From a virus: a stretch of 43,203 nt of DNA. How positions within the stretch are numbered: position 1 is the stretch's first letter; every line of letters begins with the position of its first letter. The notes under the pieces were generated by a model. It did no database searches. It was not told where the DNA came from and saw nothing but the letters and a program-made list of their open reading frames with translations. Location of the stretch: positions 1 through 43,203 of IMG/VR virus record IMGVR_UViG_3300027977_002333, one strand, 5' to 3'. A program made the position numbers and the translations under genes. Positions 1-43,203 of the stretch are shown in pieces.

Positions 1-1
1 G

Positions 2-385
2 AGTGTGATGAAAGTGTCAGACTTTGCACAAATTTTATACACCTATGTGAACAACAAAGTGTTGAAAGGTGAAAGTGATTTGGGCCGAGACTTTGTGAAA
101 TGGCTCACCATGACCAGTGCAGTGAGTCGCAACAAGCAGGGCAAGATAGTGGATTATGTCAAACAGGAAGTCAAAGGATTCAATGCCTTATGGAAGGTGT
201 TTGTGGGCATACAAATGGCCAAAGATGCAGTGATTCGTCAACTGGACAGTCAACAATCAGATGTCACTGCCAGCATGAACGATCAACCAGGTGGTGAAGG
301 CTATGTGGTGCAAACTGCCAAAGGTCCCATCAAGCTGGTCAACCGTGCAGGCTTCAGCAAACAGAATTTTCAACTAAATAGATAG
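2..385 (+). CDS. C-terminal part of a conserved T4-like phage protein (DUF6267-like), cut by window edge
   Basis: The reading frame is open to the first base of the window, so the true start probably lies upstream; a GTG at 5 and an ATG at 8 are possible but have no convincing ribosome binding site. The last 35 residues read GEGYVV, then GPIKLVNR and FS, which resembles the C-terminus of large conserved proteins of T4-like phages (DUF6267, from memory), where an EGxVV segment recalls nucleotidyltransferase/ligase folds. The family match is recalled, not searched. Its end contains the late promoter of the next gene. Function is unknown. Confidence 0.6.
   Translation, partial: SVMKVSDFAQILYTYVNNKVLKGESDLGRDFVKWLTMTSAVSRNKQGKIVDYVKQEVKGFNALWKVFVGIQMAKDAVIRQLDSQQSDVTASMNDQPGGEGYVVQTAKGPIKLVNRAGFSKQNFQLNR
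374..380 (+). promoter_or_regulatory. T4-type late promoter core (CTAAATA)
   Basis: CTAAATA lies 6 bp before the ATG at 387, inside the 3' end of the preceding gene. Transcription would begin at or next to the start codon. Confidence 0.6.
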
Positions 386-386
386 T

Positions 387-785
387 ATGGTAAAAGCAAA
401 AGATTTCATGCCCAAAAAGATCAACATCATGGATCCAGCAGATGATCCAGATGCAGGGCTGGACAAAGAGTTTCGTCAAGACACCATGTTCAACCAGTTG
501 GGCAAAGTGTTGGACAGTCAAGGCAATCCCAATCCCATCACACACGTGATCACAGATGATGGTGAAAAACACCCCATCACTGCACAGCAGGCAAAGGCAC
601 TGAGAGCATTGGCCACTGCACAGAATGTGAAACCAGCTGTGAAATTACAGTTCACCAAAGACATACAGGGCAGTGCAGGCATCAAGAAGTTTTTGAGTCA
701 GCCTGACACCAAGAATTATGTGAGCACTTTTGTGGACATGTACATGAAGGGTCAAACTGCCTACACGCCCACCACTACCTACTAA
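387..785 (+). CDS. Hypothetical phage protein, leaderless late gene
   Basis: A 132-residue soluble protein with no signal peptide or membrane segment and no family I recognise. The N-terminus (MVKAKDF) is basic; the middle is Gln/Ala rich and predicted helical. No Shine-Dalgarno sequence precedes the ATG; instead a TAAATA late element ends 6 bp upstream, implying a leaderless message. The placement among other small late genes suggests a virion or head-assembly role, by inference only. Confidence 0.75.
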   Translation: MVKAKDFMPKKINIMDPADDPDAGLDKEFRQDTMFNQLGKVLDSQGNPNPITHVITDDGEKHPITAQQAKALRALATAQNVKPAVKLQFTKDIQGSAGIKKFLSQPDTKNYVSTFVDMYMKGQTAYTPTTTY

Positions 786-831
786 AACCACCCAAGAATT
801 AACACTGTAGAGAATTTTGGCATCTGATGCC

Positions 832-838
832 ATAAATA
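832..838 (+). promoter_or_regulatory. Late promoter core (ATAAATA)
   Basis: ATAAATA sits in the intergenic region, 57 bp before the ATG at 896, giving a leader of about 50 nt that carries a strong ribosome binding site. Confidence 0.6.
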
Positions 839-895
839 ATCATAACCAATCCACTGAGCGTGGATTTGGCCATTAACGATAAAAAGGAGAAAAAA

Positions 896-1267
896 ATGGC
901 AGTAGTAACAAAAGTAAACCCAGCTTCTACAACAGTAAATTATGAAGTTGTGGGTCAAGACATCAACTTTTTCACAGTTGATTACATTAATGCTATAAAC
1001 GGATCAGTAGGTCCAGCAGGAGCTCATCAGCTTGTGTTAAACACAATACAAAACACAAGAACGATAGTGGCTGCAGGTCCATTGACCGACACTAACACCC
1101 AACAAACTTTCGCAATTGAAGGTGACTTCACAGCAGCGGAAGCGTCTGCATTGCAAGTTGCAATCAGAGCATTAGGCGCGTCTGCTGGTGATGTAGCGGT
1201 TGATCTAAGTGCAGCAACAGTAACAAGAACCAAACTTGGTATCTTAACTGCTGCAGCAGTAGCATAA
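896..1267 (+). CDS. Probable abundant small virion protein
   Basis: A 123-residue Ala/Val/Thr-rich protein with no Trp or Cys. I choose the ATG at 896 because AAGGAG precedes it; an in-frame ATG at 860 lacks a site. The gene is unusually self-contained: it has its own late promoter, a strong ribosome binding site and a strong intrinsic terminator directly after the stop, and it avoids the TGTG/CACA-rich wording of its neighbours. This pattern fits a highly expressed structural protein, perhaps a decoration or accessory head protein. No family was recognised, so the role is inferred from expression signals. Confidence 0.8.
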   Translation: MAVVTKVNPASTTVNYEVVGQDINFFTVDYINAINGSVGPAGAHQLVLNTIQNTRTIVAAGPLTDTNTQQTFAIEGDFTAAEASALQVAIRALGASAGDVAVDLSAATVTRTKLGILTAAAVA

Positions 1268-1294
1268 TTTTAACCTTAGGGTTAGAAATACTTC

Positions 1295-1326
1295 AAGGGC
1301 GTTCAGGAAACTGGACGCCCTTTTTT
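1295..1326 (+). terminator. Intrinsic terminator
   Basis: A 10-bp stem (GGGCGTTCAG with CTGGACGCCC, one G-U pair) is closed by a GAAA tetraloop and followed by six T. It ends the transcript of the 896-1267 gene. Confidence 0.9.
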
Positions 1327-1334
1327 AACGACTG

Positions 1335-1341
1335 TTAAATA
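1335..1341 (+). promoter_or_regulatory. Late promoter core (TTAAATA)
   Basis: TTAAATA lies directly after the terminator and 8 bp before the ATG at 1350. Confidence 0.6.
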
Positions 1342-1349
1342 CCCACAAC

Positions 1350-1763
1350 ATGTATCAAGTGTATTCACTCATAGACATCACCAAAACTGATCAGCATCGC
1401 CACAAGAGTGATGATCGCTGTGCTGTGGATCAACAATCCAACTACAATGTGTTTGAGCAGTGCCTCATGCTGCGAAGCAATGTGAACATACACAGTCGTC
1501 CAGTGACTCTGCACCGCGATGTGAAAGAGTTTGCTTTTGGCAGCAGATATCAGGGTCAACATCAGATATGGTTCATGGAGTTTGACACAGAACAGCCAGA
1601 CTATGTCACGGTGCAACAACTGCAGGAAGACTTCCACATGGTGCCCATGATCTCCAATCTCAAGGAGAGCATCAACATCAACAACAACATTTTTATCACT
1701 CAAGACCCTCAGAACACAAACATAGTGTTTTATAAAAACAGCACACTTAAAAACACAGAATAG
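1350..1763 (+). CDS. Hypothetical late phage protein
   Basis: A 137-residue protein rich in His, Gln and Asn, with no signal peptide or membrane segment. I do not recognise the family. It starts 8 bp after a late promoter core and has no Shine-Dalgarno sequence, so a leaderless or near-leaderless message is expected. Its place in a run of short late genes suggests a structural or assembly role, by inference. Confidence 0.75.
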   Translation: MYQVYSLIDITKTDQHRHKSDDRCAVDQQSNYNVFEQCLMLRSNVNIHSRPVTLHRDVKEFAFGSRYQGQHQIWFMEFDTEQPDYVTVQQLQEDFHMVPMISNLKESININNNIFITQDPQNTNIVFYKNSTLKNTE

Positions 1764-1766
1764 CAG

Positions 1767-1773
1767 ATAAATA
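1767..1773 (+). promoter_or_regulatory. Late promoter core (ATAAATA)
   Basis: ATAAATA is followed by 5 bp and the ATG at 1779. By T4 geometry the first transcribed base is the A of the start codon. Confidence 0.65.
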
Positions 1774-1778
1774 TTTGC

Positions 1779-2009
1779 ATGAGCGAACTGGAAAGAGAAA
1801 ATTTAGAAGCACACGTGGATCTTTGCGCGGAGCGTTACAAAGCTCTGGAAGCACGTCTTTCAGCCATTGAAGAAAAAGTGGCTGTGTTGCACGCAGAAAT
1901 GCTCAAGGGCAATTCAGGCATGACCAAAACCATCATAGTGGCCACTGGCGCCATAGTCACAGGACTGCTCAGCACCATAGTCACACTGCTGATGAAATTC
2001 CCAGGTTAA
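1779..2009 (+). CDS. Small coiled-coil plus C-terminal membrane-anchor protein (XhlA/holin-like layout)
   Basis: 76 residues. Residues 1-45 are charged with heptad-like Leu/Ala spacing, indicating a coiled coil. Residues 50-71 are one hydrophobic membrane segment, followed by a short KFPG tail. A cytoplasmic coiled coil followed by a C-terminal transmembrane helix is the layout of XhlA-type lysis accessory proteins; this is architectural similarity only. The gene is leaderless by position after a late promoter. It could instead be a generic membrane-anchored assembly factor. Confidence 0.75.
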   Translation: MSELERENLEAHVDLCAERYKALEARLSAIEEKVAVLHAEMLKGNSGMTKTIIVATGAIVTGLLSTIVTLLMKFPG

Positions 2010-2022
2010 TCCTTCAACACCA

Positions 2023-2029
2023 CTAAATA
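2023..2029 (+). promoter_or_regulatory. Late promoter core (CTAAATA)
   Basis: CTAAATA stands 23 bp before the ATG at 2053 and heads the 2053-3353 overlapping gene run. Confidence 0.6.
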
Positions 2030-2052
2030 CATACATTAAAGCATAGGACATC

Positions 2053-2361
2053 ATGAGAATAGTAGAACTCACAGAAGCAGTCACTCCCATATGGGGTCGC
2101 AAAGGAGGCCGTGTGGCCAGACGCTATCGCTGCACAGCAGGCATTCGCAAAGGCAGAATAGTGGGCAATCCAGCCACCTGCACCAAACCTAAAAATATTC
2201 AAAAATCTTTGTCTTTCAAAAGAACATTGAGCAAGAAAGGATCTCAAATTTCTATCAAAGCAGCCAGAACCAAAAGATCCACAATCAGTAGAAAAATAAA
2301 AAAACTTAATGTGAAGAGCAGCAAAACAAAATCAGCCAAACGAAAGCCCATAAGAAAATGA
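2053..2361 (+). CDS. Very basic Lys/Arg-rich protein, candidate DNA-binding internal head protein
   Basis: 102 residues. After a short N-terminal segment (MRIVELTEA) and a region with RKGGRVARRYRC, the second half is almost entirely Lys, Arg, Ser and Thr. It is strongly cationic and likely binds nucleic acid. The N-terminus resembles those of the next two genes and contains LTE, which fits the T4 prohead protease consensus (L/I)xE followed by a cut. T4 internal head proteins carry a removable N-terminal capsid-targeting segment, so a packaged DNA-binding protein is a reasonable inference. No family was recognised. It overlaps the next gene by 4 bp. Confidence 0.8.
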   Translation: MRIVELTEAVTPIWGRKGGRVARRYRCTAGIRKGRIVGNPATCTKPKNIQKSLSFKRTLSKKGSQISIKAARTKRSTISRKIKKLNVKSSKTKSAKRKPIRK

Positions 2362-2738
2362 AAATCCGAGAAATAGCACCTGACAATTACCTAGATCAGA
2401 TCAGTAAAAAATTAGGCACCACCATGAAGACAGGTGCGCCGCTGCCGCAGAATGTGTTGCCCAAAGGACCCATCAAAACCAATGCCATGGTCAAAACCAC
2501 TGTGGGCAAAGCCAACACCACAGTGAACAAGAATTTATTGAAACCTGGTGCCAGCATACCCATACCCATTAAACCTGGCAAGGAACAGGACATGGAGATT
2601 GTGTCAGTAGGACCTAAGGATATCAAAATGAAGAGCAAAGATCCCAAAGCACCTGGTGAGTTCACAGTGACCAAGAAAGAGTTGGATCCTGTGATCAGTA
2701 ATGTGCTGCAAAGATCCAGAGGACAGGCACCAAGATGA
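2358..2738 (+). CDS. Hypothetical late protein, Pro/Lys-rich
   Basis: 126 residues, low complexity in the middle with repeated PK/PI steps, no Cys and no membrane segment. It begins MKIREIAP, sharing the short MK/R-I-x-E type N-terminus with its neighbours. It overlaps both the previous and the next gene by ATGA, which indicates translational coupling. Likely virion-associated by context; family not recognised. Confidence 0.75.
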   Translation: MKIREIAPDNYLDQISKKLGTTMKTGAPLPQNVLPKGPIKTNAMVKTTVGKANTTVNKNLLKPGASIPIPIKPGKEQDMEIVSVGPKDIKMKSKDPKAPGEFTVTKKELDPVISNVLQRSRGQAPR

Positions 2739-2953
2739 AAATAAATGAATTGATATCAGATTTTGAAATTTACGTCAGCAACGAAGAGTCTGCACTGCTG
2801 AGCCGCATGCAGCACACTCAACCCATGGAGAGTTTCACAGAGCGAGAACAGTTCATCATAGAGAACATGATCCGCAAGAGCATTGTGACCAAGATAGTCA
2901 AAAACAATCAAATCCTGGTGGTGAGCAATGAAAGATCGCAAGACAGTTGCTAA
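2735..2953 (+). CDS. Small conserved phage protein
   Basis: 72 residues starting MKINELISDFE. The central part (ESFTEREQFIIENMIRKSIV) is helical and acidic/basic amphipathic and looks like a protein-interaction or DNA-contacting helix. I believe similar short proteins occur in marine T4-like phages, but no function is known to me. It is coupled by ATGA to the gene before and overlaps the following gene by 26 bp in another frame. Confidence 0.7.
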   Translation: MKINELISDFEIYVSNEESALLSRMQHTQPMESFTEREQFIIENMIRKSIVTKIVKNNQILVVSNERSQDSC

Positions 2954-3353
2954 AGAAATACTGCAACTGATAGACCAAGAAACCAATAAACTGTGTGTGC
3001 CCATACAGCAGGGCAACAGTGTCACCATCAAACACATGGTGGTGCGTGAAAGTGCCCAAGGATTTTTGGTGATCAATGCACTGACAGATCAGCAGGTGGC
3101 CTGCACATTCAGCAAAACTGCCGCAGTGGCCATTGCCAAAAACCATGCCCGTGGCACAGTGGATCACACTCCCATGATACTCAAAATTGACGATAAAATA
3201 CAGCAAAAATACAATGATTGTGTGCATTTTAAACACACCATATATTTGAGTGAGGATGAAGATCGCAAATCCGCAGCAGAAATACGCTATGATGTGGCTT
3301 GGGATGATGTGATCACGCTGAGAAGTGAACTGGATCCTTATATCTTTGACTAA
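2928..3353 (+). CDS. Hypothetical late phage protein
   Basis: 141 residues, mixed alpha/beta composition, no membrane segment and no recognised motif. It starts inside the end of the previous gene (26-bp overlap), so translation is probably coupled. The stop codon overlaps the next late promoter. It ends the small late operon that begins at 2053. Function is unknown. Confidence 0.75.
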   Translation: MKDRKTVAKEILQLIDQETNKLCVPIQQGNSVTIKHMVVRESAQGFLVINALTDQQVACTFSKTAAVAIAKNHARGTVDHTPMILKIDDKIQQKYNDCVHFKHTIYLSEDEDRKSAAEIRYDVAWDDVITLRSELDPYIFD

Positions 3354-3356
3354 ATA
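3350..3356 (+). promoter_or_regulatory. Late promoter core (CTAAATA)
   Basis: CTAAATA overlaps the TAA stop of the preceding gene and drives the gene at 3378. Confidence 0.6.
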
Positions 3357-3377
3357 AATTCATATAGGAAATAATAG

Positions 3378-4502
3378 ATGAAATTCACACAGTTAAAAAG
3401 CACTCCCACAGCAGAAAACCTTAACGATAGGGTGGCTCAGATGTTTGGATCCAAAATTAAATTGGAATCATTCACAGTGGAACAGTTGACTGCGGCTCGT
3501 GACAAACTGGCCAATCAATTGCAGGTGATTGAAAATCAAGCCAACTTTGATGCCATACATTCCAGTGAAGCCTATCAAAAAAATAGATTGTTTTTAAAAG
3601 TGATCGAACAAAGAATTACAGAATTATCACAAACCACAGACGCAGATGCGGCTCAAGCACAGACTGATGTGGCACAACCATCAGTAACTACATCAACTCC
3701 AGTGGAACAAGAAGAGTCAGTGGAAGAGACTATGACTAAACAACATTTTCAATACGTGGCTGACACTATAAAAGATATCCAAGACCCAATTAAAAAAGCA
3801 GAATATGCCAAACATCATTCAGCCATATTCCAACATTTCAATCCTCGTTTTGATCATGCAAAATTTATGGCAGCAGCAGGAGTGGAAATGAAAGAACCAG
3901 CAGAAGCAGTGGCGGAAGCCAAACCAGATTTTTTAGACATGGACAAAGATGGCAACAAAAAAGAACCCATGAAAAAAGCCATCAAAGACAAAGAAAAGAA
4001 AAAAGATATTAAAGAAGCAGCAGAAGATACTGCCAAGATAGTGATGGCCGCCAACAGCATGGTGGACAAAATCACTGGTTGGTTGGAAGACACAGCCAAA
4101 ATGCAGACTGAAGTCAATCTTGATCTAGGCGATGAGATCCGAAACGAAATGGGTTCTGAAAAAGCAGAAGAATTCATTGCAGCCATGAAACCAGCAATTG
4201 AACAATTATACACTCAATTAGAAACTGTAAGAAAATCATTCACAGGCGGCGTAGCTGTCCTGACAGGCGAAGAAGCGCCGGCAACCTTGGGCGCGGATGC
4301 TCCAACAGATGACATAGAAGACCTTGAAACAGAAGTAGAACCCGAAGTTACCCCAGACACAGCAGATGACTTCACTGCCAGCGAACCAGCCACAGGTGGT
4401 GAAGAACCTGCAGACAGAAAGAAAAGAGAATCCATCATTAGAAGAAGTCCAAAATTAGCAGAAATGCTGTCCAGACCTTTCATCGGAAAAAAAAAGGTTT
4501 AA
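3378..4502 (+). CDS. Large acidic, helical late protein with EF-hand-like motif, ending at a slippery A9 run
   Basis: 374 residues. The start at 3378 follows AGGAA. It has a long helical N-terminus (about residues 20-85), an acidic Gln/Ala/Glu linker, and then near residue 190 a DMDKDGNKKE segment, which fits a DxDxDG calcium-loop pattern. A second helical domain and an acidic Pro/Thr/Glu-rich C-terminal part follow. Composition suggests a scaffold-like or internal virion protein. The last codons run through nine A residues (4487-4495) and stop at 4500-4502, while the -1 frame stays open for over 100 more codons. The product may therefore exist in short and extended forms. Family not recognised. 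Confidence 0.8.
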   Translation: MKFTQLKSTPTAENLNDRVAQMFGSKIKLESFTVEQLTAARDKLANQLQVIENQANFDAIHSSEAYQKNRLFLKVIEQRITELSQTTDADAAQAQTDVAQPSVTTSTPVEQEESVEETMTKQHFQYVADTIKDIQDPIKKAEYAKHHSAIFQHFNPRFDHAKFMAAAGVEMKEPAEAVAEAKPDFLDMDKDGNKKEPMKKAIKDKEKKKDIKEAAEDTAKIVMAANSMVDKITGWLEDTAKMQTEVNLDLGDEIRNEMGSEKAEEFIAAMKPAIEQLYTQLETVRKSFTGGVAVLTGEEAPATLGADAPTDDIEDLETEVEPEVTPDTADDFTASEPATGGEEPADRKKRESIIRRSPKLAEMLSRPFIGKKKV

Positions 4503-4825
4503 TCATCGAGGCTGATCACAGCCGCATCACCCAAGTATTAAGAAATTTAATTGGCACTGCCAACAGTCAGCAGCAACCTGCCTACATCAACTATGTGGCA
4601 TTGAATCGCATCATGCAAAACGTGCAAGGAGATCAATACAGTTTCGATGCTGTGAAGCAGGCCTACGACACAGATGCAGAATTCAAAAGCATAATCAAAA
4701 ACTTTGACCGTGAAGGCATCACACTCAAAACAGATGTGACCAAACCAGGTGCCACTCCCACAGCACCAAAAAAGAATTCAGTGGATCGCATGGCACAGCA
4801 GGCATTGAAAAAACGATCCAAATAA
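4493..4825 (+). CDS. Minus-one frame extension of the 3378-4502 gene (frameshift product or frame error)
   Basis: After a -1 slip on A_AAA_AAA (4487-4493, in the right phase), the frame reads on as KGLIIEADHSRITQVL and continues to the stop at 4825. It includes about 35 codons (4493-4594) that have no ATG or ribosome binding site upstream of the first possible start, the GTG at 4595. This upstream stretch has coding character, so a separate gene starting at 4595 would waste it. The C-terminal part ends in a basic QQALKKRSK tail. Either programmed frameshifting or a single-base assembly error in the homopolymer explains it. If not fused, a 76-residue protein from GTG 4595 remains possible. Confidence 0.65.
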   Translation, partial: KGLIIEADHSRITQVLRNLIGTANSQQQPAYINYVALNRIMQNVQGDQYSFDAVKQAYDTDAEFKSIIKNFDREGITLKTDVTKPGATPTAPKKNSVDRMAQQALKKRSK

Positions 4826-4830
4826 AAAGA

Positions 4831-4859
4831 TTGACAAACGCCCGCATAAATCGTATACT
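4831..4859 (+). promoter_or_regulatory. Sigma70-like early promoter for the Nfu gene
   Basis: TTGACA, 17 bp, TATACT, then 6 bp to the ATG at 4866. Near-perfect match to the host housekeeping consensus. Confidence 0.8.
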
Positions 4860-4865
4860 GATACA

Positions 4866-5243
4866 ATGACCCCAAGAACCAAATTGGACATCATGTCTGA
4901 CATTCACACAGTGATTGAAAAATATGTGTTGCCAGGAGTGGGCAGCCATGGGGGCGCTGTGCGTGTGATGGATTTTGATGAAGCCACTGGCACACTCACA
5001 CTGCAGATGGGTGGAGCATGTTCAGGCTGTGCCGGCAGCAAAATGACACTACAACATGGAGTGGAAAAAATTTTGTTTCATTATGTGCCTGAGGTCAAAA
5101 AAATTCAAGCAGAAGATGATGAACACAGCACAGTGGATCCTTACTTCAGTCATCCCATAGATTATCCCAGTGCCAATGAGATGTTGGATGAACTCAACCA
5201 TCTCAGCAAATTTGTGGGCACAGATCAAGACAAAAAAGAATAA
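4866..5243 (+). CDS. NifU C-terminal/Nfu-type iron-sulfur scaffold protein
   Basis: 125 residues. Residues 10-80 match the NifU C-terminal domain: helix, GVGSHGGAVRV strand, and the CSGC metal-binding pair (Cys52, Cys55) followed by SKMTLQHGVEKIL. Nfu proteins hold a bridging Fe-S cluster between two subunits and pass it to apo-enzymes. The C-terminal 45 residues are an acidic extension not typical of the core domain. The start is set by a sigma70-like promoter whose -10 ends 6 bp before the ATG, so the message should be leaderless. An A-type carrier gene occurs at 35845, so the phage encodes two Fe-S delivery proteins. Possible clients include host enzymes used during infection. Confidence 0.9.
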   Translation: MTPRTKLDIMSDIHTVIEKYVLPGVGSHGGAVRVMDFDEATGTLTLQMGGACSGCAGSKMTLQHGVEKILFHYVPEVKKIQAEDDEHSTVDPYFSHPIDYPSANEMLDELNHLSKFVGTDQDKKE

Positions 5244-5251
5244 AATATTCG

Positions 5252-5944
5252 ATGACACTACTCAAACCACGATATCATTACGAAAATTTAAAAAGAGTGT
5301 TGGTGGATGGTAAAAGATTATACAGTTGTCCCAATGGTGAATCATTGCCGTCAGTGACCACCATATTGGACAGTACCAAAGATAAATCACATCTGATAGA
5401 ATGGCGTCGCAAAGTGGGTGAAGAACAAGCCAACATTATCACCCGTGAAGCCAGTGGCATTGGAACTCGCATGCACAAATATTTGGAAGAATATATTGAA
5501 CGAGGCAGTTGGGGCACACCTGGTTCAAATCCATTTGCACAGCAGGCACATCAAATGGCTCAGACTGTGGGCAAGAATGCTTTGATTCATGTGGATGAAA
5601 TATGGGGTTCAGAAGTGAGTCTTTACTATCCTCAGATCTATGCTGGCACCACAGATTGTGTGGGCACTTACAAAGGCGCACCCTGCATCATAGATTTTAA
5701 ACAGAGCAACAAACCCAAGAAAAAAGAGTGGATCACTGATTATTTTTTACAGCTCACTGCCTATGCAGAAGCTCACAACAAAGTGTATGGCACTGAGATA
5801 CGAGAGGCTCATGTGTTCATGTGCAGTCGTGACATGACCTACCAGCAATTTGACATCACTGCTGTGGAATATTCCAAATATGCAGATCAGTGGTGGGATC
5901 GTGTGGAACAATACTTCAAAAAACAAGCAAACCACACCGCATAA
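5252..5944 (+). CDS. PD-(D/E)XK exonuclease (Cas4/MGME1-like superfamily)
   Basis: 230 residues. Visible superfamily motifs in order: GTRMH (His75) in an N-terminal helix, Glu121 in SEVSL, Asp135 in AGTTDCVG, the catalytic IIDFK pair (Asp148, Lys150), and QLTAYA (Gln167). These form the metal-binding core of single-strand-acting exonucleases related to Cas4, RecB-type and mitochondrial MGME1 nucleases. T4-like marine phages often carry such an enzyme, where it probably helps recombination, repair or host DNA breakdown. It starts 8 bp after the Nfu gene and is likely co-transcribed from the same early promoter. Confidence 0.85.
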   Translation: MTLLKPRYHYENLKRVLVDGKRLYSCPNGESLPSVTTILDSTKDKSHLIEWRRKVGEEQANIITREASGIGTRMHKYLEEYIERGSWGTPGSNPFAQQAHQMAQTVGKNALIHVDEIWGSEVSLYYPQIYAGTTDCVGTYKGAPCIIDFKQSNKPKKKEWITDYFLQLTAYAEAHNKVYGTEIREAHVFMCSRDMTYQQFDITAVEYSKYADQWWDRVEQYFKKQANHTA

Positions 5945-5959
5945 TACACTTCTCAGTCG

Positions 5960-5966
5960 ATAAATA
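5960..5966 (+). promoter_or_regulatory. Late promoter core (ATAAATA)
   Basis: GATAAATA stands 35 bp before the GTG start of the fibre gene at 6002; the leader contains AGGAG. Confidence 0.65.
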
Positions 5967-6001
5967 CACTTGCAACAATCAGCAAGTTTTAGGAGACATA
6001 C

Positions 6002-7615
6002 GTGGCAATTGTATCAATCAGTAGGATTCAAGTACGCAGAGGGCAAGCGGGTGCAGGTTCAGGCATACCTCAATTGGCGGGTGGAGAATTTGGATGGGCA
6101 GTGGATACCCAAGCATTGTACATTGGCAACGGGTCAGTGTCTGAAGGCGCTCCCACAGTGGGCAATACAAAAATTTTAACTGAACACGACAATCTTTTTG
6201 AACTCAGCAGCACCTACATCTATGGCGATGAAAACTTGGTGCAAACAGGAGCCTCAGTAGGTGCTCCAGTGCAAAGAACATTGAAAGACAGACTGGATGA
6301 CTCAGTGAGTGTGAGAGCATTTGGAGTGATTGGTGATGGACTCACCAATGAAACAGTGAAATTGCAAAGAGCCATTGATCAGTTGTTTGTGAATCCAGCC
6401 ACGGTGGGCAATGCCAGCAGCCGTAGACAATTACACATGCCAGCAGGCACTTACATCATCAGTGCCAGTTTAAAACTACCACCATTCACCACACTGATTG
6501 GTGCAGGCAGTGACAAAACCATCATTAATCAAACAGGCAACTTTCCTGTGTTTGAAACTGTGAACGGATTGAGAACTCCAGGAGTAGCTGGCAACAGAGC
6601 AGCCACCACCACATTGAATCAAGCACGTCACATTAGATTGCAAGGCATGACTTTAAATATCACAGGCGACAACACAGCCATGCTGGTGGACAATTGTGTG
6701 AACAGTGATTTTGAAGATATAAAAATGGATAGTGATTGGACCAATAGTGCTTCTTACACAAATAATTTTGCTATCAAAATAGAAGCCATCAGCAGCACAG
6801 TAACTTCAGCCAACAATAATTTTAAAAGCATTAAAATTAATCAGTTTCAACAATCTGTGCATTCAGACTATGATGTGTTGGAAAATCATTTTGAAAATTG
6901 TGTGTTTGAAAATTGTCAGTACGGCATAGTGTTTGGAGAATTAACCACCATAGGAGCCCCAGGACAGGCCACAGGACCCCTCAATAATACCGTGAGCAAA
7001 TCACAATTCAAAGACATCAATCGTCAAGGTATTTGGGTGCGAAAAGGCCGAGGCAACAAGAGCATCAGCAATTCTTTTGAAAGTGTGGGCAACGATGGTG
7101 GCACAGAATCCAATGCTGTGTACAGTGTGATCAAATTTGAAACCATAGAAAATGCTTCACACAATGATTTCTTTGACAGATCAAAAAAATTATCCACTGA
7201 ATCTGCTTTTGTGGCAGCACCATACAAACCAGAAATAGAAGGCCGTGTGGAGAATGCCACCACTTATGCATTGCTGGTAAATGTGGGTTACACAGTATCA
7301 TTCACCACTTCATTTAGATTGCCTGCTGACACCACCAAGAGCTACATTGTGTATTACCTTTACAAAAGTTCTTATGTGAATGCTGTGCGACACGGCACTT
7401 TGGAAATCACTGTGAATCGCAACAACAACACCACCAGTCTCACAGACACCTATGACTATGTGGGTGATCCTGCCTACAATACTTCTTTGGATTTTAATGT
7501 GACACTGAATGATCTTGATGCCGATACCAATGTGGACACTGTGATAATTCAAACCAGAGACAGCATATTGAATGATCAAGCCACCATACTTTTCCAAGTC
7601 AAGACACAATCATAA
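6002..7615 (+). CDS. Tail fibre/tailspike with pectate-lyase-like beta helix
   Basis: 537 residues starting at GTG 6002, chosen because TTTTAGGAGA precedes it. The N-terminus (MAIVSISRIQVRRGQ, then PQLAGGEFGWAVDT) is of a type seen on fibre proteins of marine T4-like phages and probably attaches to the virion. From about residue 95 the sequence AFGVIGDGLTNET, MPAGTYIISASLKLPP and TTLIGAGSDKT fits the start of a right-handed beta helix of the pectate-lyase superfamily, as in tailspikes that bind or cleave surface polysaccharide. The C-terminal third is Thr/Asn-rich beta sequence. Likely role: host surface recognition. The next gene overlaps its end by 44 bp. Confidence 0.85.
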   Translation: MAIVSISRIQVRRGQAGAGSGIPQLAGGEFGWAVDTQALYIGNGSVSEGAPTVGNTKILTEHDNLFELSSTYIYGDENLVQTGASVGAPVQRTLKDRLDDSVSVRAFGVIGDGLTNETVKLQRAIDQLFVNPATVGNASSRRQLHMPAGTYIISASLKLPPFTTLIGAGSDKTIINQTGNFPVFETVNGLRTPGVAGNRAATTTLNQARHIRLQGMTLNITGDNTAMLVDNCVNSDFEDIKMDSDWTNSASYTNNFAIKIEAISSTVTSANNNFKSIKINQFQQSVHSDYDVLENHFENCVFENCQYGIVFGELTTIGAPGQATGPLNNTVSKSQFKDINRQGIWVRKGRGNKSISNSFESVGNDGGTESNAVYSVIKFETIENASHNDFFDRSKKLSTESAFVAAPYKPEIEGRVENATTYALLVNVGYTVSFTTSFRLPADTTKSYIVYYLYKSSYVNAVRHGTLEITVNRNNNTTSLTDTYDYVGDPAYNTSLDFNVTLNDLDADTNVDTVIIQTRDSILNDQATILFQVKTQS

Positions 7616-8054
7616 ACCTCTGATCTTTCACGGAGATTACACAGAACGTCTCACTGCCTGGCGAGAATTCAGAGAAGGATTAGAAACTGAACCCACAGCA
7701 CTGCAATTAACTCTGCAGTTGTATCAGCAGTGTCCACTCACTCACACCAAAACAAACTTTTTTGACAGATCCACTTGGCCACAAGCATGGAATCTCATTG
7801 AAAAAAATGATTACAACACAGTGGACAGACTGTTGGGCATGTGGTACACACTGAGATTGACTGATAGATTTGTGCAGGACGAGATTGATTTGATACAGTG
7901 TGTGGATAAAAATTCAAATCAGTTGGAAAAAACCAATCCATATCATGCATTGGCAGTGAATCACCAATACTTGGTGTTGGAAAATTCTGCCATTTTACAT
8001 CAGAAAGAGTTTGACAATCATTTCATTTCGCAATATACTTACTTTAATTTATAA
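7572..8054 (+). CDS. Hypothetical phage protein following the fibre gene
   Basis: 160 residues. It overlaps the fibre gene by 44 bp in the +1 frame; the ATG at 7572 is the only early Met, although a later non-ATG start is possible. It contains HGDYTERLTAWREFREGLE and many Trp, Tyr and Leu residues and looks globular and helical. Position directly after a fibre gene suggests a fibre assembly or chaperone role, by inference from position only. Family not recognised. Confidence 0.7.
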   Translation: MIKPPYFSKSRHNHKPLIFHGDYTERLTAWREFREGLETEPTALQLTLQLYQQCPLTHTKTNFFDRSTWPQAWNLIEKNDYNTVDRLLGMWYTLRLTDRFVQDEIDLIQCVDKNSNQLEKTNPYHALAVNHQYLVLENSAILHQKEFDNHFISQYTYFNL

Positions 8055-8059
8055 AATTG

Positions 8060-8066
8060 ATAAATA
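8060..8066 (+). promoter_or_regulatory. Late promoter core (ATAAATA) before nrdA
   Basis: GATAAATATA occurs 37 bp before the nrdA ATG at 8104. Confidence 0.6.
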
Positions 8067-8103
8067 TACTTTTATACACAACAACTAATTCGAACAAACT
8101 CAA

Positions 8104-10449
8104 ATGAATTCTTCTAAAATCAAAGTAAAAAAACGAACAGGCGAACTGGAACCACTTGACATCAATAAAATGCACTTTGTGGTGGAGGAGGCCTGCGAGG
8201 GTCTATCAGGAGTATCAGCATCACAGATAGAAATGAATGCCAACATTCAATTTTATGATGGTATCAGCACCAGAGACATACAAAGTGTGTTGGTCAAATC
8301 AGCCAACGACTTGATCACATTGGAAAATCCCAACTATCAATATGCCGCAGCAAGATTGTTGCTGTATGATCTACGCAAACAAGCACATGGCGATTATGAA
8401 TATCTACCATTGTTAAAACTGATCATTAGAAATATTAGATCCGGAGTGTATGACAAAACCATATTGGACAAATACAACAAGACTGAAATTAAAAAACTTA
8501 ATACGTGGATACGCCGAGACAGAGATTTGGATTTTACCTATGCAGGATTGAGACAGATTGTGGACAAATATCTGGTGCAGGATCGTTCATCAGGAGCATT
8601 GTATGAAACTCCACAGGACATGTACATGATGATTGCTGCCACATTGTTTATGAATTATCCTGAAAAGAAAAGAATGAGTTATGTGAAAAGATACTATGAT
8701 GCTATCTCCACACACAAAATTAACATTCCTACTCCAGTGATGGCAGGTGTGAGAACTCCCATACGTCAATTCGCCAGCTGTGTGTTGGTGGACTCAGATG
8801 ACACACTCACTTCCATATTCAGCAGTGACATGGCCATTGGACTGTATGTGGCACGTCGAGCAGGCATCGGCATCAATGCTGGCCGTATCAGAGGCATCAA
8901 CAGCAAGATCAGAGGCGGTGAAGTACAGCACACAGGAGTGATTCCGTTCCTTAAGAAATTCGAAAGCACAGTGAGATGCTGCACACAGAACGGTGTGAGA
9001 GGTGGCAATGCCACTGTACACTTCCCCATATGGCACTCCGAGATTGAAGACATCTTGGTATTGAAAAACAACAAAGGCACCGAAGACAATCGTGTGCGAA
9101 GAATGGATTATTCTATACAGATATCCAAATTGTTCTATGAAAGATTCATCAATGACGAAGAAATAACTCTGTTCTCGCCACATGAAGTGCCTGGACTCTA
9201 TGACGCATTTGGCACAGACACATTTGACGATCTGTATCTAAAATATGAAGCAGACAAAAAAATTCCTAAAAAAACCACTGGAGCACAGGAGTTGTTCTTT
9301 GATCTATTGAAAGAACGAGCAGAAACAGGCAGAATCTACATCATGAATATTGATCATGTGAACAGTCATTCATCATTCAAAGACAGAGTCAGCATGAGTA
9401 ATTTGTGTCAAGAAATCACACTGCCCACCACTCCCATACAGCACATAGATGATGTGAATGGTGAAATAGCACTGTGCATACTGAGTGCCATCAATGTGGG
9501 CATAATCAATGATTTGGATGAATTGGAACCTTTGTGTGATCTGGCAGTGAGAGCATTGGAAGAGATCATAGACTATCAACAGTATCCGGTCAAAGCTGCC
9601 GAAGTCAGCACCAAAGCTAGACGTTCTTTGGGCATAGGTTATATTGGATTGGCACACTATCTGGCTCGCATGGAAGTCAAATATCATCACAAAGCTGCTT
9701 GGGAAGCCGTGGACAAGCTCACAGAAGCATTTCAATTCTATCTGCTCAAAGCCAGCTGTCAATTGGCACAGGAGCGAGGTGCTTGTGAAAAATTTAATAG
9801 AACCAAATACGCAGATGGACTGTTGCCCATAGACACTTACAAGAAAGAAGTGGACGAAATTGTGCCACACAAAACAAGAATGGCCTGGGAGCAATTGAGA
9901 AAAGACATCAAACAGTATGGACTGAGACACAGCACACTGTCAGCACAGATGCCATCAGAGAGCAGTTCAGTGGTCAGCAATGCCACCAACGGTATTGAAC
10001 CACCCCGAGCACTGTTGAGCATTAAGAAAAGTAAAAAAGGACCACTCAAACAGGTTATACCAGGTTTTCCCAAACTGAAAAATTCATACACACTGCTGTG
10101 GGACATGCCCAGCAATGATGGATATATCAAAATTGTGGCCATGATGCAGAAATATTTTGACCAAGCCATATCAGGCAACTGGAGTTACAATCCACTCAAC
10201 TATGCCAACAATGAAGTGCCACTGAGTGTGATGGCTGGTGACATGTTGAATGCCTACAAATATGGTTGGAAAACTTCCTATTATCAAAATACCTACGACT
10301 TCAAAGGTGATGAAGAAGATCTACAACCATCTGGCATTGAGCCCATTGATACCAAAGATGGATCAGAAGAGTTGACATTGCCTGGATCTGATGCTAAAAT
10401 CAGCACAGCATCTATAGACACAACTGACTGTGATGCCTGCGCAATATAA
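8104..10449 (+). CDS. nrdA: Ribonucleoside-diphosphate reductase, large (alpha) subunit, class Ia
   Basis: 781 residues, full length for the family. It reduces ribonucleotides to deoxyribonucleotides for phage DNA synthesis together with NrdB. An N-terminal ATP-cone-like region (residues 5-90) may give overall allosteric control. The catalytic set is visible: Cys226 (FASCVLVD), Asn433, Cys435 and Glu437 (NLCQE), Cys458 (ALCILS), and the C-terminal redox pair Cys776/Cys779 (CDAC), which is re-reduced by glutaredoxin. It is followed 14 bp later by nrdB and then by a glutaredoxin gene. It has a TAAATA element upstream rather than a sigma70-like one, so its timing may be middle or late. Confidence 0.97.
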   Translation: MNSSKIKVKKRTGELEPLDINKMHFVVEEACEGLSGVSASQIEMNANIQFYDGISTRDIQSVLVKSANDLITLENPNYQYAAARLLLYDLRKQAHGDYEYLPLLKLIIRNIRSGVYDKTILDKYNKTEIKKLNTWIRRDRDLDFTYAGLRQIVDKYLVQDRSSGALYETPQDMYMMIAATLFMNYPEKKRMSYVKRYYDAISTHKINIPTPVMAGVRTPIRQFASCVLVDSDDTLTSIFSSDMAIGLYVARRAGIGINAGRIRGINSKIRGGEVQHTGVIPFLKKFESTVRCCTQNGVRGGNATVHFPIWHSEIEDILVLKNNKGTEDNRVRRMDYSIQISKLFYERFINDEEITLFSPHEVPGLYDAFGTDTFDDLYLKYEADKKIPKKTTGAQELFFDLLKERAETGRIYIMNIDHVNSHSSFKDRVSMSNLCQEITLPTTPIQHIDDVNGEIALCILSAINVGIINDLDELEPLCDLAVRALEEIIDYQQYPVKAAEVSTKARRSLGIGYIGLAHYLARMEVKYHHKAAWEAVDKLTEAFQFYLLKASCQLAQERGACEKFNRTKYADGLLPIDTYKKEVDEIVPHKTRMAWEQLRKDIKQYGLRHSTLSAQMPSESSSVVSNATNGIEPPRALLSIKKSKKGPLKQVIPGFPKLKNSYTLLWDMPSNDGYIKIVAMMQKYFDQAISGNWSYNPLNYANNEVPLSVMAGDMLNAYKYGWKTSYYQNTYDFKGDEEDLQPSGIEPIDTKDGSEELTLPGSDAKISTASIDTTDCDACAI

Positions 10450-10450
10450 A

Positions 10451-10457
10451 CTAAATA
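10451..10457 (+). promoter_or_regulatory. Late promoter core (CTAAATA) before nrdB
   Basis: CTAAATA overlaps the nrdA-nrdB junction and ends 6 bp before the nrdB ATG, predicting a leaderless nrdB transcript in addition to read-through. Confidence 0.55.
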
Positions 10458-10463
10458 ACACTC

Positions 10464-11564
10464 ATGAGCAAAACAATATTCAATAGAAACGAAGTGGATT
10501 GGAGCAAAGAACCCATGTTCTTTGGAGAAGATTTATCTGTGCAAAGATATGATGTGTTCAAATATCCACAGTTTGACAAACTGAATCAAACCATGCTGGG
10601 TTACTTCTGGAGACCCGAAGAAGTATCGCTGCAGAAAGATAGATCAGATTTTGCCAATTTTCGTCCAGAACAAAAACACATATTCACGTCAAATTTAAAA
10701 TATCAAACACTGTTGGATTCAGTGCAAGGCCGAGGACCCAGTTTAAATTTCTTACCTTATTGTTCCAATCCAGAACTGGAAGGCTGCATTGTGACTTGGG
10801 ATTTCTTTGAAACCATACACAGCAGAGCCTACACACACATCATGAAGAATGTGTATACAGATCCATCAGAAGTGTTTGACACCATATTGAACGACAAAGA
10901 GATCACCAAACGAGCAGTGTCAGTCACTGAAAACTATGACAAGTTTGGAGACCTTGCATTGCAATACACAGTGAACCGCAAAGGCTCAGTGGAAGAATTG
11001 AAAAGACAACTGTATTTGGCCATGGTGAATGTGAATCTGTTGGAAGGTTTGAGATTTTATGTTTCATTTGCATGTACATTTGCATTTGGAGAATTGAAAT
11101 TGATGGAAGGATCTGCCAAGATACTTTCTTTGATTGCACGTGATGAAGCCACACATTTGAATCTCACCACTCATGTGATCAAAGCATGGCAAAAAGGTGA
11201 CGACAAAGACATTCTAAAAATAATCAAACAGGAAGACAAGACTGTGATTGAGATGTTCAAAAAATGCGTGGAAGAAGAGAAGGCTTGGGCAAGACACTTG
11301 TTTAGAGATGGTAGTATTATTGGTTTGAACGAAAGATTGCTGGGACAGTATGTGGAACACATTGCCAACAAAAGATTGAAAGCATTGGGTTATGATGCTG
11401 AATTTGACACTCCAGCCACTCAAAATCCTCTGCCTTGGACTTCACATTGGTTGAGCAGTCGAGGCGAACAAATTGCTCCACAAGAAACAGAAATTACTTC
11501 TTACATAGTGGGTGGCATCAAACAAGACATCAAAAAAGAAACATTCTCCAAATTCAAACTGTAA
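10464..11564 (+). CDS. nrdB: Ribonucleoside-diphosphate reductase, small (beta) subunit, class Ia
   Basis: 366 residues, usual family length. It carries the di-iron site and the tyrosyl radical. Visible residues: Glu116 and His119 in FETIHSRAYTHI, the radical Tyr123 in the same segment (the equivalent of Tyr122 in Escherichia coli), and a second iron-binding pair Glu228/His231 in RDEATHLN. It pairs with NrdA, encoded just upstream. The 14-bp gap contains a late promoter core and no Shine-Dalgarno sequence. Confidence 0.97.
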   Translation: MSKTIFNRNEVDWSKEPMFFGEDLSVQRYDVFKYPQFDKLNQTMLGYFWRPEEVSLQKDRSDFANFRPEQKHIFTSNLKYQTLLDSVQGRGPSLNFLPYCSNPELEGCIVTWDFFETIHSRAYTHIMKNVYTDPSEVFDTILNDKEITKRAVSVTENYDKFGDLALQYTVNRKGSVEELKRQLYLAMVNVNLLEGLRFYVSFACTFAFGELKLMEGSAKILSLIARDEATHLNLTTHVIKAWQKGDDKDILKIIKQEDKTVIEMFKKCVEEEKAWARHLFRDGSIIGLNERLLGQYVEHIANKRLKALGYDAEFDTPATQNPLPWTSHWLSSRGEQIAPQETEITSYIVGGIKQDIKKETFSKFKL

Positions 11565-11571
11565 GGTCACT

Positions 11572-11976
11572 ATGATATCCGACACCAGGATGCCCACTGC
11601 TTCAGATGCACGTGTGGCCGAAATACAATTGTTGCTGCATTGTGAGTGTGTGGATTGGCTCACATCACAACCCACTGCTCACAGCAGAGAACAACAGTGT
11701 TGGCAAAATGTGGCTCAGCACATTCAAAAGCATCAAGGCACAGCTCAACTGGGCTACAATGTGTGTGTGTCTGCCAACACCACTCGTTGGACGGCCATCC
11801 AACACTGTGTATGGCGGAATGCACAAGAACTTTTGACAGACATCACTCCAGTACAATCATCCCAACTGCATGCCAATTGTTTCATTTGGAGTCGCACTGC
11901 CAAAAAATTATTCCATAATGTATTCTTTGACACAGTGATAGTGAACTACAACTATCCTATTCAAAGACGTCATTGA
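11572..11976 (+). CDS. Hypothetical protein between nrdB and glutaredoxin
   Basis: 134 residues from the ATG at 11572, 7 bp after nrdB; AAGG lies just before it. The in-frame ATG at 11512 lies inside nrdB and is less likely. Rich in Gln, His, Cys and Trp, with no signal peptide or membrane segment. I do not recognise the family. The position inside the nucleotide reduction cluster suggests a role linked to nucleotide metabolism, by inference only. Confidence 0.7.
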   Translation: MISDTRMPTASDARVAEIQLLLHCECVDWLTSQPTAHSREQQCWQNVAQHIQKHQGTAQLGYNVCVSANTTRWTAIQHCVWRNAQELLTDITPVQSSQLHANCFIWSRTAKKLFHNVFFDTVIVNYNYPIQRRH

Positions 11977-12002
11977 CACGGCACCGTTAAATAGTGTATA
12001 AT
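11973..12002 (+). promoter_or_regulatory. Sigma70-like early promoter for glutaredoxin
   Basis: TTGACA, 18 bp, perfect TATAAT, then 6 bp to the ATG at 12009. The spacer contains a late core TTAAATA (11987-11993). Confidence 0.75.
11987..11993 (+). promoter_or_regulatory. Late promoter core inside an early promoter
   Basis: TTAAATA sits between the -35 and -10 of the glutaredoxin early promoter, so the two could serve the same gene at different times. Confidence 0.45.
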
Positions 12003-12008
12003 ACAAGC

Positions 12009-12257
12009 ATGTCTGAATCAACCAAAACCATAGTGTGGAGCAAGGTCACTTGTCCTTTTTGTGACATGGCCAAAACACTGTTAAAAAACAAAGGCATTGT
12101 GTTTGAAGAAAGAATGATAGGTGTGAATTGGACCAGAGAACAATTGTTGGAATCAATACCACAGGCAAGAACAGTGCCACAAATCATATTAAACGGTGAA
12201 CACATTGGTGGCTACGAACAACTCAAAGCACATTTCAACAAAGGAAAAAATGAATAG
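12009..12257 (+). CDS. Glutaredoxin
   Basis: 82 residues, typical size. Active site CPFC (Cys15, Cys18) after the first strand, then TVPQI with the cis-Pro loop and GGYEQL near the end, as in glutathione-binding glutaredoxins. It would supply electrons to the C-terminal cysteines of NrdA. I choose the ATG at 12009 over the GTG at 11994 because 11994 lies inside the promoter -10 region; the ATG is exactly 6 bp downstream of TATAAT, so the message is predicted leaderless. The next gene overlaps by 8 bp. Confidence 0.93.
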   Translation: MSESTKTIVWSKVTCPFCDMAKTLLKNKGIVFEERMIGVNWTREQLLESIPQARTVPQIILNGEHIGGYEQLKAHFNKGKNE

Positions 12258-12537
12258 TTTTATGAAAGAATTGAACACCACTGATGTGTTCACAATCAAA
12301 TTGATCAGCAACGAAGAACTGGTGGCTAGAATCACAGAATTCAACGACACAGAGGTGTGTGTGCGTAAACCCATGTGTATGATACAGACGCAGAAGGGAG
12401 TGGGCATGATGCCTTGGGCACTCACAGCAGGTTCACACGAACATTGGATCAATGTACAGCATATTTTGACCATATCACCCAGCAACAAAGAAATAGGCAG
12501 CAGTTATATTCAAAGCACCACAGGATTGACCATATGA
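12250..12537 (+). CDS. Small beta-rich phage protein (Sm-like fold possible)
   Basis: 95 residues from the ATG at 12250, preceded by AAAGGA. The sequence alternates beta strands (FTIKLISNEELVARITEF, VCVRKPMCM, GVGMMPWAL), a pattern reminiscent of Sm/LSm-like barrels reported as hypothetical proteins in T4-like marine phages. That fold call is a guess. It overlaps the glutaredoxin stop and is linked by ATGA to the nucleotidase gene, so the three are one operon. Confidence 0.7.
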   Translation: MNSFMKELNTTDVFTIKLISNEELVARITEFNDTEVCVRKPMCMIQTQKGVGMMPWALTAGSHEHWINVQHILTISPSNKEIGSSYIQSTTGLTI

Positions 12538-13112
12538 GCAAGCGATTGATACTGTGTGATGTGGATGGCGTGCTGTTGCATTGGGAGCAGGCTTTTGACG
12601 CTTGGATGAAACGTCAAGGTTATCAAAAACAAAAAGAAGGCAGTTACAAAGTGGAAGAACACTATGGGTTGGACAAATCAGCCTGTGCTCTGCTGATACA
12701 GATATTCAACGAGAGTGCTGCCATGAGATATTTGGATCCCATTGACGGAGCCAGTCATCATATTAATTTGTTAACAGAGGCGGGCTATAAGATAAAATTG
12801 ATCACCAGTCAAACACTGGACCCAATGGCTCATAGAGCACGCAATGATAATCTAGAAGAAAAATTTGGAAAAATATTTGACACAGTGATATTTTTAGACA
12901 CCGGCAGTGACAAAGATGAAGCACTTCAACAACAGCCTGCAGGCAGTTTTTGGATCGAAGACAAACCAGTGAATGCCTTGGCAGGATTGAAGGCAGGCAT
13001 GATACCCATATTGTTCACTCAACCACACAATAGAGATTTCAAACACAAAGATGTTGTTAGATGCGATACGTGGAAAGACATATACCAATTTATTTCCACT
13101 TACCAAAACTAG
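12534..13112 (+). CDS. HAD-superfamily 5'-nucleotidase-like phosphatase
   Basis: 192 residues. Motif I is CDVDGVLL (nucleophile Asp9, acid/base Asp11). Motif II is KLITSQT, and motif III/IV is the FWIEDKPVNALAG segment. The layout fits the NT5C-like 5'(3')-deoxyribonucleotidase branch of the HAD family, which removes phosphate from nucleoside monophosphates. With nrdAB and glutaredoxin upstream it probably tunes nucleotide pools. The start ATG overlaps the preceding stop (ATGA). Confidence 0.82.
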   Translation: MSKRLILCDVDGVLLHWEQAFDAWMKRQGYQKQKEGSYKVEEHYGLDKSACALLIQIFNESAAMRYLDPIDGASHHINLLTEAGYKIKLITSQTLDPMAHRARNDNLEEKFGKIFDTVIFLDTGSDKDEALQQQPAGSFWIEDKPVNALAGLKAGMIPILFTQPHNRDFKHKDVVRCDTWKDIYQFISTYQN

Positions 13113-13131
13113 CATTTGGCAAACTATCTGA

Positions 13132-13160
13132 TTGATTTGAATCAAACAAACCGATATACT
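13132..13160 (+). promoter_or_regulatory. Sigma70-like early promoter
   Basis: TTGATT, 17 bp, TATACT; the transcript would begin near 13167 with a leader of about 50 nt before the 13216 gene. Confidence 0.7.
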
Positions 13161-13215
13161 AATATGGAGTTTAACAAACTCATTATGATATCATAACCAA
13201 AAAGGAGAAAACATA

Positions 13216-13392
13216 ATGCCTACACACGATGAAATAGTACAAGCATTTGAATCGTACAAAATAGAGTCTGAAGCTTTTGAAACCAAAGGCGTAAAGGCTG
13301 CGGCTGCTAGAGCAAGAAAAGCTCTAGGGATTCTTTCCAAAGCTTCTAAAACTAGAAGAAAAGAAATCCAAGAAAAAAAGAACGCGATGTAA
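13216..13392 (+). CDS. 58-residue Lys/Ala-rich protein, candidate nucleic-acid-binding early protein
   Basis: A short gene with an excellent ribosome binding site (AAAGGAG) and its own early promoter and hairpin. The product starts MPTHDEIVQAF and then becomes Ala/Lys/Arg-rich (KGVKAAAARARKAL, SKASKTRRKEIQEKK). It is helical and cationic, resembling histone H1-like or small DNA-binding proteins in character but with no recognised domain. Strong expression signals and early timing suggest a host-takeover or nucleoid-modifying role, as inference. Its codons differ from the neighbouring genes. Confidence 0.8.
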   Translation: MPTHDEIVQAFESYKIESEAFETKGVKAAAARARKALGILSKASKTRRKEIQEKKNAM

Positions 13393-13401
13393 TTCGAAAG
13401 G

Positions 13402-13424
13402 ATGGGGCTCCAAAAGAGCCCTAT
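13402..13424 (+). terminator. Terminator-like hairpin
   Basis: A 9-bp stem (ATGGGGCTC with GAGCCCTAT, one G-U pair) with loop CAAAA, shortly after the stop codon. The T-run after it is weak, so it may act in message stability rather than termination. Confidence 0.6.
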
Positions 13425-13458
13425 CACGCGGTTTTCCCTTAATTATACAGAATTTTAC

Positions 13459-13465
13459 ATAAATA
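13459..13465 (+). promoter_or_regulatory. Late promoter core (ATAAATA)
   Basis: ATAAATA lies 30 bp before the cold-shock gene ATG at 13496. Confidence 0.6.
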
Positions 13466-13495
13466 AACTCATAACAACAATAAACAAGAAGCATA

Positions 13496-13699
13496 ATGAA
13501 TCAAGGTAAAGTTAAGTGGTACAATGCCGCTAAAGGTTACGGTTTTATCACTCCAGACGATGGCAGCAAAGATGTGTTTGTGCATGCATCTGCTTTAAGA
13601 AGTGCCCAGTTGGAGAGCATCACAGAAGGTCAAGCAATCAGTTATGAATTGATTGAATCTCGTGGAAGAACCGCTGCCGGCAATCTAAGACTGATATAA
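13496..13699 (+). CDS. Cold-shock protein, CspA family
   Basis: 67 residues, the usual length. RNP1 motif KGYGFI (residues 13-18) and RNP2 motif VFVHAS (27-32) are intact, with KWYN before them. These OB-fold proteins bind single-stranded RNA and melt secondary structure. It lies directly upstream of the tmRNA gene and downstream of a late promoter core, so it may act on late phage messages. Read-through into the tmRNA is possible. Confidence 0.95.
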   Translation: MNQGKVKWYNAAKGYGFITPDDGSKDVFVHASALRSAQLESITEGQAISYELIESRGRTAAGNLRLI

Positions 13700-13745
13700 T
13701 CCCACATAGATCCAAAATTAATCTGTGACGCAGTACAATCATCTA

Positions 13746-13774
13746 TTGACAATCAGCACATGATATGTTTAAAT
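13746..13774 (+). promoter_or_regulatory. Possible promoter of tmRNA (sigma70-like)
   Basis: A perfect TTGACA followed after 17 bp by TTAAAT, a weak -10. The predicted start is near 13781, just before the first tmRNA-like bases. Confidence 0.5.
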
Positions 13775-13775
13775 A
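13769..13775 (+). promoter_or_regulatory. Late promoter core (TTAAATA) at tmRNA
   Basis: TTAAATA overlaps the -10 of the sigma70-like promoter; both predict the same start near 13781. Confidence 0.5.
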
Positions 13776-13842
13776 CTAACGTAGGCGATGAAGTGATTGT
13801 AATAATCATATAGGACTCGGCTCGATGCCGACACCTCCACCA

Positions 13843-13879
13843 AATTCGCTCACGCGAAACATAATATGTTATGCTTCAC
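13843..13879 (+). other. Intervening segment removed from the permuted tmRNA precursor
   Basis: It lies between the acceptor CCA and the 5' end of the coding piece. It contains two perfect stems: TTCGC-TCAC-GCGAA (13845-13858) and CATAA-TATG-TTATG (13860-13873). Processing here would give the two-piece RNA. Confidence 0.8.
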
Positions 13880-13960
13880 GGGGGTGAAATGTTTCGACTA
13901 GTGATGAAAAGATCATGGAGTTTACCAGTGAGGGCTCTGTAAAGGCTCAACATTACAAAT

Positions 13961-14035
13961 GCTAACAAGCGTTTCGTATCAGAAGTAACAATCCCTGCTA
14001 ACTTTTTAGTTGGCTCGGAATTGATGGCAGCCTAA
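13961..14035 (+). other. tmRNA proteolysis-tag reading frame
   Basis: Resume codon GCT (Ala), 24 sense codons, TAA. The C-terminal ELMAA is the expected degron end. Most tags I know are 8-16 residues, so this is long. Confidence 0.8.
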
Positions 14036-14085
14036 AAACCTGCTACTTCGGAGAGTGATCACACTTGGCAACAGAACGTGATCAG

Positions 14086-14107
14086 TGGTGGGAGGCAACT
14101 CCCACCA
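14086..14107 (+). terminator. 3'-end hairpin of the tmRNA transcript
   Basis: TGGTGGGA, loop GGCAAC, TCCCACCA: perfect 8-bp stem. No T-run follows, so it may be a structural element of the coding piece instead of a true terminator. Confidence 0.55.
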
Positions 14108-14152
14108 TTAAATTCATCACAAAATCCGCACAAAATAACAATTCTTAGAGCC

Positions 14153-14181
14153 TTGACAACAGATAAGTAATAGTTTAATAT
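14153..14181 (+). promoter_or_regulatory. Sigma70-like promoter for the muramidase gene
   Basis: TTGACA, 17 bp, TAATAT; the predicted start is about 14188, only 6 nt before the ATG at 14194. Confidence 0.65.
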
Positions 14182-14193
14182 TGTATTAATTTT

Positions 14194-14877
14194 ATGACTT
14201 TTAAAACAAGAGCTAAAATTTGGTTACACATATTTTGGCGTTGGTGTAAATGGTACAGAAAAGAATTGAGCATCGCAGGTCTGATGCTGTTGAGTTTCTA
14301 TGTGGGCACATGGTATCCCAACAATAATGCTCAGAAACAAATCACCACAGGTCCTGTGGAGCAGTTGAGAAAAACTGCCAAAAGTTTAGGTCTAGCAGAA
14401 CCCATCATGAGTTATTACAATCAAAACACATTCATCAATGCCATGAGCAAATGCATAGACTATGTGGAGTTTGGACTACCTCGAGATCAGCACATACCCA
14501 AAGCCATCATAATTGCCATGGCCATGATGGAGAGTGACAATGGCAGCAGTAGATTTGCCATGGAAGGCAACAATCTGTTTGGTATCAGAACGTGGGATCC
14601 AGCAGAACCTCAGATGAAAGCCTACTATCAATTGAATGCCAAGTGGGGACTTAAAAAATACAGAACCAAATGTGCATCAGTACAAGACATGGTGAACATT
14701 CTCAACACCAAAGATGTACACAAAGAATTCAGATATGAAAGAAATCGTCAGATGAGTAAATCCACTCCTGACATCAACAAAATAGTGGATCGTTTGGACA
14801 AATGGGCCACTAACCCCAACTACCGAGACGGTATCAAACAGATCATCGAAGATAATTTAAAAGAAATTAAAGATTAG
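14194..14877 (+). CDS. Bax-like N-acetylglucosaminidase (GH73-type) with N-terminal membrane anchor
   Basis: 227 residues. Residues 26-42 form a hydrophobic segment after a basic Trp-rich start, so the enzyme is exported or anchored in the inner membrane. The catalytic domain shows AMMESDNGSSRFAMEGNNLFGIRTW (Glu113 the likely acid, Glu124 second acidic residue) and then a Bax-type tail to residue 225. It cuts the glycan strands of peptidoglycan. As a phage endolysin the N-terminal segment could work as a signal-anchor-release domain; Gly and Thr within it would fit that. Neighbouring small membrane proteins support a lysis role. A host-envelope remodelling role is the alternative. Confidence 0.83.
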   Translation: MTFKTRAKIWLHIFWRWCKWYRKELSIAGLMLLSFYVGTWYPNNNAQKQITTGPVEQLRKTAKSLGLAEPIMSYYNQNTFINAMSKCIDYVEFGLPRDQHIPKAIIIAMAMMESDNGSSRFAMEGNNLFGIRTWDPAEPQMKAYYQLNAKWGLKKYRTKCASVQDMVNILNTKDVHKEFRYERNRQMSKSTPDINKIVDRLDKWATNPNYRDGIKQIIEDNLKEIKD

Positions 14878-14941
14878 AGTGTGCCAGTGTCAAACACCAG
14901 CACACCATTTTGCTCTCGTTGCCTTGAACCAAATATAGTTA

Positions 14942-15049
14942 TTATTTTTTAAACTTGGCTATGATAGAGTTGATTTGATCCTTGCCAAAGTAGCCCAGAG
15001 CAATACCAACTGCTAATGTGATAATTATTGTGATCATAATTGTCTCCAT
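14942..15049 (-). CDS. 35-residue single-pass membrane protein, holin/lysis candidate
   Basis: A short minus-strand gene in the gap after the muramidase gene. It encodes METIMITIIITLAVGIALGY, then FGKDQINSIIAKFKK: one hydrophobic helix followed by a basic amphipathic tail. A minus-strand late core (CTAAATA at 15063-15069) lies 13 bp upstream. Small size, one membrane helix, a charged tail and proximity to a peptidoglycan hydrolase fit a pinholin or holin regulator; this is inference. There is no clear ribosome binding site. Confidence 0.65.
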   Translation of the reverse strand: METIMITIIITLAVGIALGYFGKDQINSIIAKFKK

Positions 15050-15062
15050 TGTTTTGTATAAG

Positions 15063-15069
15063 TATTTAG
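15063..15069 (-). promoter_or_regulatory. Late promoter core, minus strand
   Basis: CTAAATA on the minus strand, 13 bp before the small membrane protein start at 15049. Confidence 0.55.
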
Positions 15070-15083
15070 CCACATATCTACGA

Positions 15084-15112
15084 TTGACTGTGAGATTATG
15101 TGATGCTATAAT
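15084..15112 (+). promoter_or_regulatory. Sigma70-like early promoter
   Basis: TTGACT, 17 bp, perfect TATAAT, then 6 bp (GAGAGG) to the ATG at 15119. Divergent from the minus-strand late promoter at 15063. Confidence 0.8.
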
Positions 15113-15118
15113 GAGAGG

Positions 15119-15463
15119 ATGAGTTTTATTGTGATGGGTTTGGGCAAAAGAATCAAAAAAAAATTAGCAAGAACTAAACGACTGGCCAAAGCGAGAGAAC
15201 AGCATCGCAAGTGGTTGAAAAGTCAAGGCTTGGACAATATCAAAAAAGACAAGAACTTTGGTTATGACATTCCGGATTACACTCCCAAAAGAAAAATGCC
15301 TCGCACATCGGACAAGATTGTCAAGGTGTCTGGTCGTGCGGAACAACAGCACTATTCAGGTGAAAGAAAATTGATCGGCATCGGTATGCTACACAAGAGC
15401 AACCTCGTGCCGGTGTTTGACCAGCAGGACGCCATAGACATCTCCAAGATGCGTAGAAATTAA
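15119..15463 (+). CDS. Basic hypothetical early protein
   Basis: 114 residues; the first 60 are strongly basic (KRIKKKLARTKRLAKAREQHRKW), suggesting nucleic acid or ribosome contact. No recognised domain. The ATG at 15119 lies exactly 6 bp after TATAAT and is predicted leaderless; an in-frame ATG at 15134 is the alternative. It converges with and overlaps by 4 bp the minus-strand gene at 15460. Early timing and basic character suggest a takeover protein, by inference. Confidence 0.75.
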   Translation: MSFIVMGLGKRIKKKLARTKRLAKAREQHRKWLKSQGLDNIKKDKNFGYDIPDYTPKRKMPRTSDKIVKVSGRAEQQHYSGERKLIGIGMLHKSNLVPVFDQQDAIDISKMRRN

Positions 15464-15723
15464 ATTGTTGGGTTTTCATCTAGATCAGATTGATCTAATT
15501 GTTCCTGCCATTGTTTCAACAAATCATCAGTGACTTCTTCCAATTCTAGTTCATTGAAACAATACATGGTGCCATGACTGTCGGGGAAGTTAAATCTTAC
15601 TTCAGCAGTGACCTCTTTGGCATAAATCTTGCAATCATCTCTAGTTGCAAACACTGGTTCTATGTTTTTATAGTTTTCACATATTGGTCCAAAACATATC
15701 ACCACTATTAAGAAAAATTTCAT
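15460..15723 (-). CDS. Small secreted/periplasmic protein
   Basis: 87 residues on the minus strand. MKFFLIVVICFGPIC is a short signal peptide or membrane-anchoring start; the mature part is acidic with a few Cys (CENYK, DDCKIY, MYCFNE) that could form a disulfide. The stop overlaps that of the convergent gene. A minus late core ends 5 bp before the ATG, so it should be leaderless. The location in the lysis/envelope region suggests a periplasmic role, possibly lysis or exclusion. Confidence 0.75.
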   Translation of the reverse strand: MKFFLIVVICFGPICENYKNIEPVFATRDDCKIYAKEVTAEVRFNFPDSHGTMYCFNELELEEVTDDLLKQWQEQLDQSDLDENPTI

Positions 15724-15728
15724 AAAAA

Positions 15729-15735
15729 TATTTAC
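15729..15735 (-). promoter_or_regulatory. Late promoter core, minus strand
   Basis: GTAAATA on the minus strand, exactly 5 bp before the ATG at 15723. Confidence 0.6.
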
Positions 15736-15792
15736 ACTATCCTATGCACACAGTTCTATAGATGTTTAATTATTTTTGCAGAGCTGTGTTGC

Positions 15793-16197
15793 TTACAGTG
15801 CTGGTTCTTCCATTCTGGCTGGTCTAGATGGTGTAGATGGTGTGGGCAGTGGTCGGCTTTGGATCGCAGGCACATTGCTGGCTCCTGCTATTTTTTCTTG
15901 TGTTCTTCCGAATGCAGTCAAACCCAACACAGCACCCATGGCCACGTGATACAGTCCTGCACCTTGCAGAGTCAGCGGCATCCATTGGCTGGTTACTGCG
16001 CCACCTGAATAGGCCTGCAGTATGGACCACAAAATAGGAGCAATCACAAAATCAAAAGTACAGGTGCTCATGTAGACCCATCCCATCATGGGACGCCATT
16101 TTTTGCTCATCCAGTCTTCTTTGGTGATAGCACTTGATGTGCTCATTTCAAAGTCTTTGCCGGAATTTTCTGTCCTGTTGATGTCTATGTTGTTCAT
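15793..16197 (-). CDS. Holin candidate (3-TM GTA-holin-like)
   Basis: 134 residues from ATG 16197; a start at 16221 would overlap the late promoter. The core WMSKKWRPMMGWVYMSTCTFDFVIAPILW, read as two halves around the first membrane helix, then LTLQGAGLYHVAMGAVLGLTAFGR, resembles the 3-TM holin family found in gene transfer agents and marine phages. The C-terminal 35 residues are Pro/Ser-rich and polar. Such holins release endolysins by forming membrane lesions, in keeping with the Bax-like enzyme nearby. The match is from memory of the WRP...GW pattern and hydrophobic layout. Confidence 0.75.
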   Translation of the reverse strand: MNNIDINRTENSGKDFEMSTSSAITKEDWMSKKWRPMMGWVYMSTCTFDFVIAPILWSILQAYSGGAVTSQWMPLTLQGAGLYHVAMGAVLGLTAFGRTQEKIAGASNVPAIQSRPLPTPSTPSRPARMEEPAL

Positions 16198-16223
16198 TGT
16201 GATATATTGGTTATGTACCAATA

Positions 16224-16230
16224 TATTTAT
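16224..16230 (-). promoter_or_regulatory. Late promoter core, minus strand
   Basis: ATAAATA on the minus strand (GGATAAATATA context), 26 bp before the start at 16197. Confidence 0.6.
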
Positions 16231-16250
16231 CCAAATTGTAGGGAATTAAA

Positions 16251-16544
16251 CTACCACTTATTGGTTTTTTTTCTAATGTGTTTTTCGATCACAGATTTGC
16301 AGGCATCATGCCAGTATATGCCGCTGTCACGCAACTGTTCGTTGGCTTGACGTAATTTTTCCAATTTATTAGTCAATGTTTTGTTCTGTGCTGTGGTGAG
16401 TCGTTTGGTGGTGTTGCTGAGTGCGTCCAGTCGCTGAAGCACATCATCTATGGCAGGACAGGTGATATCAGGCACCTTGGGTGCTCGGCGTCGCACTGAT
16501 TTCCACACTGCTTCATGTTTGGGTATTCTTTTTTTTCTAGCCAT
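16251..16544 (-). CDS. Hypothetical basic coiled-coil protein
   Basis: 97 residues. A basic N-terminus (MARKKRIPKHEAVW) is followed by a helical, probably coiled-coil region (residues 30-75, LQRLDALSNTTKRL and following) and a basic tail. No signal peptide, no family recognised. It lies just upstream of the holin candidate on the same strand but has its own late promoter core. Confidence 0.7.
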   Translation of the reverse strand: MARKKRIPKHEAVWKSVRRRAPKVPDITCPAIDDVLQRLDALSNTTKRLTTAQNKTLTNKLEKLRQANEQLRDSGIYWHDACKSVIEKHIRKKTNKW

Positions 16545-16554
16545 TTGCTCAAAT

Positions 16555-16561
16555 TATTTAA
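16555..16561 (-). promoter_or_regulatory. Late promoter core, minus strand
   Basis: TTAAATA on the minus strand, 10 bp before the ATG at 16544. Confidence 0.55.
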
Positions 16562-16669
16562 AGTGGTTGTGCAAATGATAAAGTGTTGCTATTGTGCATC
16601 TAAAAAATATTTTGGTTATATTGGTAACAAAAGTCAATAAGTGTGCGGTTAATGTTTTGGCATTAGTGA

Positions 16670-16698
16670 TTGACATTGCATGAGTATTCACATATAAT
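16670..16698 (+). promoter_or_regulatory. Sigma70-like early promoter, full consensus
   Basis: TTGACA, 17 bp, TATAAT: exact match. The transcript would begin at the ATG at 16705, in frame with and 36 nt before the AGGAGG-linked ATG at 16741. Confidence 0.85.
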
Positions 16699-16740
16699 GA
16701 ACACATGAGCAAAAATGCTACAACACAACAAGGAGGCAAT

Positions 16741-17334
16741 ATGATAGGCTCGAGAATAGCAATGGTAATATTGTTGGCTGGTTTACTGGGTGCCTGTGCA
16801 AACAGGATGGTAAAACTGCCAATCGAAACTACTGACGCTAAAGAAGTACCTGCTTGGTACTTGCAACACGCAGACACTGGAACCCAAGGATGGTTATGGA
16901 ACAAAGAAGGTATGTTCTATGCTGTGGGATCCGATGTGTCACCCGACATGGAAATGTCACACAAGAAGGCTTTGATCAAGGCCAAAGCCAAGATAGTAGA
17001 CAGAGTGGTGGGAGAAGTCAACAACAAAACCACTTACAAATTGGATGAAACAGGCAATGCAGAAAGAACTATAGGCAGAGTGGAAGCTCAAGATCTCATA
17101 GTGAACATCATTGCTGACACATCTTTAAGAACCTATGCTGTGGAAAAGAAATTAACAGTATTCAATCCTGAAATCAACAATTACAGGAGTTTTATATTGA
17201 TTAAGATCACCAAAGCAGACGTGGATGCTATCTTAAAAAAATATGAGCAGGACAAACAGAACAAATTATTTTCAGGTCAAAGATCAAGTAATTTGGAAAA
17301 GTCCAGCGACAAGTTATTAAACAAAACGAACTAG
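16741..17334 (+). CDS. LPP20-like outer-membrane lipoprotein
   Basis: 197 residues from ATG 16741, chosen because AAGGAGG precedes it and it gives a clean lipoprotein signal (LLGAC, lipidated Cys19). The mature part contains PAWYLQH, MFYAVGSDV and a run of Ala/Lys-rich helix as in the LPP20 family of bacterial lipoproteins. A leaderless start at 16705 would add 12 residues before the signal. Under an exact-consensus early promoter, this is an early envelope protein. Phage lipoproteins can block superinfection or modify receptors, but no function is shown. Confidence 0.82.
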   Translation: MIGSRIAMVILLAGLLGACANRMVKLPIETTDAKEVPAWYLQHADTGTQGWLWNKEGMFYAVGSDVSPDMEMSHKKALIKAKAKIVDRVVGEVNNKTTYKLDETGNAERTIGRVEAQDLIVNIIADTSLRTYAVEKKLTVFNPEINNYRSFILIKITKADVDAILKKYEQDKQNKLFSGQRSSNLEKSSDKLLNKTN

Positions 17335-17335
17335 T

Positions 17336-17677
17336 ATGATCCGTTTTGAATACCTACTGGCAGCCACCGCCTTATTCTTAGGGCTGACGTGGGCTACATT
17401 GGCCACAGCAGGTGGACCATGGAGCAATCAATACTGTAATCTCAAAACGGAAACAGTGATTGTGAAAGACCCACAGGGCAACATTGTCACAGAAGACACA
17501 GTGGAAAAACTGGTGTGTGATGATGGACGCAAAGACTTTTTGCAATACAGTGGTATTGCCAAGAGCTGTAGGGAATTCTGGTATGAAATCAATCTAAACG
17601 GATCTTGGGTCAACAAAAGAGGTTATGTGTGTCAAAAATTCGATGGTAGCTGGGAAATCGTTAATACTGGCAATTAG
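17336..17677 (+). CDS. Secreted cysteine-containing protein
   Basis: 113 residues with a signal peptide (residues 1-25, ending ATAGG). The mature part has six Cys, including QYCNL, KLVCDD, KSCREFW and YVCQKF, suggesting disulfides in the periplasm. It lies 1 bp after the lipoprotein gene and overlaps the next by 35 bp, so the three envelope genes are one operon from the 16670 promoter. Family not recognised. Confidence 0.75.
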   Translation: MIRFEYLLAATALFLGLTWATLATAGGPWSNQYCNLKTETVIVKDPQGNIVTEDTVEKLVCDDGRKDFLQYSGIAKSCREFWYEINLNGSWVNKRGYVCQKFDGSWEIVNTGN

Positions 17678-18077
17678 CCTATTGCTGTTGAATCAGTGTG
17701 CTTCACACACTGTGGCAGTGGACAGTCAAAGTACCTACAAAAGTGTGGAAACTGTGTACAGTGCCAACATGAGCAGTGCCAACTATCTGGCTAACTTTTT
17801 CAAATACAAATTTTACATGTTGGATGACGAAGACAAAGAACGTCAAAAAACTGCCATATATTATGCTCTCAACAATCTGGATCATGATGTGGTCACCAGT
17901 TGGTACAACAACAAAACCGAAGCTCAAGGTCACGTAAAAATAGTCAGCAGTTATCCGCAAGGCGCAGGCTACTGTAGAGTAATTTTTAGTCAATTGATAC
18001 ACAAAGGCAGACAACGCAGTTTCAGCGAGACTGCTTGTGTGGATATGAGCCATTTGGGCTGGCGATTCATCAAATAA
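17643..18077 (+). CDS. Surface-antigen-like lipoprotein (RT0821/17-kDa type)
   Basis: 144 residues from ATG 17643 (an ATG at 17625 is also in frame). A lipoprotein signal ends in LLLNQC (Cys19). The mature part (DHDVVTSWYNNKTEAQGHVKI, then GYCRVIFSQL and FSETACVD) resembles the C-terminal domain of alphaproteobacterial outer-membrane surface antigens of the RT0821/17-kDa group; from memory, moderate confidence. If right, it may have been captured from the host. Third gene of the envelope operon. Confidence 0.72.
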   Translation: MVAGKSLILAISLLLLNQCASHTVAVDSQSTYKSVETVYSANMSSANYLANFFKYKFYMLDDEDKERQKTAIYYALNNLDHDVVTSWYNNKTEAQGHVKIVSSYPQGAGYCRVIFSQLIHKGRQRSFSETACVDMSHLGWRFIK

Positions 18078-18082
18078 ATCTG

Positions 18083-18089
18083 ATAAATA
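18083..18089 (+). promoter_or_regulatory. Late promoter core (ATAAATA)
   Basis: ATAAATA is 20 bp before the ATG at 18110 and is followed directly by a hairpin that holds the ribosome binding site. Confidence 0.6.
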
Positions 18090-18106
18090 TATCCTAACAA
18101 GGATAT
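18089..18106 (+). promoter_or_regulatory. Hairpin sequestering the ribosome binding site
   Basis: ATATCCT, loop AACA, AGGATAT: a perfect 7-bp stem whose right arm contains AAGGA, the Shine-Dalgarno of the gene at 18110. Confidence 0.6.
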
Positions 18107-18109
18107 TAA

Positions 18110-19654
18110 ATGTTATTGGGCATAGTCACATTATTGACAGCATTTGCATTGAGTTCAGCCGCAATTTATTTTTCGGTGATAGGACTTGTGGCCATATTTT
18201 CAGGTGCCGCAGTGCCCATCATATTCATGGGAGTCACTCTGGAGATTGCCAAACTGGTCACTGCCAGTTGGCTGTATAGAAATTGGCACCTAGCAGCTAG
18301 ATATATGAAATACTACATGAGTATTGCCATATTCATACTGATGGTGATCACCAGCATGGGAGTGTTTGGATTCCTATCCAAATCGCATCTACAACAGGGA
18401 GCCACATCCAGCAATAACACACAACAAATTCAAATCATCAACAGTCAAATCAAAGCTGAACAGGATGTGATTGAGCGTCAGCAAGACATTATCCGACGTA
18501 ATTCAGGAGCGGGTGGTGGAGCAGGTGAACGCATAGCCCAACTGCGAGAAAGAATCAAACAATTAGACCGAGAAGTGGAAGCCTACACTTCACAAGGAGC
18601 CACCAGCACCATATTCAATGACAAAGTGGCCAAAGGCATAGAACTTAAAAAACAACAGCAGTCTGAACGCGACGGCATTGACAGAGAGATCAAACAGTTG
18701 ACCACTGCCAATCAAGGCAACAACTCTGCAGCAGAAGCACAGATTGCTCGCAGTCAACAACGCATACAGCAATTGATCAATCAGCGAGCTCCGCTACAAA
18801 CCACACAGATCACATTGGATGCTGAAATTGGTCCTATCAAATACATTGGGGAATTGTTTGTGGACCTAGGCATGGTGGACAAAGTCAATACTGATATGGC
18901 AGTGCGTTGGATCATTGTGTTGATTATTATTGTGTTTGATCCATTGGCAGTGTTGTTATTGATTGCAGGACAACAAAGTATAAGACAAGCCAGAGGCAAC
19001 ACAGGCGGTGGCAGCAATTCTCCCACAGCACCCATAATAGATCCCACTCCAATATTGAAAAAAATCAGCGAAAAATTTAAGGAATTTCCTTTCAAAAAAA
19101 AAGACTCTGATGTGAATAAACTGAGCACATTAGTGCCAGTCAAAACCAACACAGATTCCATGACCACAGGATTAAGACTGAGTGCTTTGATGCCCGCCAA
19201 ACCAGCACCAATGCCTATAGAAACTCCTGCTGTGCCTCTCACGCAAACTGAAGTTATAGACACTGAAGATGGTGACACATTGGAAATTGTAACTGAAGCA
19301 CACAAGACTAGACTGCAATATTTTAATGCTCAAAAAGACAAAGCCAAAGAATGGAAAGGACTTCAAACCAATCCAAGAAACACCATCAAAAGATTGAGAT
19401 TCAATTATGTGGCAGGTTTTATCGATAAATTGCCTTGGGAGACTGAAGAAACAGTCACACCGCCCATGCCCATAGATCAATGGAATCAAATGTTGGAACA
19501 AGCAGAAAAAGCATTGGAACAAGACACAGAAAAAAAAACCAAAAGTTATATCATCAAAGAAGATCAGCAACAAGTGAGAAAAACGGTAGAAGAAGAATAC
19601 ATTCAAAACGAAGAACAGTCAGATCAATCAATCTGGAATCGCATCAAAAAATAA
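18110..19654 (+). CDS. Large membrane protein with periplasmic or cytoplasmic coiled coil
   Basis: 514 residues. Three membrane helices near residues 5-30, 33-55 and 68-90, then a long coiled coil (about 100-235, with IINSQIKAEQDVIERQQDII and similar), a fourth hydrophobic segment (about 265-288), and a soluble Pro/Thr/Glu-rich C-terminal half. Proteins with this N-terminal layout are, as I recall, conserved without known function in marine T4-like phages. The membrane plus coiled-coil plan recalls proteins that act at the cell envelope during infection. Its translation may be limited by the hairpin just before the start. Confidence 0.8.
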   Translation: MLLGIVTLLTAFALSSAAIYFSVIGLVAIFSGAAVPIIFMGVTLEIAKLVTASWLYRNWHLAARYMKYYMSIAIFILMVITSMGVFGFLSKSHLQQGATSSNNTQQIQIINSQIKAEQDVIERQQDIIRRNSGAGGGAGERIAQLRERIKQLDREVEAYTSQGATSTIFNDKVAKGIELKKQQQSERDGIDREIKQLTTANQGNNSAAEAQIARSQQRIQQLINQRAPLQTTQITLDAEIGPIKYIGELFVDLGMVDKVNTDMAVRWIIVLIIIVFDPLAVLLLIAGQQSIRQARGNTGGGSNSPTAPIIDPTPILKKISEKFKEFPFKKKDSDVNKLSTLVPVKTNTDSMTTGLRLSALMPAKPAPMPIETPAVPLTQTEVIDTEDGDTLEIVTEAHKTRLQYFNAQKDKAKEWKGLQTNPRNTIKRLRFNYVAGFIDKLPWETEETVTPPMPIDQWNQMLEQAEKALEQDTEKKTKSYIIKEDQQQVRKTVEEEYIQNEEQSDQSIWNRIKK

Positions 19655-19671
19655 ACCCATAACTACTATTG

Positions 19672-20049
19672 ATGAGTAAAATCAATCTAATCACAGCACC
19701 AGACAGACTGCACAACCACAATGTGAGTGTGCTGCTGATCAATCCCAGTGATGCTGTGAAATTGGATTTCAATCGTGCAGTATTAAATTTGAACAAAGAC
19801 ATCAATCTTTATCTGTATGAAACTTCAATCAACAACGATGAATGGTTGATCACTGTGAGCAACACCGTGGATCATATAGTGTTGGATATCAGCCACACTG
19901 GCAAAGATTTTTGGTTGTTGGGATATCTGCTGAGTCAACCTCACACTCATTATATCAGTGTGCAAGATCCCACACCTTATCATTTGTTGTGTGCGAATAG
20001 AATATATGATTTCACTGCACTGGTGGAAAAAATCAATAAGAAGGATTAA
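19672..20049 (+). CDS. Hypothetical phage protein
   Basis: 125 residues from ATG 19672. Composition fits a small alpha/beta protein with Rossmann-like alternation (VSVLLINPSD, HIVLDIS, HYISVQD). No catalytic motif is visible and no family is recognised. It follows the membrane protein gene by 17 bp and precedes the oxygenase by 3 bp, so it is probably co-transcribed with both. Confidence 0.72.
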   Translation: MSKINLITAPDRLHNHNVSVLLINPSDAVKLDFNRAVLNLNKDINLYLYETSINNDEWLITVSNTVDHIVLDISHTGKDFWLLGYLLSQPHTHYISVQDPTPYHLLCANRIYDFTALVEKINKKD

Positions 20050-20052
20050 TAT

Positions 20053-20646
20053 ATGCCCATGCGAGCTGATCTGTGGTTTCCACAGATTGTTTGGAAAGAC
20101 ACACTGACCTCGGTGGACAATGCTGCCATTAGAGCACACGTGCTGGAGACCAAAGCGAATAATAAAGGCAAAACAGCCACCAATCAGCTGGGTTGGCAGA
20201 GTGAAGACTATCTGCTGGACAGTGGCAGACCCATACAGGTGGATCATATGATACGTGTTCTAAACACTCACGTGCAAGACTGTGCCCGTCAAGGCAGTTT
20301 GCCACCTTTGCGAATCTGTAATTTTTGGTTCAATGTGAATCCCAAAGGATCCTACAACACCCTACACAATCATCAACACAGTGTGCTGAGTGGTGTGTAC
20401 TACATCGACATACCAGATCAGAACATGGGCAGCATTGAATTTCACAGATCAGATGAAGCACAGTACTACATACCAGACAATTTGGACAGATACACTCAGT
20501 TCACCAGTCACAAAGCCACCTACCATCCTGTGACAGGCATGCTGTTGATATTCCCCAGCTGGCTCAAACATTTTGTACACAGCAATCAAAGCGAACAAGC
20601 ACGCATATCCATGAGTTTTAACACAGAATTGGATTTGCAAAAATAA
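20053..20646 (+). CDS. Putative 2OG-Fe(II) oxygenase
   Basis: 197 residues. The HNHQHSVLSGVYYIDIP segment (His105-His109) and the C-terminal WLKHFVHSN...RISMSFN strand match the double-stranded beta-helix oxygenases often found in T4-like marine phages (the TIGR02466-type group, by memory). These enzymes use iron and 2-oxoglutarate to hydroxylate a substrate, which is unknown here. It ends just before the Hsp20 promoter. Confidence 0.8.
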   Translation: MPMRADLWFPQIVWKDTLTSVDNAAIRAHVLETKANNKGKTATNQLGWQSEDYLLDSGRPIQVDHMIRVLNTHVQDCARQGSLPPLRICNFWFNVNPKGSYNTLHNHQHSVLSGVYYIDIPDQNMGSIEFHRSDEAQYYIPDNLDRYTQFTSHKATYHPVTGMLLIFPSWLKHFVHSNQSEQARISMSFNTELDLQK

Positions 20647-20659
20647 TTGCCAAAATCTC

Positions 20660-20688
20660 TTGACTTTTGCCACAATAATCATTATATT
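20660..20688 (+). promoter_or_regulatory. Sigma70-like early promoter for hsp20
   Basis: TTGACT, 17 bp, TATATT; transcription should begin at about 20695. Confidence 0.75.
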
Positions 20689-20694
20689 AATACA

Positions 20695-20768
20695 GTCACA
20701 ATAGTGTGACCCAACTGTATGAATTGCCGCATGGGATTCATACACAACTCGCTAAAAAGGAGAAAACT
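20695..20768 (+). promoter_or_regulatory. Structured 5' leader of hsp20, candidate RNA thermosensor
   Basis: Two perfect hairpins follow the predicted start: GTCACA-ATAG-TGTGAC (20695-20710) and TGTATGAAT with ATTCATACA (20716-20744, 9 bp, 11-nt loop). A Shine-Dalgarno AAGGAG lies at 20758-20763. Leaders of small heat-shock genes in alphaproteobacteria often sense temperature. Confidence 0.5.
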
Positions 20769-21215
20769 ATGAACAATAGAGCACTAACTATCTTTAATCA
20801 ACTGAGACCCGTTACAGTGGGCTTTGATAACTTCTTTGATCATTTCGAAAGAATGTTTGAAGGAGATATAATGGCTCCTGCTGTGAACTATCCACCATAC
20901 AATATTGTGAGAACTGGCAGAAATCAGTTCAATATTGAATTGGCATTGGCAGGTTACAACAAGAAAGACATTGAAGTGACTGTGGAAGAAGGCCAATTGA
21001 CTGTGAAATCCAAAAGAGCGGACAGCACACAATCAAAAGACGCCAATGGTGAGATACTGCACAAAGGCATCGCCAGTAGATATTTTGAAAGATCGTTCAC
21101 CATCGCTGATGATATCGAAATCAAAGGCGCTGAGCTGAAGGATGGTCTTTTGACCATATCACTGGAAAAGATAGTACCTGAGTCTAAAAAACTTAGAACC
21201 ATCGAAATCCTATAA
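20769..21215 (+). CDS. Small heat-shock protein, Hsp20/IbpA family
   Basis: 148 residues from ATG 20769, with AAGGAG 6 bp before; a GTG at 20706 lies inside the leader hairpin and is rejected. It starts like IbpA (LRPVTVGFDNFFDHFERMF), followed by an alpha-crystallin domain (residues 45-135: NIVRTGRNQFNIELALAGY, DIEVTVEEGQLTV, FERSFTIADDIE). Hsp20 proteins hold unfolding proteins in a refoldable state. Many marine T4-like phages carry one. A strong hairpin follows the stop. Confidence 0.95.
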   Translation: MNNRALTIFNQLRPVTVGFDNFFDHFERMFEGDIMAPAVNYPPYNIVRTGRNQFNIELALAGYNKKDIEVTVEEGQLTVKSKRADSTQSKDANGEILHKGIASRYFERSFTIADDIEIKGAELKDGLLTISLEKIVPESKKLRTIEIL

Positions 21216-21223
21216 TACAAATC

Positions 21224-21247
21224 TAAGGGCGTGGCAACACGCCCTTA
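21224..21247 (+). terminator. Strong hairpin after hsp20
   Basis: TAAGGGCGTG, loop GCAA, CACGCCCTTA: perfect 10-bp stem with a stable tetraloop. No T-run follows, so termination efficiency is uncertain. Confidence 0.75.
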
Positions 21248-21254
21248 CTAAATA
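21248..21254 (+). promoter_or_regulatory. Late promoter core (CTAAATA)
   Basis: CTAAATA directly after the hairpin and 8 bp before the clpS ATG at 21263. Confidence 0.55.
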
Positions 21255-21262
21255 TAAAATAT

Positions 21263-21565
21263 ATGAGCAAAACCAAAACAGATGTGGTGATTGATGAGAA
21301 GGTTCAGCAGATAGTGTTGGAACCAGAACCAGTCAAGGTCATCATGCTGAATGATGATATCACACCGGTGGATTTTGTGGTGGAATTATTAATCAAGATA
21401 TTCAAACACACACAAGAGTCAGCCAAAGAAATCACACTCAAAATACACACCGAAGGCAGCAGTGTGGTGGGAGCATACAGTTTCGAAGTGGCCGAACAGA
21501 AAACCAAAGAAGCCATAGAAGAATCCAGAAGCAGAGGATTTCCTCTACAAGTAAGAATGGAATAA
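21263..21565 (+). CDS. clpS: ClpS, adaptor of the ClpA protease for N-degron substrates
   Basis: 100 residues. The family signature VKVIMLNDDITPVDFVVELL is visible (Asn30, Asp31, Asp32 around the substrate pocket), with the later SAKEITLKIHTEGSSVVGAYSFEVAEQK and a ...FPLQVRME end. ClpS delivers proteins with N-end destabilising residues to ClpAP and inhibits other ClpA substrates. Found with a phage ClpP (25203) and tmRNA, it suggests redirected host proteolysis. It heads an operon with heme oxygenase (1-bp gap) and a bilin reductase. Confidence 0.93.
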   Translation: MSKTKTDVVIDEKVQQIVLEPEPVKVIMLNDDITPVDFVVELLIKIFKHTQESAKEITLKIHTEGSSVVGAYSFEVAEQKTKEAIEESRSRGFPLQVRME

Positions 21566-21566
21566 T

Positions 21567-22097
21567 ATGAGCCTCAAAGATCTCACTTGGGAACATCACA
21601 AAAACGCAGAGCGTCAAAAGTTTGTGAAGGTGATGTTTTCAGGCAGCATAGATCCCAAACTCTACGCAGAATTTTTATTCAATCAACATCAAGCCTACGA
21701 TCTGTTGGAGGCCATGTCTATGGCACATGGATTGTTCAATGACATGCCTGATGTGCGAAGAGCTCCAAAAATTTATGAAGATTTTAAAGAGTTGTGGCAG
21801 AATGATGTGTCGTTAGAAATCAAAAACAGCACTAAAGAATATCTTGCACATCTTAAAACAATCAAAGACAACCCCACAGCACTGATGGCGCATATCTATG
21901 TGCGACACATGGGTGATCTGTCAGGTGGCCAAATGATTCGCAAAAAAGTGCCAGGCATGGGTAAAATGTTTGATTTTGAAGACAGAGACAAGGCCAAAGA
22001 AGTTATCAGATCCAAGATCAATGATTCAATGGCAGATGAAGCAAAAAAATGTTTTGAATTTGCCACTGCCTTGTTTAAAGAAATGATCAATGACTAA
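21567..22097 (+). CDS. ho1: Heme oxygenase (HO-1 type)
   Basis: 176 residues, slightly shorter than cellular enzymes. Proximal heme ligand His11 lies in EHHKNAER; the distal helix motif is YVRHMGDLSGGQMIRK. The enzyme opens heme to biliverdin, Fe2+ and CO. The bilin reductase two genes downstream indicates biliverdin is the wanted product; free iron is a second benefit. Phage ho1 genes are known from cyanophages and from uncultured marine viruses with PcyX. The start is 1 bp after clpS. Confidence 0.95.
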   Translation: MSLKDLTWEHHKNAERQKFVKVMFSGSIDPKLYAEFLFNQHQAYDLLEAMSMAHGLFNDMPDVRRAPKIYEDFKELWQNDVSLEIKNSTKEYLAHLKTIKDNPTALMAHIYVRHMGDLSGGQMIRKKVPGMGKMFDFEDRDKAKEVIRSKINDSMADEAKKCFEFATALFKEMIND

Positions 22098-22272
22098 AAA
22101 GAAAAAATTCAAAGACTTCCCGGGTAATCTTATCAAAATAAAAGTGTTGGAAGATGAAATTGACTATTTTAAAACACAGATTCAAGAACACGACACAGGT
22201 CATATCTACACCACCATAGACACACTGAAAGACAGAGTGAGAGAACTCAAAGGTCTACCAGAAGAATATTAG
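22090..22272 (+). CDS. Small charged helical protein
   Basis: 60 residues, overlapping the heme oxygenase end by 8 bp. Lys-rich start, then a probable coiled-coil helix (LIKIKVLEDEIDYFKTQIQE). No family recognised. It lies between the two bilin pathway genes and is translated with them; any partner role is inference. Confidence 0.7.
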   Translation: MTKKKKFKDFPGNLIKIKVLEDEIDYFKTQIQEHDTGHIYTTIDTLKDRVRELKGLPEEY

Positions 22273-22273
22273 C

Positions 22274-22969
22274 ATGAGCAATATCTGGAATATCCTCATA
22301 GAATGCAAGGACGATATCATCAAAGAATTTGATTTGCGAGGTCAAGAAATTCAAGAACCCGGCATGAGCAGATTCAATCAACCTGAAAATGGTTGGATCA
22401 ATAGAGTGTGGCAGACCGAACACTGTCGTCGCTGTCACATAGATGTGGTGGATGCTAGACAAAGCAAAGGTCTTTGGATGATGCATGTGTGTGTATTTCC
22501 CAATCTGCACAACAACGGTCCCATATATGGATTTGATGTCATAGCAGGAGAGCACAAGATGACAGGTGCATTCCATGACTTTTCACGCAGTTCAGGAGGA
22601 GAACAGCATCCACTGATAGAATGGTATCATCAAGCAGTGTCAGAGTTTGTGCCTAGTAAGAAAAGAAAATTGCCAGAGTGGGCATTGAATATATTTTCAG
22701 GCAGCATGATTGCTGCAGGCAATGTGCAAACTGATGAAGAAGCCACAGCCATAGTGAATCTTGCAGTGAACAATCTACGAGTGTATTTTGACAGCATAGG
22801 ACAATATGCTCACACTGCTAAGGAAGCAGACACCATTGAGGCACAGAACTATTACTGTCACAATCAACAACAGAATCCACACACACCCAGAGTGATGAAG
22901 AGTTTGGGTCTGGCCGAAGCAGATGTGGAATTGTTCTGTACTGATGCACTATTTCCCAAAATACGATAA
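22274..22969 (+). CDS. Ferredoxin-dependent bilin reductase (PcyX/PebS-type phage FDBR)
   Basis: 231 residues. The HY2-family core is clear: RRCHIDVV (Asp57), LWMMHVCVFP (His71), PIYGFDVIAGEHKMTGAFHDFS with the proton-donating Asp88. These enzymes reduce biliverdin with electrons from ferredoxin to make phycobilins. PcyA enzymes have Glu at the position of Asp57, so a four-electron phage type (PebS or PcyX, making phycoerythrobilin) is more likely. The exact class needs a tree. With ho1 it forms a complete heme-to-bilin pathway. Confidence 0.9.
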   Translation: MSNIWNILIECKDDIIKEFDLRGQEIQEPGMSRFNQPENGWINRVWQTEHCRRCHIDVVDARQSKGLWMMHVCVFPNLHNNGPIYGFDVIAGEHKMTGAFHDFSRSSGGEQHPLIEWYHQAVSEFVPSKKRKLPEWALNIFSGSMIAAGNVQTDEEATAIVNLAVNNLRVYFDSIGQYAHTAKEADTIEAQNYYCHNQQQNPHTPRVMKSLGLAEADVELFCTDALFPKIR

Positions 22970-23020
22970 ACCTGATTTAAAAAACCGCACAGTGCTTGAT
23001 TTTTTTTGGCGTTGCTGTGT

Positions 23021-23049
23021 TTGACAGACTGTGCCAATGTTGTTATAAT
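23021..23049 (+). promoter_or_regulatory. Sigma70-like early promoter, full consensus
   Basis: TTGACA, 17 bp, TATAAT, then 6 bp to the ATG at 23056. Confidence 0.85.
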
Positions 23050-23055
23050 GATAGT

Positions 23056-23244
23056 ATGATTACCAACACCTATCAAGAGGTCATCCGCAAAGTCAAAGTG
23101 ATTTACGAAAAGTCTTTGGAATTACAACAGATTATCAATCAAGTGCCCTGCACAGTGACCGAAAATGAATTGCATTATCTTATCAACGACATACAGGCTT
23201 TGTCAAGAGAAGTGGCCAATACCTACAACCTTATACAAAAATGA
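23056..23244 (+). CDS. Small helical early protein
   Basis: 62 residues from ATG 23056, 6 bp after an exact-consensus -10; the in-frame ATG at 22996 lies upstream of the promoter and is rejected. The sequence is helical throughout with one Cys. It is linked by ATGA to a metallopeptidase gene. Early timing and small size suggest a host-directed protein; family unknown. Confidence 0.75.
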   Translation: MITNTYQEVIRKVKVIYEKSLELQQIINQVPCTVTENELHYLINDIQALSREVANTYNLIQK

Positions 23245-23723
23245 TTATATCCATCACAGGCGGCAAGCCTAAACTCAAAGATCTAGCAGAAAGCATGATT
23301 AGATATGCTGCTGATCTACTGATGGATAAAAAACTCATTAAAAAATTAACAGTGGATTTGGAATTCAGCAGGACTTTGTACAAAGATGATGCCATGCTGG
23401 CTGAGATCGACTTTGATGACAGACTAAAAAAACCTAGAGAATTCACCATCACTGTGGACAGCACAGTGCCCATGAGACGCATTATGGAATCCATTGCCCA
23501 CGAGATGATACATCTCAAACAATATGCCACTGGCGAAATGCAAGACACAGACAGGTCTGAAGTGGTCAAATGGAAAGGACTGGACATTAATCTACAACAA
23601 TGGGAGTATTGGGATCGACCATGGGAGATAGAAGCTCATGGCAAAGAGTTGGGCATTTTCATTAGATGGGCTGAACATCACAATCACAGCAAAGAATCTT
23701 GGACACAGGAGCAATATGTCTAA
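23241..23723 (+). CDS. HExxH zinc metallopeptidase-like protein (zincin)
   Basis: 160 residues. Zinc-binding HEMIHLKQ (His87, Glu88, His91) sits after a beta strand, and PWEIEAHGKE downstream can supply the third ligand (Glu/His). The fold looks like SprT-like or other gluzincin peptidases. A second HExxH gene follows 125 bp later. Both are in an early transcription unit. Targets are unknown; cleavage of a host protein or a DNA-protein crosslink is possible. Confidence 0.8.
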   Translation: MIISITGGKPKLKDLAESMIRYAADLLMDKKLIKKLTVDLEFSRTLYKDDAMLAEIDFDDRLKKPREFTITVDSTVPMRRIMESIAHEMIHLKQYATGEMQDTDRSEVVKWKGLDINLQQWEYWDRPWEIEAHGKELGIFIRWAEHHNHSKESWTQEQYV

Positions 23724-23823
23724 AACACAGAATAAAACTCCCAGTTTACACAAGTTTTTTTATTCAGTTTTAACAATAATGCTGATATTGATGTTGCTTT
23801 GCCTGTGGGGAATACTTAAATAG
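23716..23823 (+). CDS. 35-residue membrane protein
   Basis: It starts at ATG 23716, overlapping the previous stop by 8 bp. A polar start (MSKTQNKTPSLHKF) is followed by one strong membrane helix (residues 14-34). Conserved small early membrane proteins of phages often interfere with host functions; no specific function can be given. Confidence 0.55.
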   Translation: MSKTQNKTPSLHKFFYSVLTIMLILMLLCLWGILK

Positions 23824-23847
23824 TGATGAAACATTTGGTGTGCTACT

Positions 23848-24309
23848 ATGAAAAAATCCAGTGCATTTGCTCATGTCAATAGGATCAAACGTGCCTGTGA
23901 ACGTCACAGTCATATAAAGAATTTTTATCCCACACTGAATCAAACCAAATATTGGTTTGGAATCCTCAACAAAGAAATTTTTGATTCCAAATTGAAAAGA
24001 CCACGCATCACTGTGAGTCAAAAGAAACAAGTGATGGGACAATGTGTGGCCCACTGGGACAGCAGGATTGCAGGACGCAGAGGCGAATGGGATCAAAAAA
24101 AAATACCCTATCACAATCCCACCATGCATTATCTAATAGAAATGCATCACAAGTTTAACACTTGGAGAGATTATATCGAAACACTGGCTCACGAAATGGT
24201 ACACTTGTATCAAATGACCGTGACCAAAGATCCCACAGCCAATCACAATGACAGCTTCTATGCTTGGAAGAATCGTTTCAAAAAGTTTGGATTAAATCTA
24301 AGTAGATAA
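23848..24309 (+). CDS. SprT-like zinc metallopeptidase
   Basis: 153 residues. The motif HEMVHLYQ (His115, Glu116, His119) and the later NHNDSFYAWKNRFKKFGL match the SprT-like domain, in which a third His (in NHNDSF) completes the zinc site. A basic N-terminal half may contact DNA. Cellular SPRTN/SprT-like enzymes cleave DNA-protein crosslinks. It is the second metallopeptidase in tandem. Confidence 0.82.
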   Translation: MKKSSAFAHVNRIKRACERHSHIKNFYPTLNQTKYWFGILNKEIFDSKLKRPRITVSQKKQVMGQCVAHWDSRIAGRRGEWDQKKIPYHNPTMHYLIEMHHKFNTWRDYIETLAHEMVHLYQMTVTKDPTANHNDSFYAWKNRFKKFGLNLSR

Positions 24310-24312
24310 CTC

Positions 24313-24492
24313 TTATTTATCAAAATTTGGATTTGTCAGGTGTTCTAGGGTGATTATTTCGTCTTTTGGTAAAACTTGTGTGTCTGATGCGTTCTTCACA
24401 ACAGATTTACTTTTTGCCCACGATTTATAAGACATTTCCTTGTCCGCTTTGGCTTCTATTCTTCTGATCTGTCTTAAACTCTTTTTGGACAT
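24313..24492 (-). CDS. Small basic minus-strand protein
   Basis: 59 residues from ATG 24492 (MSKKSLRQIRR...). An in-frame ATG at 24555 would lie upstream of the late promoter core and is less likely. Basic helical N-terminus, acidic C-terminus. No family recognised. Its late promoter transcribes across the early bS21 promoter. Confidence 0.6.
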   Translation of the reverse strand: MSKKSLRQIRRIEAKADKEMSYKSWAKSKSVVKNASDTQVLPKDEIITLEHLTNPNFDK

Positions 24493-24510
24493 ACAATACT
24501 TATCTCTAGG

Positions 24511-24539
24511 TTGACTTAGGCACCAAATAGTGCTATATT
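24511..24539 (+). promoter_or_regulatory. Sigma70-like early promoter for bS21
   Basis: TTGACT, 17 bp, TATATT; leader of about 27 nt before the ATG at 24573. Confidence 0.7.
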
Positions 24540-24545
24540 TTAGTA

Positions 24546-24552
24546 TATTTAA
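24546..24552 (-). promoter_or_regulatory. Late promoter core, minus strand
   Basis: TTAAATA on the minus strand, just downstream of and facing the bS21 early promoter. Confidence 0.5.
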
Positions 24553-24572
24553 CACAAACTAGAAAACATCGA

Positions 24573-24770
24573 ATGAAAGTTGAAGTAAGAAACAATAACG
24601 TGGAAAAGGCAATGCGTATTCTTAAGAAGAAACAGAAACGTGATGGTTTTTTCCAACTGCTCAAGGAAAAAGAATTTTATTCCAAGCCCAGTGAGCGAAA
24701 ACGTGAAGAGCGCAAGAAGAACATTGCCAACTGGAGACGAGCTAAGAAACTCAGAGATCAGCTGAGATAA
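24573..24770 (+). CDS. rpsU: Ribosomal protein bS21 homologue
   Basis: 65 residues, the family length. The pattern VEVRNNNVEKAMRILKKKQKRDG, then EFYSKPSERKREERKKN and a basic helical tail matches bS21: an N-terminal strand, a two-helix body and an Arg/Lys-rich end. bS21 sits near the 3' end of 16S rRNA and helps start-site recognition. Phage bS21 genes are known from pelagiphages and other aquatic phages and may replace the host copy. It is early, with its own promoter. In this genome many messages appear leaderless, so altered initiation is a plausible purpose. Confidence 0.92.
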   Translation: MKVEVRNNNVEKAMRILKKKQKRDGFFQLLKEKEFYSKPSERKREERKKNIANWRRAKKLRDQLR

Positions 24771-24773
24771 AAG

Positions 24774-24971
24774 ATGAAATGGTTAACTTACAAGTTGCCA
24801 GAACATCTTGTGATACATTATGGCATCATGCTGATGTTAATCACTGTGATAATGCCTGTGTTTTTTTTAGATAGAGATTTGGATTCTTGGGGGTATTTTA
24901 GTAATTTTATAATTTTTGATATAATTTATTACATTTGTTTTGAAAAATTTAACTTTACAATTGACGACTAA
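24774..24971 (+). CDS. Small two-helix membrane protein
   Basis: 65 residues, 3 bp after bS21. Two hydrophobic segments (about 12-31 and 42-57) separated by a charged DRDLDSW loop, acidic end. AT-rich codons compared with neighbours, which suggests recent arrival or weak constraint. Function unknown. Confidence 0.7.
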   Translation: MKWLTYKLPEHLVIHYGIMLMLITVIMPVFFLDRDLDSWGYFSNFIIFDIIYYICFEKFNFTIDD

Positions 24972-24982
24972 GATAGTATAAT
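24954..24982 (+). promoter_or_regulatory. Sigma70-like early promoter
   Basis: TTTACA, 17 bp, TATAAT, then 6 bp to the ATG at 24989. It overlaps the end of the membrane protein gene. Confidence 0.75.
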
Positions 24983-24988
24983 ACAAGT

Positions 24989-25201
24989 ATGAATCAAACA
25001 AATTCTTTGGACAAAGTTTCTGTGTATTGTTCTGACACTGATAAAACAGTACTAGCAGAAGTGTTGGAATTTAAACCTAGACAATTTTTAAATGTGGCCG
25101 TGGAGCGATCCATTAGACTCACTATGCGGTATGATGCCAAGCACAATCAATATGTGGGCAACATGGCCAATCTAGAATTTACTTCGAAAGGACCCAAATA
25201 A
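24989..25201 (+). CDS. Hypothetical small beta-rich early protein
   Basis: 70 residues with alternating strands ([37 protein letters not shown]). No signal peptide. The ATG is 6 bp after the -10, predicted leaderless. clpP begins 1 bp after its stop, so both share the promoter. Family not recognised. Confidence 0.75.
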
Positions 25202-25202
25202 T

Positions 25203-25793
25203 ATGCCATCATTGGTGCCCATAGTTATAGAACAAGAAGCCAGAGGCGAACGATCCTACGACATATACAGTCGACTGCTCAAAGATAGGTTAGTGATGTT
25301 GGACACAGATGTGAATCCAATCAGTGCCAGTCTTATAGTGAGTCAACTTTTATTTTTAGAAAGCGAAACAGTCAAACCCATACACTTCTACATCAATTCT
25401 CCAGGAGGATTGGTCACAGCAGGTTTGGGCATCTATGACACCATGCAATATATCAAATCACCTGTGTACACCTATGTGATTGGTCAGGCTTGCTCTATGG
25501 GCAGTCTATTAGCACAATCAGGTGCACCAGGACACAGATACATGCTGAAACATGCTAGACACATGATACACCAACCATCAGGTGGCACTCAAGGTCAAGC
25601 CACAGACATACAGATTCATGCTCAAGAGATCCTTAAACTGAAAAAGGAACTCACTCAGATCTACGTCACACACAATTCCAAAGGCAAAACCTTTGATCAA
25701 TTGAGTGCTGACATGGAGCGAGACAAATTTATGAATGCGCAAGAGTCGCTTGAGTATGGATTGATAGATAAAATTCTATCCAAAAAAGACTAA
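25203..25793 (+). CDS. clpP: ClpP protease subunit
   Basis: 196 residues, full length. Catalytic triad present: Ser98 ([10 protein letters not shown]), His123 ([10 protein letters not shown]), Asp174 (MERDKFM). The N-terminal [20 protein letters not shown] that docks on ClpX/ClpA is intact. ClpP forms a 14-subunit chamber that degrades unfolded proteins fed by ClpX or ClpA, including tmRNA-tagged ones. The phage enzyme must use host ATPases, as none is seen here. With clpS and tmRNA it builds a degradation set. Confidence 0.95.
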
Positions 25794-25820
25794 AAACGGA
25801 GAACAAAGATGAAAAAACGA

Positions 25821-25849
25821 TTGACTAGAATCAAAAATTCTAGTAATAT
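25821..25849 (+). promoter_or_regulatory. Sigma70-like promoter inside an apparent ORF
   Basis: TTGACT, 17 bp, TAATAT; start near 25856, leader with hairpin AGAAGC-TTT-GCTTCT (25866-25880) before ATG 25920. Confidence 0.6.
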
Positions 25850-25919
25850 ATTAACAAGATTATTTAGAAGCTTTGCTTCTGATAATACAACAACTAGAAA
25901 ACAAGAAGGAGTCATCTCA

Positions 25920-26183
25920 ATGAGAAGATCAACTAGTATACAAGACAGAGTAGAAGCCGCTTTAGAAGCTGGCGAAGCTCTTACAGCAGCAGCCATCAAA
26001 AATAGATTTGGTGCCGCTAACCCAGGTGCAGTAATTCAAAGCCTAAGATTCAAAGGCTTCCCAGTATTCTTAAACACAAATAAGAGAACTGGCGCAAAAG
26101 TTTACAGAACTGGCAAAGCCCCAAGAAAAGTTATTGGTGCTGGCTATCAAGCAATCGCAAAAGGCTTGATCAACGTAGAATAA
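25920..26183 (+). CDS. Small conserved phage protein, winged-helix-like
   Basis: 87 residues from ATG 25920, preceded by AAGGAG. Longer frames from 25809 run through a promoter and a hairpin, so I reject that start. SIQDRVEAALEAGEALTAAAIKNRFGAANPGAVIQSLRFKGF, in two halves, looks like a helix-turn-helix pair followed by a wing (VFLNTNKRTGAKVYRTG). Similar small proteins are, as I recall, common in marine T4-like phages. Strong signals and a terminator indicate high expression. Likely DNA-binding. Confidence 0.78.
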   Translation: MRRSTSIQDRVEAALEAGEALTAAAIKNRFGAANPGAVIQSLRFKGFPVFLNTNKRTGAKVYRTGKAPRKVIGAGYQAIAKGLINVE

Positions 26184-26204
26184 TTTCTACTTCTGTTAGT
26201 TAGG

Positions 26205-26234
26205 AAAAGGGTGGTTCTAGTAGCCGCCCTTTTT
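26205..26234 (+). terminator. Intrinsic terminator
   Basis: GGGTGGTT pairs with the AGCCGCCC side over 8 bp (two G-U pairs), flanked by four A on the left and five T on the right. Confidence 0.85.
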
Positions 26235-26303
26235 CATTTGTGCAAATCCTTTGTAAGTCATTGATTTTATTGACTTTTAAAGGTTAAACACAAGAAATAT
26301 AAT

Positions 26304-26332
26304 TTGACTTTTGAATTCAAAGAAGTTATTAT
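26304..26332 (+). promoter_or_regulatory. Sigma70-like promoter for the AAA+ ATPase operon
   Basis: TTGACT, 17 bp, TATTAT; the leader of about 45 nt carries three direct repeats. Confidence 0.65.
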
Positions 26333-26342
26333 ATATATACAT

Positions 26343-26380
26343 TAGGCAAAATACAACTTAGGCAAACAACCATAGGCAAA
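26343..26380 (+). repeat. Three direct repeats of TAGGCAAA in the leader
   Basis: TAGGCAAA at 26343, 26359 and 26373 (spacing 16 and 14). The last copy sits at ribosome binding distance from ATG 26384. Confidence 0.75.
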
Positions 26381-26383
26381 CAT

Positions 26384-27388
26384 ATGAAAAAACAAATATA
26401 CGTGCTAGAAGGCAGTTATAGAAGTAAGAAGATAGAAAATCAAGTATTCGAAATGGTCAAACCATATCATCCATATCCGCACAAACCAGGTGGCTTCGTC
26501 ACAGTCAAAGTGGAAGATATCAAAGAATTTCCAGGTGCCACAGACAAAGAGATCAGAGTATCTGTGGAATCTGAATCGCAATTGAGAGACAAAGCACCAG
26601 AAGCTCCCAAAGAAGAGAGCGATACAGAAGTGGTAGAAAGATTAAGAAAAAGATTCGACATATTAACAGACATGACCAAAGCCTGCAAAAGAGGCGATGT
26701 GAGAGCAATGATTGTGTCAGGACCTCCAGGCGTGGGTAAATCCTTTGGAGTAGAAGCAGTGCTACAAAAACATGACATCCTAGCCACACTGGGCAACAGC
26801 AAACCCAAGTATGAAGTGGTCAAAGGTGCTATGAGTGCATTGGGCTTGTATTGCAAACTGTATCATTTCAAAGAGAAGGACAATGTGTTGGTGTTTGATG
26901 ACTGCGACAGTATATTATTAGAGGACTTATCTTTGAACATATTGAAGGCAGCATTGGATTCCAAAAGAACTAGAAGAATTTGTTGGAACACAGAAGCATA
27001 CAGATTGAGAGAAGAAGGTGTGCCCAGCAGTTTTGAATTCAAAGGTTCGGCCATATTCATCACCAACATCAAATTTGACAATGTGAAGAGTAAAAAACTA
27101 AGAGACCATTTGGAAGCATTGGAGTCCAGAAGTCACTATATTGATCTCACAATTGATACCATTAGAGAAAAGATATTGAGAATTAGACAGATTGTCACAG
27201 ATGGTATGTTGAAAGAATATGAATTGACTCCTGAAACTGAAAATCAGATAGTGGAGTTTGTGGTGGAGCATCAACGCAGACTGAGAGAGATCAGTCTTAG
27301 AACTGTGCTGAAGGTAGCAGATTTGGCCAAAGCATTTCCCAACACTTGGGCAGAAACTGCCGCTCATACCATATTAAAACCTAGATAG
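26384..27388 (+). CDS. AAA+ ATPase
   Basis: 334 residues. Walker A GPPGVGKS (113-120), Walker B NVLVFDDCD (167-174), later SAIFITNIKFD (sensor 1, polar) and a C-terminal helical lid. The 100-residue N-terminal part is specific. It is not the T4 clamp loader or a replicative helicase by motif. It is followed 6 bp later by DNA ligase, suggesting a role in DNA metabolism. Function remains general. Confidence 0.85.
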   Translation: MKKQIYVLEGSYRSKKIENQVFEMVKPYHPYPHKPGGFVTVKVEDIKEFPGATDKEIRVSVESESQLRDKAPEAPKEESDTEVVERLRKRFDILTDMTKACKRGDVRAMIVSGPPGVGKSFGVEAVLQKHDILATLGNSKPKYEVVKGAMSALGLYCKLYHFKEKDNVLVFDDCDSILLEDLSLNILKAALDSKRTRRICWNTEAYRLREEGVPSSFEFKGSAIFITNIKFDNVKSKKLRDHLEALESRSHYIDLTIDTIREKILRIRQIVTDGMLKEYELTPETENQIVEFVVEHQRRLREISLRTVLKVADLAKAFPNTWAETAAHTILKPR

Positions 27389-27393
27389 TATCC

Positions 27394-28728
27394 ATGAGAA
27401 CACAACCACAAGAAGTAATTGCTAAACTGGAAGCAGACAACAGCAGATTGGCCAAAGAAGCCATTCTGTTGTCCGCTATGAAAGAAGGCCTAGATGAATT
27501 CTTTGAAGGTGTGCGTATGTGTTTGGACAAACTGTACACTTTTGGAGTGAAGCAAGTGCCTGAAAAAGACACAGTTATCCAAGGTCAAGGCTGTGAATGG
27601 AAGATATTCAAACAGTTGGCAGAGCAACTGCATCGTAGAGAACTCACAGGACATGCCGCACGTGATGCCATCAACCTTGTGATGAGTTCAGCCACAGCAG
27701 AACAATGGAATGGTTTTTACAGAAGAATACTGATCAAAGACTTAAGATGTGGAGTCAGCGAAAAAACTGTGAACAGTGTGGCCACCAAGAACAAATTTAA
27801 ACAATATGAAGTGCCAGTGTTCACTTGTCAATTGGCACATGACAGCGCCAATCATGAAAAGAAGCTGGTAGGCAAAAAGATGTTGGAAGTCAAACTGGAT
27901 GGAGTAAGGGTGATCACTATTGTGTATCCAGATGGCAAAGTGGACATGTTCAGCCGCAATGGCAAAGAGTTTACCAACTTTGGACACATCGCAGAACAGA
28001 TATCGCAAGTGGTCAAGAAAAGCCCACCACCTTATGCTGTGGTGTTGGATGGTGAAGTGATGAGTGAAAACTTCCAAGACTTAATGAAGCAGGTACATCG
28101 CAAAGAATCCGCAGGTGCTTTGGATGCTGTGTTGCACTTGTTTGATTTTTTACCATTGTCTAATTTTATGGAAGGCTATTGGGATAAGAAGCAGTCGGAC
28201 AGAACTGCTATGGTCAAGGCTTGGTACGATGAGCATAAAACCAATTTAAACGCCGTCACAGTGCTGGCACATGAGATTGTGGACTTAGACACTGTGGAAG
28301 GACAAAAGACCTACACAGACGTTAATAAGAGGGCAGTAGCAGGTGGATATGAAGGCATCATGATCAAAGACATGGATGCTCCATATGAATGCAAAAGAAG
28401 CCATGCTTGGTTGAAGTTGAAACCATTTATTGAAGTGAGCTTGACTGTGAAATCTGTGGAAGAAGGCACAGGCAGGAATGTGGGCAAACTGGGAGCATTC
28501 ATTGTGGAAGGCACTGACGATGGCAAATTTATTAAGACCAATGTGGGCTCAGGATTGACTGATGAAGAAAGAGATGAGTTTTGGAAGGATAGTAAATCTT
28601 TAATAGGACAAGTGATTGAAGTGAGAGCAGATGCTATCACACAGAATCAAGATGCTGTGAATGAATATTCATTGCGTTTTCCAAGATTTATGAAGTTTAG
28701 AGGCTTTGCCAAAGGAGAAAAACTGTGA
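27394..28728 (+). CDS. ATP-dependent DNA ligase
   Basis: 444 residues, close to T4 gp30. Nucleotidyltransferase motif I is EVKLDGVR (adenylated Lys167), motif III is DMFSRNGKEFTN, motif IV follows in LDGEVM, and motif V is YEGIMIKDMDAPYECKRSHAWLKLK. The N-terminal domain contains RILIKDLRCGVSEKT, as in T4-type ligases. It seals nicks during replication and repair. Its end (AAAGGAG) provides the ribosome binding site for the next gene. Confidence 0.95.
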   Translation: MRTQPQEVIAKLEADNSRLAKEAILLSAMKEGLDEFFEGVRMCLDKLYTFGVKQVPEKDTVIQGQGCEWKIFKQLAEQLHRRELTGHAARDAINLVMSSATAEQWNGFYRRILIKDLRCGVSEKTVNSVATKNKFKQYEVPVFTCQLAHDSANHEKKLVGKKMLEVKLDGVRVITIVYPDGKVDMFSRNGKEFTNFGHIAEQISQVVKKSPPPYAVVLDGEVMSENFQDLMKQVHRKESAGALDAVLHLFDFLPLSNFMEGYWDKKQSDRTAMVKAWYDEHKTNLNAVTVLAHEIVDLDTVEGQKTYTDVNKRAVAGGYEGIMIKDMDAPYECKRSHAWLKLKPFIEVSLTVKSVEEGTGRNVGKLGAFIVEGTDDGKFIKTNVGSGLTDEERDEFWKDSKSLIGQVIEVRADAITQNQDAVNEYSLRFPRFMKFRGFAKGEKL

Positions 28729-28913
28729 GCGAGCTGGAAATAATCAAAAAAGCAATGATGGAAAACAAAAAACTATTTTTGAGTGAGATGAAACAGTTGA
28801 ATGACAAGGTAGATGCTTTGAACACCAAATTAAGCAAACACATATCATTCATTGAACAGGTGTATGCTCCGTTGAGCAACAGCATAGATAAATTTAAAAA
28901 ATTATTCAAATGA
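28725..28913 (+). CDS. Small coiled-coil protein
   Basis: 62 residues with a GTG start at 28725 (AAAGGAG 8 bp before, GTGA overlap with the ligase stop). Helical heptad pattern from residue 10 to 45, basic end. It overlaps the next gene by ATGA. No family recognised. Confidence 0.7.
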   Translation: MSELEIIKKAMMENKKLFLSEMKQLNDKVDALNTKLSKHISFIEQVYAPLSNSIDKFKKLFK

Positions 28914-29197
28914 AAAACATATTCAAACACATATTGCCTGAACTGTTTGATGTAGACACTGCTTTTAATAGTTCATTGCCTAAGGTCACTAGATTTCAAA
29001 TACTGATGGTTCTTGCCACCATGTGGGCTTTTATATTTGCACTTATTACTGCAGAATTCATACATTTCGGCATTAATGTGACCACCAGTGTGATTGCCCA
29101 TGCTTTGGTGATAGGTGGTATTATCTTCACAAGAAAAAAACTAAATCAGAGGATTGACGGCTACAATGGTCGAGGATTGGGTGGAGAACACGAATGA
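28910..29197 (+). CDS. Two-helix membrane protein
   Basis: 95 residues with two membrane segments (about 28-50 and 56-74) and a charged C-terminal tail (RKKLNQRIDGYNGRGLGGEHE). Coupled by ATGA to genes on both sides. It may work with the coiled-coil proteins of the same operon; function unknown. Confidence 0.72.
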   Translation: MKNIFKHILPELFDVDTAFNSSLPKVTRFQILMVLATMWAFIFALITAEFIHFGINVTTSVIAHALVIGGIIFTRKKLNQRIDGYNGRGLGGEHE

Positions 29198-29409
29198 AAA
29201 AATACACTGTGGATATTGCCGTGGGTGACTATGTGGCAGTGGGTCGTTTTAGAAACGTGACCACGCAGATCAAAGATATCACAGTGGATGATCACGGTCA
29301 GCCCATCATACACACCAACAAAGGCCCTAAAAAATTATTCAGTTGCAGACTGACCAAACTGGAACCTGGCAGCAAAACACCACGCCAAATATTACAGGAG
29401 AAAAAATGA
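29194..29409 (+). CDS. Small beta-rich protein
   Basis: 71 residues; short barrel-like pattern (YTVDIAVGDYVAVGRFRN, ITVDDHGQPIIHTNKGPKKLF). No cysteine pair or catalytic motif. ATGA overlap on both ends. Not recognised. Confidence 0.72.
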   Translation: MKKYTVDIAVGDYVAVGRFRNVTTQIKDITVDDHGQPIIHTNKGPKKLFSCRLTKLEPGSKTPRQILQEKK

Positions 29410-29621
29410 ATCAAGACATCACACTGTTGATGGGCATCATACTGTTGATGATGTTGGGTGCAGTGTTGGGGTGGTATCTGTGTGAAAGATGGTATTCCAA
29501 ACGAATTCTTGTCATACTGGAAGAGTGTAAAAAATTAAATGCTGCCACCATCACACTGTGGCAAGACATACTGAAACACAAAGAAAAAAGTCTTCAAGAT
29601 CAAGACCACACATCGAAATAG
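29406..29621 (+). CDS. Single-pass membrane protein
   Basis: 71 residues from ATG 29406 (GGAG nearby, ATGA overlap); an ATG at 29343 is inside the previous gene. One N-terminal membrane helix (5-24), then a soluble amphipathic helix and charged tail. The topology is like an i-spanin or small holin regulator, but nothing more supports that. Confidence 0.68.
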   Translation: MNQDITLLMGIILLMMLGAVLGWYLCERWYSKRILVILEECKKLNAATITLWQDILKHKEKSLQDQDHTSK

Positions 29622-29630
29622 GTTGATTTT

Positions 29631-30500
29631 ATGCTCAAATGGCTATATAGCTGTTATAGCATGAGTGATACCATAGAAAAATATAGACCCAGCATCCAAG
29701 ACAGAATCGCAGAAAGAGTGCGTGAAATAGTTGTGCCAATAGAAGACTGGTTGGAACGATTGATCACCATGCCTGATAGATTCAATCCTGAAACATTTGA
29801 ATTGATAGAACATTTCAAAAAAGAAAAAGTGGGTGGAGTACATGCTCGTAAAATAATGGAGATGTATGAAACACAATACAAAGAGTACAAAGATCTGTTG
29901 GAACTGAGAAAGAAAAATTTAAAATTTGCTGACATAGACGAAGAAGGACAAGGTGATTCTGAAGAACGACAACTGCTGGAATCATACGAAGACGTCAGCA
30001 ATGAAGTGATAGAAAAAGGTATCAAAGCTCACGACAACATATTCAAAGCCTGCGATTATATGATAGACATGGCCAATGCCAATCGCAAACCACGCAAAAA
30101 GAAGCCCATCAGCAAAGACAAGTTGGTGGCCAAACTGCAATACTGCAAACAAGACACCAAGTATAATTTAACAAGCATTGATCCCAAAGACATCATCACT
30201 GCTGAACAACTGTGGGTGTTCAACACAAAAACTAGAAAATTGGGCATGTATGTGGCCAGTGTGTTGGATCCTAGGGGTCTTAACAGGGAGGGCACAGGAT
30301 TGATGGTCAAAGGCACTTCCGTACAGGGATTTGATCCAGCCAAAAGCAAGCAAAAGACCCTGAGAAAGCCTGCAGAACAACTGACTGAATTTATGAAGTG
30401 TGGACCTGTGAAATCCAAGACTTTTTTCAGTGAAATTAAGAGCATGGAAATCACACTCACAGGACGCATCAATCCTGACACCATATTATTAAAAGTTTAG
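29631..30500 (+). CDS. Conserved T4-like phage protein of unknown function
   Basis: 289 residues. Mostly helical in the first two thirds, with a basic patch ANRKPRKKKPISKDKL near 160 and a final beta region (LWVFNTKTRKLGMYVASV, SVQGFDPAKSKQKTLRKP). An alternative start is ATG 29661. I believe this type is common to marine T4-like phages. It lies before a structural gene; DNA binding is possible given the charge. Confidence 0.75.
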   Translation: MLKWLYSCYSMSDTIEKYRPSIQDRIAERVREIVVPIEDWLERLITMPDRFNPETFELIEHFKKEKVGGVHARKIMEMYETQYKEYKDLLELRKKNLKFADIDEEGQGDSEERQLLESYEDVSNEVIEKGIKAHDNIFKACDYMIDMANANRKPRKKKPISKDKLVAKLQYCKQDTKYNLTSIDPKDIITAEQLWVFNTKTRKLGMYVASVLDPRGLNREGTGLMVKGTSVQGFDPAKSKQKTLRKPAEQLTEFMKCGPVKSKTFFSEIKSMEITLTGRINPDTILLKV

Positions 30501-30502
30501 AT

Positions 30503-30509
30503 ATAAATA
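30503..30509 (+). promoter_or_regulatory. Perfect T4 late promoter (TATAAATA)
   Basis: TATAAATA at 30502-30509, exact T4 consensus, 5 bp before the ATG at 30515. Confidence 0.8.
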
Positions 30510-30514
30510 GTAGT

Positions 30515-31405
30515 ATGTCAAAATCCATTGAACGCAATATAGCATCAGTTAATAAAGGAGCAGATGAATTCACCACTGGTTTAAAACAGTTGGCACAATC
30601 TGCAGCGGATGCCATCAACAACAAACATATTCAAGAAAAACCCATTGAATTCTTCGGCACAGCAGACAACAGCATTTACAACAAAGGATTACAGTGGACT
30701 GGAGTGGGTCAAACCAAGTATTTTAATTTGCAAGGTAATCCAGACAGAATATGGAGCAATGTAAACATAGATCTTAAATTAGAAAATTCATACATGATAG
30801 ACAACACACCAGTGTTGACCGTGAATGAATTGGGTCGCACAGTGACCAAATCTAATCTGCGTCAAGTGGGCACCCTGAACAACTTGGTGGTGTCTGGCAA
30901 CTTGAATGTGAGTCAATTCATAATATTTGATTCAGGCATGAATAGATTAGGTGTGGGCACAGAAACTCCCAACGCCACATTATCAGTGGCCAGCAACACT
31001 GTGGAGTTCATTGTGCAACCAGGAGTATCCTCAGCAGACATAGGCACTCATACCAACAGCGGATTAAACATCAAGACTGACAGCACAGACAGAATCACCA
31101 TCACTGCCAATGGCAATATCACATTGGGATTGCAAGGCAACACTGAAACCAAGATCAATATGTATGGCAGAGTGGGCATAGGCGTTACCAGTGTGGAATC
31201 AGATGTGAGTTTGAGTACTTCAGGCGCAGTGAAATTTCAAAACAAAAAATTCGAAGTGGGCAGTGCAGCACCAGTGACAGGTTCATACACTGTGGGTGAT
31301 ATCATTTGGAACAGTGCACCATCTTCAGGACAATCTGTAGGCTGGGTGTGTGTGGCCACAGGCAATCCAGGACAGTGGAAATCATTCGGCACCATTTCAA
31401 ACTAA
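30515..31405 (+). CDS. Tail fibre or virion structural protein
   Basis: 296 residues. Ser/Thr/Asn/Gly-rich beta sequence with fibre-like repeats (LNNLVVSGNLNVSQF, NRLGVGTETPNATLSV, ITITANGNITLGLQG, GRVGIGVTSVES). The motif of the end (GWVCVATGNPGQWKSFG) is typical of C-terminal domains of phage fibres. Leaderless under a perfect late promoter. The gene after it is convergent. Confidence 0.82.
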   Translation: MSKSIERNIASVNKGADEFTTGLKQLAQSAADAINNKHIQEKPIEFFGTADNSIYNKGLQWTGVGQTKYFNLQGNPDRIWSNVNIDLKLENSYMIDNTPVLTVNELGRTVTKSNLRQVGTLNNLVVSGNLNVSQFIIFDSGMNRLGVGTETPNATLSVASNTVEFIVQPGVSSADIGTHTNSGLNIKTDSTDRITITANGNITLGLQGNTETKINMYGRVGIGVTSVESDVSLSTSGAVKFQNKKFEVGSAAPVTGSYTVGDIIWNSAPSSGQSVGWVCVATGNPGQWKSFGTISN

Positions 31406-31406
31406 T

Positions 31407-31853
31407 CTAAGTGCTCATCACATCTTTGAGATACTTCTTACTCCAATAGCTGTAATAATTCTTAGATCGCAAAAAATTTCTAGCATTTTCCAATTTGGAT
31501 CTCTTCTGACACAGTATTAAATTGTACAGTCCGTTGTTGGTGCGCACATCTTTGATGTTGGTTTCTGTGTCCCAATGATCTGCAAGAAAAACATATTCTT
31601 TGTGAGTGTCATTCAATTGATCGCACAACTCATACATGTCTTTCTTTTTCATGCGAAATTCTTTAAGATACAACAGCACATCCACAGTGTCCAACAGATG
31701 TTGATCTCGTTCAAACTTTATGGATTTCTTTACCCGATTCAATATCTTATATCTAGCACGGGCAGCATAAGGACACACTGACAAGCCACCCAAATTATCC
31801 TGTGTTTTGCTGAGATGCTGTATCCAGAGTTTGATGTGTGATTGTGCAGACAT
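31407..31853 (-). CDS. Hypothetical minus-strand protein
   Basis: 148 residues from ATG 31853. N-terminal HIKLWIQHLSKTQDNLGGLSVCPYA has a GLSVCPYA segment like that of DUF1415-type proteins, but the rest differs, so this is weak. Basic and helical, no signal peptide. It is divergent from the gene at 31879 with a shared promoter region. Confidence 0.7.
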   Translation of the reverse strand: MSAQSHIKLWIQHLSKTQDNLGGLSVCPYAARARYKILNRVKKSIKFERDQHLLDTVDVLLYLKEFRMKKKDMYELCDQLNDTHKEYVFLADHWDTETNIKDVRTNNGLYNLILCQKRSKLENARNFLRSKNYYSYWSKKYLKDVMST

Positions 31854-31860
31854 ATATGTG

Positions 31861-31867
31861 TATTTAA
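31861..31867 (-). promoter_or_regulatory. Late promoter core, minus strand, shared region
   Basis: TTAAATA on the minus strand, 7 bp before the ATG at 31853; it touches the plus-strand core. Confidence 0.6.
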
Positions 31868-31873
31868 TAAATA
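31867..31873 (+). promoter_or_regulatory. Late promoter core, plus strand, shared region
   Basis: ATAAATA, 5 bp before the ATG at 31879. Confidence 0.6.
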
Positions 31874-31878
31874 TGCAC

Positions 31879-32463
31879 ATGTTTGTAATAGGCAACGGTG
31901 AAAGCAGAAAAAATATCAATCTTGACAGGATCGATCAAATAAAAATAGGCTGCAATGCCATATTCCGTGACTGGCAGATGAATCATCTGATCTGTTGTGA
32001 TCGCAAAATGGTTTTGGAATCCATTGCTGAAACAGATCTGCAAAAGACTACAGTGTACACCAGACCAGAATATATTCACATGCATCCATTATTGAAATCT
32101 CTGCCCACACTGCCTTATGACAGTGAGTTGAGACAGGATCAACCCATGCACTGGGGCAGTGGTCCTTATGCTGTGCTGCTGGCCACTCAATTGAACAGTG
32201 AAAATCACACAATCAATCTGCTGGGATTTGATTTGTATGGCCAGGGAGAACACATCAACAATGTGTACAAAGACTCCTATGGTTACAATCGCAGCAGTGA
32301 ACGTGCAGTGGATCCTCGATATTGGATACATCAGTTGGGCAAAATATTTGAAATTCATACCAAAATGTCTTTTGAAATCTATGTGCCAGATAATTTTATC
32401 AAACCCAAAGATTGGAATCATACCAATTTGGAATATAAGAACTTGACAATGCTGCGGCAATAA
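31879..32463 (+). CDS. Glycan-related/DUF115-like phage protein
   Basis: 194 residues from ATG 31879, set by the 5-bp spacing to the late core (ATG 31873 overlaps it). The start MFVIGNGES...LDRIDQIKIGCNAIFRDW is a Rossmann-type N-terminus of DUF115/sialyltransferase-like proteins that bind a nucleotide sugar or similar. LLGFDLYGQG is a second core motif. A glycosyltransferase lies two genes downstream, so surface sugar modification is possible. The family guess is from memory. Confidence 0.72.
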   Translation: MFVIGNGESRKNINLDRIDQIKIGCNAIFRDWQMNHLICCDRKMVLESIAETDLQKTTVYTRPEYIHMHPLLKSLPTLPYDSELRQDQPMHWGSGPYAVLLATQLNSENHTINLLGFDLYGQGEHINNVYKDSYGYNRSSERAVDPRYWIHQLGKIFEIHTKMSFEIYVPDNFIKPKDWNHTNLEYKNLTMLRQ

Positions 32464-32470
32464 TGTAATA

Positions 32471-32554
32471 ATGTATGATGTTTGCGATATATGTGGATTG
32501 CACACACAGAGGACTTGGTATAATCCCTCTTTAAAAATTCTTCTACCATATTGA
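32471..32554 (+). CDS. Possible 27-residue CxxC micro-protein
   Basis: ATG 32471 to TGA 32554 encodes MYDVCDICGLHTQRTWYNPS and seven more residues, with one CxxC pair resembling half of a zinc ribbon. It fills the gap before the QueD-like gene. There is no clear ribosome binding site, so it may be a remnant. Confidence 0.35.
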   Translation: MYDVCDICGLHTQRTWYNPSLKILLPY

Positions 32555-32564
32555 AAGGTAAAAT

Positions 32565-33089
32565 ATGGTAAAATATTACAGCACAAAAACATACGGCAAC
32601 GACAGAGGTTTGAGTTGTGCTTTTAGACAATGGCGCAGTACTCATTCGCATTGTTCATTATTGCATGGATATTCCATTGGCATCAAACTGATCTTTGAAT
32701 CAGAAACATTGGATGATCGCAACTGGGTCATGGACTTTGGTGGACTCAAAGCATTCAAAGAATGGAGTGAATACATGTTTGATCACACATTATTGATTGC
32801 ACAGGATGATCCACACTTAGATAAGTTTAAAAAATTAGCAGAGTTGGGCACCCACAGTGAAGGAGGAGTTTGTGACATAAGAATTGTGGAAGCAGTGGGC
32901 TGTGAAAAGTTCAGTGAACTGGTGTACAATGAGATGAACAAAATTTTAAATACTTTCAAAGCAGGCAAAACATACAAACTGCCCAACGGCAAAGGATTTG
33001 ATTGCAGATATCCTGTGGGGCAGGGAGTGCGATTGAAATCTGTGGAAGTATTTGAACACGCTGGAAATTCTGCTGTCTACGAAGCCTAA
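32565..33089 (+). CDS. QueD/6-pyruvoyl-tetrahydropterin synthase-like protein
   Basis: 174 residues, start with GAAAGG upstream. The segment CAFRQWRSTHSHCSLLHGYSIGI and WVMDFGGLK...FDHTLLI show the T-fold family that makes 6-carboxy-tetrahydropterin for 7-deazaguanine (queuosine pathway). The usual HGH zinc motif reads HGY, and the usual first His is replaced by the FRQW/HSH arrangement, a variant I believe occurs in phages. The catalytic Cys in HCSLLHG is kept. No queC, queE or folE is in the window. It could serve DNA or tRNA modification. Confidence 0.85.
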   Translation: MVKYYSTKTYGNDRGLSCAFRQWRSTHSHCSLLHGYSIGIKLIFESETLDDRNWVMDFGGLKAFKEWSEYMFDHTLLIAQDDPHLDKFKKLAELGTHSEGGVCDIRIVEAVGCEKFSELVYNEMNKILNTFKAGKTYKLPNGKGFDCRYPVGQGVRLKSVEVFEHAGNSAVYEA

Positions 33090-33096
33090 ATAAATA
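33090..33096 (+). promoter_or_regulatory. Late promoter core (ATAAATA)
   Basis: AATAAATA after the previous stop, 9 bp before the ATG at 33106; a second CTAAATA overlaps it at 33086. Confidence 0.55.
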
Positions 33097-33105
33097 TCCT
33101 GGTAT

Positions 33106-33810
33106 ATGTCCCAACGATATGTGGTGTGCCTCAAACACGGCACCAAATATGATGCTGAATATGTGAATGTGTTGAAAAAAATGACTCAACGCAATCTTAC
33201 CACGCCGCACGAATTTGTGTGTTTCACTGAAGATCCCAGAGGCATCGACGCAGGCATCACCATACTGCCTTTGCCCACCATACCACTCAAAGGCTGGTGG
33301 TTCAAAACCTTGTTGTTCAACCCCAATCTACAGATTCAAGGCACCATACTGTTCATTGATCTGGATGTGATTATTTTCAAAAACATAGACAAACTGTTTG
33401 AATACAAACCAGGAGAGTTCTGTGTGTGCCGTGATTTCAACAGATGTTTCCAACCTGAATGGAAAAAAATAAACAGCAGTGTGGTGCGTTGGGTCACAGG
33501 ACAACATCCGCAACTGTACAACAATTTCGTCAAGGATCCACACACCACCAGCAAGAGATTTCACGGAGATCAGGACTGGTTGTTTGATCAAGTGAAGAAA
33601 CACTATCAGTTTTGGCCTGATGAATGGATACAGAGTTACAAGTGGGAGATGCGTGGTAATCCCAAACTGGTGAGACAAAAATCAGGACAGAAAAATTTCA
33701 CTGCTCCAGGTGAGCCCAAGATAAAACAAGACACTGCTGTGGCTGTGTTTCACGGTGATCCCAATCCTAGAGAATGTGTGGATCCTTGGTGTCAAACCCA
33801 TTGGAAATAG
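33106..33810 (+). CDS. Glycosyltransferase (GT-A fold)
   Basis: 234 residues. A Rossmann-like start (YVVCLKHGTKYDAEYVNVL, FVCFTEDP), WWFKTLLF and the metal-binding DxD in ILFIDLDVII (Asp85, Asp87) mark a GT-A glycosyltransferase of the GT8-like type. Later CVCRDFNRC and FHGDQDWL are substrate-side motifs. It may glycosylate virion proteins, host surface or modified DNA bases. Confidence 0.83.
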   Translation: MSQRYVVCLKHGTKYDAEYVNVLKKMTQRNLTTPHEFVCFTEDPRGIDAGITILPLPTIPLKGWWFKTLLFNPNLQIQGTILFIDLDVIIFKNIDKLFEYKPGEFCVCRDFNRCFQPEWKKINSSVVRWVTGQHPQLYNNFVKDPHTTSKRFHGDQDWLFDQVKKHYQFWPDEWIQSYKWEMRGNPKLVRQKSGQKNFTAPGEPKIKQDTAVAVFHGDPNPRECVDPWCQTHWK

Positions 33811-33824
33811 TGATTGAATTCACA

Positions 33825-33853
33825 TTGACTGCAGTCAAAATATCGCATATACT
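33825..33853 (+). promoter_or_regulatory. Sigma70-like early promoter for uvdE
   Basis: TTGACT, 17 bp, TATACT, then 6 bp to the ATG at 33860. Confidence 0.75.
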
Positions 33854-33859
33854 AATAGC

Positions 33860-34912
33860 ATGATCAAAAGAATAGGTTTCTGCTGTCAATGGTTTCATCA
33901 TGATAGAACTCTTAAAAAGAAACAACTGGAAGAATTAGAACGTCCTTACAATACCAGAGCTACCACAGTGCGTTGGTTAAATGAACACAAGGAACAAGCT
34001 GAAGAAAAACTGGCATTTGTGTTCAAACACAACATTGATGGCATCAAAAATTTAATATTAAAAGTATCTGAACTGCCCGTGAGCAGAAGAATGTGTAGAA
34101 TATCATCACCCATACTGCCAGTGGCCACTGAAAACACTTGGAGATACTATTGGGACAAGCCAGACATAATCAAGTATTGCGAACAACACTTTGCTGAAGC
34201 AGGCGATTTGGCTCGCAAACACAATGTTAAAGTATCTTTCCATCCAGGACAATTCACGGTGTTGGCATCGGATAATCCAGACATAGTGGAAAGAAGCATA
34301 GACGAATTTGAATATCATGTGCGTATGGCGAAGATGATGGGGTTCGGTAAAAAATTTCAAGACGGTTGCAAAATCAATGTACACATATCCGGTCGTCAAG
34401 GACCAGAAGGCATTGTTAAAGCTCTACCTAGATTATCACCCGAAGCACGCAATCTTATCACCATAGAGAACGATGAAATGGGTTGGGGATTGGATGCCAC
34501 ACTTAAATTGGAGAAACATTGTGCTCTTGTATTAGATATACATCATCATTTGATTCGAGACGAAGAATACATACTTTCCAGTGACGACAGGGTAAAGAGA
34601 GTGATAGACAGTTGGAGAGGAGTGCGACCCACTATGCATTATTCTTATTTTAGAGATGAAGCCTTAATGCCAGCATTTGATGAATCCACAGTTCATATGA
34701 TGCACAAAAACATGTTGCCCATCAAAGACATGATCACATTGGGCTGTCAAAAGGTAAAATTAAGATCTCACAGTGATCTGTTTCCCAACAAGGCACAGAA
34801 TGAATGGGCTTTGAGTTTTTTAGAAAACTTTGATATTCAATGCGAATGCAAGAGTAAAAACCTAGGAGCAGAGCAACTTTGGAATCAAGCACAAACACTG
34901 GGTCTGCTGTAA
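33860..34912 (+). CDS. uvdE: UV-damage endonuclease (UvdE/UVDE)
   Basis: 350 residues. Family motifs along a TIM barrel: RIGFCCQWF at the start, VSFHPGQFTVLASDN, KINVHISGRQGP, LITIENDEMGW, CALVLDIHHHLI and the late KLRSHSDLFPN. It nicks DNA 5' to UV photoproducts and abasic sites, helping a phage of sunlit waters survive damage. The promoter predicts a leaderless message. Metal ligands are His and Glu/Asp in these motifs. Confidence 0.93.
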   Translation: MIKRIGFCCQWFHHDRTLKKKQLEELERPYNTRATTVRWLNEHKEQAEEKLAFVFKHNIDGIKNLILKVSELPVSRRMCRISSPILPVATENTWRYYWDKPDIIKYCEQHFAEAGDLARKHNVKVSFHPGQFTVLASDNPDIVERSIDEFEYHVRMAKMMGFGKKFQDGCKINVHISGRQGPEGIVKALPRLSPEARNLITIENDEMGWGLDATLKLEKHCALVLDIHHHLIRDEEYILSSDDRVKRVIDSWRGVRPTMHYSYFRDEALMPAFDESTVHMMHKNMLPIKDMITLGCQKVKLRSHSDLFPNKAQNEWALSFLENFDIQCECKSKNLGAEQLWNQAQTLGLL

Positions 34913-34918
34913 TAAATA
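34912..34918 (+). promoter_or_regulatory. Late promoter core (ATAAATA)
   Basis: AATAAATA overlaps the uvdE stop region; exactly 5 bp to the ATG at 34924. Confidence 0.65.
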
Positions 34919-34923
34919 CAGTC

Positions 34924-35493
34924 ATGCAAGACATCAAACAGTGGATTCAACTATTTGAAGCCAAACAATCACGTGAAAAAACTTTGGTTTTGGAACCATT
35001 GCCTTATGGCATGGGTGATTTGGATCCTGTGTTGAGCCGAGCCAATGTGGAATATCACTATGGTGTGCTGAGCCGAGGATATGTGAACAGATACAATGCA
35101 GGTGAAGGTGATGCAGATTTCAATTATGGTGGTGCTAAATTGCACAATTTATTTTGGGCTCAATTGCAAGCACCCCGAGGCAGCAATCTGCCACAGGGCA
35201 CAATAAAAGAATTCATCAACGAACATCACAAAGATTTAGACAGTTTCAAAGAAACATTACTTTTGACCACTATGAAACTGCAAGGATCTGGCTGGGTGTT
35301 CTTGTCTCGCTCAGGAGAGATCAAAACCACTCCCAATCAAACCTATCGCACAGACATATTGTTGCCCATAGATCTTTGGGAGCATTCATTCATGGACTAT
35401 GTGCCGGCAAAGGATGCCAAGAAACGCTATATTACAAATATTTTTAAAATAATCAATTGGTCAGTGATCAACGATCGTTTGAACACAAAATAA
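34924..35493 (+). CDS. Iron/manganese superoxide dismutase-like protein
   Basis: 189 residues from ATG 34924 (5 bp after a late core; the ATG at 34879 lies inside uvdE). The Fe/Mn-SOD plan is visible: LPYGMGDLDPVLSRANVEYH (His45), KLHNLFWAQL (His74), GSGWVFLSR, and IDLWEHSFMDYV (Asp150, His154), then a helical WSVIND end. All four metal ligands are in place. It would remove superoxide, or be a structural relative. A phage SOD-like gene is unusual. Confidence 0.8.
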   Translation: MQDIKQWIQLFEAKQSREKTLVLEPLPYGMGDLDPVLSRANVEYHYGVLSRGYVNRYNAGEGDADFNYGGAKLHNLFWAQLQAPRGSNLPQGTIKEFINEHHKDLDSFKETLLLTTMKLQGSGWVFLSRSGEIKTTPNQTYRTDILLPIDLWEHSFMDYVPAKDAKKRYITNIFKIINWSVINDRLNTK

Positions 35494-35781
35494 TCACAGT
35501 TTATCTATGGGAGTGTCACTGCTGACATTCATGTCCAGTATTTTGCGTTGGCGCACACCTTGTTTCTGTGCAAAACGTTTGGGGTCACATGCACCACACA
35601 CATGTTTGTAATCATTGCTGATGCGTTTGATGGCTATGCTGCCTTTCTCCCTTTCAAACAGTGCATTGCAACTGTCACACTGGAACCTATAGTAGGTTTT
35701 GTGACGCACACAGGTGTGTTTTGTGCCCAGTTTACTGATGCGTTCAGTGAGACTTTTTTTAACAATTTTTTCTAAAAACAT
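35494..35781 (-). CDS. Zinc-finger-like minus-strand protein
   Basis: 95 residues. Two CxxC pairs (CDSCNALF and CGACDPKRF) with basic flanks form a probable zinc-binding treble or ribbon. Its stop abuts the SOD-like gene stop. A minus late core lies 7 bp before the ATG. Likely nucleic acid-binding; not assigned to a family. Confidence 0.72.
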   Translation of the reverse strand: MFLEKIVKKSLTERISKLGTKHTCVRHKTYYRFQCDSCNALFEREKGSIAIKRISNDYKHVCGACDPKRFAQKQGVRQRKILDMNVSSDTPIDKL

Positions 35782-35788
35782 GCACGTG

Positions 35789-35795
35789 TATTTAC
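35789..35795 (-). promoter_or_regulatory. Late promoter core, minus strand
   Basis: GTAAATA on the minus strand, 7 bp before the ATG at 35781. Confidence 0.6.
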
Positions 35796-35816
35796 ATTAG
35801 GATTTGTGTTTTTTTA

Positions 35817-35823
35817 ATAAATA
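35817..35823 (+). promoter_or_regulatory. Late promoter core (ATAAATA)
   Basis: AATAAATA, 21 bp before the ATG at 35845; divergent from the minus core at 35789. Confidence 0.6.
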
Positions 35824-35844
35824 ATTGAAATAGAACGGAGACAC

Positions 35845-36192
35845 ATGGCTGTAATCACTGTCACTGAAAGAGCAATTGAAAAGATTCGAGAGTTGTGTGA
35901 TCACAACCACAAGTATGCTGTGCGACTCAGCATCAAGGGTGGTGGCTGTGCAGGCTATTCATATGATTGGGGATTTGCTGATCAGTCAGAAATTGCACCC
36001 TCAGACGAGCTGTTAAACTTTGGTGATGGAGCCAAGTTCACCATAGATGCTGCCAGTGTGATGTATATCCTAGGCACTGAGCTGGACTATGTGCATGAAG
36101 TGTTTGGTTCACAATTTCAAATTAAAAATCCCAATGCCAAGAGCGCATGTGGCTGCGGTGAGAGCATCAGTTTTGAAAAGGAGATAGCATAA
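35845..36192 (+). CDS. A-type iron-sulfur carrier (IscA/ErpA/HesB family)
   Basis: 115 residues, family length. The three conserved cysteines are present: Cys35 in GGGCAGYSYDW and Cys102/Cys104 in ACGCGES. A-type carriers receive Fe-S clusters or iron and hand them to target proteins. The start has a GGAG site. It is followed after 3 bp by the giant tail fibre gene, so both are expressed late as one unit. This suggests a link to virion assembly, which is inference. Confidence 0.93.
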   Translation: MAVITVTERAIEKIRELCDHNHKYAVRLSIKGGGCAGYSYDWGFADQSEIAPSDELLNFGDGAKFTIDAASVMYILGTELDYVHEVFGSQFQIKNPNAKSACGCGESISFEKEIA

Positions 36193-36195
36193 CAC

Positions 36196-39100
36196 ATGGC
36201 ATATCAAAATATCAATATTGGAGTGGAAGGCAATGACGGCACAGGTGATAGCATACGTGATGCGTTTAGGAAAGCCAATGAAAACTTCACAGAACTGTAT
36301 GCAGTATTTGGAGCCGGCGGTCAGATAGCATTCACATCGCTCAGTGACACACCTGATGTGTTAGGCATAAGAAACATTCCCATTAGCAACACCACAGGCA
36401 CAGCATTTGAAATGCGTGAGATCACTGGCGGCACAGGAATCTCAGTCAGTTATGCCACACCAGGTGACATTATTATTTCCAACACAGGCAGTGAATTGGT
36501 GGATGATCTTTCACCCACACTGGGAGGACCGTTGAATGCTAATGGATTGCCCATTGGTAATGCAGCAGTCAGCACCCAAGCTGCAATAGATTTCAACAAC
36601 ACTCACGGCACTGCCATAACCATAGACAATTTGGTAATCACCAAAGGATACGCAGATCAAAGATATATCAAACTGGGTGGAGGAGCGTCAGGCGCAGCAG
36701 GTCAGATCAGAGTGAGAAGTGAGCCTGTGGATGCCACAGCCTACACCAAGACCATAGCCAGTTACACAGCAGGCAATGCAGTGGTCACCGCTCACGGTTA
36801 TGACAGCAGTGTGAATGGTTTAGAAGTGATCTACAACACCACTGGCTCAGCAGCTTCAGGATTGGTGAATGGCAGCACATATTACATCAGATATGTGAAT
36901 GATAACCAATTGAGTTTTCACAGCAGTTTTGCTCAAGCCACCAACAACGATGACATCACCAGAATAAAAATCACTGTGGCAGGCGGCACAGGTGTTCAGT
37001 CATTCACAGATGCTGCTTATGATGACACATTGGCAGGATTCTTCCTCAGCGATGAGGCCATGCCAAGAGAATCCATTGTGAGACGTCAAGGAGACACCAT
37101 GACAGGTGCTCTTTATCTCAATGATCATCCAGGAGATTTGTCAGGATTAGGTGCACCCAATGGTGCAGATGATTTGCAAGCTGCCACCAAATTCTATGTG
37201 GACAACACCAGCTACGCTTCCGACACCAATCTATTCGTCAGCACCAAAGGTGATGATAGAATGGATGGAGTACCACCAGACAAGGTAGGCAGATCATTCA
37301 GTTACGCATACAAAACAATCAATGCTGCTTGTGTGAAAGCAGAAGAGATCATGCTGGCCACTCCGGTGGAGCTGGGACCTTACACTCAAACCATCACTTA
37401 TGATGATGGAGCCAGTAATTCCATAGTGGTCACAGAAGGTGTCACCAGCGGCAGCGGTTACAACAATGTGAAATTGTTGATAGACGCCAACAGAACATTC
37501 ATTATCAAACAGATGATAGGTTTTGTGAATGCTACCTATCCCAACTTTACCTATGATGAATTGATTTGTGAAAGAGATTTAGGATATATTTTAGATGGTA
37601 TTGTGATCGATGTGTTGGCAAATCTCAACTCCAATGTGAGAAGTATTCAAGCAGGTATCAGATACTACAGCAATGTGAGTGGTGCCAAGGCCATCAATCA
37701 GCAACTGACTGAAACATTGGCAGGCATCAACTATGCCAAATCAATCACCAACACTGTGCTGCAAAACTTGGCTGTGTCACCCATCTACAACGCTGGCTTC
37801 ACTCAAACATTTGATATGCCCAGCACTGTGAACAACACAGGTAGATCATCAGTGGGAGCAAAATTTGACATCATCACCAACATCATTCAAAACGGTATCA
37901 GCAGTGCTCCGCCAGAAGTGGAAGGCAGCACATACACCATGACCATCAGCAACGGTGGATTTGGCAATGTGGATCAGAACGATCCCAACAATCAAGATTT
38001 GATTCCAGGCAAATTGATCCGAGGCAAGACCACTGGTGCCATAGGTAGAATTGTTTCTGTCGCAGCAGGCGGCGCAGCAGACACAGTGCAAGTGATATTG
38101 ATTGAACCATTGGAGTTTTTGGTGGGTGAAGGTTTGGAATTTTCTTCGCAATTCAAACGCAACAACATCACCATACGAGTGGAGAGCGGTACCTATCTGG
38201 AAGATTTCCCCATCAGAGTGCCAGATGGAATCAGCATCAAAGGTGATGAATTTAGACGAGTGATCATACGACCCAAGAATAGAATTTCACAGTCTCAGTT
38301 TGCCAACACATATTTCTACAGAGATCTAGTGATAGATGGTCTCACAGTGACCACCACCAACTTTGGCAGACATTATCTAGTGAATCCCACTGCATTGGTC
38401 AACACTGGTGCCAGTTATGTGAACGTGGGTGGTTATGACACTCAGGCCTTGACCATATTAAATGCCAAACCCGCCATACAAAATGCTGTGGTGAATTATG
38501 TGAATTCATTGTTGAGTCCCAGCTCGTTGAATGCTGCCAATGAAGCAAGGAATCGCAGAGAGACTGGTACAATTGTGGACGCCATATTTTCAGATTTAAA
38601 AACTGGTGGCAATGAAAAAATATTGGAAGTTCAAGGCAATTTTTATAACTCAGGACTGATTGCTCAAGAACAAGCAGGCATCAGCTACATTGCTACCTAT
38701 ATCAATGCCTCCGTGATTGCATCTGCTTCTGCAACCATTAAAAATATTGTCACTGCACAGATGGCTCGTGTGGTGTATGCATTCAACGGCTCATACAATC
38801 CTCCCAAACACAACAGAAACATGGATGTGTTCCTCATGGGCGAGGCCACCATCATAAGAAATGTATCTGTGCAAGGTCATGGTGGATTCATGTGTGTGTT
38901 GGATCCTGCTTCACAAGTACTTAACAAGTCACCCTACATTCAAACAGCTTCCAGTTTTTCTGCCAGCATCAACACTCAGGCATTCCGAGGTGGTATGTTT
39001 GTGGATGGATCTTCAGGCAACATACCCATCAACATCACTTCAGTGGTGAACCCATTTGAATTGGAAGTGGACAGCAATGCTGGTCAAGGATTATTCATAA

Positions 39101-42100
39101 GAAAACCACTCACTCCCACTGCGTTCTACATTGATGGTACGAGATACCAAGTGGATGCAGTCAAAGATTATGACGGACCAGCAGGCACAGCCACTTTGTT
39201 ATTGAATGCCAGCAGCAATGCAGGTCTGGGTTTTGTGATCACTTCACCCATACCTTACAGCACCACACTGCAGACAGCAGGCAATAGATCCATGTTGGCC
39301 AATGACTTCACACAGGTGAATGATTTGGGTTATGGTCTATTGGTCACCAATGGTGCATTGTCTGAACAGGTCAGCACATTCACTTACTACTGTCACGCTG
39401 CCTACATGTCATTGAATGGTGGACAGATCAGAGCATTGAACGGCAGCAATGCCAATGGTGTGTATGGTTTGGTGGCTCAAGGTTCAGATCCTTTGGAAGT
39501 GCCAGATGATGTGGATCTAGTACGCAACATGGCACAAGTGGCCAAAGTGTATGATGATGGTGGTGTATATGATCACCCATTGCTGGCATTGAGCATTTAT
39601 GTGTACGATTTGGAATACATACCTCACAACAGATCTGAAATTGAAATTGATCATGATCCTCTGGATTCTTCTCTCACTCTGGGAGTGCAAAGATATGAAG
39701 TGGCCAGCGTGGAACTGATATCACCACCCATCACAGTGACAGGTCCTTCTGTCACACGAGATGGCACAGTTTACAAATTAAATCTCAGCACTGCCGGCAC
39801 TGACAATGCTTCCACCACAGGACTCAAAGCAGTGTTGGCCAATCAACAGAATGTGACCATCAGAGCCAGTCAATCGCATCAATTCAGCAATGTGGGCAAT
39901 GTGTCTCCCACACGTCCCAGCACAGCATTGGTATTCTATGATGACACCACTGATATAGTTTATAGAACCATAGCATTCAATATCACCAATGCAGTGGGCA
40001 CAGCACTGCCAGCCAACAACGTGATTGCTTCTTTTGACACCACATTTGACTTTGTGAGATTGCAAATCAGACCTGCATCAGCTGTGTTGAGCACTTATGC
40101 TGGTGCTGGAACAACCATGGGAGCCACAGCAGGTGACGTGGTGTTGGCCATTGAACCGATCACTGAAGCTTTGGACATCACTAGATTGAACACAGGCAAC
40201 ATGAGCTTTGGTTGGGCAGGCAAAACACACAGAGTCACCAGTTATGTGGACCGAGGCACTTATGCCACTGTGAGCATTGTTCAACTCAGCAATATTAATA
40301 TTTCAGGACCAGCAGCAGGTATTCAAGAACCTTTGGTGCGTGGACCCGGCACAGAAAACATTGTGTTGCGTTGCGGACTGTTGGCCAATGCCAATGCTGA
40401 CATCACCATTAAAATTTCCACTTGTAGAGCCACAGGTCACGATTTCTTAGACATCGGCACTGGTGGATTCAACACCAGCAATTACCCCAATAATATTTTT
40501 GGTGATCCCACAGCATTGCCTGTGCAAGACAATGAAGTGGATGAACGAGGCAAAGGACGTGTGTTCTTTGTGAGCACAGATCAAGACGGTGTATTCAGAG
40601 TGGGTAGATTCTTCACAGTGGATCAAGGCACTGGCACTGTGACATTCTCAGCCAGCATTGCACTCAGCAACTTGGATGGATTAGGATTCAAACGAGGTGT
40701 GGTGGCAGCAGAATTTTCAACAGACTCGGCCATGACAGACAATGCTTCCGACACCATACCCACAGAATCAGCTGTGCGCGGTTATGTGGATAGAAGATTA
40801 CATTACACACAAGGCAGTTCATTGGTGGGCAATCCTATTGGACCTGGTGCCATAGCCAGAGATGGAACCACCAGTTTCACTGCCAACATCAGCGCAGGTG
40901 GATTCAAATTGATCACACTGGGTGCTCCTAGCACCGCATTGGATGCTGCCAACAAAGCCTATGTGGACAATACTTTGTATGCCAGCGATCAAGTGGAGAA
41001 TTTAAGAAACGTGGACATCGCAGGATTTGCAGCCAATCAGATATTGGTGTTCAACGGCAGACAAAGAATATTCACCACACCAGAAACAGGCGGATTGTTT
41101 GTGGTGGGCAACACCATCACAGGCAGCAGCACTGGCACAGTGGCCACCATAGTGGATTATGAATCAGTGGTATTGCCAGGTTCATTGAATGCAAGACGCA
41201 TAACTTTTGCAGCAGTGTCAGGTCCTGGCTTCAGCACATTGGATTCAGTCAGCACAGGAGGCGGAGTGGCTGCACAAGTGATAGATGGACCCATGAACGA
41301 ATTGGCCAATGGAGTTATGTCAGGCAGCACAGACATCTCAATCACTGCCACAAGAAGCACTGCACAAACAGATTTAAACTTGCAAATAGTGGCCGGCAGC
41401 ATCATCAACGCAGATGTGAACGCAGCCGCTGCCATACAGCAGAGCAAGTTGGCCATGCAGGCTGCCACCACCAGAGCCAATGCCACAGGCATCAGTCAGG
41501 CAGATCTTGGATTGGCCAGCTTTGACTCGGGAGATTTCACAATTACCAACGGTTGGGTCTCATTGGCCACAGCTGGAGTGGATCTGGCAGATTTGCCCAA
41601 TCTCACACAGTATCAGACTTTTGGTAAGAACACAGTAGGTTCAGGTGCTCCCACCATCGTCAGCTATGCAGATGTGGTCAGCAATGGACTGGGATTGGAA
41701 GACGGAGATTTTGTAACAATTTTATCAGCTGCATCAGATCCAGGTGAAGCTTTGATCAAAACTGGCACAGGCACCTACGGTATCACCAATGTGAGCACCA
41801 CAGGAGAAGTCAACAGCATTGTGAAGTCAGATGCCACAGGTATCGTGGATGTGGCACAGTTGAAAGTGGATGGATTCAAATTGATCGACAGCAACACTGG
41901 TACCAATACCTCCATATTCACTACCAGAGGCAATGTGGACTTCCTCACAGCACAAGGCAGCACTGTGGCAAGCACCACATTGGTATTCACAGGAAGAAAA
42001 TTTGAATTTGGTGGCAGCACAGTGAGCAATTCACCCACTGCAGACACACTGCAATCAGTGCTGGCCAGTGAAGGCCGAGGCATTGCCACTCCTCACTTGT

Positions 42101-42753
42101 TTACAAAATTTATTGAAAGCGATGTGGTTGAATCAGGCGGCACAGGTATTGCATTCGGTACTGGTGGAGGCACATTTGCAGGCGCAGGCAAGATCAGCAT
42201 TGTGTTGGCAGGAGATGTGCCATTCATATTCGCTGGGGACGCAGATGATTCCACCAGCGTGACTCCAGGTATGTATCCCGATACCGACAATGCTTACACC
42301 ATTGGTAATGCTTCAGCCAGATATGCCACCATATTTGCCACCACATTCCACGGCACAGCCACCAATGCATTGTACGCTGACTTGGCAGAGAAATATTTGG
42401 CAGACCAGGAATATGATTCAGGCACTGTGTTGCAGTTTGGTGGTTCGAAAGAAGTGACCATTACAACTGAAGCCAACACCAACAAGATAGCAGGTGTGGT
42501 GACCACAGCACCAGCATTTTTGATGAATGATGCATTGAATGAATTCAACACAGTGGCAGTGGCACTGCAGGGTCGTGTGCCATGCAAAGTGATAGGAAAA
42601 ATTTCCAAAGGTGACATGCTGGTGGCCAGTGCCACAGCAGGTGTGGCTTGTGCAGCTCAAGGTGAAATTAGAATGGGCACAGTGATTGGTAAATCGCTGG
42701 AGCATTATGATTCAGATCAAGTGGGCGTGATTGAAATCGCGATAGGTAGATAA
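36196..42753 (+). CDS. Giant tail fibre protein
   Basis: 2185 residues. The N-terminus (MAYQNINIGVEGNDGTGDSI, then RDAFRKANENFTELY) is shared with the next fibre gene and probably docks to the virion. Fibre-type segments include two YVDNT(S/L)YASD repeats (near residues 335 and 1590). The middle is long beta sequence rich in Gly, Thr, Ser and Asn. The C-terminal part, DNAYTIGNASARYATIFA and DLAEKYLADQEYDSGTVLQF, is like the end domains of marine T4-like fibres and may bind the receptor or drive trimer assembly. It is late, co-transcribed with the Fe-S carrier. Confidence 0.9.
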   Translation: MAYQNINIGVEGNDGTGDSIRDAFRKANENFTELYAVFGAGGQIAFTSLSDTPDVLGIRNIPISNTTGTAFEMREITGGTGISVSYATPGDIIISNTGSELVDDLSPTLGGPLNANGLPIGNAAVSTQAAIDFNNTHGTAITIDNLVITKGYADQRYIKLGGGASGAAGQIRVRSEPVDATAYTKTIASYTAGNAVVTAHGYDSSVNGLEVIYNTTGSAASGLVNGSTYYIRYVNDNQLSFHSSFAQATNNDDITRIKITVAGGTGVQSFTDAAYDDTLAGFFLSDEAMPRESIVRRQGDTMTGALYLNDHPGDLSGLGAPNGADDLQAATKFYVDNTSYASDTNLFVSTKGDDRMDGVPPDKVGRSFSYAYKTINAACVKAEEIMLATPVELGPYTQTITYDDGASNSIVVTEGVTSGSGYNNVKLLIDANRTFIIKQMIGFVNATYPNFTYDELICERDLGYILDGIVIDVLANLNSNVRSIQAGIRYYSNVSGAKAINQQLTETLAGINYAKSITNTVLQNLAVSPIYNAGFTQTFDMPSTVNNTGRSSVGAKFDIITNIIQNGISSAPPEVEGSTYTMTISNGGFGNVDQNDPNNQDLIPGKLIRGKTTGAIGRIVSVAAGGAADTVQVILIEPLEFLVGEGLEFSSQFKRNNITIRVESGTYLEDFPIRVPDGISIKGDEFRRVIIRPKNRISQSQFANTYFYRDLVIDGLTVTTTNFGRHYLVNPTALVNTGASYVNVGGYDTQALTILNAKPAIQNAVVNYVNSLLSPSSLNAANEARNRRETGTIVDAIFSDLKTGGNEKILEVQGNFYNSGLIAQEQAGISYIATYINASVIASASATIKNIVTAQMARVVYAFNGSYNPPKHNRNMDVFLMGEATIIRNVSVQGHGGFMCVLDPASQVLNKSPYIQTASSFSASINTQAFRGGMFVDGSSGNIPINITSVVNPFELEVDSNAGQGLFIRKPLTPTAFYIDGTRYQVDAVKDYDGPAGTATLLLNASSNAGLGFVITSPIPYSTTLQTAGNRSMLANDFTQVNDLGYGLLVTNGALSEQVSTFTYYCHAAYMSLNGGQIRALNGSNANGVYGLVAQGSDPLEVPDDVDLVRNMAQVAKVYDDGGVYDHPLLALSIYVYDLEYIPHNRSEIEIDHDPLDSSLTLGVQRYEVASVELISPPITVTGPSVTRDGTVYKLNLSTAGTDNASTTGLKAVLANQQNVTIRASQSHQFSNVGNVSPTRPSTALVFYDDTTDIVYRTIAFNITNAVGTALPANNVIASFDTTFDFVRLQIRPASAVLSTYAGAGTTMGATAGDVVLAIEPITEALDITRLNTGNMSFGWAGKTHRVTSYVDRGTYATVSIVQLSNINISGPAAGIQEPLVRGPGTENIVLRCGLLANANADITIKISTCRATGHDFLDIGTGGFNTSNYPNNIFGDPTALPVQDNEVDERGKGRVFFVSTDQDGVFRVGRFFTVDQGTGTVTFSASIALSNLDGLGFKRGVVAAEFSTDSAMTDNASDTIPTESAVRGYVDRRLHYTQGSSLVGNPIGPGAIARDGTTSFTANISAGGFKLITLGAPSTALDAANKAYVDNTLYASDQVENLRNVDIAGFAANQILVFNGRQRIFTTPETGGLFVVGNTITGSSTGTVATIVDYESVVLPGSLNARRITFAAVSGPGFSTLDSVSTGGGVAAQVIDGPMNELANGVMSGSTDISITATRSTAQTDLNLQIVAGSIINADVNAAAAIQQSKLAMQAATTRANATGISQADLGLASFDSGDFTITNGWVSLATAGVDLADLPNLTQYQTFGKNTVGSGAPTIVSYADVVSNGLGLEDGDFVTILSAASDPGEALIKTGTGTYGITNVSTTGEVNSIVKSDATGIVDVAQLKVDGFKLIDSNTGTNTSIFTTRGNVDFLTAQGSTVASTTLVFTGRKFEFGGSTVSNSPTADTLQSVLASEGRGIATPHLFTKFIESDVVESGGTGIAFGTGGGTFAGAGKISIVLAGDVPFIFAGDADDSTSVTPGMYPDTDNAYTIGNASARYATIFATTFHGTATNALYADLAEKYLADQEYDSGTVLQFGGSKEVTITTEANTNKIAGVVTTAPAFLMNDALNEFNTVAVALQGRVPCKVIGKISKGDMLVASATAGVACAAQGEIRMGTVIGKSLEHYDSDQVGVIEIAIGR

Positions 42754-42755
42754 AC

Positions 42756-43203
42756 ATGGCCAAACAAACAGTGAACATAGGCACATCTGCCAACAAGGGC
42801 AATGGTGATCCATTGCGCACAGCATTCACCAAGATCAACAACAACTTCGACGAACTCTATTCAGCACTGGGCAGTGATGGTGATCTGTTTGATCCCAACA
42901 GTGTGGATCAGAGTCTTGTGCCCACCACCACCAACACAGTGGATTTGGGTTCGGCCAGCAAACAGTGGCGCAGTCTTTATGTGAGCAACAACACCATTTA
43001 CATAGGTGGCACAGCAGTAGGAGTAGATGCCAATGGCAATTTAACCACAGGTGGCACAGTGGTTGGCAGCACTCCAGACTGGAACAGCATCACAGGCAAG
43101 CCCACATTTGCCTCAGTGGCAACAAGCGGCGCCTACGGTGATCTATCAGGTCGTCCGACTATTCCAACTCTGACCAGCCAGCTGACAAACGATTCAAATT
43201 TTA
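42756..43203 (+). CDS. Tail fibre protein, 5' part, cut by window edge
   Basis: It starts at ATG 42756, 2 bp after the giant fibre gene, and stays open to the window end (149 codons). MAKQTVNIGTSANKGNGDPL, then RTAFTKINNNFDELY is the same docking-type N-terminus as the gene before. GSASKQWRSLYVSNNTIYIGG and further Gly/Thr beta repeats are fibre-like. The C-terminus is not visible. Confidence 0.88.
   Translation, partial: MAKQTVNIGTSANKGNGDPLRTAFTKINNNFDELYSALGSDGDLFDPNSVDQSLVPTTTNTVDLGSASKQWRSLYVSNNTIYIGGTAVGVDANGNLTTGGTVVGSTPDWNSITGKPTFASVATSGAYGDLSGRPTIPTLTSQLTNDSNF

What the first reader, a model, noticed from the sequence alone, without database searches (positions are those of the whole stretch)
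4487..4825. Likely -1 frameshift at an A9 run extends a late protein by about 110 residues
Seen: the 3378 gene runs through GGA-AAA-AAA-AAG (heptamer A_AAA_AAA in phase) and stops at 4500-4502. The -1 frame continues from 4493 to 4825, and its first 34 codons have no start. Known: A_AAA_AA(A/G) is a classic slippery site. Either a programmed frameshift gives two products, or the run has a sequencing/assembly indel.
Basis: partly seen in the sequence, partly recalled or inferred. Interest (0 to 1): 0.75.

Follow-up and report, generated by a model that had tools for sequence, protein, structure and literature searches.

The report
Conserved frameshift in phage virion gene
A run of nine A's near the end of a phage gene for a probable virion-associated protein is kept at exactly that length in dozens of distantly related uncultured T4-like phages, so that slippage there should add a 109-residue domain to a fraction of the protein; it is a real, programmed two-product switch and not a sequencing error.

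Summary
The gene at 3378-4502 ends GGA AAA AAA AAG GTT TAA, and the -1 frame stays open to 4825 with no ATG/GTG/TTG in its first 34 codons. It is not an indel. A scan of IMG/VR with a profile of the first gene, blind to the junction, plus earlier scans gave 57 non-redundant junctions of the same design: the run is A9 in 54, A10 in 2, A8 in 1, and the second domain always lies in -1. In collection scans capped at 120 hits each, TCA-A9-GTAA found this gene pair 58 times, TCB-A8-GTAA never, and TCA-A10-GTAA (the fused frame) never. More distant relatives carry the second domain as a separate gene whose ATG overlaps or abuts the first stop, so frameshifting replaces a start codon. Cultured jumbo phages (Munch, XaC1, Hallingskeid) share the gene order; the pair is annotated as virion structural or hypothetical. 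Best reading: programmed -1 slippage giving 374- and 482-residue products. Whether the ribosome (A_AAA_AAA_AAG, stem-loops 3') or RNA polymerase (exactly nine A's) slips is unresolved; both may. New member of a known kind (T7 10A/10B, lambda G/GT), in a gene family where I found no earlier report.

The parts
3378..4502 (+). First (N) gene: 374-aa zero-frame product; probable virion-associated protein of T4-like phages
   Evidence: its central part matches phrog_14154 'virion structural protein, head and packaging' in all 10 records tested, this one included at 3999-4457; relatives' hits
4487..4495 (+). A9 run, the slip site; holds in-phase A_AAA_AAA (4487-4493) and, with G4496, A_AAA_AAG (4490-4496)
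   Evidence: A9 in 54 of 57 non-redundant junctions; family members among 120 hits: 58 for A9, 0 for A8, 0 for A10
4500..4502 (+). Zero-frame stop, one codon after the slip codon; in relatives 0 codons (20), 1 codon (28) or 3-7 codons (9)
4493..4825 (+). -1 frame (C domain): adds 109 residues (GLIIEADH...KKRSK) after ...IGKKK, giving a 482-aa long product
   Evidence: 20-95% identity to homologues; substitutions concentrate at third codon positions of this frame
4510..4523 (+). Short stem-loop GGCTG-ATCA-CAGCC, 13 nt after the slip site; possible 3' stimulator
   Evidence: 97% of cells pair in 7 relatives; one pair runs G-C, G-U, A-U; too few changes to be significant alone
4866..5243 (+). Downstream neighbour: NifU-like domain protein
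   Evidence: PF01106, E 8.5e-20
5252..5944 (+). Downstream neighbour: PD-(D/E)XK exonuclease, part of the conserved order N - C - exonuclease - ... - ribonucleotide reductase
   Evidence: phrog_298 E 2.5e-56; same order in phages Munch, XaC1, Hallingskeid
8104..10449 (+). Ribonucleotide reductase large subunit, end of the conserved gene order
   Evidence: PF02867 E 9.2e-134

Best explanation
The gene is decoded in two ways. Standard decoding gives a 374-residue protein that ends just after the A9. A fraction slips by -1 on the nine A's (GGA AAA AAA AAG) and continues for 109 codons, giving a 482-residue protein with an extra C-terminal domain (shown: sequence, frame, conservation; inferred: that the long protein is made, and how much). 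The A9 sets the ratio of the two forms. Inferred role: both forms go into the virion or its assembly core, the minority long form bringing a small winged-helix-like domain; relatives that do not frameshift make that domain as a separate small protein from an ATG that overlaps or abuts the first stop codon. The slipping machine is not settled. I put about 45% on mainly the ribosome (tandem heptamers A_AAA_AAA_AAG, stem-loops 3'), 35% on mainly RNA polymerase (exact nine-A length) and 20% on both.
For: (1) The -1 frame encodes a conserved domain: homologues at 20-95% identity and substitutions by codon position 9/4/22 against L006 and 10/3/17 against L009. (2) Junction-blind sampling with an N-gene profile and the earlier scans give 83 non-redundant junctions; 57 carry A8-A10 and all have C in -1, with A9 in 54. 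(3) Exact length: 58, 0 and 0 family members among 120 hits each for A9, A8 and A10 versions of the site, all 58 with C in -1. (4) The base that makes A9 rather than A8 is a free third codon position: the preceding codon is TCA (43), GGA (9) or CCA (2) in 54 of 57, while elsewhere in these genes TCA is 39% of Ser codons and GGA 16% of Gly codons. (5) No start codon serves C: the first ATG/GTG/TTG in its frame is typically 30-40 codons in and not at a conserved place. (6) A zero-frame stop follows within 0-1 codon in 48 of 57. (7) RNA structure just 3' of the slip is stronger than shuffles (mean z about -1.2 to -1.35, p about 1e-5; most controls near 0, +70..110 at -0.63). In one clade a 13-pair hairpin pairs in 79% of cells against 28-45% for slid partners, with compensatory changes. 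(8) Virion link: phrog_14154 in 10 of 10 records, gp23-type capsid gene above cut-off in 3 of them, annotation of the cultured counterparts, and the Atu_ph07 cluster CDS 31-76 rich in proteins found by mass spectrometry (PMC6102473).
Against: No RNA or protein data; the long product and the efficiency are inferred. One close relative has A10 and one open frame. A few members have a start codon at or just after the slip in the C frame (for example L168, where TAATG overlaps the stop; L141, L154, L107, L280, L314), so coupled reinitiation could serve there. The stem-loop in this window is short (5 bp) and 13 nt from the slip, and its covariation is not significant alone. RNA-structure signals are also seen just 5' of the run and more weakly at +70..110, so the 3' signal is not unique.
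Confidence: 0.9

Rival explanations
1. Within the frameshift reading: RNA polymerase alone slips on the A9, adding one A, and ribosomes then read the edited mRNA in a normal way. No ribosomal frameshift is needed. (Not exclusive of the best explanation, which leaves the machine open.)
For: Run length is what is kept: A9 in 54 of 57 and A10 in 2; 0 family members with A8 although A8 keeps the in-phase A_AAA_AAG heptamer. L285 and L304 keep A9 in another phase (TCG AAA AAA AAA), and L036 and L286 have A10 followed by a stop. Bacterial RNA polymerase slips efficiently on nine A's or T's in vivo, and a stem-loop 5' of the site can help (review PMC5009743); a weak but significant structure signal lies just 5' of the run, with hairpins ending 1-2 nt before it in L250, L262, L279, L297, L308, L311, L313.
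Against: Structure 3' of the run, which cannot act on a polymerase that has not yet made it, is the stronger signal with covariation in one clade. L301 (A8) and L296 (six A's, A_AAA_AAG) keep C in -1. The phase is the ribosome-friendly one in 54 of 57 and the next base is G in 54 of 57, though common descent could explain both.
Confidence: 0.35
2. Sequencing or assembly indel in a single fused gene.
For: Homopolymers are error-prone; contig 3300032220_001558 reads A10 and in frame.
Against: Same A9 in independent contigs from many metagenomes at 20-95% identity; TCA-A10-GTAA gives 0 family members in 120 hits against 58 for A9. Error would not choose one length.
Confidence: 0.02
3. C is translated from its own start, by coupled reinitiation or a non-standard start codon after the N stop.
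For: That is the arrangement in distant relatives (TGATG/ATGA/TAATG overlaps: L020, L028, L029, L032, L034, L040 and others), and a few slip-type members have a start nearby.
Against: No conserved start codon in the slip-type set; in this window none for 34 codons, which would cut into the conserved domain; it gives no reason for the exact A9.
Confidence: 0.05
4. C is a decaying remnant of a gene that lost its start.
For: Relatives have C with its own ATG.
Against: Purifying selection on the -1 frame, conserved residues across 71 sequences.
Confidence: 0.02

Closest known systems
Phage T7 gene 10A/10B (also T3, Lactobacillus phage A2 head protein)
   Same: A virion gene in which -1 frameshifting near the zero-frame stop gives a C-terminally extended minor form (review PMC5009743)
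   Different: Those are major capsid proteins; N here has no resemblance to one. T7 uses a G_GU-type site and a far 3' element, here A9. No sequence relation found.
Lambda gpG/gpGT and other tail assembly chaperone frameshifts
   Same: Conserved -1 slip at the end of one gene into a second coding frame that lacks its own start; A-rich heptamers are common. The same 15-mer TCAAAAAAAAAGTAA also occurs in short genes of chaperone-like design (L124, L151, L179, L196).
   Different: Neighbours here are NifU-like protein, exonuclease, ribonucleotide reductase, not a tape measure; no chaperone family match. A 2022 study is titled as finding a mechanism other than frameshifting for T4-like chaperones (Vladimirov et al., cited in PMC10885494; paper not read).
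Transcriptional slippage at nine A's or T's (Thermus dnaX, Shigella spa13 and mxiE)
   Same: Homopolymer of nine, product encoded partly in another frame (PMC5009743)
   Different: Those are cellular genes; RNA heterogeneity is not shown here. Stem-loops lie 3' as well as 5'.
Virion structural protein of T4-like jumbo phages (Atu_ph07 gp044 = phrog_14154; Munch, XaC1, Hallingskeid counterparts)
   Same: N-domain match and same gene order N - small C - exonuclease - RNR
   Different: In Munch, XaC1 and Hallingskeid C is a separate gene with its own ATG; profile similarity of C is weak (hhalign probability 23%)

Membership tests
Programmed -1 ribosomal frameshift | In-phase slippery heptamer X_XXY_YYZ before the zero-frame stop | tested here: met
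   A_AAA_AAA and A_AAA_AAG at 4487-4496; present in all slip-type relatives
Programmed -1 ribosomal frameshift | Second frame is -1, under coding selection, without its own start | tested here: met
Programmed -1 ribosomal frameshift | Conservation of site and arrangement across relatives | tested here: met
   57 non-redundant junctions, 58/0/0 length test
Programmed -1 ribosomal frameshift | Stimulator: 3' RNA structure or 5' Shine-Dalgarno-like element | tested here: inconclusive
   Group signal 3', covariation in one clade; this window's own hairpin weak; SD-like element in only 8 of 57
Programmed -1 ribosomal frameshift | Trans-frame protein detected | not testable with these tools
   needs mass spectrometry or a reporter
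Programmed transcriptional slippage | Homopolymer of about nine or more A or T, length under selection | tested here: met
   A9 in 54 of 57; 58/0/0; exceptions L301 and L296
Programmed transcriptional slippage | mRNAs with extra A's | not testable with these tools
   needs RNA sequencing
Tail assembly chaperone (lambda G/GT type) | Next to a tape-measure gene and matching a chaperone family | tested here: not met
   Neighbours NifU, exonuclease, tail spike, RNR; no such match
T7 10A/10B-type extended major capsid protein | The short form is the major capsid protein | tested here: inconclusive
   N matches no capsid family; in the 364-kb and 141-kb relatives gp23 lies elsewhere in the genome
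Jumbo T4-like virion protein family phrog_14154 | Profile match in N | tested here: met
   E 1.3e-10 in this record, 10 of 10 records; the whole-protein scan of this N did not list it at E 0.1, so the match is modest
Winged-helix domain (C) | Fold | tested here: inconclusive
   Order H-E-H-H-E-E with mean pLDDT 72.6; best PDB matches are winged-helix domains but weak (MCM8 WH E 0.15; best Z 6.0)

The most novel reading that the evidence does not exclude
The exact nine-A requirement, kept where the classic heptamer would allow eight, reflects programmed slippage by RNA polymerase (alone or on top of ribosomal slippage) as the conserved way a large group of uncultured T4-like phages sets the ratio of two forms of a virion protein, in place of an overlapping start codon used by their relatives.
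Probability: 0.4. Interest if true: 0.75.

Novelty: new member of a known kind. Interest (0 to 1): 0.6.

Why it matters
It adds a widespread recoding site to T4-like phages, in a gene family whose second half is missed or mis-split by gene callers. The natural panel (A9, A8, A10, six A's, separate-gene relatives) makes two questions directly testable: whether the polymerase or the ribosome slips, and why a frameshift replaces a start codon. The 15-mer TCAAAAAAAAAGTAA is a handy marker for finding such genes in metagenomes.

Tried and rejected
Assembly error: rejected by comparison. tblastn of the window's N and C against INPHARED phages: nothing, also nothing with two distant C proteins and L105 N; only a permissive search with L129 N reached cultured jumbo phages (E 0.05-1, backed by gene order). 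Pfam gives nothing for N or C. A 15-sequence profile of C could not be used for a collection scan. PDB by sequence: no credible match for N or C. Rfam over 4300-5000: nothing. L245, L253 and L259 first looked like short A6/A7 slip sites, but each also has an A9G a few codons upstream, so they do not speak against A9. L267 (six A's) has its own ATG with a Shine-Dalgarno-like AGGA and is not counted. Literature: no paper found on a frameshift in this gene; only open-licence full text was searched.

Full report
WHAT IS THERE. The window is an IMG/VR virus record of 43,203 bases. ORF 3378-4502 encodes 374 residues and ends ATC GGA AAA AAA AAG GTT TAA. The A9 is 4487-4495. The -1 frame is open from 4442 and ends at 4825; after the slip it has no start codon for 34 codons. 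Slipping there yields 373 residues to ...IGKKK and then 109 from the new frame (GLIIEADH...), 482 in all.

IS IT MORE THAN CHANCE. An A9 as such is not rare in this AT-rich sequence. The -1 frame, however, encodes a conserved protein. Thirteen loci in IMG/VR carry it at 58-100% identity, all but the A10 contig in -1 relative to the N gene with A9 at the junction. Differences between the window and relatives fall mainly on third positions of the -1 frame (9/4/22 against L006; 10/3/17 against L009).

AN UNBIASED SAMPLE. A profile of the N protein was used to fetch relatives without regard to the junction. Together with the first scans this gave 148 loci with both domains, 83 after removing C domains over 90% identical. 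Fifty-seven have an A8-A10 run within 40 nt of the N stop, and in all of these C lies in -1. Run length is 9 in 54, 10 in 2 (L036, L286, each followed directly by TAA) and 8 in 1 (L301). The zero-frame stop is 0 or 1 codon after the slip codon in 48. L296 has only GGA AAA AAG (six A's). In one close relative the run is A10 followed by GG and the frame is continuous (L013).

EXACT LENGTH. The A9 is A8 plus the third base of the preceding codon. That codon is TCA, GGA or CCA in 54 of 57, although TCA is only 39% of Ser codons and GGA 16% of Gly codons elsewhere in these genes. As a direct test I scanned viral contigs for three versions of the commonest site, each capped at 120 hits: TCAAAAAAAAAGTAA, TCBAAAAAAAAGTAA and TCAAAAAAAAAAGTAA. 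Family members were 58, 0 and 0. A8 keeps the A_AAA_AAG heptamer and A10 fuses the frames, so selection keeps both the ninth A and the frame break.

THE OTHER ARRANGEMENT. More distant relatives (N about 28-41% identical) have no A-run; C starts at an ATG overlapping or abutting the N stop (TGATG, ATGA, TAATG), with an N-terminus MRLFEV or MKLFEL. In the slip-type genes that start and its codons are replaced by the A-run (KKKV or KKGL in place of M(K/R)LFE). Frameshifting thus replaces an independent start, which changes both the ratio and the covalent linkage of C to N.

STRUCTURE IN THE RNA. Folding 40-60 nt just 3' of the run gives mean z of -1.2 to -1.35 over 57 sequences (p about 1e-5); controls at -160..-45 and +110..+270 lie between -0.31 and 0.08, and one at +70..110 gives -0.63. 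Upstream windows ending at the run give -0.66 to -0.80. In the clade with VDPLV after the slip, a hairpin of 13 pairs forms standard pairs in 79% of cells against 28-45% for slid controls, covariation 0.132 against 0.099 shuffled (1 of 500). The window's own hairpin, 4510-4523, is short; one pair goes G-C, G-U, A-U among relatives, not significant alone.

WHAT THE PROTEINS ARE. N matches phrog_14154 (virion structural protein) in 10 of 10 records searched, and a gp23-type capsid gene is found above cut-off in three of them: T4-like viruses, up to 364 kb. Munch, XaC1 and Hallingskeid keep the order N - C - exonuclease - two genes - ribonucleotide reductase; both halves are called virion structural protein in Hallingskeid and hypothetical in Munch and XaC1. 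Atu_ph07 gp044, the long homologue, is called virion structural protein and lies in a cluster (CDS 31-76) with 29 proteins found in virions by mass spectrometry (PMC6102473; gp044 itself is not named in the main text). C is predicted as helix-strand-helix-helix-hairpin, the order of a winged helix, at moderate confidence; PDB matches are winged-helix domains but weak.

MECHANISM. Shown: site, frame, selection on length, selection on the -1 product. Inferred: the long product is made; it is a minor form; it enters the virion. Ribosome against polymerase: the in-phase heptamers, the following G and the 3' structures favour the ribosome; the exact A9, its keeping in another phase (L285, L304) and hairpins ending just before the run in some clades favour the polymerase, for which nine A's is a known efficient length (PMC5009743). 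I leave this at about 45/35/20 (ribosome / polymerase / both).

COMPARISON. It works like T7 gene 10 or lambda G/GT in giving a fixed ratio of a short and an extended form. It is not filed as either: neighbours and family matches are wrong for a tail chaperone, and N resembles no major capsid protein.

A LEAD ON FUNCTION. In 18 family loci, 48 of 250 ORFs begin M[KRQN]xx[ED][LFIV] against 7 of 525 in control contigs. The motif is on most N proteins and on C where it is separate (MRLFEV, MKLFEL), but slip-type C lacks it. T4 packages internal proteins by a 10-residue N-terminal targeting sequence (PMC9026906). If this motif plays that part, which is not tested, the frameshift lets C ride on N's signal.

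Noticed in passing
18 family loci (for example L115, L137, L168, L129); window 8-385, 2053-2361, 2358-2738: A shared N-terminal motif M[KRQN]xx[ED][LFIV] on 19.2% of ORFs of these gene clusters against 1.3% in control contigs; it recalls the T4 capsid targeting sequence and may mark proteins packed into the head. The N genes themselves are among the hits.
   Followed up: partly
L124:47-618, L151:7451-8040, L179:633-1186, L196:1819-2411, L118:647-1221: The same 15-mer TCAAAAAAAAAGTAA ends other short phage genes, with a -1 frame open 66-101 codons beyond: phrog_709 (three loci), phrog_2115 tail protein, phrog_5802; likely tail assembly chaperone frameshifts.
   Followed up: partly
L170:92-2331, L214:8048-10560, L223:368-2445: Large genes (611-758 codons) in big phage contigs also end in TCA-A9-GTAA with -1 extensions of 83-86 codons; the L170 and L214 extensions resemble each other. 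Possibly second families of frameshifted phage proteins.
   Followed up: no
L013 / L081 / L103 (IMGVR_UViG_3300032220_001558): A close relative with A10 instead of A9, giving one continuous frame: a true fused variant or a homopolymer error.
   Followed up: no
L008:2283-3950: The N gene of this close relative is 556 codons long, about 180 more than in the window.
   Followed up: no
window 15155-15163, 19094-19102, 19530-19538, 24095-24103: Four further A9 runs on the + strand; their effect on reading frames was not examined.
   Followed up: no
window 6002-7615 and 36196-42753: A pectate-lyase-like tail spike with weak similarity to the Mtd N-terminal domain, and a 2185-aa tail fibre protein.
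   Followed up: no
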